A DNA stretch of 53,286 nt from Candidatus Thorarchaeota archaeon (GTDB lineage Archaea > Asgardarchaeota > Thorarchaeia > Thorarchaeales > Thorarchaeaceae), in NCBI GenBank assembly GCA_016840385.1, contig JAEOSL010000011.1, forward strand, positions 1 to 53,286, written 5' to 3'. The translations under genes were made by a program, and so were the position numbers. The stretch's first letter is position 1; every line of letters begins with the position of its first letter. The notes beneath the pieces were generated by a model. It saw nothing but the letters and a program-made list of their open reading frames with translations, did not search any database and had not been told where the DNA came from. Positions 1-53,286 of this stretch are shown piece by piece.

Positions 1-13
1 GAGGTTCACCCAA

Positions 14-202
14 GTGATATTCATCAAGTGGCGTGTGTCTTGGTTCAACGGTGACAAGAATCAAAGTGCAGAGTTCTGGCTTCCAAAAGGTGACATTCCA
101 GATATCCATCTGAGAGCTTTGTTTAACCTCGTCGAACTGAGCGCTCATGATGATGGATGCAAGTACGACCTTGTGAAGATTGGGGAGCGTGCTTGTGATT
201 GA
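14..202 (+). CDS. Hypothetical small protein (62 aa)
   Basis: I do not recognise this protein. It begins with GTG at 14, 8 bases after a GAGGT Shine-Dalgarno-like stretch at 1-5, but the frame is open to the window edge, so the start could lie upstream. The sequence is mixed hydrophilic, starting with a short beta-like segment (IFIKWRVSWF), and has no membrane segment. Its stop (200-202) overlaps the TTG start of the next gene at 199, which suggests translational coupling of the two. Function unknown. Confidence 0.5.
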   Translation: MIFIKWRVSWFNGDKNQSAEFWLPKGDIPDIHLRALFNLVELSAHDDGCKYDLVKIGERACD

Positions 203-549
203 GTCCAGAGTTTACCCCCGTTGATTCATGGGAAGAAGCCGAGGAGATGATGGACCAAGCAAACAGGACCGCAAATCAGGCAACCTTGAACTGGCAGTGG
301 GAACTCTTGAATCCGGGTTCCTATGCTATCAGGGTTTCCAAAGGTCTGTTGATCTTCACCGAGATAACCCATGATTATAGCGAGGTGCGGATGCAAGGGT
401 ATGGATATGGAAAGCATTACTCCGTTGCATGTGCAGAGGGAGAGAGTGGGGATGCTCACAGGGCGGCTTTTCTTGCTGTGATTACGGATGATATGTTTGA
501 GGCTGCAAAGAACTGTGGTTGGGTCATAACAACTGGGTTTGAAGGATAG
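199..549 (+). CDS. Hypothetical protein (116 aa)
   Basis: I do not recognise this soluble protein. It starts at TTG 199, overlapping the stop of the preceding gene. The N-terminal part is acidic and helical, followed by alternating hydrophobic segments that look like beta-strands (YAIRVSKGLLIFTEI) and a C-terminal helix-strand unit ending in WVITTGFEG. It stops at an amber codon (TAG, 547-549). Downstream in the same frame, with no start codon between, lies a ferredoxin cysteine motif. This gene might therefore be the front part of that coding unit, or an unrelated gene fused to a decayed one. A long open frame on the opposite strand (226-714) is taken as a shadow. Confidence 0.55.
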   Translation: MSPEFTPVDSWEEAEEMMDQANRTANQATLNWQWELLNPGSYAIRVSKGLLIFTEITHDYSEVRMQGYGYGKHYSVACAEGESGDAHRAAFLAVITDDMFEAAKNCGWVITTGFEG

Positions 550-600
550 AATGATATCTTTCTGCCTTCCTGTAACTGCTGCACATGCTGCTGTGGTGTA

Positions 601-924
601 TTGAGAGGTGTAGAGTCTCTTGACAAACCTCGTGAATACATCAAAACTGATTTTGTCATGGCTGTAAATGCTGATCTCTGTACAGGATGCGAAACCTGTC
701 TTGATAGATGCCAATTTGGAGCACTCAGTATCTCAGAGGATGTAACTGTAGTAGATGCGACTCGTTGCATAGGTTGTGGTGTCTGCGCTATAGTTTGTCC
801 AGAACAAGCAATGGAGATTGTAAAAACAGAACTACCAGAAAAACCACCTTCACCTGAGAATCAGATGGACTGGATGACCCAACGAGCAATGGGTCGAGGC
901 GTGGATCCCTCAGATTTACTGTAA
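601..924 (+). CDS. 4Fe-4S dicluster ferredoxin domain protein, probably N-terminally truncated
   Basis: Two classical 4Fe-4S motifs are present, CTGCETCLDRC and CIGCGVCAIVC, so the domain binds two iron-sulfur clusters and should carry electrons in the cytoplasm. The C-terminal tail (PPSPENQMDWMTQRAMGRG) resembles the end of larger ~350-residue 4Fe-4S proteins. These carry a cysteine cluster of the CNCCxCCCGVLR type ahead of the ferredoxin. That cluster is present here in frame (SCNCCTCCCGVLRG, codons from 568), but it lies upstream of the only usable start (TTG 601) and just after an in-frame TAG (547-549). The gene is either a 5'-truncated relic or needs an unusual start or amber readthrough. 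The domain call is firm; gene integrity is not. Confidence 0.7.
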   Translation: MRGVESLDKPREYIKTDFVMAVNADLCTGCETCLDRCQFGALSISEDVTVVDATRCIGCGVCAIVCPEQAMEIVKTELPEKPPSPENQMDWMTQRAMGRGVDPSDLL

Positions 925-985
925 CTCGTGAAATTGGATGACCAATCTTAAGAAGCACGAGCGATAAACAATCATAGGACTGGTC

Positions 986-1954
986 ATGACATCCGATAGC
1001 GACTCAAGCAAAGGTAGGACTAAGACAAAGAAAGGTCGGTCCAAACCATATATTCCGCACCTTGCTGAGTTCTCTTTCGAACCGACTGAAGATTGGAGTC
1101 ATGACAAAGCAAAGCAGCTCTATACAGAAACCTCTTCTTCCCTCAAAGGATTTGAAATCAACAAAGTGCAATTCACTGAATGCATAGAAGGTATGAAGGG
1201 ATTGCCAAAATCCTCAATTGATTTGATTGTAGCAGACCCTCCTTTTGGTATCGATTTCGATGGAATGAGTAGTGTCTACAATCGCGATGATTCACATGTA
1301 ATTCCAGGGTATAGAGAAGCTGAAGGGTCATACGCTGAATTCACAAAAGACTGGATTGCACAACTTCCACGAATCATGAAGAAAGATGCTTCCGCATACA
1401 TCTTCAGTGGGTGGACCAATCTTGATGCAATCTTAGCTGGTGCTAGTGAAGCGGGTTTGACAACGCTAAACCATCTAATCTGGCATTATCCATTTGGAGT
1501 CTACACAAAGAGGAAATTCGTGACAAGTCATTATCATATCGTGCTTTTGGTCAAGAACGCAAAATCATACTATTTCAACAAAATCGAGAACTATCCTGAA
1601 GATGTATGGATTGTGAAACGCAAGTATAGAACTGGTCGTGCAAAAAATAGCACGAAACTACCTTTAGAAGTTGTATCCAAGTGTATTGACTTCTCATCCA
1701 AGCCAGGAGATGTGATTCTTGATCCATTCATGGGAAACGGCACCACGGCGGTAGCAGCAAAAGCGGCGTTCAGACACTTTATTGGATTTGAAATCAACGA
1801 GCAGTTGAAACCCCTCCTGACAAAGGAGATTGGTTCTGTTACACCAGGACAATTATACAAACCTTACAAAGAACGACTTCCTACAATCGAAGAGTTAGCA
1901 GAGAAATATCCACGAGCATATCGTGAGTATCTGAAACAAAAGGGTGTGAAATAA
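986..1954 (+). CDS. Site-specific DNA methyltransferase (beta class, N4/N6 type)
   Basis: An S-adenosylmethionine-dependent DNA methyltransferase that would methylate an exocyclic amino group of adenine or cytosine. The catalytic motif IV is DPPFGID (about residues 84-90). The AdoMet motif I, DPFMGNGTT, comes later (about residues 246-254), followed by FIGFEIN. This order (IV before I) defines the beta group of amino-methyltransferases. The first ~25 residues are Lys/Arg/Ser-rich. Length (322 aa) is normal. No restriction endonuclease is recognisable next to it, so it may be an orphan methylase. The next gene begins 31 bp downstream on the same strand, suggesting co-transcription. Confidence 0.9.
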   Translation: MTSDSDSSKGRTKTKKGRSKPYIPHLAEFSFEPTEDWSHDKAKQLYTETSSSLKGFEINKVQFTECIEGMKGLPKSSIDLIVADPPFGIDFDGMSSVYNRDDSHVIPGYREAEGSYAEFTKDWIAQLPRIMKKDASAYIFSGWTNLDAILAGASEAGLTTLNHLIWHYPFGVYTKRKFVTSHYHIVLLVKNAKSYYFNKIENYPEDVWIVKRKYRTGRAKNSTKLPLEVVSKCIDFSSKPGDVILDPFMGNGTTAVAAKAAFRHFIGFEINEQLKPLLTKEIGSVTPGQLYKPYKERLPTIEELAEKYPRAYREYLKQKGVK

Positions 1955-1985
1955 GGAAGAGAATCAGTATAGATGTGATAGAAAC

Positions 1986-3425
1986 ATGGATCCTGAAGAC
2001 TTACTTGTTGAACATGGGTCAGAGTTCGACCGACTTGCTGATGTTGCAAGCTCGACTGACGTATTCAGCAGGCAATTTGGAACCGAACTCACCAAGTGGG
2101 AATCCACGTTCATGCGTCAATTCAGTCAACGTATTTCAGGTAAAAAATTCCTCTATCGTGGTTTTGTGAAACATACTCGTAACACATCAGTAGTATTGCT
2201 GACTCCCAGTCCGTGGTTGATGGAAGGTGAGTTCGTCGTCTTTGGTAGAGACCAGAAACTACCAGAAGATGGATCATATATCGAAGTCACAGGAAAACGT
2301 GTTGCAGTTCCGAGTGTCCTTCAAGCAACGAAGGTTGTTCAACGAGCACTCGCTGCAGATTCATACCAAGAACTTCCAATGGAATTCACTGCAGAAATCA
2401 CTCCCCCAATGAAATTACGCGAATTATCCAATATGCTGTTTGAACATGTGGGAATGGCAGAAGCAAGTAAGAGGGTATTTGCCAGACTCTTTGTATCAAG
2501 CCCACCCTACCAGAATGCTGTTGGAGGATTAACCACAGGGATTCAAGCAATCGCATCCCAATCACAAGTAAGGAGATTCCTATCATTCGTGCGCAGAGTA
2601 CTACCACCATCCATGAGAAAACTAACACCTACTATCCACAATGTAAGGGGAATCAAAGTAAAGACTCCGCGGTTGTTCAGAGTCGATGTAGGAGCAGTTC
2701 CCAGAAAACGATTGGAAACAATATGTATCGATAGAAAAGACTCAGCAGGGTTCAGGGAGGTCTCGGTTGGTACTCTAACGGAAACAGATAGCGCGGCACT
2801 ACCAGATATTCCTCTAGCTCTAGCCACTGAAGATTTCTGGGTGGAAACAGGTGATCCAACCCAGCTCCAACTGCCAATCTTGAAATCAGCAATAACGTAT
2901 CAATTGATGACTCCAACTACTTCATCTCGCAGTATTGAGTCCAGCACTAAGCACGTCTTAACTCGGCTCGAATCATTACAGGAGAGTTTTGGGCTGGAGG
3001 ATACTGCACTAGCACGAGGGCAGATACTTGATGCTGATGCCTTGGGAAGACCATTGAGCGTACTCAAACTTGCACGTTCTACTGCAAGAGCATATTGGAA
3101 GGAAAAGGTCACTGCTAAGGAAATGAAATCTGCATGGGATAAGATTCTGGAACCAGCACTCAAGGAGTTCATGGAACTCACTGATCTCAAAAAGGGTGCA
3201 GAGGATAAATGGGGAAAGGACGCTCGTTTTGATAGATTCAATACTAAGGTACTCAAAGCAATACGAAAATTGGACTCTGGAAAATCAGGGTCTCTAGGAC
3301 CCACTCTGGATGAGATTGCTCAAGAAGCTGGTGTAGAGAAGCATGTTGCTGCAGAATCCTTAGCGAAGATGAAGGACAGCGGAGTCCTCTATGAACCGCG
3401 TCCGGGAAACTACAGGCTCGTATAG
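1986..3425 (+). CDS. MCM-related protein lacking a Walker ATPase site
   Basis: A 479-residue protein whose C-terminal third resembles the end of archaeal MCM helicases. The segment around residues 345-400 (LSVLKLARSTARAYWKEKV...) matches the AAA+ lid region, normally of the form LEALxRLAEASARxxLxxxVT. The last ~73 residues form a winged helix ending in LYEPRPGNYRLV, nearly the canonical archaeal MCM terminus. I see no Walker A (GxxxxGKS/T), no Walker B and no clear arginine finger. The middle (about residues 150-330) would be a degenerate or replaced AAA+ domain. It may be a catalytically dead MCM paralogue that binds DNA or MCM. It follows the DNA methyltransferase by 31 bp. Homology of the C-terminus is well supported by eye; the function is inference. 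Confidence 0.6.
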   Translation: MDPEDLLVEHGSEFDRLADVASSTDVFSRQFGTELTKWESTFMRQFSQRISGKKFLYRGFVKHTRNTSVVLLTPSPWLMEGEFVVFGRDQKLPEDGSYIEVTGKRVAVPSVLQATKVVQRALAADSYQELPMEFTAEITPPMKLRELSNMLFEHVGMAEASKRVFARLFVSSPPYQNAVGGLTTGIQAIASQSQVRRFLSFVRRVLPPSMRKLTPTIHNVRGIKVKTPRLFRVDVGAVPRKRLETICIDRKDSAGFREVSVGTLTETDSAALPDIPLALATEDFWVETGDPTQLQLPILKSAITYQLMTPTTSSRSIESSTKHVLTRLESLQESFGLEDTALARGQILDADALGRPLSVLKLARSTARAYWKEKVTAKEMKSAWDKILEPALKEFMELTDLKKGAEDKWGKDARFDRFNTKVLKAIRKLDSGKSGSLGPTLDEIAQEAGVEKHVAAESLAKMKDSGVLYEPRPGNYRLV

Positions 3426-3505
3426 ATGAATTATCGTAGAAATCCTTAAGGTCTGTCGTTTTGGTGTCGATGTATCTCTTCTGTGGAATGTGGGAGATAG
3501 AGAAA

Positions 3506-4063
3506 ATGTCAGATAGTGAAGTACCTCAGTACATTAAGTCAATAACAGCTGATCTAGGTTTAGATATAGTTGCCCTTTATCGGAAGGTGCAATTGCACAA
3601 TGAATCATTGAAAGCAAAGGACCACAATGAAGTACTGCAAATTCTTCAGATGAAATTCGGTCAAGATTATGGAGCTGGAAAGTTAGACCTTATTCAAGCG
3701 GTTTCGGTAGCTTTTTCGATTCTTCAGTTGAGCTACAAACTGAATGATTACGAATCACAGATTGTCACACTCAGTAATCTTGGATTGATATTTCAAAATG
3801 CGCGTGCATATGATGTGGCACTGATTTTCGCATCTGAAGGTATTCCAATAGCGTATAAGCATAATTTACTGGAAGCGAAACTCAAAGCATTGAAGATTAT
3901 CTCTCTGGTGTATACTAATACTCAACAAACTGAGAAACGTATCGAAGTTATGGAAGAAGTGGCTGAAATCCATGGAAAACTCGGACAGATGGACAAGAAG
4001 GCAGAAATTGAAGGTTTGATTAAGCAAACTAGAGAGTTTGTGGCAATTATTGAGAAGTCATAG
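3506..4063 (+). CDS. TPR-like helical repeat protein
   Basis: An all-helical protein of about 185 residues. The internal helices (SNLGLIFQNARAYDVALIF; ALKIISLVYTNTQQTEKRI) have tetratricopeptide-like hydrophobic spacing, so it probably serves as a protein-interaction scaffold. I chose ATG 3506 because a GGAGAT stretch lies ahead of it and the longer frame from 3461 adds an implausible Cys/Trp-rich start. No catalytic motif is visible. It stands alone between the MCM-like gene and the convergent gelsolin gene. Confidence 0.6.
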   Translation: MSDSEVPQYIKSITADLGLDIVALYRKVQLHNESLKAKDHNEVLQILQMKFGQDYGAGKLDLIQAVSVAFSILQLSYKLNDYESQIVTLSNLGLIFQNARAYDVALIFASEGIPIAYKHNLLEAKLKALKIISLVYTNTQQTEKRIEVMEEVAEIHGKLGQMDKKAEIEGLIKQTREFVAIIEKS

Positions 4064-4149
4064 ATACTGCATACATCAAATCAGGTTGAACTAGTCGTAA
4101 AAAGGATTGAAGTGAGGAGATTCCTTCACTTGACCAATTTGATTAACTT

Positions 4150-4749
4150 TCAAGGAAAGGCTTTGAGGAATTCCTCAGGTTCGTCGCCTTCTTCGATGAG
4201 CTCAATTTCTTGAACACCAACTCTCTCGGCATCGTACCTTCTAGCAATGATGGTACCATCGAATTTCTCTCTGGCGGTTGCACCCTTACCTCGCCAAACG
4301 AAGATATCATCCCAAGTATCAAGGATGAAAACATCATCTGTCTTGAGAGAGTCTTTGTTCACAGGAACTTCAGCAAAGAAGGTTTCATCGCCCTCCCTAT
4401 GAACTCTCCAGAGTTTGTACTCATGAGATTCAAGATGGACTTTCTTCAGAATTCCTTCTGTATCCTCATCAGTTAGGCGGAAATCATCAAATAATGCTTT
4501 GAAGTCTTCAGGTTCATTGCCGCCTTCAATACGGTCAATGTCACCCTTACCTTCAATGGCGTCATCAGCTATTACAGCAGATGCAGCGGTTAGAAATTTC
4601 TCATCAGCAGTCGACTTGGGTCCAATCCACAGGTAGATTTTCATTCCAGCATCAACAAGGTAACAATCTCCTCGTCCGAAAGCACCGGGATCTGGCATCC
4701 TAACAAGCCGGCCCTTTTGGACATGGTAGACAACAACGGGCTCGAGCAT
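4150..4749 (-). CDS. Two-domain gelsolin-like actin-regulating protein (Asgard 2DGel type)
   Basis: A 199-residue protein with two gelsolin repeats, about residues 8-105 and 110-199. Each contains the characteristic strand-turn-strand core: DCYLVDAGMKIYLWIG followed by KSTADEKF in the first, and DVFILDTWDDIFVWRGKG followed by ATAREKF in the second. Two-domain gelsolins of Asgard archaea, described in Thorarchaeota, bind actin and can sever filaments or regulate assembly in a calcium-dependent way. That activity is established for the family, not shown here. A TATA-like GTATAATTTAAG (4774-4785, minus strand) ~25 bases before the ATG implies a very short leader. No actin gene lies in this window. 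Confidence 0.88.
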   Translation of the reverse strand: MLEPVVVYHVQKGRLVRMPDPGAFGRGDCYLVDAGMKIYLWIGPKSTADEKFLTAASAVIADDAIEGKGDIDRIEGGNEPEDFKALFDDFRLTDEDTEGILKKVHLESHEYKLWRVHREGDETFFAEVPVNKDSLKTDDVFILDTWDDIFVWRGKGATAREKFDGTIIARRYDAERVGVQEIELIEEGDEPEEFLKAFP

Positions 4750-4773
4750 GGTGGGCCATTCACTGTATTCTGT

Positions 4774-4785
4774 CTTAAATTATAC
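4774..4785 (-). promoter_or_regulatory. TATA box of the gelsolin gene
   Basis: On the minus strand GTATAATTTAAG lies ~25 bases upstream of the gelsolin ATG (4749), at the spacing expected of an archaeal TATA box for a near-leaderless transcript. Assigned by sequence and spacing only. Confidence 0.45.
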
Positions 4786-4847
4786 CTGCGTGTCTTCACT
4801 GACACATTCATCCAGACGAAAGATTGCGTTAACCTCAACTATTTGAC

Positions 4848-5330
4848 CTAAATCTTACATTTTATGGTGAGTGAACCTCAACTGTAAGAAATTTCTATGT
4901 TCCACCCTTCTCCTGCCAGTGTCACCACCTCTTCGTAATTCCGAGGAATCACAAAAATTAGCAAGAGCTTTGTCAACGTTCATTGGGATGGGATCCCTCC
5001 TGAAGACCGGGCTTCCTTCTCCTGTCTTGATACTGGAGCATCACTTCCAGCAACAGCGAGCGTTTCCACAGTATTTACCACGGCAGGGTCATTATCACTC
5101 TCACCAGTCCCATCACTGAAACCGACAAGGTCCGATTGGACAAAGTGAACAGCCGCGGACTCCCCAGAACCTGATGATGGTTCTCTTTCGGAGAGTGAGG
5201 ACTTCCCATTGGAAGAAGGCTTCTTCTTTTGGGCTTTCAGTCGCGTGCTTCGTACTGCATCCACAGCACTAGCCCACTTACCTAGTCCGCTCATAATGTT
5301 TTATCATGTTATGAGTATATGAACTCATAC
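4848..5330 (-). mobile_element. TnpB (IS605-type) element relic, copy 1
   Basis: On the minus strand this starts with a left-end motif TATGAGTTCATATACTCAT (edge ~5330), a small GAGT/ACTC hairpin like the left ends of the other TnpB elements here. It ends with a right-end inverted pair TGTAAG (4883-4888) and CTTACA (4854-4859). The right half is closely related to 28400-28808 and to 53163-53286. Only the 3' end of the tnpB gene remains. No TnpA is present, so it is not autonomous. The conserved 3' region is where TnpB elements encode their guide (omega) RNA. Confidence 0.7.
4980..5294 (-). pseudogene. C-terminal remnant of a TnpB-family protein
   Basis: The 104-residue frame starts GLGKWASAVDA, a stretch I associate with the region just after the RuvC-III motif of a large archaeal TnpB family. 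It continues into a Ser/Lys-rich tail (GESAAVHFVQSDL; AVAGSDAP; ARSSGGIPS). The same tail ends the protein at 27880-28686. All nuclease motifs are missing. Read in another frame, the conserved DNA continues past the stop to the element's right end. A relic, although the open frame could still be translated. Confidence 0.65.
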
Positions 5331-5475
5331 AATTTCTTTAGATAATGCCACGGAATCAAAAAGGGAGCGGAGAGGTCTGTTTCAGAATAGTATTGGTCAC
5401 AAATTGCGTTGACCTCAACTTAATTCGATAGGTGCTACCTCTTTTTGACACTGGAATCTAGAGGAGCGTATATCT

Positions 5476-7011
5476 TTGAGAGAAAAGTTGTCATTGGTTG
5501 CTGTCACTTTACTAGTTCAGTTGCTATCATGTTCAGTATTCATTAATCCTAACATACCTAATCATTCTCTTGAGCAAACTGAGAATGCAGGTTCATCAAC
5601 TGCACAGTCAACGATAATTGCCTTTTCAGATGAGATACTTCTATCATTTCCTGATTTTGAATACAATCACCATGTTGAACCAACACTCGCAATTAGTGAT
5701 AATGGAACTATATTCGCAGGGTGGAAGAACTCCGAAACTCACAATGGTGGTGGGGCACAGGTAAGCTTCACGAAATCTGTTGATGGGGGAGAAACATGGA
5801 CAACACCCATCGGGATGTCAAATTTTGAGGGGAGAAACACAAGAAAATCAGACCCTTGGCTGGTCTGGTATGATGATACAATCTATTATGCATATCTTGA
5901 ATTCTCGGTAAGTGGAGCGGATCTCAGTCAAATCACAGTTGCAAAGAGCTCTGACTACGGAGATACTTGGACTGAAGCTGCAGCAAGTCATGGTTCATAT
6001 TTTGCGGATAAAGAAACTATGGTAATATCGGACGATGGTACGATATTTGTTGCCTATGATGATATTGATACAGAACCAAGTGGTCTGGCAACCGTCAGAT
6101 TGACCCGCTCTATAGATGGAGGAAATAGTTTCGATGAGGTTTCCGTTATTGGAGAACCTGCTGATGGACACGTAGGTCCATACCTCGCTCTCGACAATGA
6201 GAGTAATGTCTTCGTTTGTTGGACATATCTTATGGAAGGCGGTGGCAACTTATTCTTAGACAACAGTACCGACTTTGGTCTGACCTTTGGTGAGGAGCGT
6301 TTTGTGAATTCAGATGGTAATTTCTCTGATTTTGAAAGTGCGGACGGAAGACCATCGAAAGGAACTCTGCCAGTCATACGATTTGATTCTCATAATCGGC
6401 TCTATTGTTTGTGGGCAGATACTTTTGATACTGCAGGATCATTTGATGTATATCTAAGATATTCTGAGGATTATGGATTCACATGGAGTGAGAGGATTCA
6501 GATTAACAGCCAAAGCTCTGGAGATCAATGGATGCCAGACATGGACATTGATTCGGAAGATGATTTGCACATAGTCTACTATAGTGAACAATTTGGTAGT
6601 TACAGACCATACTATACAGAAGTCAGTTTTTCTGGAGATGCCAGAGATGAAGTTACGTTCAGCAAAATAACTCCACTAACTGAAAATTACACGTCAGCTC
6701 TCTATACACGACCAGGGGACTACTTCACAATACGGGTCGATTCCGACGATATTCCTCATGTTGTTTGGACTGACGGTAGAGATGATGTGATGGACATATA
6801 TTATGCACATCGTGCAGATTATGTTCCAACTACTACAGATACAATATCGACCAGTACAACCACAAGTAGTACAACAAGTACTACTACGGAAACGACAACA
6901 ACAACGACCGATCCACCCAGTCAAATCCCATTGATAATTGGAGGCGTAATCGGATTTGGTGTGATTCTCATTATCGCCATAGTGTTATTCCGAAAAACCA
7001 ACGCATCGTAG
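5476..7011 (+). CDS. Secreted, membrane-anchored BNR/sialidase-like beta-propeller protein
   Basis: The protein begins with a signal peptide (residues ~1-25, LSLVAVTLLVQLLS). It continues with repeated Asp-box motifs, for example SVDGGETWTTP, SSDYGDTWTEA and SEDYGFTWSER. These are typical of BNR repeats in sialidase-like propellers, although the catalytic arginines of a true sialidase cannot be assigned. A Thr/Ser-rich linker (~455-480) leads to a C-terminal membrane helix (IIGGVIGFGVILIIAIVLF) and a short basic tail. The bulk of the protein should therefore be outside the cell. The start is TTG 5476 after a GAGGAGCG ribosome-binding stretch. Probably surface-bound carbohydrate or protein recognition. 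Confidence 0.8.
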   Translation: MREKLSLVAVTLLVQLLSCSVFINPNIPNHSLEQTENAGSSTAQSTIIAFSDEILLSFPDFEYNHHVEPTLAISDNGTIFAGWKNSETHNGGGAQVSFTKSVDGGETWTTPIGMSNFEGRNTRKSDPWLVWYDDTIYYAYLEFSVSGADLSQITVAKSSDYGDTWTEAAASHGSYFADKETMVISDDGTIFVAYDDIDTEPSGLATVRLTRSIDGGNSFDEVSVIGEPADGHVGPYLALDNESNVFVCWTYLMEGGGNLFLDNSTDFGLTFGEERFVNSDGNFSDFESADGRPSKGTLPVIRFDSHNRLYCLWADTFDTAGSFDVYLRYSEDYGFTWSERIQINSQSSGDQWMPDMDIDSEDDLHIVYYSEQFGSYRPYYTEVSFSGDARDEVTFSKITPLTENYTSALYTRPGDYFTIRVDSDDIPHVVWTDGRDDVMDIYYAHRADYVPTTTDTISTSTTTSSTTSTTTETTTTTTDPPSQIPLIIGGVIGFGVILIIAIVLFRKTNAS

Positions 7012-7057
7012 AAATCTGACATTGAAACAAGTTCAATGAATCTCACGAAAAACTTAA

Positions 7058-7093
7058 ATGTAAAGTTTACTATACGTTAAGTATACTTTACAT
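7058..7093. promoter_or_regulatory. Palindromic operator overlapping the promoter of the Xre regulator
   Basis: Perfect 9-bp arms ATGTAAAGT (7058-7066) and ACTTTACAT (7085-7093) surround an A/T-rich core containing TATAC and GTATAC. The palindrome ends 21 bp before the regulator ATG at 7115. It is well placed for negative autoregulation by the small Xre protein, which would compete with TBP. Confidence 0.65.
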
Positions 7094-7114
7094 AGTCGTT
7101 CAGATGTGCAATAA

Positions 7115-7351
7115 ATGATTGTGAACAAACTCAAAGATCTCCGAGAAAACAATATGAAGCAATCAGAGAAACCCGAAGATTGGACACAAGAGGGTCTAGC
7201 AAAACGACTTGGCGTGACCAGACAGACCATTATTTCGATGGAAAAGGGCACCTATAATCCATCACTAGTCCTTGCATTCAAAATTGCACGTGAATTCGGA
7301 GTGGCAATTGAAGATATATTCGAATACAGAGATGATAATGATGAATCGTAA
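7115..7351 (+). CDS. Xre-family HTH transcriptional regulator (78 aa)
   Basis: A minimal Cro/C1-type DNA-binding protein of the YgzD-like group. The helix-turn-helix is WTQEGLAKRLGVTRQTIISMEKG, with positions typical of Xre proteins, followed by NPSLVLAFKIAREFGVAIEDIF. It lies downstream of a strong palindrome (7058-7093), so autoregulation is likely. Its 3' end overlaps the start of a small membrane protein gene (ATG 7341). Regulators of this type commonly pair with DUF2178-like membrane proteins, and two such genes follow here. Confidence 0.88.
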   Translation: MIVNKLKDLRENNMKQSEKPEDWTQEGLAKRLGVTRQTIISMEKGTYNPSLVLAFKIAREFGVAIEDIFEYRDDNDES

Positions 7352-7703
7352 TCAAATTGCTAACGTTGTAGTATTGATAGCTGTTGTTGTTATGCTTGTC
7401 ATAGCATGGTACATTGCGCCAGGGGGATTCTGGGGTGGAGCACTTGGTGGAGCACTTGGTATTCCACTTACAATAATGATTGTAAAAGCAATGGAGAAGT
7501 ATCGAGATGAACGATTTACACAGATTCTCAATATCTCAATGCGGAATGGTTTCGTATTCCTCCTTTTCGCGTTGCCTTGGACTGGGGCGCTGTGGGCTCT
7601 GAATCTACTAATACTTGACGCATTGCCAGCTATTATCTTATCCCTCTGGTTTACTTCTATGGCAGTAACGTACGGATCGGGAGTGTATTATTTCAGGAAA
7701 TAG
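7341..7703 (+). CDS. DUF2178-like integral membrane protein
   Basis: About 120 residues with four hydrophobic segments (IANVVVLIAVVVMLVIAWYIA; GALGGALGIPLTIMIV; NGFVFLLFALPWTGALWALN; ALPAIILSLWFTSMAVTY). The cytoplasmic motif YRDERFTQI...RNGF is typical of small DUF2178 proteins encoded beside Xre regulators. The start at ATG 7341 overlaps the regulator by 11 bp. The longer frame from 7272 reads through the regulator and is less likely. Function unknown; possibly a sensor or target controlled by the regulator. Confidence 0.7.
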   Translation: MNRNQIANVVVLIAVVVMLVIAWYIAPGGFWGGALGGALGIPLTIMIVKAMEKYRDERFTQILNISMRNGFVFLLFALPWTGALWALNLLILDALPAIILSLWFTSMAVTYGSGVYYFRK

Positions 7704-7716
7704 AGGTGAATCAAAA

Positions 7717-8115
7717 ATGGAAGAAAATAAAGAAAGACTGTCGAAAAAGAGCATTGCAATATGGTTGATGACTATACCTTTACAGTGGCTTATTGTGACA
7801 CTCATCGTGAGCTTCATCTTCCCAACTGAATCCTGGCCGCCCTCTTTGCCAATATCCGTTACGATTCTTATTCTTCCATTATTAATGATAGGATTCGCTA
7901 TCTATGGAATGAATTTTCGGGACGAACGTACTTCGCTAATTTCAGACAAAGCGACTCGTAATGGATTCGCTTTTGTGATCTATGTGATACCACTCGCACT
8001 CGTAGTTCTTTCACTATCAGGTGCATCCCTTGAAACTGGTATTGCACTGATGGTGATGTGGTTTGGAGCGGTTGTAGTCTTTAGTATATCAGCATTCTAT
8101 TATTACCACAAGTGA
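7717..8115 (+). CDS. DUF2178-like integral membrane protein, paralogue
   Basis: A 132-residue, four-helix membrane protein that repeats the signature of the preceding gene: FRDERTSLISDKATRNGFAF, then two hydrophobic helices and a short basic end. It lies 13 bp after that gene and is surely in the same operon. The ATG at 7717 follows AGAGGTG. The pair probably arose by tandem duplication and could form a heteromeric membrane complex; that is inference. Confidence 0.7.
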   Translation: MEENKERLSKKSIAIWLMTIPLQWLIVTLIVSFIFPTESWPPSLPISVTILILPLLMIGFAIYGMNFRDERTSLISDKATRNGFAFVIYVIPLALVVLSLSGASLETGIALMVMWFGAVVVFSISAFYYYHK

Positions 8116-8175
8116 TTGTAGCAGAAAGTATCGTATTGTTCTTAACCTAATATTCAGATGCATATACTGAGTGCT

Positions 8176-8979
8176 ATGCCCGAGCTTCCCGAACTGCAGG
8201 TTATCAGCAAGGAATTGACAGACCTTTTGGCAGGACAAAGTGTCAAGAAGGTCACAGTTCACAATCATATCGTAGTTCATGGATTGCCTGTTGATGAGTT
8301 TACACGAGGAGCTGTGGGAGAGGTGTTCCAAAGAGTCGAAGCTGATGGGAAGTTTATCATAATTATTCTTGAGAGACACGATATTGTGATCAATCCCATG
8401 CTGACTGGAAGATTCAGAACCTTGTCCAGATACAAGAAACCTACCAAGAGCGATATGATTTCAATTCAGACAACTGGAGAAACCTTCTGGTATTCTGATC
8501 TCAAGAAGATGGGGCGAGTGTATCTAGTTCCCAGTGGTGATTATTCAGGAGTTGCAGGATTCAGTGACCGAGGCCCATCCGCACTGGACCCAAATCTGAC
8601 CCTTGATACCTTCAAAGAGCGATTGAAAGGTCGAAATGGACAGATAAAGAATGTACTTCGAAATCAGAGATTTGTGAAGGGGATAGGCAATGCTTATGCT
8701 GATGAGATTCTGGTGTATGCAGGGATCCTTCCATTTCGAAAAAGAGCATCACTTAGCGATGACGAGATTGAGAAACTCTATGATTCAATGAGAAAGGTCC
8801 TTACTCGAATCAGAGATCTACTGTCAGGGAGGTCTCTTGATGAGATTGCCATCGAAAAACGAGATTTCATGATGGTTCACAACAGAGGAGGAGGAATCTG
8901 CCCCCTCTGTGGTGGCAGAGTATCAGAGGTTACGGCGAACCGTTTCAAGACGAATTATTGCCAAACCTGCCAGAAATAG
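8176..8979 (+). CDS. Formamidopyrimidine-DNA glycosylase / Nei family
   Basis: A base-excision repair enzyme that removes oxidised bases and cleaves the abasic site. I chose ATG 8176 because the mature protein must begin PELPEL. The N-terminal proline is the Schiff-base nucleophile and Glu2 the general acid, and upstream residues would block both. The family motif NQRFVKGIGNAYADEIL, with a helix-two-turn-helix, and the C-terminal zinc finger (CPLCGGRV...YCQTCQK) are complete. At 267 aa it is of normal size. It stands alone before a TnpB element. Fpg versus Nei specificity cannot be settled by eye. Confidence 0.93.
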   Translation: MPELPELQVISKELTDLLAGQSVKKVTVHNHIVVHGLPVDEFTRGAVGEVFQRVEADGKFIIIILERHDIVINPMLTGRFRTLSRYKKPTKSDMISIQTTGETFWYSDLKKMGRVYLVPSGDYSGVAGFSDRGPSALDPNLTLDTFKERLKGRNGQIKNVLRNQRFVKGIGNAYADEILVYAGILPFRKRASLSDDEIEKLYDSMRKVLTRIRDLLSGRSLDEIAIEKRDFMMVHNRGGGICPLCGGRVSEVTANRFKTNYCQTCQK

Positions 8980-9060
8980 CGAAATGTCTCTAACAGATGC
9001 GAAAAACCTGGACGAACCTAGACATCGATGAAACTAGTAGTTGAATAAGGACCTTTCCTG

Positions 9061-10347
9061 TATGAGCTTAAAACCTCTCAGCAAGACCTTATACCGAACC
9101 TGAATGTTGATCAACAAGGCTTACAGGTATGAACTGGACCCCAACAACATCCAGAGGTCATACCTTGCTCAACATGCAGGAGTAGCTCGTTTTGCCTACA
9201 ACTGGGGTCTTGAACAAAGGATTGCACAGTACAAGAATAATCAGGGCGACGACCGGTTCACTGACGCCATGAAGCAACACAAACTCCTCAACTCACTGAA
9301 GAAGGACCTGTTCCCATGGATGTACGAAACCTCCAAGTGTGCCCCACATGAAGCCCTGAGAGACCTCCATCGAGCCTTCAAGAACTTCTATCGAGGTTTG
9401 AAGACTGGGAAGAAAATAGGATTCCCTCGCTTCAAGAGAAAGGGAGTCAGGGACAGCTTCAGACTTCACGGGACTATCAGGTTTCATGAGCGAGCAATCC
9501 AGCTCCCGCGGATTGGAAAGGTCAGGATCAAGGAGAAGAGGGAAATCTACTACAGCGGAAGGATACTCTCTGCTACAGTGCGACTAAGAGCCAACAGGTG
9601 GTTCGTGTCAGTCACTGTGGAGGAAGAGCTTCCGAAACCGCAACCCGTAACTGGAGCACCAGTGGGTGTAGACCTGGGAGTGAAGACTCTGGCTACTCTG
9701 AGTGATGGGACCACCTTTGCAAACCCACGGGCTCTAGGAAGACGAATGAGAAAGTTAAGGAAATTATCACAGAACCTGTCACGAAAGAAGAAGGCAAGTA
9801 AGAACCGAGAGAAGGCGAAGCTACGACTCGCCAAGATGTACCTTAGAATCTTCAACATCCGACAGGACACGCTGCACAAGGTGACGACACACATTGCTAA
9901 GAGCCACAGTAAGGTAGTGATCGAGGACCTGCTAGTGTCCGGGATGATGAAGAACAGAAGACTTGCAAGAGCGATAGCTGATGTAGGATTCTCTGAGTTC
10001 AGGAGACAGCTGGAGTACAAATGCCAGTGGTACGGCTCCGAGTTAGTGGTAGTATCCAGGACATTTCCGTCCTCGAAGATGTGTTCACAGTGTGGGCACA
10101 GGAAGAAAGAACTCTCCCTGTCAGAGAGAGAATACGTTTGTGAAGAGTGCGGTATGAGAATCGACAGGGATCTCAATGCTGCACTGAATCTGGTCGCCGT
10201 CAGTTTGCCGGAGACTGAAAACGCCTGCGGAGAGGAAGTAAGACTCTTAGCGGATCCTTTGGATCTACAGAGAGCAGCCTCTATGAAACAGGAACCGAAC
10301 ATCATTCCGGATTCTATATCAAAGAATGTCTAGGTTTCGGGGAACGG
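9061..10347 (+). mobile_element. Intact IS605-type TnpB element without TnpA, copy A
   Basis: The left end starts at TATGAGCTTAAAACCTCTCA (9061), a small TGAG/CTCA hairpin. The right end lies just past the tnpB stop at TTTCGGGGAACGG. Copy B (32175-33462, minus) has equivalent ends and nearly the same length, ~1.29 kb, so the borders are credible. Such elements encode an omega RNA overlapping the 3' end of tnpB, with its guide read from the flanking DNA after 10347. Confidence 0.75.
9104..10333 (+). CDS. tnpB: TnpB RNA-guided endonuclease (IS605 OrfB family)
   Basis: A 409-residue TnpB with all three RuvC acidic residues in place: GVDLGVK (Asp190), VIEDL (Glu274) and DRDLNAALNL (Asp356). A four-cysteine zinc finger (CSQCGH...CEECG) lies between RuvC-II and III. 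The N-terminal region (KAYRYELDPNNIQR; FNWGLE-type motif) binds the omega RNA. TnpB cuts DNA next to a target-adjacent motif and keeps its element in the genome. No tnpA is nearby, so mobility would need a transposase supplied elsewhere. A 251-codon antisense frame here is a shadow. Confidence 0.93.
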   Translation: MLINKAYRYELDPNNIQRSYLAQHAGVARFAYNWGLEQRIAQYKNNQGDDRFTDAMKQHKLLNSLKKDLFPWMYETSKCAPHEALRDLHRAFKNFYRGLKTGKKIGFPRFKRKGVRDSFRLHGTIRFHERAIQLPRIGKVRIKEKREIYYSGRILSATVRLRANRWFVSVTVEEELPKPQPVTGAPVGVDLGVKTLATLSDGTTFANPRALGRRMRKLRKLSQNLSRKKKASKNREKAKLRLAKMYLRIFNIRQDTLHKVTTHIAKSHSKVVIEDLLVSGMMKNRRLARAIADVGFSEFRRQLEYKCQWYGSELVVVSRTFPSSKMCSQCGHRKKELSLSEREYVCEECGMRIDRDLNAALNLVAVSLPETENACGEEVRLLADPLDLQRAASMKQEPNIIPDSISKNV

Positions 10348-10406
10348 TCATAATACTAATCAGTAAGGTTCGCATACCTCAACGACCTACTTGGAGAGGA
10401 TTTATG

Positions 10407-11576
10407 ATGGATAAATGGGAAGAGAACTTCCTGAAAGAGATAGTTGAACTAGATACCAATAGTGATGAGAAAAAGAACTATGCTATCTGTGCTGATGTAA
10501 TCAAGAAATATTGCGAAGAGGCGGGCCTCAAAGTTGAGATATTTGACTCAGTGCATGATGGTATTCCGCAACCCAACATCGTTGCAACAATGGATGTGGG
10601 TGCAAAAACAACAGTTCTACTCTGTACACATTACGATGTTGTACCTCCCGGGGATGTAGAAGATTGGAAATATCCTCCATTCAAGCTCACAATGCAGAAG
10701 GACAAAGCGTTCGGTCGTGGTGTGAGTGATGATAAGGGAAATATTGTCGCGGCAGTGAGTGCTGCGAAGGAACTCATCAAGTCGGGAAGTTCGAAGGTCA
10801 ATTGGAAGATCCTGATTAGCCCCAATGAAGAAATTGGTGGAGAGTACGGCATTGATTACCTCATGAACGGACCACCGAAAATACGAGGAGACTTTTGCAT
10901 CGTAGTTGATTCAGGACCCGAGTTTGTAAGTATTGGAGCCAGTGGTGTCATCGCAGGTACAATAACGGTACTAGGAACACAGGGTCATGCCGGTTATCCC
11001 TACAAATTTGCTAACGCAGTCCATCTTTCCATACCATTGATGCAGGTCATGCTAGATTTTGTTGATATTAGAAGAAAGGTCGTTTCAGAGTTTCCAGCAC
11101 CCCCAGGTAGCCCCCATCAGACACTGTGGGGCAGATTCTCCATGACTGTCTATCAAGCAGGAAGCAAAACCAATACGATTCCTGGGAAAGCAGAGATATC
11201 CTTTGATTGTAGAACGATACCGGAAGAAGATGTCGAAGATGTTGCAAAGGACATTGAAAAATTCCTTGAGAAAGCCAAAGAGGAAACTGGTGTGGAAGCA
11301 ACTCTGACCTTCAAGACAAAACATGCAGGTTGGGGATCAGACCCAGAGAACAAGTACATCAAATCATTCCGTGATGCAGTTGATCCAGAGATACCAATCT
11401 GCGCAGATTTGGGCGGAAATGATGGTTACTATTTCACAGTCCATGGAATTCCGACTGCCTGTTTTGGAACCCTTAGAGATGACAATAACTACCACGGACT
11501 CGACGAGTTCATGCACCTTGAAGACTTTGAGATAGTGAAGAAAGCTCTAGTTCGCTTTGCAGAGAAGTGTGAGTGA
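10407..11576 (+). CDS. M20-family metallopeptidase (ArgE/DapE/CPG2-like)
   Basis: A di-zinc amidohydrolase/peptidase. The metal-binding signatures are visible: LLCTHYDVVPPGD (His and the following Asp), GRGVSDDKGN (bridging Asp), and EEIGGEYG (catalytic Glu and metal Glu). The dimerisation-domain HAGYP and a late His near HGLDEFMHLE complete the set. A GGAGAGGA ribosome-binding site favours ATG 10407 (10404 is equally possible). The longer frame from 10326 runs into the TnpB element. Substrate unknown: acyl amino acids or small peptides. Its stop overlaps the start of the next gene (TGATG), so the two are coupled. Confidence 0.9.
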   Translation: MDKWEENFLKEIVELDTNSDEKKNYAICADVIKKYCEEAGLKVEIFDSVHDGIPQPNIVATMDVGAKTTVLLCTHYDVVPPGDVEDWKYPPFKLTMQKDKAFGRGVSDDKGNIVAAVSAAKELIKSGSSKVNWKILISPNEEIGGEYGIDYLMNGPPKIRGDFCIVVDSGPEFVSIGASGVIAGTITVLGTQGHAGYPYKFANAVHLSIPLMQVMLDFVDIRRKVVSEFPAPPGSPHQTLWGRFSMTVYQAGSKTNTIPGKAEISFDCRTIPEEDVEDVAKDIEKFLEKAKEETGVEATLTFKTKHAGWGSDPENKYIKSFRDAVDPEIPICADLGGNDGYYFTVHGIPTACFGTLRDDNNYHGLDEFMHLEDFEIVKKALVRFAEKCE

Positions 11577-12700
11577 TGGTAAGTCTAAGTGATCTGAAGA
11601 TTGGTGCACCGGGTCCGTTTCTTCCACCATGGGAGAATGCACTGAAGAATGCAAAAACTATCGATGCACTTGGGTATGATAGTATGGCATTCCCAGACCA
11701 CTTTGCTGGATTTGTTCCACAAAGTATCTGGACTCCAGAAGTGACTCAACTTGCATACCTACAACAATCACCCCATACGTTCTATGAATTAGCATCAATA
11801 ATGGGCGCATGTGCTGCAGTTACTGAAAATGTGCAGCTCATATCTTCGGTAACGGAGCCTCTACGTCGCCACCCTGCGTTGATAGCACAGACGTTCCTAA
11901 CTTTGGACCATATCAGTAATGGAAGAGTGGTTCTAGGCATTGGTGCAGGAGAGATCGAGAATGTAGAGCCATACGGATTGAACTATCGTGGACAGGTAGG
12001 AAAACTACGAGAGGCTCTGAAGATCATTCGGCATATTTGGGAAAATCCAGAACCATTCAATTTCGAGGGTAAGTTCTGGAAGATGAAAGATGCAGTGATG
12101 TCCCTACGACCTGCTGTTGAAGGAAAACCACCACCGATTTGGATAGCTGCTTTTGGACCTAAAATGCTAGAGATTACAGCAGAGTATGGAGATGGGTGGA
12201 TTCCGACCCTAATGCAGCCCAATGATTTTGGAAAGAGTCTCAGAACAATTCAAGATTTCAGAAAGAAGAAGAATATTGATAGAAAGTTCACAGCAGCACT
12301 CTGGAACTGGTGTATCCTTGATGAGGATGATTCCGTGTGCCAACGTCTGATGAATACTGATCTTGCCAAGGCATTTGCTCTTCTGTTACCTGATAGTGAA
12401 TGGAAGAAATATGGTCACGATCATCCATTTGGAGAAGGTTTCCATTCCCTAACAGAATATGTGCCGATGCGCTATGACAAAGCTACAACCATGGATGCTA
12501 TCAACCAAGTCCCACAGGAAATCCTCGATGACTTCTACATGACTGGAGATGCAGAGTCAATAATCAAGCAACTTGAGGAGTATGTGCTTCAGGGGTTAGA
12601 CCACATAATCCTCTGGAATATTACAGGCATGTATGACCTATCAAAGACCAAGTCATCCTATGGCGTGATGAAAGAGGTTCTATCGTATGTCAAAGGATAG
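11576..12700 (+). CDS. LLM-class flavin/F420-dependent oxidoreductase
   Basis: A TIM-barrel oxidoreductase of the luciferase-like monooxygenase / methylene-H4MPT reductase superfamily. Supporting segments are ALGYDSMAFPDHF, the strand-loop HISNGRVVLGIGAGEIE, YGLNYRGQVGKLREALKII, and PPPIWIAAFGPKMLEITAEYGDGW. In archaea these usually use coenzyme F420 for hydride transfer. The exact substrate cannot be read. It is coupled to the M20 peptidase upstream and overlaps the ITPase gene downstream by 14 bp, so all three are probably one operon. Confidence 0.88.
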   Translation: MVSLSDLKIGAPGPFLPPWENALKNAKTIDALGYDSMAFPDHFAGFVPQSIWTPEVTQLAYLQQSPHTFYELASIMGACAAVTENVQLISSVTEPLRRHPALIAQTFLTLDHISNGRVVLGIGAGEIENVEPYGLNYRGQVGKLREALKIIRHIWENPEPFNFEGKFWKMKDAVMSLRPAVEGKPPPIWIAAFGPKMLEITAEYGDGWIPTLMQPNDFGKSLRTIQDFRKKKNIDRKFTAALWNWCILDEDDSVCQRLMNTDLAKAFALLLPDSEWKKYGHDHPFGEGFHSLTEYVPMRYDKATTMDAINQVPQEILDDFYMTGDAESIIKQLEEYVLQGLDHIILWNITGMYDLSKTKSSYGVMKEVLSYVKG

Positions 12701-13259
12701 TATTGTGCTGGTAACTCAGAATAAACATAAGCTGGCAGAACTTACTCCACTCTTTGAGGAGTACGATGTGCCCTTTGAAACTACTACTTTAGAGAAATTT
12801 GAGATTCGGTCGGATAATGTCGAAGAGATAGCTGGAGCCGCGGCAAGACAAGCGTTCATGACACTAGGTAAACCTGTAGTGCTTGATGACACGGGATTCT
12901 TTGTTTCAGCACTGAAGGATTTTCCAGGTTCTTATGCCGGATTCGTATTGAAAGCGATAGGTTATGAAGGAATTCTCAAATTGCTTGACGGAGTAGATGA
13001 CCGGTCTGCAAGGTTTGTTTCTGCGGTAGGTTTCTTTGATGGAACGCATCTCAAAACATTCGTAGGAGAAATGAAAGGTACTATCAGTGAACAACCCTCT
13101 GGTACTGAGGGTTTTGGATATGACCCAATCTTCATCCCAGAGGGATTCACCAAAACCTATGCGGAACTGACCTTTTCAGAAAAAGTCAGCATCTCTCATC
13201 GTTCAAGAGCATTCAGAGCATTCCTAGAATGGAGAACTTCTATTCCCAACAATCCTTAA
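12687..13259 (+). CDS. XTP/dITP pyrophosphatase (HAM1/RdgB family)
   Basis: A house-cleaning nucleotide pyrophosphatase that hydrolyses ITP, dITP and XTP to monophosphates and keeps deaminated purines out of nucleic acids. The N-terminal VLVTQNKHKLAEL loop, LDDTGFFVSAL, PGSYAGF and the nucleotide-binding GTEGFGYDPIFIP, followed by the late SHRSRAF, are all family signatures. At 190 residues it is of normal size. It overlaps the LLM oxidoreductase gene by 14 bp. Confidence 0.95.
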   Translation: MSKDSIVLVTQNKHKLAELTPLFEEYDVPFETTTLEKFEIRSDNVEEIAGAAARQAFMTLGKPVVLDDTGFFVSALKDFPGSYAGFVLKAIGYEGILKLLDGVDDRSARFVSAVGFFDGTHLKTFVGEMKGTISEQPSGTEGFGYDPIFIPEGFTKTYAELTFSEKVSISHRSRAFRAFLEWRTSIPNNP

Positions 13260-13294
13260 GTCCAGACTTTGAGATTCAAAATTAGGTAGTTACT

Positions 13295-14047
13295 ATGTCT
13301 GTGAGCGATGCCACCCTGAAGGCACTCAAACAACTGGGTCTGACAGAATACGAAACCCAAGCTTACCTTGCTCTTGTTGATGGAGGACAGATGGCAGCCT
13401 CCGACGTTTCAGCAAAATCCAAGGTACCATTCTCACGGATCTATGATGTTCTTGGTAGACTTGAAGAAAAGCAATTCATCCAAGTTCAGAAGGGTAGGCC
13501 ATCAATGTATATTGCAAAGTCCCCAGCAGAAGTCATGAGAATTCTCAGACTCGATTGGGAAGAACGATTGAAGGAATCATCAGCGACCGTGGTCGAAGAG
13601 TTACAGCCACTATTTGAAAAAGAAACCAAACAAACCCCAAGAGACGTTTGGATTATTCACGGGCGAGCCTCAATCCTAGCTAAAGCAATAGAGCTTTTAG
13701 ATTCAGCCAGAGAAACTGTTCTTCTATCCCTGCCAAGCTTCGACCTTTCCGACGAAGATGTTGATACTGTGGTCGAACGGGTCCTTGATGTCAAAGCAAA
13801 TGTTAGTATTCTAACTTCATCTGTCAATGAAGCACTAAAAGCACTCATTCCTGATAAATTCGAAGTTAGAACAAGAGAACGAGTATTCGGTGCAGGATTA
13901 GTTGTTGATAACAAATTCACTTTGATTATGCTGGCAGGTGATGAAGAGAGAGAAGAATTTCTTGGCATCTATTCATCACACAACGTCTTTGCAGCCATGG
14001 CAACAAGCTATTTCGAAAGTCTCTGGAAAGATAGTAGCACAATCTAA
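13295..14047 (+). CDS. TrmB-family transcriptional regulator
   Basis: The N-terminal winged helix is of TrmB type: LKQLGLTEYETQAYLALVDGG, then SRIYDVLGRLEEKQFIQVQKGRP. It is followed by a coiled-coil linker and a C-terminal phospholipase-D-like effector-binding fold (VWIIHGRASILAKAIELLDSA). TrmB proteins in archaea sense sugars or other small ligands and act as repressors or activators. It lies 35 bp after the ITPase gene and 75 bp before another HTH protein. Its target genes are not evident. Confidence 0.9.
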   Translation: MSVSDATLKALKQLGLTEYETQAYLALVDGGQMAASDVSAKSKVPFSRIYDVLGRLEEKQFIQVQKGRPSMYIAKSPAEVMRILRLDWEERLKESSATVVEELQPLFEKETKQTPRDVWIIHGRASILAKAIELLDSARETVLLSLPSFDLSDEDVDTVVERVLDVKANVSILTSSVNEALKALIPDKFEVRTRERVFGAGLVVDNKFTLIMLAGDEEREEFLGIYSSHNVFAAMATSYFESLWKDSSTI

Positions 14048-14122
14048 CGACCTTTTATTGAATGCAACAGACAATCTTCTAGATATTACTAGGCTAATTA
14101 AGGCAGATTTGGGGATTGGCTA

Positions 14123-15532
14123 ATGACTCAACCGGCAATTGAAACACAGGGTCAGGATGATTTAGGATTGTCAAAAGACAAAGTTCCAAAATTCCAGAGA
14201 AAGTTATCACCAAGTGCATCTGCAATCCTGAAATTTGTAAAGACTTTCGAAGAAGGTGGTCAGTTACAAGTGTTTCAGGCTGATGCTGAATTTGAGATGC
14301 TTCGTACTATGGTGATGTCTTATCGGGGCAGTCTTTCCACTCTACTGCAAAAGAAACTCGAAGAAGTTGTGAATCTCGGAGGTGTTGAGATCATAACCCA
14401 GCGAGACGTAATGAGCCTTATAGTCAATTTGTGGAAGACAAACATTTCCAACTTGACACACGCAGAGCTTCCTTTTCTTGAGAGTGTGTTAAAGCACCCG
14501 AAATATTCACTGAAAGAGTTGTCAGTGAGTTCGGGTTTATCCTATGCTCAGAGCCGAAGAGCTCAGAAGAGGCTCACAGATAGTGGCGTACTTCAAGTTG
14601 GAGGAATGTTAAATCCTAACAGACTTGGTCTCGACCGATTACTCATTATTCTTGAGAACCCATCAATGGTGTTGAGCGGCCCGTATTGTCAGAAGAATCT
14701 GTTCATAGATGGTAGCCCATCCGTGGTATTCACTGTTGTCAACATTCCGCATACAAAGATCAAAGACATGATAGAGGTCGTGCGTAGTCTTCGGAATGCA
14801 ACCACAAATGCAAGTGTCTGGCGATTATCGACTGGCATCCCACGGTTTGATGGTACATACTTCAACAAACGAAATGGATGGGAACTTGACCTCCTTCACT
14901 TCAGGTTATTGCTCAGAAAAGGAGGTGAAGAAATGGCGATGTCAGAGATTCCATCTCCCACTGTTGAAGACCCAGTGAAATTTACTGGAGCCGAGGTTCT
15001 GGTCATGGATGCATTGATCAAGAGCTTGGATGGAACTGCAGGTGACATAGTCAAGACAACCAACCTTTCAGAATCATCTGCTTTCCGAAAGAGATCATAT
15101 CTTCTCAAAAATAGAATCATCCTGCCAAGAGCTCGCGTCGCTATTCCACAATTGGGTGACAGAGTTATCACATTACTTACTCCAGAGATTGCAGGGGATA
15201 TTGCTCCAGCTTGGTCCAAGTTACCACTGACTTATACGTCACAGATTCAGAATTTGGAGAATAAAGAAAGAAGGGTGCTTCTGAGTACAGCTCTTCCTAC
15301 GGGCGCAGGTAGAGATTTGATCACTGTTATGAAGGATGAAATCTCAAAGGTTCACAGATACTCTATCCATCGAGTTGCAGCGGGGAGCGGATTGACAACC
15401 AAGGTATCTTCGATGTTTGATCGCCGAAAGAAATCGTGGAAATGGGATGTGTCAAGATATTTCGATGTTGTATCGTATGGTGTAATGAGAAAGGATGCTT
15501 CTGAGAGTGAGATTCCATTGGACCTTGCCTAG
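14123..15532 (+). CDS. Unrecognised protein with tandem winged-helix-like domains
   Basis: A 469-residue soluble protein. Two regions look like winged helices: residues ~115-165 (FLESVLKHPKYSLKELSV, then QKRLTDSGVLQVGG) and ~290-345 (LVMDALIKSLDGTAGDIV, then FRKRSYLLKNRIILPRA). Each is followed by an alpha/beta segment whose strands suggest a ligand-binding (RAM-like) domain (VFTVVNIPHTKIKDMIEVV). It may be an internally duplicated transcription regulator. I do not recognise the family. It follows the TrmB gene closely and ends just before a structured spacer. Confidence 0.6.
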   Translation: MTQPAIETQGQDDLGLSKDKVPKFQRKLSPSASAILKFVKTFEEGGQLQVFQADAEFEMLRTMVMSYRGSLSTLLQKKLEEVVNLGGVEIITQRDVMSLIVNLWKTNISNLTHAELPFLESVLKHPKYSLKELSVSSGLSYAQSRRAQKRLTDSGVLQVGGMLNPNRLGLDRLLIILENPSMVLSGPYCQKNLFIDGSPSVVFTVVNIPHTKIKDMIEVVRSLRNATTNASVWRLSTGIPRFDGTYFNKRNGWELDLLHFRLLLRKGGEEMAMSEIPSPTVEDPVKFTGAEVLVMDALIKSLDGTAGDIVKTTNLSESSAFRKRSYLLKNRIILPRARVAIPQLGDRVITLLTPEIAGDIAPAWSKLPLTYTSQIQNLENKERRVLLSTALPTGAGRDLITVMKDEISKVHRYSIHRVAAGSGLTTKVSSMFDRRKKSWKWDVSRYFDVVSYGVMRKDASESEIPLDLA

Positions 15533-15594
15533 GTATCACAACCGTTCATTGTAAGTTGCACAAACTTGGACACCAGAGTGAAGCGCTCCCAAGA

Positions 15595-15660
15595 GCAGCA
15601 CTGGGAATAACTCTGTGAGGTCAGAGTGCGTGTCAGGTCAACCTCATAATTCCCAGCTGC
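15595..15660. other. Candidate structured RNA or terminator in the spacer before RNase Z
   Basis: GCAG + CTGGGAAT (15595-15608, with a CA bulge) pairs with ATTCCCAG + CTGC (15649-15660), giving a 12-bp stem. Inside it CTCTG (15611-15615) and CAGAG (15622-15626) form a hairpin. Its loop TGAGGT (15616-15621) is the exact complement of ACCTCA (15641-15646), so a pseudoknot or alternative pairing is possible. It sits between a stop codon and a TATA box. The direction of transcription is not known. Confidence 0.45.
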
Positions 15661-15662
15661 AA

Positions 15663-15675
15663 GTGGATATTTAAG
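15663..15675 (+). promoter_or_regulatory. TATA-like promoter element of the RNase Z gene
   Basis: The stretch GTGGATATTTAAG resembles an archaeal TATA box. It lies ~105 bp upstream of the RNase Z start and would give a leader of about 80 nt. Assigned by sequence only. Confidence 0.35.
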
Positions 15676-15778
15676 GACCTACTAGATTCATCAAAAGAAC
15701 TTCTAAGGAGTGTCCAACTTTGGGCAAGAATTCATTTACTGCTAACAATCCATATCTTGTTCGCTCGATAGGAGTAGA

Positions 15779-16753
15779 GTGAGTAAATTGTTGGAAATCA
15801 TCACACTTGGCACTGGCGGCAGTATGCCAACAGAGAATCGTAACCTTCCCTCTATAGCTATACGGTATCAAGGGTGGGTTCTGATGTTTGATGCAGGGGA
15901 GGATGTCCAACGACAGATTGAACGCGCAGGTATTGGAACAAACAAGAAGATGGCAATTTTTCTGAGCCACATGCATGCTGACCATTTACTTGGACTACCA
16001 GGTCTCTTACTGCGATTTTCTCTCTTGAGACGTATAAAACCCCTGAAAATATTCGGTCCAAAGGAACTCATTGAATATGTCAAAATGAATCAGAATACGA
16101 TCAATCTAGGCACAACTTTCGAAACCGTTGTCCACGCAATAGAGCCAGGTGTCGTATTTCAAGAAGACGAATTGACAGTGAAAGCCTTCGAGGTTGACCA
16201 TCGAGGATATGCCCTCGGATATGAGTTGAGTATACAGAAACCCACTGGAGAGTTCATCCCAGAAAAAGCTGAGAAATTAGGTGTGAAGAAGGGTCCATTG
16301 TGGAAGAAACTTGCATCTGGTGAGTCAGTCCAGCTTGAGGATGGTACAACAGTGAGCCCTGAAGATGTGACTGCACCTCGACCCAATCCAGTGAAAATAG
16401 TTTATTCCGGCGATACTCGCCCATGTAAGGCGCTCAAAGAAGCCTCTCGGGATGCTACAGTCTTGATTTCCGAAGCAATGTACACTGCAGAGCACGAGGA
16501 TTTAGCTCAAGAGCGAGGTCATTCAACTGCCAAAGGAATGGCACAACTTGCATCAGAATCGAATGTTGGACTTCTTGTCCTTACTCACTACAGTCCACGT
16601 TACTTTGATGGATCAGAGATCCTGAAAGAAGGAAAAGATAACTTTGCAAACACAGTCATTGCGAGAGACCTCATGAGAATCACTGTTGAGAAGGATGGTA
16701 AAAGCAGAGTAACTAATCCGGGTCTGCAACCACCAACTAAAAACCAAGCTTGA
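15779..16753 (+). CDS. rnz: Ribonuclease Z (metallo-beta-lactamase fold)
   Basis: The tRNA 3'-processing endonuclease. The zinc motif SHMHADHLLGLPGLL (HxHxDH) and the N-terminal LGTGGSMPTENRNLPSIAI are diagnostic. Further metal ligands appear at VDHRGYALGYEL, VYSGDTRPC and LTHYSPRY, and HSTA is the late RNase Z motif. At 324 aa it has the usual length. The GTG start at 15779 follows AGGAG. The 3' end overlaps the convergent reductase gene by 17 bp. Confidence 0.93.
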   Translation: MSKLLEIITLGTGGSMPTENRNLPSIAIRYQGWVLMFDAGEDVQRQIERAGIGTNKKMAIFLSHMHADHLLGLPGLLLRFSLLRRIKPLKIFGPKELIEYVKMNQNTINLGTTFETVVHAIEPGVVFQEDELTVKAFEVDHRGYALGYELSIQKPTGEFIPEKAEKLGVKKGPLWKKLASGESVQLEDGTTVSPEDVTAPRPNPVKIVYSGDTRPCKALKEASRDATVLISEAMYTAEHEDLAQERGHSTAKGMAQLASESNVGLLVLTHYSPRYFDGSEILKEGKDNFANTVIARDLMRITVEKDGKSRVTNPGLQPPTKNQA

Positions 16754-18026
16754 TTGCTTTTAGGGGATGTCTTGAGAGTAATCGCTTTGCTATCTTCATC
16801 TTCAATTCCGAGAAAGGAGTTACCCGTGTGAAGATATCAGCAAAGTAACCACTCATCATTTGATCATCATCAATTATGTCGAAAAGCATCTCTAGATTCT
16901 TCTCAGACTTGTACATTATCCCTGCAAGAAATCGCAAATCGTTTAGCTCACCAATAAGTTGCTTCTTCATTCTTCTATCATATTCTACAATATGAACAGG
17001 AGACTTGTCATGAATAGCTTCTGCTGCAATGTCAGCAGCGAGAATTCCGGACTCGATAGCATATGAGATTCCTTCTCCGGATATCGCAGAAACAAGACCG
17101 GCCGCATCGCCAATGAGCATCGTGCGTCTTCCTATGATACGACTCGGAGACCCACCCAGAGGCACCCTCGCTGAGGTCTTATTGGTAATTTTGATTTTGA
17201 TGTCTTTATCAGCGGCAATTTTACTTAGAAATTGCTCCCATTTAGCACGAAGTCCTCTAGCCTTATCCAGTCGGCAACCAATCCCAATATTCAATGATTC
17301 CCGATTTGGAAAACACCAGCCATAACCCCACTCGATAAGACCGTAATAGAGGTCGATAAAGGAGAGAGATGATTCTTTCTCATTGAACATGACACGCTCT
17401 ATTTCCTTTGAGTCCAAGGGTACTTCAGCATTGATGCAAACTGCAACATCCTCTGTTGACCACCTCTGTCGAATATCAAGCTGCTTCATTGAAACCCCAT
17501 TGACTCCATCAGCGCCTACTAGAAGTTGAGCTTTGTACGAGTCGCCAACACCCAGTGCCCGTATTCCACTTCGAAGTTGTTCTATTGCCACAATTTCATT
17601 ATTCTGAACAATTACAGCTCCAGCTTCTTCTGCTTTATCGATGAGATAACTATCAAACTCATGGCGCTTAACCAGGCATCCCCTCAAATCTTCTCGTGTA
17701 ATCATGCTTTGTTTTCCCGAAGGTCTGTGCACTATGGCAGCATTGAATTCACGCTCAACAAGGTGGGAGATATCAAAATCAAGAGCTGCTATTGTTTGTG
17801 GACCCAAAGCACCGCCACAGGGTTTGGCCCGTGGGTGTTGTTCTTTTTCTACAAGAACCACATCTAGTCCATTCAAAGCTGCTTGTCTGGCGCAAGTTGC
17901 ACCACCAGGACCACCTCCAATTACCAAAAGATCGTGAATTCTGACGCACCAACCAAGAATACTATGTATCGCAACATGGATAAATCTCCTGTTTTGATTC
18001 AGTAAGTGGGTACAATACGATGACAT
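16737..18026 (-). CDS. Geranylgeranyl-reductase-family FAD flavoprotein
   Basis: An FAD-dependent oxidoreductase related to archaeal digeranylgeranylglycerophospholipid reductases, which saturate isoprenoid lipid chains. Motifs are the Rossmann DLLVIGGGPGGATCARQA, PCGGALGP, LLVGADGVNG and LIGDAAGLVSAISGEGISYA. The true start is unclear. The frame is open back to 18149, but an ATG at 18026 is the most economical. It already overlaps the divergent asparaginase start (18020) and puts ~30 unusual residues ahead of the Rossmann fold. No ATG, GTG or TTG lies nearer the fold. A substrate other than membrane lipid is possible. Confidence 0.85.
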   Translation of the reverse strand: MSSYCTHLLNQNRRFIHVAIHSILGWCVRIHDLLVIGGGPGGATCARQAALNGLDVVLVEKEQHPRAKPCGGALGPQTIAALDFDISHLVEREFNAAIVHRPSGKQSMITREDLRGCLVKRHEFDSYLIDKAEEAGAVIVQNNEIVAIEQLRSGIRALGVGDSYKAQLLVGADGVNGVSMKQLDIRQRWSTEDVAVCINAEVPLDSKEIERVMFNEKESSLSFIDLYYGLIEWGYGWCFPNRESLNIGIGCRLDKARGLRAKWEQFLSKIAADKDIKIKITNKTSARVPLGGSPSRIIGRRTMLIGDAAGLVSAISGEGISYAIESGILAADIAAEAIHDKSPVHIVEYDRRMKKQLIGELNDLRFLAGIMYKSEKNLEMLFDIIDDDQMMSGYFADIFTRVTPFSELKMKIAKRLLSRHPLKAIKLGF

Positions 18027-19072
18027 CCGAAGAAACCGCCAAAATCTGCCTGATATCAACAGGTGGAACCATCTCAAGTATCTATGATGAAGGAACCCAG
18101 GCCCTACGCCCAGGACTTTCAGTTGATGCGTTGCTAGATAGGTTACCAAAAGGAATGGGAAATGTCGAGGTCATCAAGAAGGAACTCTATCAACTTGATT
18201 CAGCAAATGCTCAACCGCATCATTGGCAAACTCTTGCAGGAGCCATTAAACAAGCAAGTGAGGAGATTCCAGACCTTCAAGGAATTGTCGTTTCACATGG
18301 AACAGACACGATGGTATATTCAGCGGCAGCAGTCAGCTTCATGATCCAGGACTTTGGAAAACCCATTGTCTTCACGGGAGCTCAGATACCTGCAAGTGTT
18401 CCCTGGAGTGATGGTCCACGAAATCTCTTGGATGCAATACGTGTTGCAGCGTTTGGAGACCTCGGAGAAACCTGTATTGTATTCAATAATGAGATTCATC
18501 GTGCTACACGAACAAAGAAGGTTCGAGTCAATTCATATGACGCATTCGATTCAACGGACCCATCTCCCATCGGAATATTGGCACGAGATATTGTACTCTA
18601 TGAAGGAAGGAAGAAACGTGACCATTCACTAATACCTCGCTTTGATACGAAACTTGATGATAGAGTGTTTCTATTGAAAGTCTTTCCAGGAATTCCACCT
18701 CAGACTCTTGCGCGTATTGTCGATATGGGCTATCATGGTATTATTGTCGAGGGTTTCGGTTCAGGGAATATTCCAACTGATGAAAACGCACTGACTGGAG
18801 TAATTAAACAAGCAGTTGACCAGAAGTGCTTCATTGTTGTGAGTTCACAGTGTGCTTTTGGTCAGGCGGATTTAACGATCTATGCTGTTGGTCGTGCAGC
18901 AATGGACGTTGGAGCAATGAGTGCCTATGATATGACCTCGGAGGCAGCCCTTGTGAAACTAGCCTGGGTGCTTGGACACACAAAGGAACCGGACCGTGTT
19001 CGCGAAATGATGGGTAAGAGTTACGTTGGTGAGATGTCATTTACAACAACTATCAACCCAAGTGACAAGTAG
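18020..19072 (+). CDS. L-asparaginase (type I family)
   Basis: Hydrolyses asparagine to aspartate and ammonia. The first catalytic threonine lies in LISTGGTISS and the second in VVSHGTDTMVYSAA. GAQIPASVPWSDGPRNLLDA and the C-terminal SSQCAFGQADL support the family. At 350 aa it lacks the extra N-terminal domain of GatD, and no GatE lies next to it, so a Glu-tRNA amidotransferase role is unlikely. The divergent reductase gene shares its upstream region; their starts overlap or nearly so. Confidence 0.9.
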   Translation: MTSEETAKICLISTGGTISSIYDEGTQALRPGLSVDALLDRLPKGMGNVEVIKKELYQLDSANAQPHHWQTLAGAIKQASEEIPDLQGIVVSHGTDTMVYSAAAVSFMIQDFGKPIVFTGAQIPASVPWSDGPRNLLDAIRVAAFGDLGETCIVFNNEIHRATRTKKVRVNSYDAFDSTDPSPIGILARDIVLYEGRKKRDHSLIPRFDTKLDDRVFLLKVFPGIPPQTLARIVDMGYHGIIVEGFGSGNIPTDENALTGVIKQAVDQKCFIVVSSQCAFGQADLTIYAVGRAAMDVGAMSAYDMTSEAALVKLAWVLGHTKEPDRVREMMGKSYVGEMSFTTTINPSDK

Positions 19073-19230
19073 AAAAGATGTTCGAGTTAGAAGTCATAAT
19101 CACTCCTTGGAACCAGACCCGCCTTGTTATGTTATTTTGCCAAGAATGCAAAAACATTTCAGATATTGTCGTCTAGTTTCAGATGGATTGTAGGATACAT
19201 ATCCGAATCAGGAGTGTGTAATGGAAGATA

Positions 19231-21327
19231 ATGGTTTCGAGAGAGAGGTTTGCTGAACTGTTCGAAGATAGCGAAAAGCTGATACTTGAGGGCAGATGCG
19301 ATGAAGCGCTACAACTGGTAAGAGGAATCGAGAGGTCACAGTTTGAGATTACCGATAGGTTGAGATGTGGAATCTTGGAAAGCAAGTGCTTGGCTAAACT
19401 TGGCGAGTTTGAGGAAGCCCTGGATATATCTCGCCAAGTTGTCGAGGAAGGTAAGAGAACCTCCGGGTACTCCAATAGAGTGGTTGACGCTCTGATTATA
19501 GTGGCAGAGTCCTTGTGGCGGTTGGGGCGACCCGATGAGAGTCTTGAAACGATTGAGGAGGGTGAACGGATATTTCAGACTCTAACGTTACACACATTGA
19601 CACTTCACGTACTGGGACACTCTGAGATCTTACGAATAAGGTCCGCTCTGCTGTATCACAAGGGAGTGGTCTACCGTCTACAAGGTGACCTCGACCAAGC
19701 CTTGGAGTATTACGAGCAGAGCCTGGCTCTCTACGAGGAATCGGGCAACAGACAAGGCATCGCTGCGGCTCTTAATGGTCTTGGCTCAGTTTTCAAACAA
19801 AAAGGCGACTTGGATCGAGCACTAGATTTCTACAAACGAAGCCTAGTACTCCAGGAGGAGATCGGAGACAAGCTGAACATTGCAAAAGCGCTCAACAACA
19901 TAGGCTTAACCTACGAAAATCAAGGCGAATTGGACAGAACCATGGAGTACTTTCAGCGGAGTCTGACACTCCTTGAAGAGAGCGGTCAAATGTATGTATT
20001 TGCTGTTGTTCTTCTCAACATCAGCATCTTGTACTATAGAAGAGGCGAACTGGACTTGGCCTTGGAGTGCTGCCAAAAGACCCTGACACTTTTTGAGGAG
20101 TTTGGCAACAAGCAATACATTGCTCAAACCCTCAACAACATCGGTAGTATATACTTCAGAAAAGGCGACTTGGGCCAAGCCTTAGAGTACAACAAACGCA
20201 GCCTAGCACTCAGGGAAGAAATCGGCAACAATCGTGAGATATCTCAGACTCTGCTCAACCTTGTTTCCATTACCATCGACAAAGACTCGATGGACCAGGC
20301 AAAGCATCACTTGCAGCGTCTGATGCACATCAACGAACAAGAAGAAAACAAGATTATTGACCAACGCTGTCGAGTGGCAGAAGCTCTGGTCCTTAAGACG
20401 AGTATGCGGGCACGAAACAGAGCCAAAGCAGAAAAACTTCTGGAACAAGTCGTAGAAGAAGAGATTGTTGCTCACGAGCTGACCGTCCGCGCTCTACTCA
20501 ACTTGTGTGACATACTCTTGGATGATCTACGCTTGTCTGGTGATGTGGAGGTCTTAAGGGGTGTGCAGACACATCTGAATAAACTGATTGAGATTGCCAC
20601 AGACCAGCACTCACATTGGTTGCTGGCTGAAGCCTACGTATTTCAATCCAAGCTGACGTTGCTGGACCTGAATGTGAGAAAGACCCGTCACTTGTTGACC
20701 GAAGCCCAAAGAATCGCCGATGAAAAAGGACTTGGTCAATTAGCCATGAAGATCTCAAGCGAACACGATGCGTTGCTTGATGAACTAGACAAATGGGAGG
20801 AACTCAGCAAACGAAAGGCGCCCCTGACTGAACGGACAGAACTGGCTCGCATAGATACGCACTTAGAACGAATGTTCCGACAGAGCCCAGTGGAAATCCC
20901 AACTCTGCCTGAAGAAGAGAAGGTAATGTTTATGCTCTTGGGACAAGGGGGACGGGTTGTATTCTCCAAGACTTTCATTAGTGTAACAGAGGTCGATGAG
21001 AACCTGATTGGGGGCTTTCTGAATGCGCTCCAAAGTTTCAGTTATGAAACGTTTTCCCAAACCATAGACCGAATCAAATTCGGGACATATACCATATTAA
21101 TCAAACCCATGGATCCTCTCACCATTTGCTACGTGTTTAAAGGACAATCCTATTCTGCACAACAGAAGTTGTTTCGGTTCATTGAAGTCGCACCTCAGAT
21201 GTCTTCGGTGTGGAATCCCGTGCTCGAAACCGCAAATTCCGGTCGAACTCTGAACATTGCGGCCCGGGCAGCCCTTGAATCCCTCCTCACTGAGGTGTTC
21301 GCTGGCGAGTCACAGAGATTTCAATAA
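19231..21327 (+). CDS. Large TPR protein with a C-terminal longin/roadblock-like domain
   Basis: A 698-residue helical-repeat protein. Five near-regular 40-residue TPRs occupy about residues 140-350, each with the pattern GDLDxALEYYxxSLxLxEExG. More divergent helices extend to ~540. The last ~130 residues differ: strands such as VMFMLLGQGGRVVFSKTF and YTILIKPMDPLTICYVF, with helices between, resemble a longin- or roadblock-like alpha/beta fold seen at the ends of archaeal TPR proteins. Probably a scaffold for small GTPases or signalling partners; the C-terminal fold is inference. It lies just before the degenerate tRNA-Ser copy. The DNA of the TPR units is visibly repetitive with a ~120-bp period. 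Confidence 0.75.
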   Translation: MVSRERFAELFEDSEKLILEGRCDEALQLVRGIERSQFEITDRLRCGILESKCLAKLGEFEEALDISRQVVEEGKRTSGYSNRVVDALIIVAESLWRLGRPDESLETIEEGERIFQTLTLHTLTLHVLGHSEILRIRSALLYHKGVVYRLQGDLDQALEYYEQSLALYEESGNRQGIAAALNGLGSVFKQKGDLDRALDFYKRSLVLQEEIGDKLNIAKALNNIGLTYENQGELDRTMEYFQRSLTLLEESGQMYVFAVVLLNISILYYRRGELDLALECCQKTLTLFEEFGNKQYIAQTLNNIGSIYFRKGDLGQALEYNKRSLALREEIGNNREISQTLLNLVSITIDKDSMDQAKHHLQRLMHINEQEENKIIDQRCRVAEALVLKTSMRARNRAKAEKLLEQVVEEEIVAHELTVRALLNLCDILLDDLRLSGDVEVLRGVQTHLNKLIEIATDQHSHWLLAEAYVFQSKLTLLDLNVRKTRHLLTEAQRIADEKGLGQLAMKISSEHDALLDELDKWEELSKRKAPLTERTELARIDTHLERMFRQSPVEIPTLPEEEKVMFMLLGQGGRVVFSKTFISVTEVDENLIGGFLNALQSFSYETFSQTIDRIKFGTYTILIKPMDPLTICYVFKGQSYSAQQKLFRFIEVAPQMSSVWNPVLETANSGRTLNIAARAALESLLTEVFAGESQRFQ

Positions 21328-21449
21328 AGGAGTTAACACTGCTTGACACTATGGAGGATGGGGGTGTCGCAACTCCTCCTCTATATTGTAAGGACCATGA
21401 AATGCACTAGAGAAAAGATGAAAAGGGAATACACAGCCAGAACGCGTAT

Positions 21450-21567
21450 GTCGAGGTAGCCAAGCCCGGTTCACGGCGATAGCCTGGAATCGATGGTTGT
21501 CTTTGCGACCTTCGCCTTGACAGCTATTCTGCAATAGGAAACATGAGTTCGAATCTCATCCTGGGCG
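21450..21567 (+). pseudogene. Degenerate tRNA-Ser(GGA) copy
   Basis: Nearly identical to the intact tRNA gene at 24611-24761 from ~35 bp upstream through the anticodon intron. It carries the same GGA anticodon region and a complete T-arm (ATGAG-TTCGAAT-CTCAT). The acceptor stem is damaged: GTCGAGG against CCTGGGC leaves a G:G mismatch and a G:T pair. The variable-arm stem is broken (CTGC against GGAA), and no CCA is encoded. It lacks the T-arm intron of the other copy. Probably a decayed duplicate. Confidence 0.7.
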
Positions 21568-21649
21568 TGAGAAGGATTCTGACGTGACTTTCCTTCCCAC
21601 CATTGAGATCTGTCGACTGACCATCGTCATCCTCTATGGGATAGTGGGT

Positions 21650-21748
21650 TTTCAATCCTACTTGTAGTTCGATTCATACATCATAGAGTCGCCCAACGTC
21701 GTGGTTGTGTCCCAAACGTTTCAATCCTACTTGCAGTTCGATTCATAC
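21650..21748. CRISPR. Two-repeat orphan CRISPR-like array
   Basis: Repeat 1 (21650-21679) and repeat 2 (21718/19-21748) share TTTCAATCCTACTTG...AGTTCGATTCATAC over 30 bases with one mismatch. They are separated by a unique 38-base spacer (21680-21717). The TTTCAATCC opening and repeat and spacer lengths fit CRISPR repeats. There are no cas genes in the window and only one spacer. A relic or solo unit is possible, and so is a simple two-copy direct repeat. Confidence 0.5.
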
Positions 21749-21982
21749 GGTACTAGCAGCAGTGATGTAGCGGTTTGTCCTACATGACCGATAGTCAAAA
21801 CAAGGAGGTCTTGCAGTGGATATAAGGACATCAACGAGTCGGTATTGCTGGGTTGTAAGGTGAAGTTAAATGCTCTCAGCATCACCCTTTGCCCTTGGAA
21901 TTCAGAGCTTCATGCTATCGATGTCCGACAATGTCCGTAGCGTGAACGGAGTTCCGGCAAAGAAAAAGAATAGGTTATAGAT

Positions 21983-22402
21983 ATGACATCAAATGATAGT
22001 ATCCAGATTCTGGTCTTGGAGAAAGACCAAGCAATAGAAGCAGCTGCAAATAAGGCAATAGAGGAGATTAACATGCTCCTTGAAGTTGACGACAGGAGGG
22101 TGAGAACCAGCTGGCGCGACATCATATCAAAGGTCAAGGACAAAATGGACCAAGTCAAAGACGCACTGAGTATGACTGTCACGCTCAAGCCCGTGCCTGT
22201 TGACGTGACAACCATTACTGAACAACTTGAGAAACTCTCACCCCTGTTGGAATCAGTAGAGAATCTCACGAAGATTGAAGTCAGTGTTTCAGTTGCGAGA
22301 ACAGCAAAGGGCGAACTTAAAGTTGTCTTCTTGACAGGAGGTGGCGAAGCTACGGGTAGGACTGGTCTCAACTTCATACTCTCAAACCCGCTATCAAAGT
22401 AG
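21983..22402 (+). CDS. Small protein resembling trypsin-co-occurring domain 1 (trypco1)
   Basis: A 139-residue protein with an acidic helical first half and a C-terminal beta-rich part: EQLEKLSPLLESVENL, then KIEVSVSVARTAKGEL and KVVFLTGGGEATGRTGLNFIL. This helix-strand layout resembles the trypco1 (CU044_2847-like) domain, found near trypsin-like or CHAT proteases and NTPases in predicted bacterial conflict systems. It lies convergent to the CHAT protease gene (52 bp between stops), which supports the idea. The family assignment is tentative. Confidence 0.5.
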   Translation: MTSNDSIQILVLEKDQAIEAAANKAIEEINMLLEVDDRRVRTSWRDIISKVKDKMDQVKDALSMTVTLKPVPVDVTTITEQLEKLSPLLESVENLTKIEVSVSVARTAKGELKVVFLTGGGEATGRTGLNFILSNPLSK

Positions 22403-22454
22403 TCAATGGTACATTGACCTAACCAGTGATTCTAAGATCACTAAGGCTGTAAGG

Positions 22455-23594
22455 TCATCTCTCATAGATGAATCGAACAGTCCTCGGGTCACACCTCTCG
22501 GAGTGGAGCTTCGGAACATCACGCTCGTACTGATCGTCTATTACCAAATGAATCCTATTACATCCCAGGTCGTAGGCTTTCTTTACACTTGCTCCTGAAC
22601 CCAGAGCCTCGTAGAAGCCCTTAGCGAATTCTAAGGCAGAGTCGTCTTCAATCTCCCTAGACATTCCAACAACGCAGTCGATATGGCTCGAGATTACCTG
22701 TGCTTGGCCCTCAGCGTAGCATGCACTAAGCACCACACACCGAATATTATGTTTGAGCAAAGAAAAGAGGTCCCCTAGTGCACTAGTCGGGACGGGGTGA
22801 CTGAAGCCAGACTTGTCCTCCAAGATGAGTTCTCCTGTACTTAGTCCATGACCACTGAAATGAACAATATGGGGCTTGATATCCCTTAGGAGACGCTGAA
22901 GGTCATCAGCGCGGGTAGCCCACTCATCAATTACTTCGAACTCTGATTTTCGTAGATTCAATCGAAGCAACCGAATCTCCGTTCCTGACCTGAGTTGGTC
23001 TTCATCTACCGGGTTTGCAGCAAGAAAGAGGACTTTGACCTTGCCCTGCTCCTTAGCAGGTGGTGGTCCTTCTGTAACCAGCGGAGGCGACACCTCATCG
23101 ACCTCATGTACTAAGACCTGGGCAATCTCACTAAGCAGCCTTTGTGTTATTTGCCGTTCAAATTCAGCTTCTCGGTAAGATTGTAGTATCTCAAGCAGCC
23201 TACCTTTCATTCCTGGCAACTGCAGGTCCTCAATACCTCGTGAAATGCCACGCTCCAGCTCAAGAGCAATATCTCCGCCATGAAACCTAGTCTGCCACCA
23301 AAGACCGATTGAGTATCCAAAAGATACCAACGATGCTATGCGTGGATTGACGTGCCTGATTTCTTCAATAATCTTGTCCGGTACCTGTGAGGAGTCCAAT
23401 TGGTTTTGCATAATTGTGGAATTTGGTACGTACCTATCTGTAAACTGAAATCTCAGCCTCTCATCGTCCTTAGTAGGATAGGGGTACTTGTTAGGTTTCA
23501 TTTTATGTCCTACAAGCTCCATTCTCAAAGTTGAGAGATTGAACCCGAAACCCAGGTGCCGGTACACCTCGCTATATGGAATGCTAACAATCAC
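22455..23594 (-). CDS. CHAT-domain (caspase-fold) protease
   Basis: A 379-residue protein with an uncharacterised N-terminal region (~1-180) and a C-terminal CHAT domain. The domain begins VKVLFLAANPVDEDQLRSG and contains the catalytic dyad: His249 in HFSGHG and Cys292 in VVLSACYAEG. CHAT proteases are caspase relatives (as in HET-F associated with TPRs and the Csx29 protease); many act in antiviral or cell-death systems. It starts at GTG 23594 and converges on the trypco1-like gene. It may be the effector of a small defence cassette lying between duplicated tRNA-Ser copies. Confidence 0.85.
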   Translation of the reverse strand: MIVSIPYSEVYRHLGFGFNLSTLRMELVGHKMKPNKYPYPTKDDERLRFQFTDRYVPNSTIMQNQLDSSQVPDKIIEEIRHVNPRIASLVSFGYSIGLWWQTRFHGGDIALELERGISRGIEDLQLPGMKGRLLEILQSYREAEFERQITQRLLSEIAQVLVHEVDEVSPPLVTEGPPPAKEQGKVKVLFLAANPVDEDQLRSGTEIRLLRLNLRKSEFEVIDEWATRADDLQRLLRDIKPHIVHFSGHGLSTGELILEDKSGFSHPVPTSALGDLFSLLKHNIRCVVLSACYAEGQAQVISSHIDCVVGMSREIEDDSALEFAKGFYEALGSGASVKKAYDLGCNRIHLVIDDQYERDVPKLHSERCDPRTVRFIYER

Positions 23595-24051
23595 ACATAT
23601 CCCTCATCAATGGACTGTCTTCCCTGCATTATAATTTTCCGCTTGAATGACAAGCTTACAACGTCAAGTCCTATTGCCTGACAACCACCTATTGTTTTCA
23701 CCCAGCGAACCCAAAGGGTTCATCCATCGGGATGGTTTCTCCACGCAGACTGTATGTAAAGCGTTCAGATCAGTTTCCACAGACTGACAAGAAGCTGTTA
23801 GATTCTTGTCTTCTGGTCGGAAGATAACTAGAGAATTGTATCGAGCTGACTTCGAAATGTTGCATCACCAGATTCCGTGAGTCCCTTGAGATGACCATGT
23901 GACGAAGGAACTGTGACGGTGGTACGCTCATTCTGGTGAGTCATGCTGCATTTCTTTCCCTGACACAAGTCTGTTCATAATGTTGCAGCCTTGCAACCTG
24001 TTTCAAAGGTTGTTTCGCAAATAATGGATTGCTTCTGCTACAGGAGAAACA
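23595..24051. other. Hairpin-rich intergenic region, possible ncRNA
   Basis: No gene is visible in these 457 bases. The region contains GAACCC-AAA-GGGTTC (23707-23721), then ATCC-ATCG-GGAT (23722-23733). GACAAGAA (23786-23793) pairs perfectly with TTCTTGTC (23803-23810) across a 9-base loop. Three stems within ~100 bp suggest a structured transcript or protein-binding sites between the divergent CHAT and winged-helix genes. Confidence 0.35.
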
Positions 24052-24582
24052 ATGAGTACGAGGAAGAACAGTCCTGCAATTATTGATGGTCTTCTCAATT
24101 TGGAATACATCGTATTGTATCATATTGATGGGAATAACCAAGCTGGTGGCAATAATGGTGTGATTAATACTGAATTATACAAACTCCTCAAAGTTGCATT
24201 TGATAGCAACGTTCTACCTATTTTGCTCAGAAGAAGTCGGCCCATACCATTGGCTTCGTTAGTTAGTAAAGCAAGCATAAGTGCCAGAGGCTTGAGGGAA
24301 CAACTTAGAAAACTAGAGAAGATTGACGTTGTTGAACGATTTTGGTATGAAAGGAGAAAGGGAGTTAAAGTATCGGATAATTGGAGAATGGCTCTAAAAC
24401 CACTACTCAAAGAGAGGGAGAGTAAAGTGTCTGCACCTCGCAACCTATATGTGAAACTGGTTCGATCATCATTTGATTGCCTGTCATTGGAGTTTCTGAC
24501 TTCAGGTCGTGTCAATCTAGGTGAATTCGTGAATCTTGAGAAACTTATGAGACCTTGGGTGGGAATCAAAGGGAAAAGATGA
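24052..24582 (+). CDS. Winged-helix DNA-binding protein
   Basis: A 176-residue protein with a winged-helix core: LPILLRRSRPIPLASLVSKA, then SARGLREQLRKLEKIDVVERF and a basic wing, WYERRKGVKV. It is basic overall. It is transcribed away from the CHAT protease gene, and its last codons run into the segment duplicated upstream of both tRNA-Ser copies. It could regulate the cassette. Family not recognised beyond the HTH fold. Confidence 0.65.
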   Translation: MSTRKNSPAIIDGLLNLEYIVLYHIDGNNQAGGNNGVINTELYKLLKVAFDSNVLPILLRRSRPIPLASLVSKASISARGLREQLRKLEKIDVVERFWYERRKGVKVSDNWRMALKPLLKERESKVSAPRNLYVKLVRSSFDCLSLEFLTSGRVNLGEFVNLEKLMRPWVGIKGKR

Positions 24583-24610
24583 AAAGGGGATACGCCGCCA
24601 GAACGCGTAT

Positions 24611-24761
24611 GCCGAGGTAGCCAAGCCCGGTTCACGGCGATAGCCTGGAATCGATGGTTGTCTTTGCGACCTTCGCCTTGACAGCTATTCTCCATTAGGA
24701 GGCATGAAAACTGATCAATTCGGTCGGTTTGGCCAAAGTTCGAATCTCATCCTCGGCGCCA
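24611..24761 (+). tRNA. tRNA-Ser(GGA) with two introns
   Basis: The acceptor stem GCCGAGG (24611-24617) pairs with CCTCGGC (24751-24757), followed by discriminator G and an encoded CCA (24759-24761). The D-arm has A14, G18-G19 and A21. The anticodon stem ATAGC/GCTAT encloses C-T-GGA-A, so the anticodon is GGA (24647-24649). A 32-nt intron after position 37 spans 24651-24682. The variable arm CTCC-ATTA-GGAG marks class II. The T-arm (ATGA...G-TTCGAAT-CTCAT) is interrupted by a second ~30-nt intron (24708-24737), absent from the degenerate copy. A T-rich stretch follows. Splicing would need the archaeal bulge-helix-bulge endonuclease. Confidence 0.88.
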
Positions 24762-24796
24762 TCTTCTTTTCTTTAGACAGTACTTTAGTCAATACT

Positions 24797-25195
24797 TCAT
24801 CTGAAAGACCCATTTCTTACAATTGTAAGAGACTCCTGTGTTCCACCTTTCTCACGACTGCCGTCACCAGCATCTGAAGTACCGAGGTTCTTCAAAGTGT
24901 CACGAGCTTTGCCCCTCTTCATTGGAACATCGTTCCTCCGATGGGACCTGGCATCTGTCCTCTGCGTTACCTCACACGCACCAGATGGTGTGATAGCAGA
25001 CGGTGTTTCCACAGCATTTACCATGGCAGGGTCTTCACTCCTCGCAAACTCCACAAGTGAAGTCTGGTCATAGGGGTCGGCCACGGACTCCCCTTTTGAG
25101 GCTGGCGTCCTCTGGGGGAGTGCGGACTTCCTTTTAGAAGAACGAGTCTTCCTCCGGGCTTTCAGTATGGCTCTATCTCTAAGAGTGAACCACAT
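24797..25195 (-). pseudogene. Internally deleted TnpB-family remnant (132 codons)
   Basis: The frame opens MWFTLRD, which matches WWFNLRD near residue 170 of the derivative at 27880-28686. It then jumps at once to the C-terminal tail LKARRKTRSSKRKS...GESVADP. The RuvC nuclease and zinc finger that lie between these parts in full TnpB are absent. The tail diverges from copies 1 and 3. It may be a non-coding relic that stays open by chance. Confidence 0.55.
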
Positions 25196-25244
25196 CCCTA
25201 GTTAGTTCTCATCTCAGTGAGGTACTGAGCATAATAAACTCATA
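24811..25244 (-). mobile_element. TnpB (IS605-type) element relic, copy 2
   Basis: The left end TATGAGTTTATTATGCTCAG (edge ~25244, minus strand) matches the left ends of the other elements. The right end has a perfect palindrome CTTACAATTGTAAG (24816-24829), a compact version of the separated inverted pair in copies 1 and 4. Total ~434 bp. It keeps only a join of N-terminal and C-terminal tnpB coding. No TnpA. Confidence 0.65.
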
Positions 25245-25341
25245 GTGAAAGCTATTCATATTTTCTACATTTTACGAATATGGTCAATATTGAATTTGTA
25301 AGATCCCATGCATCTGAATACATCTTAAATGTAAGGATGCG

Positions 25342-26331
25342 ATGTTCTTCAAGACGACGGGAAAATGTACCAATCTCGTAGCCAAACTAGAACAGCAAGC
25401 AGCGAGGCCGCAAGAAATGATTCACAGTACAGTTCTCCTCAGATTAAAGAGTAGTAGAACAATTGCAGCTACTCAATATTGGACTGTTCAAGTACCACGA
25501 AGTGATATCAAAGAATTTCTGAAGGCCAGACAAGAGTTACTAAAGGTAGCAAAAGGACAGAAGGGCATCTCTCTCAATGTAGGGGGCAACAAGTACTTTG
25601 CACAGACCGTAACTCCCGATATTCTTCTGATATTCATCACCGATATCGATGAGAACGATCGAAATGTCACAGAGAAAATCAAAGCGGCAGCAAAAGGACT
25701 CGACGAGATAATAGAACAGAAGAAAATGCCTTTTGTAAAGAAGAACTACGAGAAGCTCATCAATCCCTTTGTTCATTCTAAACTGAAGGTGGCACTTGTC
25801 GGAGAAGGTGGTGTCGGAAAGACTACAACACTTCATCTCCTCATGGGAAAACGCCCCCCAACACAATATATCCCAACTATCGCACTTGCGATGGAAGTCA
25901 TTGAGAACATCCACTTTGCTAATTATTCACTCGTTCTCTGGGACTTTGCGGGGCAGGAACGTTTCAGAAAACTTTGGAAATTGTATTTCCAAGGTGCAGA
26001 TATTGTGTTCCTTCTTACTGACTCAACACTAAGAAATATCCTGATTTCGAAGGATATGTTCCAAATGATCCGTCGCGATGCGCCGCACGTACCAATCATT
26101 GTCATTGCAAACAAGCAGGATAAACCGAATGCTCTTGACCCTTCAATTATTGAACGGATAGTTGGGGCTGAAACCCATCCATTAGTAGCAGTAGATCTTA
26201 CTTATAGAAATGATATCCTGAAACTCCTCCTTGATACTGTAGCAAGACACGTCAATATTCCTGTTCCAGACCTACCTGCTGATGACCTTCTTCGATTCAC
26301 TGATGAGGATGAAGTCGCGCAGGAAGAGTAG
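25342..26331 (+). CDS. Small Ras/Arf-like GTPase with an N-terminal longin-like domain
   Basis: The C-terminal ~180 residues are a small GTPase: G1 GEGGVGKTTT, G2 around IPTIAL, G3 DFAGQE and G4 NKQD. G5 is replaced by AVDLTYRN. The DFAGQE form is Arf/Rab-like. The N-terminal ~120 residues (STVLLRLKSSRTIAATQYW; ILLIFITDIDENDRNV) look like an alternating strand/helix domain of longin or roadblock type, the kind that regulates GTPases in eukaryotes. The real start may be ATG 25417, where similarity to the next gene (MIHSTV against MIYNTV) begins. It forms a tandem pair with the gene at 26470. Confidence 0.82.
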   Translation: MFFKTTGKCTNLVAKLEQQAARPQEMIHSTVLLRLKSSRTIAATQYWTVQVPRSDIKEFLKARQELLKVAKGQKGISLNVGGNKYFAQTVTPDILLIFITDIDENDRNVTEKIKAAAKGLDEIIEQKKMPFVKKNYEKLINPFVHSKLKVALVGEGGVGKTTTLHLLMGKRPPTQYIPTIALAMEVIENIHFANYSLVLWDFAGQERFRKLWKLYFQGADIVFLLTDSTLRNILISKDMFQMIRRDAPHVPIIVIANKQDKPNALDPSIIERIVGAETHPLVAVDLTYRNDILKLLLDTVARHVNIPVPDLPADDLLRFTDEDEVAQEE

Positions 26332-26469
26332 TGCAATCATTTTCTTTCAATTAGTGGAATCAAGTCATACAATATCTTAAGTGGTTCATTTAGATTATAG
26401 ACTGAGACAAAGTAGTGGAAATGCTATCTACTGGGCAAATGACACTAAACCATAATCGAGGAACAATCT

Positions 26470-27357
26470 ATGATTTACAATACCGTCTTGATGAATACAG
26501 CAAGCCGGAAAAAGATTGCAACCTCCGATTATTGGACTCACAAGGTATCTCGTGCACAGCTAACCAAGTATCTGAAAACGCTTCTTGAAATGATAGAGAA
26601 ATCCGACCGTCTCAAGTACAAACCTGCTATTATTGGTGAGTTCAAATTCTATGGTCGAGAATGTGGGGATGATACTCTCATCATCTTTGTTATGGACCTT
26701 AACGAGCCCGATGATGAGGTAGTAAGCAAAATCAATCGAGCTGCACGTGTGTTGAGAGGTGTTCTAGAAAAACATCCCACCAAATACATCAAGAGTAACT
26801 TCTCACGAATTGTTGATCCCTATGTAGTAGCAAGATATGTCATTTCTTTAATTGGAGAGAGTGGTGTTGGCAAGACTTCTCTTCTAAGGTTGCTAATGGG
26901 CCGAGAACCACCTGAAGAGCACATTCCCACGATTGCATTGAACACTGAGGTAATTGAGAATATTAGGTTTGCAAACTATGAGATTATGATAATTGATTTT
27001 GCAGGTCAAGAATCATCAAGGAATCTCTGGGATTTCAGCTCAACCGATATGGTGTTCCTCCTTACTGACTCGACTCTGAGGAATCTCATAGCCTCAAAGG
27101 GAATTATGTCAACGATTCAGAAAGAGAATCCTGATTTACCAATTGTCATCTTTGCAAACAAACAGGACTTACCCAATGCATTGGATCCAACAGCAATAAG
27201 CAAGATAATGGGAGTCGATGTTCGCTCAATGGTTGCAGTTGACTTGGCGTATAGGAACAGCCTACTCAATACTCTAACTTTTGTTTTGTGTCAGCACTTC
27301 GATTTAGAAGTACCAGATATTCTTCCAGACGATCTTCTTCGTTTCGTTCCTGAATGA
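26470..27357 (+). CDS. Small Ras/Arf-like GTPase with an N-terminal longin-like domain, paralogue
   Basis: A 295-residue paralogue of the preceding gene over its whole length: N-terminal domain MIYNTVLMNTASRKKIATSD, then G1 GESGVGKTSLL, G2 IPTIAL, G3 DFAGQE, G4 NKQD and the same unusual AVDLAYRN in place of a SAK-type G5. The C-terminus ends LPDDLLRFVPE, as in its twin (LPADDLLRFTDE). With no lipidation motif visible, it is probably cytosolic or held at membranes through the N-terminal domain. The tandem duplication suggests partners or a heterodimer. Confidence 0.82.
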   Translation: MIYNTVLMNTASRKKIATSDYWTHKVSRAQLTKYLKTLLEMIEKSDRLKYKPAIIGEFKFYGRECGDDTLIIFVMDLNEPDDEVVSKINRAARVLRGVLEKHPTKYIKSNFSRIVDPYVVARYVISLIGESGVGKTSLLRLLMGREPPEEHIPTIALNTEVIENIRFANYEIMIIDFAGQESSRNLWDFSSTDMVFLLTDSTLRNLIASKGIMSTIQKENPDLPIVIFANKQDLPNALDPTAISKIMGVDVRSMVAVDLAYRNSLLNTLTFVLCQHFDLEVPDILPDDLLRFVPE

Positions 27358-27813
27358 TCAGGGAGTTTTCACAAACACGTTATCATCACCCAGATGAGTA
27401 AATCCAAGAATGAGGTTTCCACGCACATCATCGAACTGGAAGACACCAAATGCATATGCAACCCCATTCTTCTCAGTTGAAATCTGACCCTTTTGGAGAA
27501 AGAATCTGAAAAGATTACGACATCTCTTTCGGACATCTGAGAAGAGATTTCTATACTTACGTCTTTGAGAAGATCTGATCCCCCATCTTTCGAATATGAA
27601 TTTGTTAGCTAGACTATTACTGGATAGCAGGATGCTCTTCTTCTTTCGTTCATGTTTCACTAATACTGACTCAACTAGCTGAGATTTCAGCATATCAGGA
27701 ATGGCGGCTTGGATGGATGGCGTGACTTTAGGTTCGGATAACAAAATGCTCCCTACAAGAATAATTGTTGTCTTCAACCTATAAGGTCCTTTTAGAAATG
27801 TGTAGGAGTACAT
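27358..27813 (-). CDS. Hypothetical protein (151 aa)
   Basis: I do not recognise it. The stop codon abuts that of the convergent GTPase gene (TGA/TCA back to back). The N-terminal part is hydrophobic-beta, the middle is strongly basic (ERKKKSILL; SSQRRKYRN), and the end is beta-like (VAYAFGVFQFDDVRGNLILGF). The start at 27813 is uncertain; an internal Met near codon 41 is possible. It may be real, but no family supports it. Confidence 0.45.
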   Translation of the reverse strand: MYSYTFLKGPYRLKTTIILVGSILLSEPKVTPSIQAAIPDMLKSQLVESVLVKHERKKKSILLSSNSLANKFIFERWGIRSSQRRKYRNLFSDVRKRCRNLFRFFLQKGQISTEKNGVAYAFGVFQFDDVRGNLILGFTHLGDDNVFVKTP

Positions 27814-27857
27814 AACCGTTCTTGAGAATAAGAAGGGGAGTGAACTAGAAAGAAGTA

Positions 27858-28808
27858 GGTCTGAAGTTTATAACCTCAGGTGAAGAAGATGGGTCGCTCC
27901 AAGGGTACGATAATCAGTGTTAAGGTCCCGATAAACTGGGATGCTATGACAACACGTACTCAACAGAGATTGAGACAGATTGTTGGGAGGGATACAAGGG
28001 TTATCCGTGCATTTCTTGGAATAATTGAACAATATGAAAACAAGCTATTGACAGGTCGTAAGAAAAATAAAATTCATGATGGTAAACTAGATGAACTCAC
28101 GCTGACCGCAATCAAAGTGAGAACCGGTTATGGTCAGAGGACAACAGTCCCCCATGACATTAAAAAGAGGTTCCCAAGGATCTCCGCCAATGAGCTTCAA
28201 GAGTGCAGACAAACCGCAGTGGCACTCTATGAGAGTTACTTGGCTTTGAAACAGAAGAAAGGGTGGAAAGCATCTCGTCCTTCTGAAGTGAATAGGTCTC
28301 GAAGAATGCCGCGATGGGTATTTTCTCTAAGATTTAAAATTGAACATAGTTCGTCCACTGTTTCAAAATGGTGGTTCAACCTTAGAGATACGCTTGATTC
28401 TGTGCAAGCAGGGAAACACTCACGACTGAAAGCCCGAAAGAAGAAATCTTCTTCCAAAGGGAAGTCCTTACTCTCTAAAAAAGAATCGACATCGGATTCT
28501 GGAGAGTCCGCGGCTGTTCACTTTGTCCAATCGGACCTCATTAGTTTCAGTGATGGAGCTAGTGGGAGTGATAATGACCCCGCCGTGGTAAAAACTGTGG
28601 AAACTCTCTCTGTTGCTGGAAGTGATGCACCAGCAGTAAAACAGGAGAAGGAAGCCAGGTCTTCAGGAGGGATTCCATCCCGATGAACGTTGACAAAGCT
28701 CTTGCTAAGTTTAGCATTTTTTCGAAAATGCTGGATGGTGGTGACACTGGCAGGAGAAGGGTGGAACACAGAAATTTCTTACAGTTGATGTTCACTCACC
28801 AAAGTGTA
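27858..28808 (+). mobile_element. TnpB (IS605-type) deletion derivative, copy 3
   Basis: It runs from a left-end motif (GAAGTTTATAACCTCAG, 27862-27878) to a right end with CTTACA...TGTAAG spaced as in copies 1 and 4, ending near GTGTAAGAATT (28808). About 950 bp. It holds one open gene carrying both ends of a tnpB reading frame but not the nuclease core. Confidence 0.65.
27880..28686 (+). CDS. RuvC-less TnpB-derived protein (268 aa)
   Basis: Residues ~1-175 match the N-terminal, RNA-binding part of a large archaeal TnpB family (RQIVGRDTRVIRAFLGII; NELQECRQTAVALYESYL; RRMPRWVFSLRFK; WWFNLRDTLDSV). At ~residue 180 it switches to that family's C-terminal tail (SRLKARKKKSSSKGKS...GESAAVHFVQSDL). 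The whole RuvC nuclease and zinc finger are gone, yet the frame stays open for 268 codons. The start is ATG 27889 or GTG 27880. It may be a dead derivative, or an exapted protein that still binds the guide RNA or competes with full TnpB. Confidence 0.65.
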   Translation: MKKMGRSKGTIISVKVPINWDAMTTRTQQRLRQIVGRDTRVIRAFLGIIEQYENKLLTGRKKNKIHDGKLDELTLTAIKVRTGYGQRTTVPHDIKKRFPRISANELQECRQTAVALYESYLALKQKKGWKASRPSEVNRSRRMPRWVFSLRFKIEHSSSTVSKWWFNLRDTLDSVQAGKHSRLKARKKKSSSKGKSLLSKKESTSDSGESAAVHFVQSDLISFSDGASGSDNDPAVVKTVETLSVAGSDAPAVKQEKEARSSGGIPSR

Positions 28809-28833
28809 AGAATTAGTTTATCTCTATGGCAAT

Positions 28834-28868
28834 GGTTATAAGTATCGCAAAAGAGGCGAACAAGCCTC
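28834..28868 (+). promoter_or_regulatory. Promoter and leader hairpin of the ribosomal protein cluster
   Basis: A TATA-like GGTTATAAGTAT (28834-28845) lies ~50 bp upstream of the uS13 ATG (28896). Between them GAGGC (28853-28857) and GCCTC (28864-28868) form a small hairpin at the likely start of the transcript. Whether the hairpin regulates translation cannot be told. Confidence 0.45.
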
Positions 28869-28895
28869 TAGCCAGTCAGAATGAGGAATCAGACC

Positions 28896-29345
28896 ATGTC
28901 TCAAGAATACAAACATATCGTGCGTGTTGCAAGCGCAGACATAGATGGCCAGGAAAGCCTTCTCCAAGGACTTACCAAAGTTAAAGGAGTAGGACTAAGA
29001 ATTTCCAAGACCATAATCAATCAGCTTGAATTAGATCCAAGTCAAAGGCTTGGATACCTTACTGATGATGTCATTGCAAGTATTGAAACAATCATCAAAG
29101 ATCCAGTAGCTGCTGGTTTGCCTGATTGGTACGTAAACAGACCACGAGACAGAATGTCTGGAAGAATGTTACACTTGATTGGCTCAGATCTTGATTTTGC
29201 TCATAGAAATGATATTGACAGACTTCGCAGAATCAAATCCTGGAGAGGTACACGACATCAGCTCGGTCTTAAGGTGAGAGGTCAGCACACAAGGACAACA
29301 GGGCGCGGTGGAATGGCAGTAGGTGTGTCAAGGAAGACTTTGTAG
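28896..29345 (+). CDS. rps13: Ribosomal protein uS13
   Basis: A head protein of the small ribosomal subunit contacting the P-site tRNA and 5S/L5 bridge. Family signatures: HIVRVASADIDGQ, LTKVKGVGLRISKTII (helix-two-turn-helix) and the C-terminal RGTRHQLGLKVRGQHTRTTGRGG. I prefer ATG 28896 (MSQEYKHIVR) to the upstream start at 28881. It is the first gene of the uS13-uS4-uS11 cluster, 15 bp before uS4. Confidence 0.97.
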   Translation: MSQEYKHIVRVASADIDGQESLLQGLTKVKGVGLRISKTIINQLELDPSQRLGYLTDDVIASIETIIKDPVAAGLPDWYVNRPRDRMSGRMLHLIGSDLDFAHRNDIDRLRRIKSWRGTRHQLGLKVRGQHTRTTGRGGMAVGVSRKTL

Positions 29346-29360
29346 ACGGAGTGTTGAAAA

Positions 29361-30098
29361 ATGGGTGACCCGCGCAGACAGAAAAAGAAGTATGTTGTTC
29401 CTAAGAAGCCCTATGATACTGATAGATTCGAACAGGAACTTGATTTTATAGGAAGATTTGGTCTCAGGAATAAAAGAGAACTATGGAGGCATAGTACTGA
29501 GCTATCTAACTACAGAAGACAGGCAAGAAATTTGCTAGCTCTACCTCCCTCTGAACGAGAACAGACCGAAAAGGAACTTGTAGGTAAACTCACAAGATTC
29601 GGTGTTCTTGAACAACCAATTCTTGACCATGTTCTCGACCTTACACTTGAGAATGTTCTTGAGCGAAGATTACAGACACTTGTTTTTAGAAAGGGAATGG
29701 CTGCATCAATGCATCATGCCCGACAACTAGTTGCACACGGCCACATTGGTCTTGACAGTGCAAGAGTCACAACTCCTGCAAGATTGATGACTGTTGGAGA
29801 ATCAGACCGTCTTGCTTACACTAACAAATCTGCTCTTAATGATCAGTCACACCCAGCTCGTATTGCAGCTTCTGATGCAGCAACAAGAGTAGTAGAACCA
29901 AAAGATGATTACGACGAACAATCGAGAGGGCGTCGTGATGATAGGCGTGGCGGTGACCGCCGTGGTGGTGGAAGACGCGATGCCAGACGCGGAGCTCCTG
30001 CAAAACCAACACCAGCAGCAGCACCCGTAGAAAAGGAAGCAGAAGCCCCTGTGACTGATGAGGAAGTCGCACCAATTGGAGATGAGAAACTTGAGTAA
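29361..30098 (+). CDS. rps4: Ribosomal protein uS4 with a long C-terminal extension
   Basis: A primary 16S rRNA-binding protein. The S4-type RNA-binding domain ([36 protein letters not shown]) and the N-terminal [18 protein letters not shown] are typical of archaeal uS4. It is 245 residues, against ~180 in most archaea. The extra ~65 residues are Arg/Gly/Asp-rich ([17 protein letters not shown]), then Ala/Pro and acidic. The uS11 start overlaps its last codons. Confidence 0.97.
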
Positions 30099-30492
30099 GG
30101 ATGATAAATCAGACAAATGGGCAGTAGCTCACATTTTTGCATCATACAACGATACAATCGTACATATCACTGACATTACAGGTGCAGAGACCCTTGCTCG
30201 ATACTCAGGTGGAATGATGGTCAAAGCAGATAGGAACGAATCATCACCACACGCAGCTATGCAAGCAGCATTTCAAGCAGCCCGAGAAGCCAAAGACAAG
30301 GGAGTATACGGAATACACATCCGTGTTCGTGCTCCTGGTGGTCATGGTCCAAAAACTCCGGGTCCTGGTGCACAGGCAGCAATCAGAGCACTCAGCAGAG
30401 CAGGTCTAAGAGTGGGAATTATCGACGAAGTCACTCCTATGCCCCATGATGGTACTAGGAAACGTGGTGGACGCCGCGGTAGACGAGTCTAA
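30082..30492 (+). CDS. rps11: Ribosomal protein uS11
   Basis: A small-subunit platform protein at the mRNA exit. Recognised by [22 protein letters not shown], the segment [21 protein letters not shown], and the basic tail [15 protein letters not shown]. The ATG at 30082 overlaps uS4 by 17 bp, indicating coupled translation. The genes that usually follow in archaea (rpoD, uL18-type and uL13/uS9 genes) are not here; a convergent tiaS gene follows instead. Confidence 0.97.
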
Positions 30493-30526
30493 AGTTACCA
30501 ATCAAATCCATTGCATTTTCATAAAA

Positions 30527-31858
30527 TCAGTGGTTACGCCATTTCCCTACAAGAGCAAATGATTGTCCCGAATTATTCATTTTCAATCTAGAAACAGGGC
30601 GAGTAAGATGCCTTTGTGCACTGAGGGGAGGTAAGTAAAGACCTTTGGTAATCTTTCTTTCAACGTCTTTCTCAGTCTTTGTTCCTTCACGATCACGGTA
30701 TCCGCATTTTGCACATTTGAAACCCTTTCCAGTTCCAGCACTCTTCATTCTCTTGTTGCATTCAGGACAGAGCGGATTCTGGAATTGAATATCTGGTGAG
30801 AGGTGAAGAATCTCAAGTCCCTCTAAATTAAGTGTAATCTCATGTGTTCTGGATCTCGGTCGAACACTAGCATGAACTCTAACTTCATCTCCAATCTGTA
30901 AGCTACTAACTATGTCCCTGAATTGTCGAGTCGGTTCATATGCAGCACAGTCAATCCTTGCTGTATCATCTTTTATACCAAATACAACAAAACCACCCTC
31001 AAAGATTCTGGGTTCTTTGTCTACATGACCTTGAACCATTGCAGCCACGTAAGGACGAAGGTCTCGAATTCGCACTTGATGAGTGAGATGTTCACCAGTT
31101 GCTTGATTTGTACGGAACACAAGCCATCTCTCAACACTTTGCGCACTTTTCACCAGAGATGCTGCTTCAACAACAGCTGCTGCGGTTTCACCACGAATTC
31201 CATAAAGAACGGGATCAGGACCATGTGGTTCAATTAGGATTCGATTCTTTTCATCAAGATTTGAGAAAACATAATCTCCCAAATGTCGGTCCATGGCAAT
31301 GACGGACTCAACATCGACTCCGCGTTTCTCACTAGTTTGGTCCAATCTGCGATATGCAAGATACTCGAATGTATGATCCCTGTATAGAGTATTGCCAATA
31401 GCAGCGAGAGCTCCCACTAGACCCCTACCATTTCCGATAGTAAAGTGTGAGAAATTATGTTGTTCAATGATCCGTCGAGTCAACGCAATTGGAATTGTAC
31501 GCCACAACGCTTGCTCTGAGAAATTTCTAAGTTGTTCTGGTACTTTTCCCGATGTAAGAATGAATCCCGGATTTGTGTTCGGATAGGTTTCATCAACATA
31601 GTCCCGTATCATCTCTTCAATGAGTGGTGACAATTTACTGATCGTATCACTCTCTGATTTGAATCGAAGGGCAACCGCTCCATTTCCTCTAGTCCTAAAT
31701 GGGATTCCTGGATTTAATCGAATAAGGTTAGGATAGTCTAACCACTCTACAGAGTGTTTTGATAGTAGTTCCACTACCAGACTAGCAAAATGTGTCGTAC
31801 ACCTGCCAGCTGGATCATCGATATCATCTAAACCGATGTGGAACTCTACATTGTTCAT
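30527..31858 (-). CDS. tiaS: tRNA(Ile2) 2-agmatinylcytidine synthetase (TiaS)
   Basis: Modifies C34 of tRNA-Ile(CAU) with agmatine so that it reads AUA, an essential archaeal function. Diagnostic features: N-terminal HIGLDDIDDPAGRCTTHFA, the THUMP-like/TiaS central part (PGIPFRTRGNGAVAL; IGNGRGLVGALAAIGN), an OB-fold (VRVHASVRPRSRTHEIT) and a zinc ribbon (CPECNKRMK...FKCAKCGYR). At 443 aa it is complete. Its ATG overlaps the stop of the upstream zinc-finger gene (ATGA), so the two are co-translated. Confidence 0.95.
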   Translation of the reverse strand: MNNVEFHIGLDDIDDPAGRCTTHFASLVVELLSKHSVEWLDYPNLIRLNPGIPFRTRGNGAVALRFKSESDTISKLSPLIEEMIRDYVDETYPNTNPGFILTSGKVPEQLRNFSEQALWRTIPIALTRRIIEQHNFSHFTIGNGRGLVGALAAIGNTLYRDHTFEYLAYRRLDQTSEKRGVDVESVIAMDRHLGDYVFSNLDEKNRILIEPHGPDPVLYGIRGETAAAVVEAASLVKSAQSVERWLVFRTNQATGEHLTHQVRIRDLRPYVAAMVQGHVDKEPRIFEGGFVVFGIKDDTARIDCAAYEPTRQFRDIVSSLQIGDEVRVHASVRPRSRTHEITLNLEGLEILHLSPDIQFQNPLCPECNKRMKSAGTGKGFKCAKCGYRDREGTKTEKDVERKITKGLYLPPLSAQRHLTRPVSRLKMNNSGQSFALVGKWRNH

Positions 31859-32127
31859 TTGTTACTCATCCTACATTCGTCACAGATTGTTGATTCATTC
31901 TTCTTTGTTCCATGATCCTCACAGACTAATCTCCCACACAAATTACATGCTCTTGATGCGAGATAATCCTCACAGAGGTAGCACTTTGCTTCTTCACAAT
32001 TAAGACAAAGTCCCTTTGATTCTACAAAGCAATTATTGCAGACACGAGCTCCACACATTTTGCACAGTGATTCTTGTGGAGCATCGTTTCCACAAATCTC
32101 ACATGATGTGCCCAATGTGAATAGCAT
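31855..32127 (-). CDS. Small multi-zinc-finger protein
   Basis: About 90 residues with 18 cysteines and histidines, arranged as successive CxxC pairs: CEICGND, CKMCGARVCNNC, CLNCEEAKCYLC, CNLCGRLVCEDH, CDEC. The pattern resembles B-box or zf-HIT-type cross-brace fingers. I chose ATG 32127 (MLFTLGTSC), although the frame runs to 32163. The ATGA overlap with tiaS makes a functional link to tRNA modification or RNA binding plausible; the specific role is unknown. Confidence 0.7.
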   Translation of the reverse strand: MLFTLGTSCEICGNDAPQESLCKMCGARVCNNCFVESKGLCLNCEEAKCYLCEDYLASRACNLCGRLVCEDHGTKKNESTICDECRMSNK

Positions 32128-32174
32128 TCTTAGTTTCCTCTCATAAGAGGTGTAAGATAACACAGAAATCCTTT

Positions 32175-33462
32175 GCCGTTACCCGAAACTGAAACAATCT
32201 TGGACTCAAGATCCCTGATTGATGTTCGGTTCCTGCTTCACAGAGGTCTGCTTTGCAAATCCCGAAGGATCTGCGATAAGTCTTACATCCTCTCCACAGG
32301 CAGTTAAAGTCTCCGGCAAACTGACGGTGACTAGATTGAGTGCAGCGTTCAAGTCCCTATCTATTTTCAACCCACACTCTTCACATTCATACTCCCTTTC
32401 CAAAAGGGATAGTTCCTTCTTCTTATGTCCACAGACAGAACACTTCTTTGACGAAGGAAACGTTCTTGGTACCACTTCGAGTTTTGAACCATACCACTGG
32501 CATTTGTACTCCAGTTGTCTTCGGAACTCATAGAATCCCACATCTGCTATTGCTCGTGCCAACCTTCGGTTCTTCATCATTCCTGACACTCCTAAGTTTT
32601 CAATTACTATCTTACTGTGGCTCTTGGCAAGATATGTCGTTAACTTGTGAAGTGTGTCCTGTCGAACATTGAATATCTTCAGGTGCATTCTAGCAAGTCT
32701 GAGCTTGGCTCTCTCTCGGTTCTTACTCCCCTTCTTCTTTCTGGACAGACTCTTTGATAGCTTCCTCAACTTCTTGATACGTCTTCCTAGGGCTCGTGGA
32801 TTAGCAAAGGTAGTCCCATCCGAAAGCGTTGCTAACATCTTTATCCCAAGGTCTGCGCCTACTGCATAACTAACGATGGGTTTCGGGTCTACTATCTCTT
32901 CTTCCACAGTGACTGACACGAACCACCGGTTCGCCCTCCTCCTCAATGTTACTGATAATATCCGCCCTTTGTAATACTGTTTTCTTTTCTCCTTTATCCG
33001 TATCTTTCCGATTCTAGGAAGTTGTATCTTCCTTCCTTCAAATCGAATTGTTCCAGTCAGTCTGAAACTATCGTGAATGCCCTTGCTCTTGAACCTTGGA
33101 AATCCGATTTTCTTTCCATTCTTCAATCCGCGATAGAAATTCCTGAAAGCTCTATGGAGGTCTCTTAGGGCCTCTTGAGGTGCACACTTTGAACAATCAT
33201 ACATCCAGGGGAATTGAGTCTTTTTCAGGCTGTTCAGAAGTTTATGCTGTTTCATGTGGTTAGTGAAACGATCATTTCCCTGAGTGTTCTTGTATAATTT
33301 GATCCTTTCTTCTAGTCCCCAGTTGAATGTAAAACGTGCTACTCCTGCATGCTGAAAAAGGGATTTTCTCTGTTGGTTGTTGGGGTCAAGTTCATATTTG
33401 TAGGCTTTATGGACCAACATAAGAGTCGATAATTAGTGATGCAGGAAGTATAAAATCTCATA
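32175..33462 (-). mobile_element. Intact IS605-type TnpB element without TnpA, copy B
   Basis: On the minus strand it runs from a left end TATGAGATTTTATACTTCC (edge 33462) to a right end TTTCGGGTAACGG (~32175). These borders match copy A (9061-10347), and the lengths agree within a few bases. No TnpA nearby. The guide part of its omega RNA would be read from the DNA just below 32175, upstream of the zinc-finger gene. Confidence 0.75.
32206..33420 (-). CDS. tnpB: TnpB RNA-guided endonuclease (IS605 OrfB family)
   Basis: A 404-residue TnpB close to the one at 9104-10333 across its whole length. The RuvC residues are intact: VGADLGIK, VIENLGVSG and DRDLNAALNL. The zinc finger is CSVCGH...CEECG. 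Substitutions relative to copy A are spread along the protein, so the two copies are related but not recent duplicates. Expected to be an active guide-RNA-dependent nuclease. Confidence 0.93.
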   Translation of the reverse strand: MLVHKAYKYELDPNNQQRKSLFQHAGVARFTFNWGLEERIKLYKNTQGNDRFTNHMKQHKLLNSLKKTQFPWMYDCSKCAPQEALRDLHRAFRNFYRGLKNGKKIGFPRFKSKGIHDSFRLTGTIRFEGRKIQLPRIGKIRIKEKRKQYYKGRILSVTLRRRANRWFVSVTVEEEIVDPKPIVSYAVGADLGIKMLATLSDGTTFANPRALGRRIKKLRKLSKSLSRKKKGSKNRERAKLRLARMHLKIFNVRQDTLHKLTTYLAKSHSKIVIENLGVSGMMKNRRLARAIADVGFYEFRRQLEYKCQWYGSKLEVVPRTFPSSKKCSVCGHKKKELSLLEREYECEECGLKIDRDLNAALNLVTVSLPETLTACGEDVRLIADPSGFAKQTSVKQEPNINQGS

Positions 33463-33572
33463 CGAAGGTGCTCCTTTCTACAAAGATTTATTTCATTGAT
33501 GTCCATTTTTGTTCAAAATCAATACAGATATTTCCCATCTTTTCAAAGGATTTAGACCATTGAGGATTTAGA

Positions 33573-34094
33573 ATGGAACCGAGAATTCTCATCTATCACG
33601 CTGAACAGTGTGACCCGAAGAAGTGTACAGGTATACGGCTCAGTAGGATGAACAGAGGAAAGATTCTCAAAACGATGAGGCAGATACCTCCTAGAGCAGT
33701 GGTCTTGAATCCAGTTTCAGAGGTTGCATTTTCTAGGGCAGATCGAGAACTTATACAAAAAGTAGGATTGGTTGGCCTTGATTGCTCTTGGAAACAAGCA
33801 GAAACAATCTTCGCTAACTCAAGATTGGGAGCTCAGAGAGCTCTACCGTATCTTCTTGCAGCAAATCCAATCAATACGTACAAACCAATCAAACTGTCAA
33901 CCGCTGAAGCTATTGCAGCAGCACTCTATATTGCTGGATTCAAAGATGAAGCAGAAGACACCATGTCTGTCTTCAAATGGGGACCTTCTTTCATCACTCT
34001 GAATCAGGAACTCCTCGATGCGTATGCGGAATGTGCATCAAGTACCGAAGTTGTTCAAGTTCAGAAGGAAATCATGGAATCCCAGACAAGATAA
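33573..34094 (+). CDS. Tsr3/DUF367 rRNA aminocarboxypropyltransferase
   Basis: Transfers the aminocarboxypropyl group of S-adenosylmethionine to a modified uridine in small-subunit rRNA (Tsr3 in eukaryotes; archaeal DUF367). Signatures: the N-terminal CDPKKCTGIRL, VLNPVSEVAFS, and the strongly conserved LDCSWKQAE...RALPYLLAANPINTYKP followed by LSTAEAIAAALYIAGF. At 173 aa it has the usual length. It is the last housekeeping gene before the surface-protein region. Confidence 0.93.
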   Translation: MEPRILIYHAEQCDPKKCTGIRLSRMNRGKILKTMRQIPPRAVVLNPVSEVAFSRADRELIQKVGLVGLDCSWKQAETIFANSRLGAQRALPYLLAANPINTYKPIKLSTAEAIAAALYIAGFKDEAEDTMSVFKWGPSFITLNQELLDAYAECASSTEVVQVQKEIMESQTR

Positions 34095-34101
34095 CAAGAA
34101 A

Positions 34102-34150
34102 GTGTGGCTTTGGTCCAGTGAGAATTTGTACTCCTATGGCAATGCGGCTG
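34102..34150 (+). repeat. Interspersed ~55-bp repeat, copy 1 (degenerate)
   Basis: GTGTGGCTTTGGTCCAGTGAG matches the first part of the repeat family seen in the spacers between 34 and 53 kb. The second half has lost ~8 bases but keeps AATTTGT. It lies in the gap between the convergent Tsr3 and membrane protein genes. Confidence 0.55.
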
Positions 34151-34163
34151 GTTTGGAAAGCTA

Positions 34164-34589
34164 TCATCCACTATCAGCATCAGGAAATGGGTCCTCTATT
34201 GGATGTTCGCTCTCCTTGATCGTAGGTTGTTTATGGATTCTCCATAGTATTGCAGTCATAACAATCAATAGTATTATACCAGTGGGAATATAGAACACAA
34301 TGATAAAGATAAAAAATTGGAATGGCGAAAGCACAATCAGATTCGTTACGACAGGGTAGGATATCACGTGTATAAAGAAAAAGACAAGAGCTGGCCGTCC
34401 AAATCGACGAAACCAACTTCCACTCGCTAAATCTCTCGACTCAAATGAAACGAACCAATTGTCAGTTGCATTTGTTCCGGTTTGTTGAAACCACATTAAT
34501 CCCTTGAAGTACATGATCACTGTAAAGAGAGTAAAGAAACCCAGAATTGCTAAAAGAAACAAAAGAGGATCCAAGTTATTAAATTGCAT
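34164..34589 (-). CDS. Small integral membrane protein
   Basis: About 141 residues with three predicted membrane helices (LLFLLAILGFFTLFTVIMYF; PALVFFFIHVISYPVVTNLIV; FFIFIIVFYIPTGIILLIVM) and an acidic cytoplasmic C-terminus. I chose ATG 34589 (MQFNNLDPLL), which follows a purine-rich stretch, over 34622. Family not recognised. Confidence 0.6.
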   Translation of the reverse strand: MQFNNLDPLLFLLAILGFFTLFTVIMYFKGLMWFQQTGTNATDNWFVSFESRDLASGSWFRRFGRPALVFFFIHVISYPVVTNLIVLSPFQFFIFIIVFYIPTGIILLIVMTAILWRIHKQPTIKESEHPIEDPFPDADSG

Positions 34590-34714
34590 AATTTTCCCCC
34601 CTTGAGTTATCAATACAAGCAATATAAATTTCTGGACATCTATCTAAGAAGAACCATTTTCAGCACATTATAGAAGAACCGTACTCCTCTGTTTCTTTAC
34701 TTTCAATTGGTAAA

Positions 34715-34771
34715 TGTGTGGCTCCGGTCCAGTGAGTAGCCCCAATTTTGTTCTGCTCGATTCAATTGCCC
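34715..34771 (+). repeat. Interspersed ~55-bp repeat, copy 2
   Basis: GTGTGGCTCCGGTCCAGTGA, then GTAGCCCCAATTTTGTTCTG and CTCGATTCAATTGCCCG. It lies between two minus-strand genes, 14 bp past the stop of the methyltransferase gene. Confidence 0.75.
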
Positions 34772-34784
34772 GTAAGAAGCAATA

Positions 34785-35504
34785 CTACAGCGTCCATGCC
34801 AATTCCACGAATGTAAATCCGTATAGAATCAGCGATAGGATACACCAATACAAAACAAACCAGAGGATGTACCTCATCGGTTTTCCTCTAGCGAGTAGAC
34901 CATATTTCTCAGTGAATCCAAAGATTGTTACTCTTGGTAAAAGAAATGGAGTTCGTTTACAATATTCAGCATACTCAGGACCGAACCTTTTGGCTAGTCC
35001 AATCTCTTCAAGATCAGCTACGATGACAAGTATGATTGATACTAGTGACCAAGAAAGAATATCTCCAGGTCGTATTCCGGTCCAATATACCGTGGTACTG
35101 AGATTGAACATAGCAAGGGGAAGAAGAAACATTATGATTCCAAGATGTTGTGGATGCCGCACCCAGCGATAGGGTCCTGATGTGACGAATGGTTCTCCAC
35201 TCGAAATACTACGAGTCATCGTAATGAGAGAACGTATGAAAAGGGTTATTCCAACAAAAAACAGAGCTCCTTCTATTATGTAAACTAATAGAGCGATTAG
35301 TGGATTGCTGATTGCAATCCATAGTCCCCCCCATATTGGATTGAAAGGAAAGATGAATCCCATTAAGAACCAAGCACTATACCACATCGGTAGTAACCAG
35401 AGCATTGGTGTGAGAATACCTGCAATAATTGGGAGATATATGAAGAAAGAAGTAATAGTAGTTATCAACCGACTGACCAGTTTCTTTCTAATGTTAGTTG
35501 TCAA
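34785..35504 (-). CDS. Isoprenylcysteine/phospholipid methyltransferase-like membrane protein (ICMT/PEMT family)
   Basis: A 239-residue protein with five or six membrane helices. The S-adenosylmethionine-binding C-terminal region of the ICMT/PEMT superfamily is clear: SGPYRWVRHPQHLGIIMFLL and LEEIGLAKRFGPEYAEYCKRTPFLLPR. These enzymes methylate prenylated cysteines, lipids or other membrane substrates. Eukaryotic ICMT acts on prenylated small GTPases, but neither GTPase in this window ends in a CaaX box, so the substrate here is open. Confidence 0.82.
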   Translation of the reverse strand: MTTNIRKKLVSRLITTITSFFIYLPIIAGILTPMLWLLPMWYSAWFLMGFIFPFNPIWGGLWIAISNPLIALLVYIIEGALFFVGITLFIRSLITMTRSISSGEPFVTSGPYRWVRHPQHLGIIMFLLPLAMFNLSTTVYWTGIRPGDILSWSLVSIILVIVADLEEIGLAKRFGPEYAEYCKRTPFLLPRVTIFGFTEKYGLLARGKPMRYILWFVLYWCILSLILYGFTFVELAWTL

Positions 35505-35584
35505 TTCACATCCGACCTCCCAATTCGTTGTACTTCCACTTTGTCATAAATATTACGAATCTATGAAAAATAGTGAATCGAAAA

Positions 35585-35641
35585 GCGTGGCCCTGGTCCA
35601 GAGAGTAGCCCAAATTTTGTTCTGCTCGATTCAGTTGCCCG
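35585..35641 (+). repeat. Interspersed ~55-bp repeat, copy 3
   Basis: GCGTGGCCCTGGTCCAGAGA, then GTAGCCCAAATTTTGTTCTG and CTCGATTCAGTTGCCCG. It lies in the spacer between two minus-strand genes, ~41 bp past the stop of the YCF48-like gene. Confidence 0.75.
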
Positions 35642-35681
35642 AAAACTAGGTGGAGAGAAAGAGTGGCGTTCATCAGCAGAT

Positions 35682-36872
35682 TCATCTAATTTGAACTCGT
35701 TCATGATGTGGATATCTATTCATCAGTATCTTTCTCCATATTATGAAAATCAGAAACACACATACCATAGTGGAAACCGTACCAACTAGTACTGAGATAT
35801 ACGGGACAAAAACTCCGCCCCCCGTAAATCCAAAACTTAGGAGGAATCCTGAAGGAAGATGAGGGCCCAGAGAATTTCCTGTGACTGTTCTGGCAACAGC
35901 ACCGCTCGAACCTGCAGCCCAACCATGGGTTTCATTGATGAAGTGTACAGACCTAAAATGATAATCTGGACATTCTTGTTCATACCAAGAATTCCCTCCA
36001 TCGGGGGTGTAGATTACTGCAGGTCCACTTCCAACAACCCATCCATGATCAGAGTCTATAAACTCGATATCATTGTAGTATGAATTACTTGGAACTTGTA
36101 TTCTTTCAACTCGTGGTAAATCAAACAAGGTTCCATTTACTTGATGTGAAATAAACTGAGGATGAAGAATCCACCCTTCATCATCGGTTATGAATGAAAG
36201 ACCACGAATACTTCTTGAATCTTCAACCGTCCAAGTCAGTCCCCAATCTTCACTGAGATAGAAACCAGAAGAGGTAGCAATTCTTGCTGATGTACCAGAT
36301 AAATCGAAATCCCTTATTGAATTGTATTCAGAACTCCAATTGATACTACTCTGCCATGATATTCCACCATCAAATGTTCGATACAATCCGTGCGAATCTG
36401 CAAGTATTCCATGAGTAGTATTATAGAATTCAGCTCTAGATACAGCTGCGTTCGGAGTATTCACATATTCCCAAGTTACGCCACCATCAATCGTGTGGCG
36501 GAGCAAACTAGTACCACTAACCCAGATATTCACTGGAGTGACTATAGATAATCGGTAAGATGTGATGCCATTTAGTGTAAGACAGGCACTCCAGGATTCA
36601 CCACCATCACTAGTTTGAAGTAAGGCTTCAAATCCTATTAACCAGCCATGCGTTGAATTGATGAATTCTATTTCTGTAAAGCCGGAGTCATCATAATATT
36701 CTTCTGGAATAGATAGTGGTTCCCACTTTGCCAGAGGACTTCCGATTGGTCTTCCGGTTACAAACATTGTAGTGAATCCATAAGAAATAATGAATACAAG
36801 AAAGCAACTAGCTATCAACCACTTATTCGAGTGGATGTTTTTTACTCCGAAACTTGGTTCAGATTTCGTCAT
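35682..36872 (-). CDS. Secreted YCF48/BNR-type beta-propeller with C-terminal anchor
   Basis: A 396-residue surface protein. It has an N-terminal signal/anchor (WLIASCFLVFIISYGFTTMF) and repeated propeller blades with the signature HGWxxG....TxDGGxSW, for example SDGGESWSACL, IDGGVTWEYV, FDGGISWQSS and PDGGNSWYEQ. A C-terminal membrane helix (VGTVSTMVCVFLIFIIWRK) is followed by a basic tail. The blades resemble the Ycf48/Hcf136 family. A structural or adhesive role outside the cell is likely; no enzyme site is visible. Confidence 0.78.
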   Translation of the reverse strand: MTKSEPSFGVKNIHSNKWLIASCFLVFIISYGFTTMFVTGRPIGSPLAKWEPLSIPEEYYDDSGFTEIEFINSTHGWLIGFEALLQTSDGGESWSACLTLNGITSYRLSIVTPVNIWVSGTSLLRHTIDGGVTWEYVNTPNAAVSRAEFYNTTHGILADSHGLYRTFDGGISWQSSINWSSEYNSIRDFDLSGTSARIATSSGFYLSEDWGLTWTVEDSRSIRGLSFITDDEGWILHPQFISHQVNGTLFDLPRVERIQVPSNSYYNDIEFIDSDHGWVVGSGPAVIYTPDGGNSWYEQECPDYHFRSVHFINETHGWAAGSSGAVARTVTGNSLGPHLPSGFLLSFGFTGGGVFVPYISVLVGTVSTMVCVFLIFIIWRKILMNRYPHHERVQIR

Positions 36873-36947
36873 CTATTACAAGAACTCCCAGTAGAAATGG
36901 ACCAACGAAATGTAAAAACCCTATCGAACTAAGAAAGAGAATGAATG

Positions 36948-36998
36948 ATGTGGCTCTGGTCCAGTGAGTAGCCCCAATTTTGTTCTGCTCGATTCAGT
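36948..36998 (+). repeat. Interspersed ~55-bp repeat, copy 4
   Basis: TGTGGCTCTGGTCCAGTGAG, then TAGCCCCAATTTTGTTCTG and CTCGATTCAGT. It ends 2 bp from the stop of the minus-strand beta-helix gene (37001). Confidence 0.75.
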
Positions 36999-37000
36999 AT

Positions 37001-38479
37001 TCACTTTAGTCTTATCTTAAAGAAGAGGACAATTACTACGAATGCACCAATAACACCACAACTCAATAAAATTATCAGAGTCGGGTCAATTGTGCCTTGA
37101 GTTGTCGTTGAGGTGTGAGTTGTAGTATTCGTCGATGTTGTTATTGCATCACCAATTACGCTAACTAACACATTATCCACAGCTTTGTTTTCGCTTGAAT
37201 CATAGACATCTATCCGATATGCATAATCACCTGATTCAAGCCCATCAACAGATATCACAATGGGAAATCCATCCCAATCATCGTTCATGAGCAGAGTGTC
37301 GTTTCGATAGATCTCATATCTGTCAAGACAAAGTCCACTTGGATTCCAGGTTATATTATGACCAGTAGCTCCAACGTGATACTCGATATTAGGTGGATGA
37401 TTAATCAGAGGTGCTATTGTCAGATTCAAGGGATACCTGTCAATATTCTCAGCAGTCCCCCATATACCGTAATAATGTGAAGTCAATAAATCACTCCAAT
37501 AGTTACCTTTGGAAACACCATCATCCCACAGGTTATCAGTACCATCATCTTTTGCTAGTTCACCTTCAATGGTTGGACCTATTTTGTTATAGTAAACATT
37601 CACATTTGATGAAGGAAGCCCGAGCTTGATCTCCATGTTGTAGTTACTATGAAGTCTATTATTTACAACTTCAACATTAGTTCCAGAAGGTATTGAGATG
37701 CCATAACGACCATTCTCGAATGACAGACTATCCTCAACCCTGGAAGAATCCGAATCTAATGCGAATCCATCCTCTTCATTTTGAAACGTGGTACAGTTGG
37801 ATATTGTGATATTTGACCCAGTAGCATAGATACCAACATGATTCGAATATAGTGTGTTATTGAATAGGATACAATCCCCAGAATTATAGACATAGATTCC
37901 TGCTAAATTTCCGTTGTTGAACAATGTAGAGTTGGACACGGTACAGTCATAGGAATTTGTGAAGAAAATTCCATCAAACTTGTTATCGTAGATTACACAA
38001 TCATCAATAGAACTGTGATTTGCGTTGTTGAAGTAAATCCCATATAGTTTGGAATAGATTGTGCAGTTACGAATTGAACCATTCGCTACATTCCCAAAAA
38101 CAACACCATGTGTCGAAGGATCAACCTCAGTTCCCAGCAATATGCAATCTTCGACAATGAAATGTACATCTGTGTTAAAAACTGCAATAGCATTTTCACT
38201 AGTATTGATGATTAAGCTGGAAATCATGTAGGGCTGACTAACAGTTCCATCTCCAGGCCAACCCTGGGTTTCAAAGTCATCATCACTTGCAATGAGAATC
38301 GGTCCACTTAGAGAATGTGAGGGTACAATATCAGATTCTCTTGGATTCATACTATTTTCAGAGTGTAAGTAATCATCGTTTGTTGTAGTTGCCAGAGTGC
38401 CAATGATGAGAATGAAAAGAAGTCCAAAGACAAGAGATTTACAATTCAAAGGAAGTTCCCTCCACTTTCCACTATCCAA
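37001..38479 (-). CDS. Secreted right-handed beta-helix (NosD-like) protein with C-terminal anchor
   Basis: A 492-residue protein. A signal sequence (LVFGLLFILIIGTLATTT) leads to a parallel beta-helix of ~22-residue rungs (SIDDCVIYDNKFDGIFFTNS; TVSNSTLFNNGNLAGIYVYN; ISNCTTFQNEEDGFALDSDS). A fibronectin-like part follows (YEIYRNDTLLM...GDYAYRIDVYDSS), then a Thr-rich linker and a C-terminal helix (PTLIILLSCGVIGAFVVIVLF). The repeat type is that of NosD/periplasmic copper-binding and pectate-lyase-like proteins. Probably a glycan-binding surface protein. Confidence 0.8.
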   Translation of the reverse strand: MDSGKWRELPLNCKSLVFGLLFILIIGTLATTTNDDYLHSENSMNPRESDIVPSHSLSGPILIASDDDFETQGWPGDGTVSQPYMISSLIINTSENAIAVFNTDVHFIVEDCILLGTEVDPSTHGVVFGNVANGSIRNCTIYSKLYGIYFNNANHSSIDDCVIYDNKFDGIFFTNSYDCTVSNSTLFNNGNLAGIYVYNSGDCILFNNTLYSNHVGIYATGSNITISNCTTFQNEEDGFALDSDSSRVEDSLSFENGRYGISIPSGTNVEVVNNRLHSNYNMEIKLGLPSSNVNVYYNKIGPTIEGELAKDDGTDNLWDDGVSKGNYWSDLLTSHYYGIWGTAENIDRYPLNLTIAPLINHPPNIEYHVGATGHNITWNPSGLCLDRYEIYRNDTLLMNDDWDGFPIVISVDGLESGDYAYRIDVYDSSENKAVDNVLVSVIGDAITTSTNTTTHTSTTTQGTIDPTLIILLSCGVIGAFVVIVLFFKIRLK

Positions 38480-38610
38480 AGAAAAACATAAGTCTTGTTA
38501 GATTCCCAACATGTGATAGTGGGGATAAACACTTTTCCTTTTCTTCCCATCTCAGTTTCTCATGATGTTTATCTCTAGGCAAATTGCCGAGAGAAACGGA
38601 GGATTTGGGA

Positions 38611-40638
38611 ATGCGAGTGCGTGTTGTAGTATTTCTTGTCATCATCTTATTGATTGGACAAATAGGCATTATCAGTGAGATGACTATCAGTGAATCAGAG
38701 GACAATTCCAATGTTATACCTTCAAGTATAGTCATTACGGATTATATCGAGGATCCCTTATTTGATTCAGAGCCGGACACTATCATTGAAGGCACATCAG
38801 GAGAGTTTTCTTCCAGCCATCACATAGCAGTCGGCGAGGAAGATTTCAACTATATGGAACTCGCATGGAATCATGTAGCCAATACATCTCTTGATTTCAG
38901 GATTGGAGAAGACGAAAATCTACCGGATTGTCTTGATTTCATATACATATATCAGGAGTTTGATTGGCTATCTAATGAAATGCCTATAGATGCTGAGTTC
39001 CAGTTTAATATTAGCACAACTCTATCTGGATCCTTTACAACCGAGCAATATGGAAACCTTGTGTTTAGAGTTTTTGTGTGGATGATTGATTCATCAGGAA
39101 ACTGGATTCAAGTATATGAGTCGAGAGATGCAGTGTACAGCGAACTCTATCAAGAACGAAGAACAAACTTCAACTACTTCGATATACGTGAAACTTGGGA
39201 CGGAATGATTGAAAATTCCACTGGCTTACAAGAGGACCCTGAAGATATTGTTCAGGTCGCCATTGGCTTAGCACCTAGATTTGAGTTTGAATCGTTCTCG
39301 GGAGGCCACCCTTGGGAGTTCTATGATGGATCAGTGAGTGTTAGGATAAAGAGTATGGAACTCTTTGTGTACACTGAAGAAGACCCAGACCCTTCACAAG
39401 TTCTTTCTCCTCAATACAACACTACTTGGGATTATTCCGTCCGAGACGTCTTCCCTGACATCCCTGTGGAATTTGAAAACCATTCACGAGTAGAGTTTAG
39501 AGATATTGAAACTGATACAGATGATTCTGTATATATCCTTTGTAAATCCTCTAGTAGCTATGAAATGTATGTGAATCAAAGTAAACACTTCTCGTACGAA
39601 TTTTTATTGAAGTATAGCCCTGTGTTGGAGTTGAGATGGTCTGCACGTAATGATAACAGAACAACTCCTCATGCAATGACTATCCGTGATGGTTTCATTT
39701 ACACAACTGGGTATGTGAGAACAGATGATGAACAGAATAATCTGATAGTAACAAAATGGTCGTCGAACGGTGAAAGGTTGTGGCAAACTGAGTGGGGTGG
39801 AATCTACTCTGAGGAAGGAAGTGCAATAGCAGTTTCTTCTGATGGAAGTATCTATGTTTGGGCTCCTTACTACAACAGGGCATTTGAACCTGAGTTCTGG
39901 AAATCTTCCTTTCTCAAGTTTGACTCATCTGGAACATTGCTATGGAATAAGACCAGTGAAATTCCTTTGCTGCCCCGATGGGCAGAATTGGAAATGCAAC
40001 CTGATGGAATGTACAGTTGGGATACGTTAAATGTTGAGAAACGAGACTTCTCGTGTGAACCAGTTTGGAATATCAGCCGACAAGCATTTGCTGTCAATTT
40101 CGATGATGCTGGAAACATCTACATTGCTACTATTGGGTCTTGGGAGGGTCCAGGAGCACTTCCAGATGAATGGCAGGTCATGATTAGCAAGTGGAGTTCC
40201 AGTGGAGCTGAAATATGGAACACGAATTACTCAATTCCGCTTATAGATCACAGTTTCTTGAGAGTCCAGTGTAGGTCTGTTGATGTTGCTCCTGATGGGA
40301 GTGTCATTGCGATACTGCACGAAATGGAGCTTGGTTACGACTTTCATATGTTGAAATTCGACCCATCTGGGAGTTTCCTCTGGGACAAGATAATCGGAGA
40401 TGATCGATGGCCAGTTTATGGAGGTGACGAACCAAAATTGCAGATAGGTGATAACGGACTTGCATATGTTGGATTCCAGCGATATGGAGACTACGGGATA
40501 GATGTTGCAGTATCTGCATTTGTTATTGGAGTATATGATCAAGACACGAACTTTACTACGACTATTGTAGTCTTGGGAATATCAGGAGTAGCTCTGGTTG
40601 CTGCTGTAATTGTAGTCTATATCCGGAAGTATCGGTAG
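38611..40638 (+). CDS. Secreted SBBP-type beta-propeller with C-terminal anchor
   Basis: About 675 residues. The start at ATG 38611 puts a signal peptide first (VRVVVFLVIILLIGQIGII). The N-terminal half (~40-270) is an uncharacterised beta domain. The second half carries propeller-type repeats such as LIVTKWSSNGERLWQTEWGG, FLKFDSSGTLLWNKT, ISKWSSSGAEIWNTN and MLKFDPSGSFLWDK, as in SBBP/PQQ-like propellers. A C-terminal membrane helix (IVVLGISGVALVAAVIVVYI) and basic RKYR tail anchor it. Related to the gene at 50938. Confidence 0.8.
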   Translation: MRVRVVVFLVIILLIGQIGIISEMTISESEDNSNVIPSSIVITDYIEDPLFDSEPDTIIEGTSGEFSSSHHIAVGEEDFNYMELAWNHVANTSLDFRIGEDENLPDCLDFIYIYQEFDWLSNEMPIDAEFQFNISTTLSGSFTTEQYGNLVFRVFVWMIDSSGNWIQVYESRDAVYSELYQERRTNFNYFDIRETWDGMIENSTGLQEDPEDIVQVAIGLAPRFEFESFSGGHPWEFYDGSVSVRIKSMELFVYTEEDPDPSQVLSPQYNTTWDYSVRDVFPDIPVEFENHSRVEFRDIETDTDDSVYILCKSSSSYEMYVNQSKHFSYEFLLKYSPVLELRWSARNDNRTTPHAMTIRDGFIYTTGYVRTDDEQNNLIVTKWSSNGERLWQTEWGGIYSEEGSAIAVSSDGSIYVWAPYYNRAFEPEFWKSSFLKFDSSGTLLWNKTSEIPLLPRWAELEMQPDGMYSWDTLNVEKRDFSCEPVWNISRQAFAVNFDDAGNIYIATIGSWEGPGALPDEWQVMISKWSSSGAEIWNTNYSIPLIDHSFLRVQCRSVDVAPDGSVIAILHEMELGYDFHMLKFDPSGSFLWDKIIGDDRWPVYGGDEPKLQIGDNGLAYVGFQRYGDYGIDVAVSAFVIGVYDQDTNFTTTIVVLGISGVALVAAVIVVYIRKYR

Positions 40639-40801
40639 AAAATCTTCAATGGATAGTATCACTGGGTCATAGTTCTCGCTGGTGAAGATGCTAAGTATCA
40701 AATTTAGGTTTGAGTAGTTAGGGCGATTTATATCTCGGTTTAGAGTTCCATTACATGCACGATTCTAATCCTGAATTGTGTATAGGGCATTGGTAGAACG
40801 G

Positions 40802-41380
40802 ATGATTATGAATTTCGATACAATACATGAACTCTACATGCAGATACAGATTTCATACCCTGTACAGATTCTCGCGATACTAAGCACAGCTAGTACTATA
40901 GCAATCATCATTCTTATTGTATACTTAGTTCGAAGAGGTCCCGCAAATTCTGGAAATCCCGTTGCAGTGAAGCAGATTCCTGATGATACAGAGGAATTGT
41001 TTCTTCAGATTAAAGATTGGGGATTTGAGAAACATAAGACCCTCCTTGCTAGTTTTCTTCTCTATGACGAATGTACCATAATCATTCTACTAATTACAAG
41101 CTTGAAGGAAGATGGTTTTACTGTAAATACTGATAGTGGCCAACTAATGATAACTGGAGACGGTGGTTGGAGAAATAAACACCAGATCTCAGAAGCAACT
41201 GGACTATCACAGAGAAAAATCTACGACAAGAATGGAATCATTGAACGTCTAGCCAAATTGGGTCTTTTAGAAATAAGGGAAAAAGATGGTTGGGGTCGTC
41301 AGACTAATCAATACCGTGCTAACATTTCCCATACATTGGTGAAATCAACATATGCAGCACTACTCCGATCGCATATCTAG
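40802..41380 (+). CDS. Membrane-anchored winged-helix protein
   Basis: About 192 residues. A single N-terminal membrane helix (ILAILSTASTIAIIILIVYLV) is followed by a cytoplasmic part with an HTH/winged-helix end: GGWRNKHQISEATGLSQRKIYDKNGIIERLAKLGLLE. It could couple a surface signal to transcription in the neighbouring surface-protein cluster. The start may be ATG 40802 or GTG 40778. Its 3' end overlaps the convergent paralogue at 41360-41767 by 21 bp. Confidence 0.65.
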   Translation: MIMNFDTIHELYMQIQISYPVQILAILSTASTIAIIILIVYLVRRGPANSGNPVAVKQIPDDTEELFLQIKDWGFEKHKTLLASFLLYDECTIIILLITSLKEDGFTVNTDSGQLMITGDGGWRNKHQISEATGLSQRKIYDKNGIIERLAKLGLLEIREKDGWGRQTNQYRANISHTLVKSTYAALLRSHI

Positions 41381-41767
41381 ATCAAAAATATCTCTCTTCT
41401 GTAATATCTGAGAGAAGCTAAGTCGATACTGATGTTTTTGTTTTCCCCACCTAGATTGTGAGGGCCGTTTTTCGATGAATCTCTGTTCAATGAGTTTCTC
41501 CATGATGCCACATTCTTTGTAGATCTGCTTTTGCGAAACTCCACTCAGCAGGTGAATATTGTACTTATTTCTCCACCCCAAATCTTCCCTATTGATTCTT
41601 TGAACTGTCCTTCTCTGAAGATCTTGGAATACTGCAATGATTAGTGATGTTATGATTGCACGACAGATTCCAGCTGTATCACCATGATTCGTCCCTTGTG
41701 ATAAACTGACTTGGGGAATTATTTCGGATTCAAGATTGTCTGTTTGCTGAATTTCTGAATACGTCAT
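41360..41767 (-). CDS. Winged-helix protein, soluble paralogue of its convergent neighbour
   Basis: A 135-residue protein whose C-terminal half repeats the neighbour's motif: GWRNKYNIHLLSGVSQKQIYKECGIMEKLIEQRFIE, then WGKQKHQYRLS (neighbour: WGRQTNQYRAN). It has no membrane helix. The two genes converge and share 21 bp at their 3' ends. Likely a DNA-binding regulator. Confidence 0.6.
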   Translation of the reverse strand: MTYSEIQQTDNLESEIIPQVSLSQGTNHGDTAGICRAIITSLIIAVFQDLQRRTVQRINREDLGWRNKYNIHLLSGVSQKQIYKECGIMEKLIEQRFIEKRPSQSRWGKQKHQYRLSFSQILQKRDIFDLDMRSE

Positions 41768-42076
41768 CTTTTTGACCTGCTTTCGGCTGACTGAAGTTAC
41801 CTTGCTTGTTCTACAATGGGATTCTTTTCAGGAGGAGGTCCCCCCTCCCAAACTGAATGCCCGGTTCACAAGAACCAAGGAATACTGTATGTGAAAAAAA
41901 GTATAGGTCTTTTTCTCCGCAAATTCCGAACTATTATAATGCTTATTTTTAACAAATACGAGTTATGGTTACCAATATGCACTGACAAAGCATGGAGAAT
42001 ACCAATATTTCTTTTCTTATAATTTGAAGCGAATTAGTTATCTTTTTCTAACCCTTCTCCCAATTGAAGGGTATAG
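41768..42076. other. 309-bp intergenic region with small hairpins
   Basis: No convincing gene. A GGAGGAGGTCCCCCCTCC hairpin and a GGTTC-ACAA-GAACC hairpin lie close together near 41830-41875, followed by A/T-rich DNA that probably holds the promoter of the beta-helix gene. A 68-codon frame here is not supported. Confidence 0.35.
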
Positions 42077-42079
42077 TTG

Positions 42080-43681
42080 ATGTACTTGAAGATTGGGCGA
42101 CGTCAGTATCTAGCACTAGCATTTTTGGCATGTATCTTGTTAGCAATTAGTCAGTCGATTCCAAGTACGCTAACTTCTTTTCCGTACTCTAATACTAACT
42201 CCAAACACTCTCAACAAGTGCTATCGAGTCAAGTGATTGAAGAACAGGTGCTCTTGGTAAGTGAGTGGATTGTAGTCGAAGCTGGTGAGGACCTCTTAAT
42301 CGATAATTCTACAATCGTATTCATTCAAGATGAAATGGCAATCATTGTTCGGGATGGGGGCAATCTTGTTATTCGCGACTCCCTTCTGTACTCCTACCCA
42401 AGTTGTTCGTGGTGGATCTCTGCTGAGAGTGGGGCTGAATTATTGATTGAAAGGAGTACACTCACTGGCTCCGGAACTGAAAATCAAGCTGGAATCAATA
42501 TCTGGTGTGACGATGCAGTGGTTGAAAGTTGTCATCTTTCGGAATTTGGAGGGGACAACATCAATGTTGGTGATTGTAACGGGGTTAGAATTCGGAATAA
42601 TGTTGTGACTGATAGTGCATGGGAAGGAATCAATTTCGGCCGAGTAACTGATTTGATTATCTCGGGCAATAATGTTTCAGACACAGGATATTGCGGAATT
42701 TTTGGAACTGGTTCTGAGGATGTAACTATTACTGGGAACACTATATCTACGACAACTTATGCTGGCGTATGCTTAGATCGTACATCAGCTTCTGTAGTTT
42801 CATTCAACAATTTCTCAGAAACTAATCAAAATTCAATTTCTATCGAATATTGTGATAGTATCAATGTGAATGGTAATACTGTTTTCTCAAGCTATGGGTG
42901 TGGTGTCCTATCAATTTGGTCCACCAATTTACAAATAATGAACAACGAAATTCACGAAACTGTCTATGATGGAGTCAATCTATTGACCCATAGTGATAAT
43001 ATATCAGTGACTAACAATGAATTTTATGATACGTATTCATGTGCTATCGTTTCCGATTCGTCTACCAATATCTTTGTTTATGGGAATTACATGAAAGATA
43101 TCCGATTAAACGGATTCGATGGTGTTGGAGATTCTGAGAATTTAACAGCGATATCCAACACAATGATTGATTGTGGCACTGGATTGAACTTCAAAGATGC
43201 GGAGAATATTGAAGCTGCTGGGAATTGGATAAATAACTCGATGTATCATGATATCAATGTAGAGAATTGTGGGAATGGGCTCATCTATGCAAACGCGTTT
43301 TGCAGTATTGGAATTGATGTAGGTCATGCAAGTATCAATCTCTTTGATTGGGACAACGGTACAGTCGGGAATTATTGGAGAGACTATGAAGGTGATGATG
43401 AAGATAACAATGGAATAGGTGATAGTCCCTATGTAGTCAGTTATGGGTATGAGGATAATTATCCATTGGTGGGATTAGATTCAATCAATAACTTTCGCTC
43501 TAGCTTCAATATCTCAGCCTATTTTTGGATTCCAGTAGAAAACAATACGAATACTACTACAACGACCATTATCAACACTAATGTCAGTCCAATGGAAACC
43601 CTCTTGATTTTCAGCTCTTCAATTCAGATTTTCTGTGTTGGCATTCTACTGATAATCCTCAAGCGTAGATATGCTTCGTAA
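42080..43681 (+). CDS. Secreted right-handed beta-helix protein with C-terminal anchor
   Basis: About 533 residues. A signal peptide (YLALAFLACILLAISQSIPS) leads to a long parallel beta-helix with Asn-ladder rungs (RIRNNVVTDSAWEGINFG; LIISGNNVSDTGYCGIFG; TITGNTISTTTYAGVCLD). A terminal rung resembles NosD ends (GNYWRDYEGDDEDNNGIGD). It ends in an Asn/Thr-rich linker, a membrane helix (LLIFSSSIQIFCVGILLIIL) and a KRRYAS tail. Start ATG 42080 or TTG 42077. Same architecture as the gene at 37001. Confidence 0.8.
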   Translation: MYLKIGRRQYLALAFLACILLAISQSIPSTLTSFPYSNTNSKHSQQVLSSQVIEEQVLLVSEWIVVEAGEDLLIDNSTIVFIQDEMAIIVRDGGNLVIRDSLLYSYPSCSWWISAESGAELLIERSTLTGSGTENQAGINIWCDDAVVESCHLSEFGGDNINVGDCNGVRIRNNVVTDSAWEGINFGRVTDLIISGNNVSDTGYCGIFGTGSEDVTITGNTISTTTYAGVCLDRTSASVVSFNNFSETNQNSISIEYCDSINVNGNTVFSSYGCGVLSIWSTNLQIMNNEIHETVYDGVNLLTHSDNISVTNNEFYDTYSCAIVSDSSTNIFVYGNYMKDIRLNGFDGVGDSENLTAISNTMIDCGTGLNFKDAENIEAAGNWINNSMYHDINVENCGNGLIYANAFCSIGIDVGHASINLFDWDNGTVGNYWRDYEGDDEDNNGIGDSPYVVSYGYEDNYPLVGLDSINNFRSSFNISAYFWIPVENNTNTTTTTIINTNVSPMETLLIFSSSIQIFCVGILLIILKRRYAS

Positions 43682-43810
43682 GTATCAAAGTTATAGTTTC
43701 TACAAAGAATAATGGGATTGAAGAATAAAAGAAGGTTTATGCTTTTCTTCCCTAGTTGAATTCAGTGTCTTCTATTTGAATCCATTCGAAGAGAAAAGGA
43801 GGGTTCATAC

Positions 43811-46800
43811 TTGCACAAGCAAAAAGTAGTTCTTTCATTTATAGTGTTTATATTGGTTGTATCAGTTCTAAGTGTAAGCAGTTGTCTTGTTACAGAACAA
43901 GGCTCTGAAACCACAATAACCGAAACTAAATCAGCCTCAATTGAAAATCTAAGTCCTATTGGTTCATCAAACCATTCAATCAGTGATTCAACGCCCACTA
44001 ACTTGGCACTCTATTTCGATGGTTCTGATGAAGTAATCATTCCAAGCGATTCATCACTTAATCCTACCACTGCAATTACAGTCATGGCGTGGATAAACGC
44101 TGATGATTGGATTGGAAATAGGAGAATCTTGCAGAAGGGAGTTGATGATCAATTTCGCCTTATAGAAGAGGGTAATTTGGAGTTTAGTCTAGCAGGAATT
44201 ACAGGTGCGGATATTGAAACTCCGCTCCCAACAACTGGAACATGGCATCATATTGCAGGAACATACGATGGTTCAACTATTAGGTTATATGTTGATGGAG
44301 TTGAGAAAGCATCGGGTTCTGTAAGTGGTCCAATTCAGACTTCGAGCACTCCTTTGTACATTGGAAACAAGCCATTTAGTTCGTATTCGGGTGATTACTT
44401 TAAGGGAATTATTGATGAAGTTAGAATATACAACAGAGCCCTTTTGCACCAAGAAATCAATGACACAATGAACAATGAATTACCTGCAACTTCTGGACTT
44501 GTTCTGTATCTATCTTTCGATGTACTGGAAGGTTCTACCTGTCCAGATTTATCTGGTTATGGGAATGACGGGATAAATTATGGTGCCGGGATTGTCACAT
44601 CATTCGAATGGAGCGAAGTGTATGACTGGGTTGTTGAGGGAACTGCAATCCCCTTCACAATTTCGGGTATTTACGATGTAGATGAAGATGGCAAATTAGA
44701 GATATGGGCTAATGACGAAGATACACAGTATATCCGAGTCTATGAGGCAAATGCAACTGATAGCTATGAAGAAATCTGGAACTACTATATTGGTCCCGAC
44801 GTTAAGTGGTCAAGAGACCAGACTTGGTTCGGCGATACTGATAATGACACCAAGCTTGAGGCAGTGATGAATACCGGGAATTGGCCTGATGTTTGGTATT
44901 TAAGAATCTTTGAGTGCACAGGGGACAACTCCTTCACTCAGACTTTCTTTTATGATATTAGTTCACTCAATGATCCACAATGTCCCGCATGCGGAGATGT
45001 TGATGGTGATGGATATTTTGAGATATTCATCGGAGCCAATGATTACAATGTAGGATTCTTCGAGAATACTGGTGATAACAGCTACGTGTACAAGGGTACC
45101 ATCCCCGACTCTAGAACAAAGAAGATTGCCATTGGTGATTTGGATGGTGATAGCTCATTGGATATGATCCTAGGTGGAGAGTACTATGATAGGAAAGTAT
45201 CACAATGGGAGGCTACTGGTGATGATACATATGCGATCTCATGGGAAACTCCTGGTGATGTGAGTACCTATGGATGTTCAGTGAAAATAATTGACCTAGA
45301 CTTGGATGGTTTCAATGAGATATGGTGTTCCGGTGCAAACAGCCGGGTCACACGATTGTATGAAACTACTGGAGATAATTCCTTTGTTGACAGGTGGGAC
45401 TTTACTGATAAGGGAGGAAATGACCCTGGGTATCTCTTTGATGCAGATGGAAATGGGTGGCCTGAGATTGCATGGACCTCTCGATACTCCGGTTCGGGCG
45501 ATATTAGCAATCAGGAGATTTTTATTTACGAAGCAACAGGGGATAACAGCTACCAGATGAAATGGCAGTCTGGATTACTCTCTGGAGAAGAGGGACCCGT
45601 CTACATGGGGGATTTCGATAATGATGGATTTTCAGAGATGCTCTACCATAGAAATAGCGGAATAGTTCTAGAGTGTACTATTGATTTAGCCAGTTGGCCA
45701 AATCTACAGGTGACTCGTGAACCTCTTGCACCTTCTCCAGATGATGTAGTAAATGTGACAATATCCGTAAATTCAATCTCAGGGATAAATCAGTCAATAC
45801 TCTCGTATTCATATGATGGTGGAGGTTTCACAAACTTCTCAATGAGTAATACAACAGGTTGCTGGGTTGGAGAAATTCCTGCCTTTCCAACATATACCGA
45901 GGTTCAATACAAGGTCTATGTACAGAACGGACTATGGGAATGGACAACATCTTCACTCTATTCATACAACGTTACTGATACTGAAGGACCACTCATATCG
46001 ACCGCTAGAAATCCCCTCATGCCTATACATACTGATGCCGTGATTATCAACGCGACAGTTATCGATGCAAGCACCATAGAACAGGTTCTATTGTCATATT
46101 CCAATGACAACCAGGAAACATGGACAGAGGTTTCCATGAGTCAGGTAGGCAATAATTGGATAGAATATATTCCATTATTCTCAGGAGGGACAAACGTATC
46201 CTATTACGTAAGGGCGGAGGATAGTGAGGGCAACTGGGGTACCTCTGATGTGGCCAACTATACAGTTGATGACATTCAGGGGCCCTCCATTATCATATCG
46301 AGAAATATGCTGACTCCTTGCATAGGTGATTCTGTTGAAGTGACTGTAGTAGTCTACGACACTAGTATGGTTGATACAGTTTGGCTCTTCGTTCGAATGA
46401 ATAATGGTTCTTGGAATAGTTATTGGATGAACAAGGTAGGGTATCTCTACTCTGCATTCATTCTAGGACAGGACTTTGGAACTTTTGTCGAGTATAGAGT
46501 GCAAGCAAACGATACTGTTGGAAATTGGGGTGTATCGCAGATCGAGGCATACACTGTGATAGATTGTATTGGTCCAATTATCTCACTGCAAACTGAGCTT
46601 TCAACCCAAGGGCAGAATGTTGTAGTACCGATAGAAGTAGGTGTTGCTGATCCAGGCGGAGTGAACCAAGTTCTACTATGTTATTCCTTGAACTCTGAAT
46701 CCACATTCACAAATATCTCGATGGGTAATGTATCGGGAACATGGTCTGCATCAATCCCGATGGGACTCGTTGGCGAGTCAGTCTACTTCTCAATCTACGC

Positions 46801-47263
46801 CGAAGATCAATCAGGAAATTGGGAAATTTCTCAGTTGTATTCTTATGAGATAATTGATGTACTCGCGCCAAATGTTCTGATTTCAGTTACTTCTGATAGT
46901 TCAAATGAAACTAAAACTTTGAAAGTTGAAGTAGAAGTCACTGATGACAGTGAGATTCTGAGCGTGCTCATGCGATTCACTATAGATGATTGGGGAAATG
47001 AGAGTGAATTGGTTCTCGACTTCCAAGATGGAGTTTGGTCAATAACAATAGGATTTGTTGATTCTGCGATAACTCTACAATATAGAATCGTGGTTGAGGA
47101 TACAGCGCACAATATCTATGAAAGTGCAATTATGTTCTATACCATAGTATATACTCCCTATCAAGCACCACCTCTGGACGTTGTTCTTGTAATAGCTACT
47201 TCCGGTGGGATTGGTATTACTGCAATTCTCATCATATTGTATCTAAGAAGAAGAACGGGTTGA
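43811..47263 (+). CDS. Giant secreted LamG / VCBS / Ig-like repeat protein with C-terminal anchor
   Basis: 1150 residues with TTG start after AAAAGGAGGG. Signal peptide (VVLSFIVFILVVSVLSVSS). A LamG/concanavalin-type domain at ~65-220 (LALYFDGSDEVIIP; TGTWHHIAGTYDGSTIRLYV; DEVRIYNRAL). VCBS/FG-GAP-like calcium propeller repeats at ~270-620 (DVDGDGYFEIFIGAN; DLDGDSSLDMILGGE; DFDNDGFSEML). Five Ig-like units of ~95 residues at ~630-1110, then a membrane helix (VVLVIATSGGIGITAILIILYL) and an RRRTG tail. Probably a long, glycan-binding surface adhesin. Confidence 0.85.
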   Translation: MHKQKVVLSFIVFILVVSVLSVSSCLVTEQGSETTITETKSASIENLSPIGSSNHSISDSTPTNLALYFDGSDEVIIPSDSSLNPTTAITVMAWINADDWIGNRRILQKGVDDQFRLIEEGNLEFSLAGITGADIETPLPTTGTWHHIAGTYDGSTIRLYVDGVEKASGSVSGPIQTSSTPLYIGNKPFSSYSGDYFKGIIDEVRIYNRALLHQEINDTMNNELPATSGLVLYLSFDVLEGSTCPDLSGYGNDGINYGAGIVTSFEWSEVYDWVVEGTAIPFTISGIYDVDEDGKLEIWANDEDTQYIRVYEANATDSYEEIWNYYIGPDVKWSRDQTWFGDTDNDTKLEAVMNTGNWPDVWYLRIFECTGDNSFTQTFFYDISSLNDPQCPACGDVDGDGYFEIFIGANDYNVGFFENTGDNSYVYKGTIPDSRTKKIAIGDLDGDSSLDMILGGEYYDRKVSQWEATGDDTYAISWETPGDVSTYGCSVKIIDLDLDGFNEIWCSGANSRVTRLYETTGDNSFVDRWDFTDKGGNDPGYLFDADGNGWPEIAWTSRYSGSGDISNQEIFIYEATGDNSYQMKWQSGLLSGEEGPVYMGDFDNDGFSEMLYHRNSGIVLECTIDLASWPNLQVTREPLAPSPDDVVNVTISVNSISGINQSILSYSYDGGGFTNFSMSNTTGCWVGEIPAFPTYTEVQYKVYVQNGLWEWTTSSLYSYNVTDTEGPLISTARNPLMPIHTDAVIINATVIDASTIEQVLLSYSNDNQETWTEVSMSQVGNNWIEYIPLFSGGTNVSYYVRAEDSEGNWGTSDVANYTVDDIQGPSIIISRNMLTPCIGDSVEVTVVVYDTSMVDTVWLFVRMNNGSWNSYWMNKVGYLYSAFILGQDFGTFVEYRVQANDTVGNWGVSQIEAYTVIDCIGPIISLQTELSTQGQNVVVPIEVGVADPGGVNQVLLCYSLNSESTFTNISMGNVSGTWSASIPMGLVGESVYFSIYAEDQSGNWEISQLYSYEIIDVLAPNVLISVTSDSSNETKTLKVEVEVTDDSEILSVLMRFTIDDWGNESELVLDFQDGVWSITIGFVDSAITLQYRIVVEDTAHNIYESAIMFYTIVYTPYQAPPLDVVLVIATSGGIGITAILIILYLRRRTG

Positions 47264-47336
47264 TAGCAAAAGGAAGGAACCTCTCTTATTCCTAGGTGGA
47301 CTCCTTTATGCAACAGGAAGTAGAAGTTTGGATTAA

Positions 47337-47391
47337 GTGTGGCTCTGGTCCAGTGAGTAGCCCCAATTTTGTTCTGTCCAAGATTGTTGCC
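47337..47391 (+). repeat. Interspersed ~55-bp repeat, copy 5
   Basis: GTGTGGCTCTGGTCCAGTGA, then GTAGCCCCAATTTTGTTCTG with the variant end TCCAAGATTGTTGCC. It lies 73 bp past the stop of the LamG gene. The rest of the 232-bp spacer is A/T-rich and probably contains the next gene's promoter. Confidence 0.75.
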
Positions 47392-47495
47392 AATCATTAA
47401 AAAAATACTCGTTCATGCTAATTCTTCAAATACGATTATCACTCTCGAACAAACTATAAGCATCAGTTCAAAACAACCAGAAAATCCTAAATGAT

Positions 47496-50400
47496 TTGTT
47501 GACAGGATATTTCATTGTTGTAACCATTAATGAAGGGTGTGAATTCGTGGGCAGAGAAACTTCATCTGATCTATTTGTAACAATCTATTTGCCAACTAAG
47601 CGGGGTATTGAAAAAGAAATAATTGACATTGATGTAACTGAATTAAAGATCAATATCGATAGAGTCAAAGGTTTGGACCTTTCGGCGCTAACGCAATGCA
47701 AAAAAATCGAGTCACTTGAATTAAGTGGGTATAAAAATACCTGTAAAAACTGGCCAGACTCATTTCTAGTTCATATCTCACACATGTGTGGTCTTAAATC
47801 TCTCACAATAAAAGGAATGGAGGGTCTAGAGAACCTTAATCTAGGTCCATTGAAGGAACTGGAAAAACTCGAAGTTCTGAAGATAGTGCACTGTGGTGAA
47901 CTTAGAAGAATTGATCTTTCACCATTAGCTAAGTTGACGAAAATTAATGAAATTGAAATCACCACGAATTTATTTCTTGAGGAACTTGACCTAAGTCCCC
48001 TCGCATCTTTGTCCAACTTAGCGAAATTAGTGATTTCAACAAACCCATTGCCAAAGATAGACTTTGGACCATTGCGTCATTGTTTAATGTTGAAATATCT
48101 AGATATCTCCTCTAACCGCACAGGAACTCTTGATCTTTCAAATATTGCTAGAATTCCAAATCTAGAAACTCTTGATGTCAGTGGTGGCACAAATCGTCTG
48201 CAACTTGATTTGAGTCCACTTGCAGAATGCAGCAATCTCCGAAAAATAACAATAAGACCCGCTGGAAATGACGCTTTGGATATCGAACCTCTAAGCAGAT
48301 GTTCTGTTTTAGAAGAGATTCATATTGCAGAAGGTGCGTGGTGGTTCTCACAATATTATTCCGATGATCTAAATGAATTAGATCTAAGCGCACTCTCGAA
48401 ATTGAAGAGCCTCAAGAAACTACATGTGTGGCTTTCGGGGGGTACATACAGTGTTATTTTGCCTGAGAATAAATCAGTAGAATCTGTTCATTTAGGTATT
48501 GGAAGTGCTAAATCTCTTAGCCTAAATGCATTAGGAGCATGCACAAATCTGAGGGAATTCATTCTAAGTCATTCAGAGATAGAACATATCAATTTAGAAC
48601 CACTATCGAACTGCTACAATCTACAAAAAATATCCATAGAAATCAATCCTAAGACTGTTAGTCTTACAGCTCCACATCCACCTAATCTTCAAGAATTTGT
48701 GATTGGTACACGAAGAGATTCTGTAATCTCTGGTGAGCAGTTTAATCTGAGTGGACTGTCAGAATGTAAACAAATGCGAGTATTCAAAATGGTAGGGGAG
48801 AAATCGCAGGCATTTCCTACCGAGTTCTTGAGTAAAATGAGGTTTCTTGAACTTCTGTCAATGCAAATAGAGGGTCCAGTTAATTTGGAGCACATATCAC
48901 AATGTGAGAGTCTGCATACTTTGAAATTGTCAGTGACATCATCCGGAAAATTGGATGTTGCTCCATTAGAAGATTGTCGCGAGCTAATTCAGTTTGAGTT
49001 GGAGGATGATGAGCTCACAGAGATTGATCTTACACCGTTTTCAAAAATGCACAAACTTGAGGAAATTTCACTGTATTCGAGAACATTACTGAAGGTTAAA
49101 CTAGCACAAAATCCATCCCTCAAACATATTGTTGTTTCTAGAAGCCGAATCAAGTCTATTGACTTGGAACCCCTATCAGCCTGTACAAATTTAGAAACAA
49201 TTTCTCTTTCAAGTAAATTAGAAGAGATTGATTTGCATCCTCTTTGCAATTTAGGTTCTCTCAAAGAAATTGATCTCTCAAACAACGAGCTAACAGAGAT
49301 TAGTCTACCTCAGATGACTGCAGGTTCTAATCTCCGTAATATCAATCTCAATCACAACCAGCTAACACATCTTAATCTCAATCCTCTAAGAAATTGTATC
49401 TATATTGAAAATCTCGATCTTGGTTGGAATCCAATTGCCGAGATTGAAACAGAAAATCTTCCTTGCTTGAAAAATTTATCAAGTCTCAATCTGCAGAGGA
49501 CAGAGTTGAAAAGGATTGACCTTACATTCATTCGTGGAGCACAACTAACAGATATTGAGATCCGTGGAGACCACCTTAGTTCTCTGGATTTATCACCTCT
49601 TTCTGAATGTATTAGATTGAAGCAAGTACAAATATTCTCCAAAAGGCTGAAAAAACTGGATTTGAAACCCTTATCATTCTGTCCATCATTATACTATCTC
49701 AGGATTGAAGGAAGTAAGTCACTAAGATCATTGAGTTTAACCCCACTTCGTAAGTGCAGTAATCTAAAATATCTATATCTCAGTAACAACGGAATTAGAC
49801 ATCTGAACCTCAAACCCCTTGCGAATCTTGAAAAACTGAGAGATCTTCATCTGGACAACAATAATTTTTCAACAATAAATCTTGAACCTCTCGCTACATG
49901 TAAAAGGCTCAGAGAGTTGCGGCTTAATTCATCCAAACTCAAATCATTTGTTTATGACCCACTCTTCTTTCTTCAAGATTTCGTTGCTGGTGAATTTCCG
50001 AAGGAAGGTTGCATTGATCCTCTTTATCAATATTGGAATAGAAAATGGAATAGATGGTCAAAATCATTCAAACAGAAGGAAGAATCTACACTTCTTAGAG
50101 AATATGGTCAGCGACTTTCCTGGACCCACTTTGCACGAACGATTGACGACATCTTGGAGGGACTTTCAGAAGGAGATAGATTCAGAGAATCATACTGGAT
50201 CCTGAAACTCTTTAATTTGAGTGAATTCTGGGGATACGCTGGTTCACTCGTTGATCTATTCGAACGTATTGAGCCTCATGCTGAATTTGAAGACGCAAGG
50301 GTCCAATTGGAGGATCTGCTTATTGATGGGCTCCTGACGCAAATTGAGAATAAGGGACCTACTATCTTTTTAGATGTAGAAAATCTTGCATTGAATGCAA

Positions 50401-50732
50401 AGATTGCTTACAGTTTAAAGAAGATTCTAACTCGCCGACAAGAGGAAGTGGAGGAAACAGTTGTCCCTATTGTAAAGAATACAGCATACATTCGACATCT
50501 TTGGGTAACGGAGTATGGGTTCAGAGTTCTTTCAGCAGTAGGATTAGAGAACACAACTGACCTTGCAGGTCTTGAGGAAATTAGAAAGCAGTTCAAGACT
50601 CTGGGTGTAGAACTAAATACTAAAGTCAAGAAATCATCGAGTGGGCGCTATGCTATCAAATTATCTCCAGAGATGCGAGAGTTTATCGCTGAAATAAGTA
50701 GGGGTTATCGAGATCTTAGTTTTCTAAATTGA
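47496..50732 (+). CDS. Giant leucine-rich-repeat protein (1078 aa)
   Basis: About 800 residues of leucine-rich repeats of ~21-24 residues with the pattern LDLSPLxxCxxLxxLxLxxN (SLDLSPLSECIRLKQVQIFS; HLNLKPLANLEKLRDLHLDN). The final ~250 residues form a helical domain without LRRs (YDPLFFLQDFVAGEF...RGYRDLSFLN). There is no signal peptide or membrane helix, so unlike its neighbours it should be cytoplasmic. The start is TTG 47496 or GTG 47547. LRR arrays mediate protein binding. Most repeats are of one subtype, as expected from internal duplication. Confidence 0.8.
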   Translation: MLTGYFIVVTINEGCEFVGRETSSDLFVTIYLPTKRGIEKEIIDIDVTELKINIDRVKGLDLSALTQCKKIESLELSGYKNTCKNWPDSFLVHISHMCGLKSLTIKGMEGLENLNLGPLKELEKLEVLKIVHCGELRRIDLSPLAKLTKINEIEITTNLFLEELDLSPLASLSNLAKLVISTNPLPKIDFGPLRHCLMLKYLDISSNRTGTLDLSNIARIPNLETLDVSGGTNRLQLDLSPLAECSNLRKITIRPAGNDALDIEPLSRCSVLEEIHIAEGAWWFSQYYSDDLNELDLSALSKLKSLKKLHVWLSGGTYSVILPENKSVESVHLGIGSAKSLSLNALGACTNLREFILSHSEIEHINLEPLSNCYNLQKISIEINPKTVSLTAPHPPNLQEFVIGTRRDSVISGEQFNLSGLSECKQMRVFKMVGEKSQAFPTEFLSKMRFLELLSMQIEGPVNLEHISQCESLHTLKLSVTSSGKLDVAPLEDCRELIQFELEDDELTEIDLTPFSKMHKLEEISLYSRTLLKVKLAQNPSLKHIVVSRSRIKSIDLEPLSACTNLETISLSSKLEEIDLHPLCNLGSLKEIDLSNNELTEISLPQMTAGSNLRNINLNHNQLTHLNLNPLRNCIYIENLDLGWNPIAEIETENLPCLKNLSSLNLQRTELKRIDLTFIRGAQLTDIEIRGDHLSSLDLSPLSECIRLKQVQIFSKRLKKLDLKPLSFCPSLYYLRIEGSKSLRSLSLTPLRKCSNLKYLYLSNNGIRHLNLKPLANLEKLRDLHLDNNNFSTINLEPLATCKRLRELRLNSSKLKSFVYDPLFFLQDFVAGEFPKEGCIDPLYQYWNRKWNRWSKSFKQKEESTLLREYGQRLSWTHFARTIDDILEGLSEGDRFRESYWILKLFNLSEFWGYAGSLVDLFERIEPHAEFEDARVQLEDLLIDGLLTQIENKGPTIFLDVENLALNAKIAYSLKKILTRRQEEVEETVVPIVKNTAYIRHLWVTEYGFRVLSAVGLENTTDLAGLEEIRKQFKTLGVELNTKVKKSSSGRYAIKLSPEMREFIAEISRGYRDLSFLN

Positions 50733-50800
50733 TTGTTGATGTATTCTAATTTACGTTGACCAATAGGGAGCGGTAGTTTGATTTCAATAGAATATGTGAA

Positions 50801-50855
50801 GTGGCTCTGGTCCAGTGAGTAGCCCCAATTTTGTTCTGCTCGATTCAGTTGCCCG
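50801..50855 (+). repeat. Interspersed ~55-bp repeat, copy 6
   Basis: GTGGCTCTGGTCCAGTGAGT, then AGCCCCAATTTTGTTCTG and CTCGATTCAGTTGCCCG. It lies 68 bp past the stop of the LRR gene. Confidence 0.75.
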
Positions 50856-50937
50856 ATTTAGTGATTCTATAAATTCTGTTAAAATCAACGAGAGTATGAT
50901 TCTTATGGAATTGAGTGATTATACTTAATGGATTACG

Positions 50938-52590
50938 ATGGAGAGGGCTACTGGTTATATGTTCCTCCTTGGGGTTCTACTTCTTGGTAGTGTGTTTCTT
51001 ATCGCAGACGTCCCTAGTACATTTGCTCCCTCTAGGAGTGAAATAGAGATTGTCCTTAGATCAGAATACAATGATGTTTCCACAGATATGACTGTAGATA
51101 GTCAAGGGAATGTCATTGTAGTGGGAGGAAAAATGGAGGGCAGCGAAACCTCGACTGCAAGATTCCATATGGTGAAAGTTTCTTCTTCCGGAGAGGAGAT
51201 TTGGACAAAGACATGGAATAACTCACTCTACAATATGCTTGTGAGTGTGGAAGTAGACTCCCTCGACAACATTTTCATCGCCGGAGTTGAAGGCTTTAAC
51301 CAAGAAAATACGACTGGACTTGTAATGAAGCTCAATCCAGACGGAGTTATTGAGTGGACTGTTGAGTATGCAGGACTAGCCTATGAATGGTATAACTGGC
51401 CTCAAGTAAATTACTTCTTTGGTTTGGAAATCGATTCAATTAATGATACCTTCTATGTCGTTGGTAGTCTCAAAGACGGATGTCACAGGACTCTCATTGC
51501 TAATCTAGATTCTTCTGGTTCTGAGTTATGGCGAACAGAGTGGGAAGGTCCTTCTGACTGGAACGGGACTGATGTAGGAGCGTTCTGGTTGAGTTCTCAG
51601 GAGGGATTAGTGGTAAGATGCAATATCTATGGAGGTGACAATCCACGTAACCCATACATCGGTTCTTGTATATCATCTTTCGCACTGAATGGAACGCTCA
51701 TGTGGAATCGTACGATAAACAATTTCTTTTGGACAGGGATTGAATCAGGAATTAATGAGTTCATTACAGCGACATACTCATGGAGAGGCTACAACCAAGT
51801 CACTCGTTATACATATGATCTTGAAGAGATCAGCAATTTTGAACTCATTGTAGGAGAGTATTATTCCATATCGATTGGTGGTTTCGATTCCAATAAAACA
51901 GGGAGCATACTTGGCTATGGAACAGTAACAAGCTTACTAGCTGGTAGTTCTGTCAAAAGGGAATTTTCCGCTTTGTTCCAAGGCCCCCAGCCTCCTCAGA
52001 CCTTGGTGTTCAGCTGTTCTACTTCTGGTGAGTTGCAGTGGTACGACTTTCTGGTTCTAGGGCGCATGTCAGAGCCATGCGGTCTTCGATTTGACTCTAA
52101 TAATAGATTGATCATAGCAGGTCACACTAGCGAGGGGTCCTTCTATGAGAACGACATCTATGTTGTCTTTGGCTTCAGTCAGACTCCGTTCCCCCTCCCC
52201 TATCAGAATCTCTTAGTTGGGTTCTTTCCCTTGTTCAATATTATCATTGTCGCTCTAATCAGAGAATTTGAGACTCTATATACCAAAGGAAAATCAATCT
52301 TGGGTTTTCGTAGCCCGAATTGGAGTTCCAGGAAGGTTGTCAAGCGACTACTTCAAGCTCAAACAATACTTCTCTTCTTTTTATTCACTTTTCTCATAGG
52401 CTCAGGAGGTGGGGGTGGTCCTCCTGCACCAATAGTATATTTACCACAATGGGTGTCGCTGTTTCTAATGAGTTTACCATTTGGAATCATAACATTGGGA
52501 CTCCTCTTCCTTAGAGCTAGGTCAAGAGAAACGAACCATGAAGGTGATTTGGATATACATTCCGAAATCGAAGAAATGGATTCAATGTAA
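50938..52590 (+). CDS. Secreted beta-propeller with multi-helix membrane domain
   Basis: 550 residues. Signal peptide (MFLLGVLLLGSVFLIADVPS), then SBBP-like propeller repeats (MTVDSQGNVIVVGG; MVKVSSSGEEIWTKTW; LVMKLNPDGVIEWTVEY; NLDSSGSELWRTEW). Unlike its relatives it ends with three hydrophobic helices (YQNLLVGFFPLFNIIIVALI; TILLFFLFTFLIGSGGGGG; VSLFLMSLPFGIITLGLLFL) and an acidic tail. Probably a membrane-embedded surface protein. Confidence 0.78.
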   Translation: MERATGYMFLLGVLLLGSVFLIADVPSTFAPSRSEIEIVLRSEYNDVSTDMTVDSQGNVIVVGGKMEGSETSTARFHMVKVSSSGEEIWTKTWNNSLYNMLVSVEVDSLDNIFIAGVEGFNQENTTGLVMKLNPDGVIEWTVEYAGLAYEWYNWPQVNYFFGLEIDSINDTFYVVGSLKDGCHRTLIANLDSSGSELWRTEWEGPSDWNGTDVGAFWLSSQEGLVVRCNIYGGDNPRNPYIGSCISSFALNGTLMWNRTINNFFWTGIESGINEFITATYSWRGYNQVTRYTYDLEEISNFELIVGEYYSISIGGFDSNKTGSILGYGTVTSLLAGSSVKREFSALFQGPQPPQTLVFSCSTSGELQWYDFLVLGRMSEPCGLRFDSNNRLIIAGHTSEGSFYENDIYVVFGFSQTPFPLPYQNLLVGFFPLFNIIIVALIREFETLYTKGKSILGFRSPNWSSRKVVKRLLQAQTILLFFLFTFLIGSGGGGGPPAPIVYLPQWVSLFLMSLPFGIITLGLLFLRARSRETNHEGDLDIHSEIEEMDSM

Positions 52591-52603
52591 TTATGACTGA
52601 GTA

Positions 52604-52660
52604 GTGTGGCTCTGGTCCAGTGAGTAGCCCCAATTTTGTTCTGTCCGAGTCTATTGCCTG
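52604..52660 (+). repeat. Interspersed ~55-bp repeat, copy 7
   Basis: GTGTGGCTCTGGTCCAGTGA, then GTAGCCCCAATTTTGTTCTG with the variant end TCCGAGTCTATTGCC. It lies 13 bp past the stop of the propeller gene, directly followed by copy 8. Confidence 0.75.
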
Positions 52661-52673
52661 ATGAAAATAAAAT

Positions 52674-52728
52674 AGTGGCCTTGGTCCAAAGAGTAGCCCC
52701 GATTCTGTTCCACTTCATTTCGTTACCA
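52674..52728 (+). repeat. Interspersed ~55-bp repeat, copy 8 (diverged)
   Basis: GTGGCCTTGGTCCAAAGAGT, then AGCCCCGATTCTGTTCCACT. A diverged member in tandem with copy 7, same orientation. Confidence 0.65.
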
Positions 52729-52760
52729 AATTGAAGCTTTGCAACATCTAACTACGCTCG

Positions 52761-52982
52761 CTACCCTACATCTCGGACCGACGCTTCAACGATGTATTCT
52801 TGCGATTGCTCAACAGTGATGGGCCGTTTCAACCGGTCCGAACTGATCCTCAGCAGAATCGAGTCTGCATCATAGTCTAACCCAGTCAGGGGGTGTCGTT
52901 TCTGTTCCCAGAGCGAGGCTCTCGCCTCCTTCCTTTCGTAGGACTGTTGTCGGTGTGAGTCAGGAGTTTCCTCAGCAGTCAC
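52761..52982 (-). other. Open frame of unknown nature (73 codons), possible gene fragment
   Basis: A hydrophilic stretch (SSDRLKRPITVEQSQEYIVE) with coding-like composition, but no start signal, partner or recognised family. It is C/G-richer than its surroundings. It might be a fragment of a decayed gene. It contains one copy of a short direct repeat shared with DNA at 53146. The following ~160 bp are A/T-rich with no gene. Confidence 0.3.
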
Positions 52983-53162
52983 AAGTGACTACCGTCAGTT
53001 GCGCTTTTGCTCCAAGGCCTACCTCAATCTGTATTTTTCATTATAAAAGGAATAAGGTTGAAACGTCATTGGCGGATAGTTGAAATTGCTAATGACAATC
53101 AAACCAACAGATTCACATTCCTATCAAGTCTTTCATTATTGATATGTAGTCGGGAGTTTCCT
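52958..53162. repeat. Short direct repeats next to a TnpB relic
   Basis: AGTCAGGAGTTTCCTCAG and AGTCGGGAGTTTCCTCAG (ending near 52975 and 53162) differ at one base. The second copy abuts the right end of the TnpB relic at 53163. This position corresponds to the guide-encoding flank of a TnpB element. Confidence 0.4.
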
Positions 53163-53286
53163 CAGAACCTAAATCTTACATTATGGTGAGTGAACCTCAA
53201 CTGTAAGAAATTTCTATGTTCCACCCTTCTCTTGCCAGTGTCACCACCTCTTCGTAATTCCGAGGAATAACAAAAATTAGCAAGAG
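53163..53286 (-). mobile_element. TnpB (IS605-type) element relic, copy 4, cut by the window end
   Basis: From AACCTAAATCTTACAT onward it is nearly identical to the right end of copy 1 (4846-4976): same inverted pair CTTACA/TGTAAG and the same continuation through the conserved 3' tnpB segment. It runs off the window, so whether a full TnpB lies beyond is unknown. Confidence 0.7.

What the first reader, a model, noticed from the sequence alone, without database searches (positions are those of the whole stretch)
21413..24764. A CHAT-protease cassette bracketed by duplicated tRNA-Ser genes
Seen: ~35 bp upstream plus the tRNA-Ser(GGA) body occur twice in the same orientation, 3.2 kb apart, one copy decayed. 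Between them are a CRISPR-like pair, a trypco1-like protein, a CHAT protease, a hairpin-rich spacer and a winged-helix protein. Known: genomic islands often sit at tRNA genes, and CHAT and trypco domains belong to conflict systems. Inference: this is a small, undescribed defence or cell-death cassette of an Asgard archaeon. There is no integrase, so the mechanism could be duplication rather than integration.
Basis: partly seen in the sequence, partly recalled or inferred. Interest (0 to 1): 0.78.

Follow-up and report, generated by a model that had tools for sequence, protein, structure and literature searches.

The report
Island at a duplicated tRNA gene
In an Asgard archaeon, a small block of extra genes, including a caspase-like protease, sits between two copies of one tRNA gene that differ by an intron, which suggests that mobile DNA crossing over at tRNA genes may change which introns they carry.

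Summary
The tRNA-Ser(GGA) repeat is real, but the reading needs correction. The downstream copy (24611-24762) is an intact gene with CCA and two introns (32 nt in the anticodon loop, 30 nt in the T arm). The upstream copy (21450-21567) is the decayed one and lacks the T-arm intron. In relatives a single tRNA-Ser usually lies beside the asparaginase gene (gap 160 bp or less in 22 of 23 aligned loci), and two close relatives show empty sites. The lineage-specific block is about 5.5 kb (19,081-24,572), includes a TPR gene, and is flanked by a 9-bp tRNA-promoter motif. The CRISPR-like pair is genuine: it has the repeat of a CRISPR-Cas locus in a relative. The CHAT protein keeps its His/Cys dyad and caspase-like fold but matched 0 of 47 class genomes. 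The three genes were not found together elsewhere, so 'defence cassette' is unsupported; Trypco1 fails (weak Pepco only). Best reading: a composite island formed by recombination at or inside tRNA-Ser, with the geometry of the published Caldiarchaeum tRNA-Thr locus. Across relatives the T-arm intron comes and goes (at least 5 changes), and some intron sequences are shared by distant genomes.

The parts
18020..19072 (+). asparaginase gene, conserved left anchor of the tRNA-Ser site
   Evidence: PF00710/PF17763; same neighbour in relatives
19072..19080 (+). remnant of the tRNA-Ser promoter motif (GAAAAGATG) left at the asparaginase stop codon; left edge of the inserted block ('promoter' is inferred from position and conservation)
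   Evidence: relatives L120/L121 continue from this point straight into the tRNA leader; the 9-mer occurs at 19072, 21412 and 24573 on the + strand and once on the - strand
19231..21327 (+). TPR-repeat protein, inserted between asparaginase and tRNA copy 1
   Evidence: Pfam TPR; no match in the fetched relatives' loci; strong matches to its C-terminal part only in some class genomes, best 54% in G191
21409..21449 (+). promoter and leader of tRNA copy 1
   Evidence: direct repeat, conserved in relatives
21450..21567 (+). tRNA-Ser(GGA) copy 1, decayed: anticodon-loop intron only, no T-arm intron, no CCA, acceptor mismatch
21650..21748 (-). CRISPR repeat-spacer-repeat (30-nt repeats at 21650-21679 and 21719-21748, 39-nt spacer 21680-21718)
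21983..22402 (+). 139-aa protein, tentative Pepco-like
   Evidence: PF24393 18.1 bits, below cut-off; PADLOC PDC-M02B E 1.8e-4; no other relative found
22455..23594 (-). 379-aa CHAT (caspase-like) protease with a helical N-terminal domain
   Evidence: PF12770; H249 and C292 invariant in 47 aligned sequences; model resembles SAVED-CHAT and caspases
24052..24582 (+). 176-aa winged-helix-type protein; resembles the C-terminal part of an 802-aa, weakly HerA-like ATPase/winged-helix protein and of a 312-aa winged-helix protein
24570..24610 (+). promoter and leader of tRNA copy 2; right edge of the inserted block
24611..24762 (+). tRNA-Ser(GGA) copy 2, intact, encoded CCA
   Evidence: ARAGORN tRNA-Ser(gga) after removal of both introns
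24651..24682 (+). 32-nt anticodon-loop intron of copy 2
24708..24737 (+). 30-nt T-arm intron of copy 2
   Evidence: hairpin of 8 pairs, standard in 12 of 12 sequences with changes on both sides in several pairs
24797..25195 (-). 132-aa ORF just 3' of copy 2, apparent derivative of a TnpB-like gene; also 3' of the tRNA in G211

Best explanation
A composite, lineage-specific island formed by recombination at or inside the resident tRNA-Ser(GGA) gene. Shown: in close relatives the order is asparaginase, promoter, tRNA-Ser, then the GTPase or 132-aa ORF; the window has about 5.5 kb of extra DNA there, including a second promoter-plus-tRNA unit. Inferred: incoming DNA carrying a tRNA-Ser unit (without the T-arm intron and degenerate at its 3' end), a CRISPR remnant, the 139-aa gene, CHAT and the winged-helix gene crossed over with the resident two-intron gene in the stretch where the copies are identical (21452-21530). 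This left a chimeric one-intron pseudogene on the left, and on the right the working gene with its T-arm intron and old 3' neighbour. The TPR gene entered separately, or together with it, at the promoter motif. Inferred cargo function: the CHAT protein is a caspase-like protease switched on through its helical N-terminal domain, probably harmful to the cell or to an invader when active; no partner is established.
For: Empty sites: L121 has asparaginase stop, promoter, tRNA and GTPase start within 270 bp; L120 has asparaginase, tRNA, then the 132-aa ORF. The asparaginase-to-tRNA gap, measured from the end of the BLAST match, is 160 bp or less in 22 of 23 aligned loci, against 2,377 and 5,538 bp in the window (for relatives; window values by subtraction). 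Copy 2 keeps the ancestral 3' flank, copy 1 does not. Copies are identical over 79 nt (21452-21530) but differ at 5 of 37 sites plus a 30-nt indel to the 3' side (Fisher p 0.003) and at 5 of 43 to the 5' side (p 0.005) (split chosen after inspection). Homology ends at the tRNA 3' end. Other DNA, without the asparaginase gene, lies at the same promoter edge in G200 (L070, contig ends 1.4 kb upstream). CHAT looks acquired: 37 of 38 related loci are in bacterial records (42-52% identity, mostly the C-terminal part) and 0 of 47 class genomes match. The 139-aa and winged-helix proteins are each recorded on three contigs, longest 71,844 bases, which makes a one-off assembly error less likely.
Against: No integrase or recombinase recognised in the island. 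Each repeat includes the promoter, unlike classical attL/attR, which usually span only part of the tRNA. The identical middle block could also reflect selection or gene conversion; a first, cruder split gave only p 0.051. The order of the TPR insertion and the tRNA duplication is unresolved. G+C of the inserted block (0.45-0.47) is at the high end of, but inside, the window's 3-kb range (0.374-0.472). Viral contig scans, which reach close relatives only, gave none for CHAT or the winged-helix protein. The whole genome is not held.
Confidence: 0.5

Rival explanations
1. Plain tandem duplication of the tRNA-Ser transcription unit, later spread apart by unrelated insertions at a permissive intergenic spot; the T-arm intron was lost from (or gained next to) one copy independently.
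For: The copies share changes not seen in the aligned relatives (leader GCGTATG, intron CTTGAC) and full promoters; no integrase recognised; gene content between them is heterogeneous and was not found together elsewhere.
Against: Homology ends at the tRNA 3' end rather than including 3' flank; the 79-nt identical block with divergence on both sides is not what simple decay of one copy predicts (split chosen after inspection).
Confidence: 0.3
2. A true small defence or cell-death cassette (139-aa adaptor, CHAT protease, winged-helix regulator) using the tRNA as its integration site.
For: CHAT is a known effector protease type with intact dyad; the 139-aa protein touches Pepco and a PADLOC candidate model weakly.
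Against: No recurrence of the trio found: winged-helix and CHAT co-occur in 0 of the 5 Asgard genomes with the former; Pepco in 1 of 227 without linkage; no convincing relative of the 139-aa protein among 62 small ORFs near 38 CHAT relatives. The 139-aa gene and CHAT are convergent, not an operon.
Confidence: 0.12
3. Site-specific integration or transposition at the promoter motif GAAAAGATG: a 5.5-kb element with a 9-bp core or target duplication, carrying its own tRNA-Ser copy.
For: The 9-mer stands at the left edge (19072), at copy 1 (21412) and at the right edge (24573); G200 also has other DNA ending at this motif.
Against: The motif is conserved before tRNA-Ser in many relatives, so its presence at copies 1 and 2 is expected anyway; no terminal inverted repeats noticed by eye and no transposase or integrase recognised in the block.
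Confidence: 0.2

Closest known systems
Caldiarchaeum subterraneum tRNA-Thr(GGU) locus (PMC3293823; abstract, part 1 of Results and part 1 of Discussion read)
   Same: A one-intron tRNA piece lies upstream, same strand, of a two-intron copy of the same tRNA, with about 2-3 kb of inserted DNA between; a one-intron allele without the insert exists in a related clone; authors propose intron gain by mobile-element integration.
   Different: Theirs is a 5' fragment, ours a nearly full-length copy with promoter; their insert encodes a putative recombinase, in ours none was recognised; intron positions differ (24/25 and 45/46 against anticodon loop and T arm); theirs was shown within one population, ours by comparison of species.
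tRNA-targeted archaeal integrative elements (SSV- and pNOB8-type, as described in PMC3293823)
   Same: Direct repeat ending at the tRNA 3' end; one working tRNA retained; empty sites.
   Different: No integrase recognised; repeat extends upstream into the promoter; block is small and composite.
SAVED-CHAT protease (PDB 8tl0)
   Same: CHAT part related by sequence profile (4e-24) and by Foldseek (1.3e-10).
   Different: Only the CHAT part aligns by sequence; no SAVED domain listed by Pfam; the N-terminal domain is predicted helical; no type III CRISPR or cyclase gene recognised in the window proteins scanned.
Effector-associated small domains Trypco1/2 (PMC7159879, passages read; Pepco taken from Pfam)
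   Same: Small protein beside a protease gene; weak Pepco match.
   Different: Below Pfam's cut-off; convergent with the protease gene; the Trypco partners described are trypsin-like, in ternary systems not recognised here.

Membership tests
tRNA-integrated mobile element (SSV/pNOB8 type) | direct repeat ending at the tRNA 3' end with a working tRNA retained | tested here: met
tRNA-integrated mobile element (SSV/pNOB8 type) | empty site in close relatives | tested here: met
   L120, L121
tRNA-integrated mobile element (SSV/pNOB8 type) | repeat confined to part of the tRNA | tested here: not met
   repeat includes promoter and whole tRNA
tRNA-integrated mobile element (SSV/pNOB8 type) | integrase gene in or at the edge of the element | tested here: not met
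   none among 37 window proteins scanned with Pfam, of 50 ORFs of 120 aa or more
Caldiarchaeum-type tRNA disruption locus | one-intron tRNA copy or fragment upstream of a two-intron copy, same strand | tested here: met
Caldiarchaeum-type tRNA disruption locus | inserted DNA encodes a recombinase and recurs elsewhere in the genome | tested here: inconclusive
   no recombinase found among the island's proteins; recurrence not testable, the window's genome is not held
CHAT protease family | PF12770 above cut-off | tested here: met
   31.9 against 24 bits
CHAT protease family | catalytic His and Cys (motif knowledge recalled) | tested here: met
   H249 and C292 invariant in 47 of 47 aligned sequences
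CHAT protease family | caspase-like fold | tested here: met
   model mean pLDDT 77, Foldseek hits to 8tl0 and caspases
CHAT protease family | proteolytic activity | not testable with these tools
   needs experiment
Trypco1 / Pepco domain | match over the curated cut-off | tested here: not met
   Pepco 18.1 of 27 bits; Trypco1 not listed at E up to 1
CRISPR array | near-identical repeats with a unique spacer, same repeat as a bona fide array | tested here: met
CRISPR array | cas genes nearby | tested here: not met
   no cas family among the 37 window proteins scanned except the Cas12f1-like TNB domain of two TnpB transposases

The most novel reading that the evidence does not exclude
tRNA-Ser(GGA) in this class is a recurrent crossover point for mobile DNA, and each crossover between the anticodon intron and the tRNA 3' end swaps the T-arm intron state. 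The window would be a frozen intermediate with both states side by side, and the T-arm intron would be, in effect, a passenger that spreads between species through such swaps. Supporting: of 25 relative rows, 11 have the intron at the window's site, 3 have an unrelated insert at another T-arm site and 11 have none; at least 5 changes are forced on the asparaginase tree and the trait is not clearly more clustered than shuffled labels; G204 and G212 share 28 of 30 T-intron bases with 41% identity in the anticodon intron and 72% in asparaginase; G211 and G190 share 29 of 30 with 71% asparaginase identity; a window-like T-intron occurs once per genome, at this tRNA, in the 5 of 47 genomes matched; among window, G211, G208 and G200 the T-intron and the TnpB-like remnant 3' of the tRNA are present or absent together. 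Against: over all 91 pairs the T-intron tracks asparaginase identity no worse (rank correlation 0.38) than the anticodon intron or exons do (0.29 each), G211/G190 are also alike in the rest of the gene, so whole-gene transfer fits too, and the remnant was matched in no other fetched T-intron locus than G211's.
Probability: 0.27. Interest if true: 0.72.

Novelty: new variant of a known kind. Interest (0 to 1): 0.5.

Why it matters
How archaeal tRNA genes gain and lose introns is unsettled. One published locus, in Caldiarchaeum, suggested that mobile DNA does it. This locus has the same geometry in an Asgard archaeon, with an intact tRNA on one side, sister species in both intron states, and some intron sequences shared by distant genomes, so the idea can be tested by comparison. 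The protease cargo alone looks like ordinary horizontal transfer of a known effector type.

Tried and rejected
Rejected: 'hairpin-rich spacer' as special (z -1.5). Rejected: Trypco1 assignment. A shuffle test of the 139-aa protein against the one Asgard Pepco protein (L140) gave score 56, with 4 of 500 shuffles as high, so weak. Rejected: the idea that the spacer holds the lost N-terminal half of the winged-helix protein; the longer tblastn alignment is less significant than the shorter one. Spacer target search: 25 central bases, no exact match in viral contigs; the CRISPR repeat is absent there too. CHAT on plasmids: 67 of 72,556 records, none covering 80% of it. A motif regex for tRNA-Ser found only 14 loci, so an alignment of 25 hand-picked rows, from 40 loci of 36 genomes fetched out of the class's 47, was used. 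Loci with asparaginase but outside those rows: G181, G183, G221 have a tRNA match within about 110 bp; G185 and G205 have it 758 and 1208 bp away; in G186, G218, G219 BLAST found none. Two of the 25 rows (G200, G193) have no asparaginase on the contig, so the gap count is out of 23; its exception is G209b (1021). In G220, G222 and G225 the T-arm insert lies at another site and is unrelated; one search had lumped them with the rest, and recounts: 7 changes by parsimony instead of 8, at least 5 forced either way, 142-161 of 500 shuffles as low when they count as absent, 282-296 when left out, against 343-357 before. The first Fisher split gave p 0.051; the 79-nt split was chosen after seeing the differences, so its p-values are optimistic. 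On checking I lowered the novel case from 0.30 to 0.27 because of the rank correlations.

Claims about what is in print rest on paper searches only. Papers: PMC3293823 abstract, part 1 of Results and part 1 of Discussion; PMC7159879, PMC10907252, PMC11291895, PMC4390854 passages only; the rest search listings.


Full report
What was claimed and what is there. The tRNA repeat is real and far beyond chance: 138 nt at 93% plus a second 22-nt block at 95%, same strand, 3.16-3.19 kb apart. Removing a 32-nt intron after CCTGGAA and a 30-nt insert in the T arm from the downstream copy gives a tRNA that ARAGORN reads as tRNA-Ser(gga) with its stems paired and an encoded CCA. The upstream copy has only the anticodon intron, a G.G mismatch in the acceptor stem, an altered variable arm and no CCA. 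So the decayed copy is the upstream one, and what looks like an interruption in the downstream copy is a second intron. That insert folds as an 8-pair hairpin in which all 12 aligned sequences keep every pair, several through changes on both sides.

The ancestral site. No whole genome is held for the window, so relatives were reached through a Heimdallarchaeota CHAT locus (L005). Ribosomal protein S4 matched in 198 of 227 genomes of that phylum, and four genomes stand closest to the window at 76-85%. They belong to a class of 47 held genomes, of which 36 were sampled at this site. tRNA-Ser(GGA) usually lies beside the asparaginase gene: 22 of 23 aligned loci have a gap of 160 bp or less; outside the alignment the picture is mixed (three more close, two at 758 and 1208 bp, three with no tRNA found). 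In G208 (L121) and G211 (L120) the tRNA promoter begins at the asparaginase stop codon; these are empty sites. In the window the asparaginase stop still carries the first 9 bases of that promoter (GAAAAGATG), but then a TPR gene follows, then copy 1, then the reported region, then copy 2 and the old 3' flank. The lineage-specific block is therefore about 5.5 kb, not 3.2 kb. G200 (L070) has other DNA ending at the same motif. The tRNA stands in the opposite orientation to asparaginase in 11 of the 23 loci.

The genes inside. CHAT: PF12770 over cut-off, His249 and Cys292 invariant in 47 aligned sequences, a predicted fold close to SAVED-CHAT and then animal caspases, and an N-terminal helical domain; of the 120 proteins listed out of 2892, apart from the window's own only P0003 covers more than 66% of the query (91%). 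Of 38 related loci in named genomes, 37 are bacterial and one is Heimdallarchaeota. It matched 0 of 47 class genomes, although 60 of 227 Asgard genomes have some CHAT match, 53 over the cut-off. The 139-aa protein has a weak Pepco match, a weak PADLOC PDC-M02B match and no other relative found. The 176-aa winged-helix protein matches 5 of 227 Asgard genomes. In G213 it aligns to the C-terminus of an 802-aa protein with a sub-threshold HerA match and winged-helix domains, near a DUF3800 gene. In G190 it aligns to the C-terminal half of a 312-aa winged-helix protein. In G212 the match is broken and lies 250 bp 3' of a tRNA-Ser with a TnpB remnant between (the CGA anticodon there was read by eye). 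The CRISPR pair carries the repeat of two three-repeat arrays beside cas6, TM1802, cas7, cas5 and cas3 genes in G213.

Does the trio recur? Not in what was searched. None of the five genomes with the winged-helix relative is among the 60 with CHAT. Pepco is over the cut-off in 1 of 227. Sixty-two small ORFs near 38 CHAT relatives gave no convincing match to the 139-aa protein. The 139-aa gene and CHAT are convergent. A defence role for CHAT alone remains plausible from its family, but 'cassette' is not supported.

How it probably arose. The copies are identical for 79 nt covering the tRNA 5' half and anticodon intron, and diverge on both sides (split chosen after inspection). Copy 2 has the ancestral 3' flank. 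Copy 1's homology stops at the tRNA 3' end, beyond which lies island DNA. This is what a crossover between a resident two-intron gene and an incoming copy would leave, the incoming 3' end being the degenerate one without T-arm intron. It mirrors the Caldiarchaeum tRNA-Thr locus, where a one-intron fragment lies 1.8 kb upstream of a two-intron copy and integration was proposed as the source of the intron (PMC3293823). Differences: full promoter in both copies and no recombinase recognised. Plain duplication followed by insertions cannot be excluded.

The wider pattern. In 25 aligned relative rows (24 genomes) the T-arm intron is at the window's site in 11, at another site and unrelated in 3, and absent in 11. 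On an asparaginase tree of 24 rows at least 5 changes are forced, 7-8 by parsimony, and shuffled labels often do as well (142-357 of 500 by coding), so the trait is not clearly inherited in blocks. Some T-intron sequences cross species lines: G204/G212 are 28 of 30 identical (largest of 20,000 shuffles 18 of 30) while their anticodon introns are 41% identical; G211/G190 are 29 of 30, but their anticodon introns (84%) and exons (96%) are alike too. A window-like T-intron pattern was found once per genome in 5 of 47 genomes, all five at tRNA-Ser loci already in the alignment. Against this: over 91 pairs the T-intron follows asparaginase identity no worse than the rest of the gene does (0.38 against 0.29 and 0.29), alignment of 30-nt introns is fragile, the tree rests on one gene, and long branches are present (G217, G184). 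Multi-intron tRNAs are already reported in other Asgard lineages (PMC11291895, passages). No listing pointed to a description of this locus.

Verdict. A real, somewhat unusual island, mis-described in part; not a new defence system on present evidence; a plausible second example, in another phylum, of a tRNA locus where inserted DNA and intron state change together.

Noticed in passing
window 24708-24737 and relatives L070-L135: T-arm intron of tRNA-Ser(GGA) is patchy: same-site intron in 11, other-site insert in 3, none in 11 of 25 aligned relative rows, with some intron sequences shared between distant genomes.
   Followed up: partly
window 27880-28686 and 24797-25195; L083 11303-12952: A 268-aa ORF looks like a TnpB-like protein whose catalytic middle is deleted, N- and C-terminal parts joined in frame; a full-length 549-aa version is in L083, and the 132-aa ORF beside tRNA copy 2 resembles its tail.
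   Followed up: partly
window 9104-10333 and 32206-33420: Two TnpB (IS605 OrfB) genes, each with three Pfam domains of that family.
   Followed up: no
relatives: L075, L078, L079, L081, L122 and others: tRNA-Ser(GGA) beside the asparaginase gene is in opposite orientation in 11 of 23 aligned loci.
   Followed up: no
L122, L123 (G209): One genome bin holds two different asparaginase plus tRNA-Ser contig ends, either a mixed bin or a second duplication.
   Followed up: no
window 25342-26331 and 26470-27357: Two tandem Arf/Ras-like GTPase genes with an N-terminal region of about 120-145 aa that Pfam does not match; one or both lie near S13-S4-S11 in many of the fetched relatives.
   Followed up: no
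window 4150-4749: Gelsolin-repeat protein, an Asgard hallmark gene ('hallmark' is recalled).
   Followed up: no
L146 7104-7900 (G212): tRNA-Ser (CGA by eye) followed at once by a TnpB tail remnant and a broken relative of the winged-helix gene, a similar neighbourhood at a different tRNA-Ser.
   Followed up: partly
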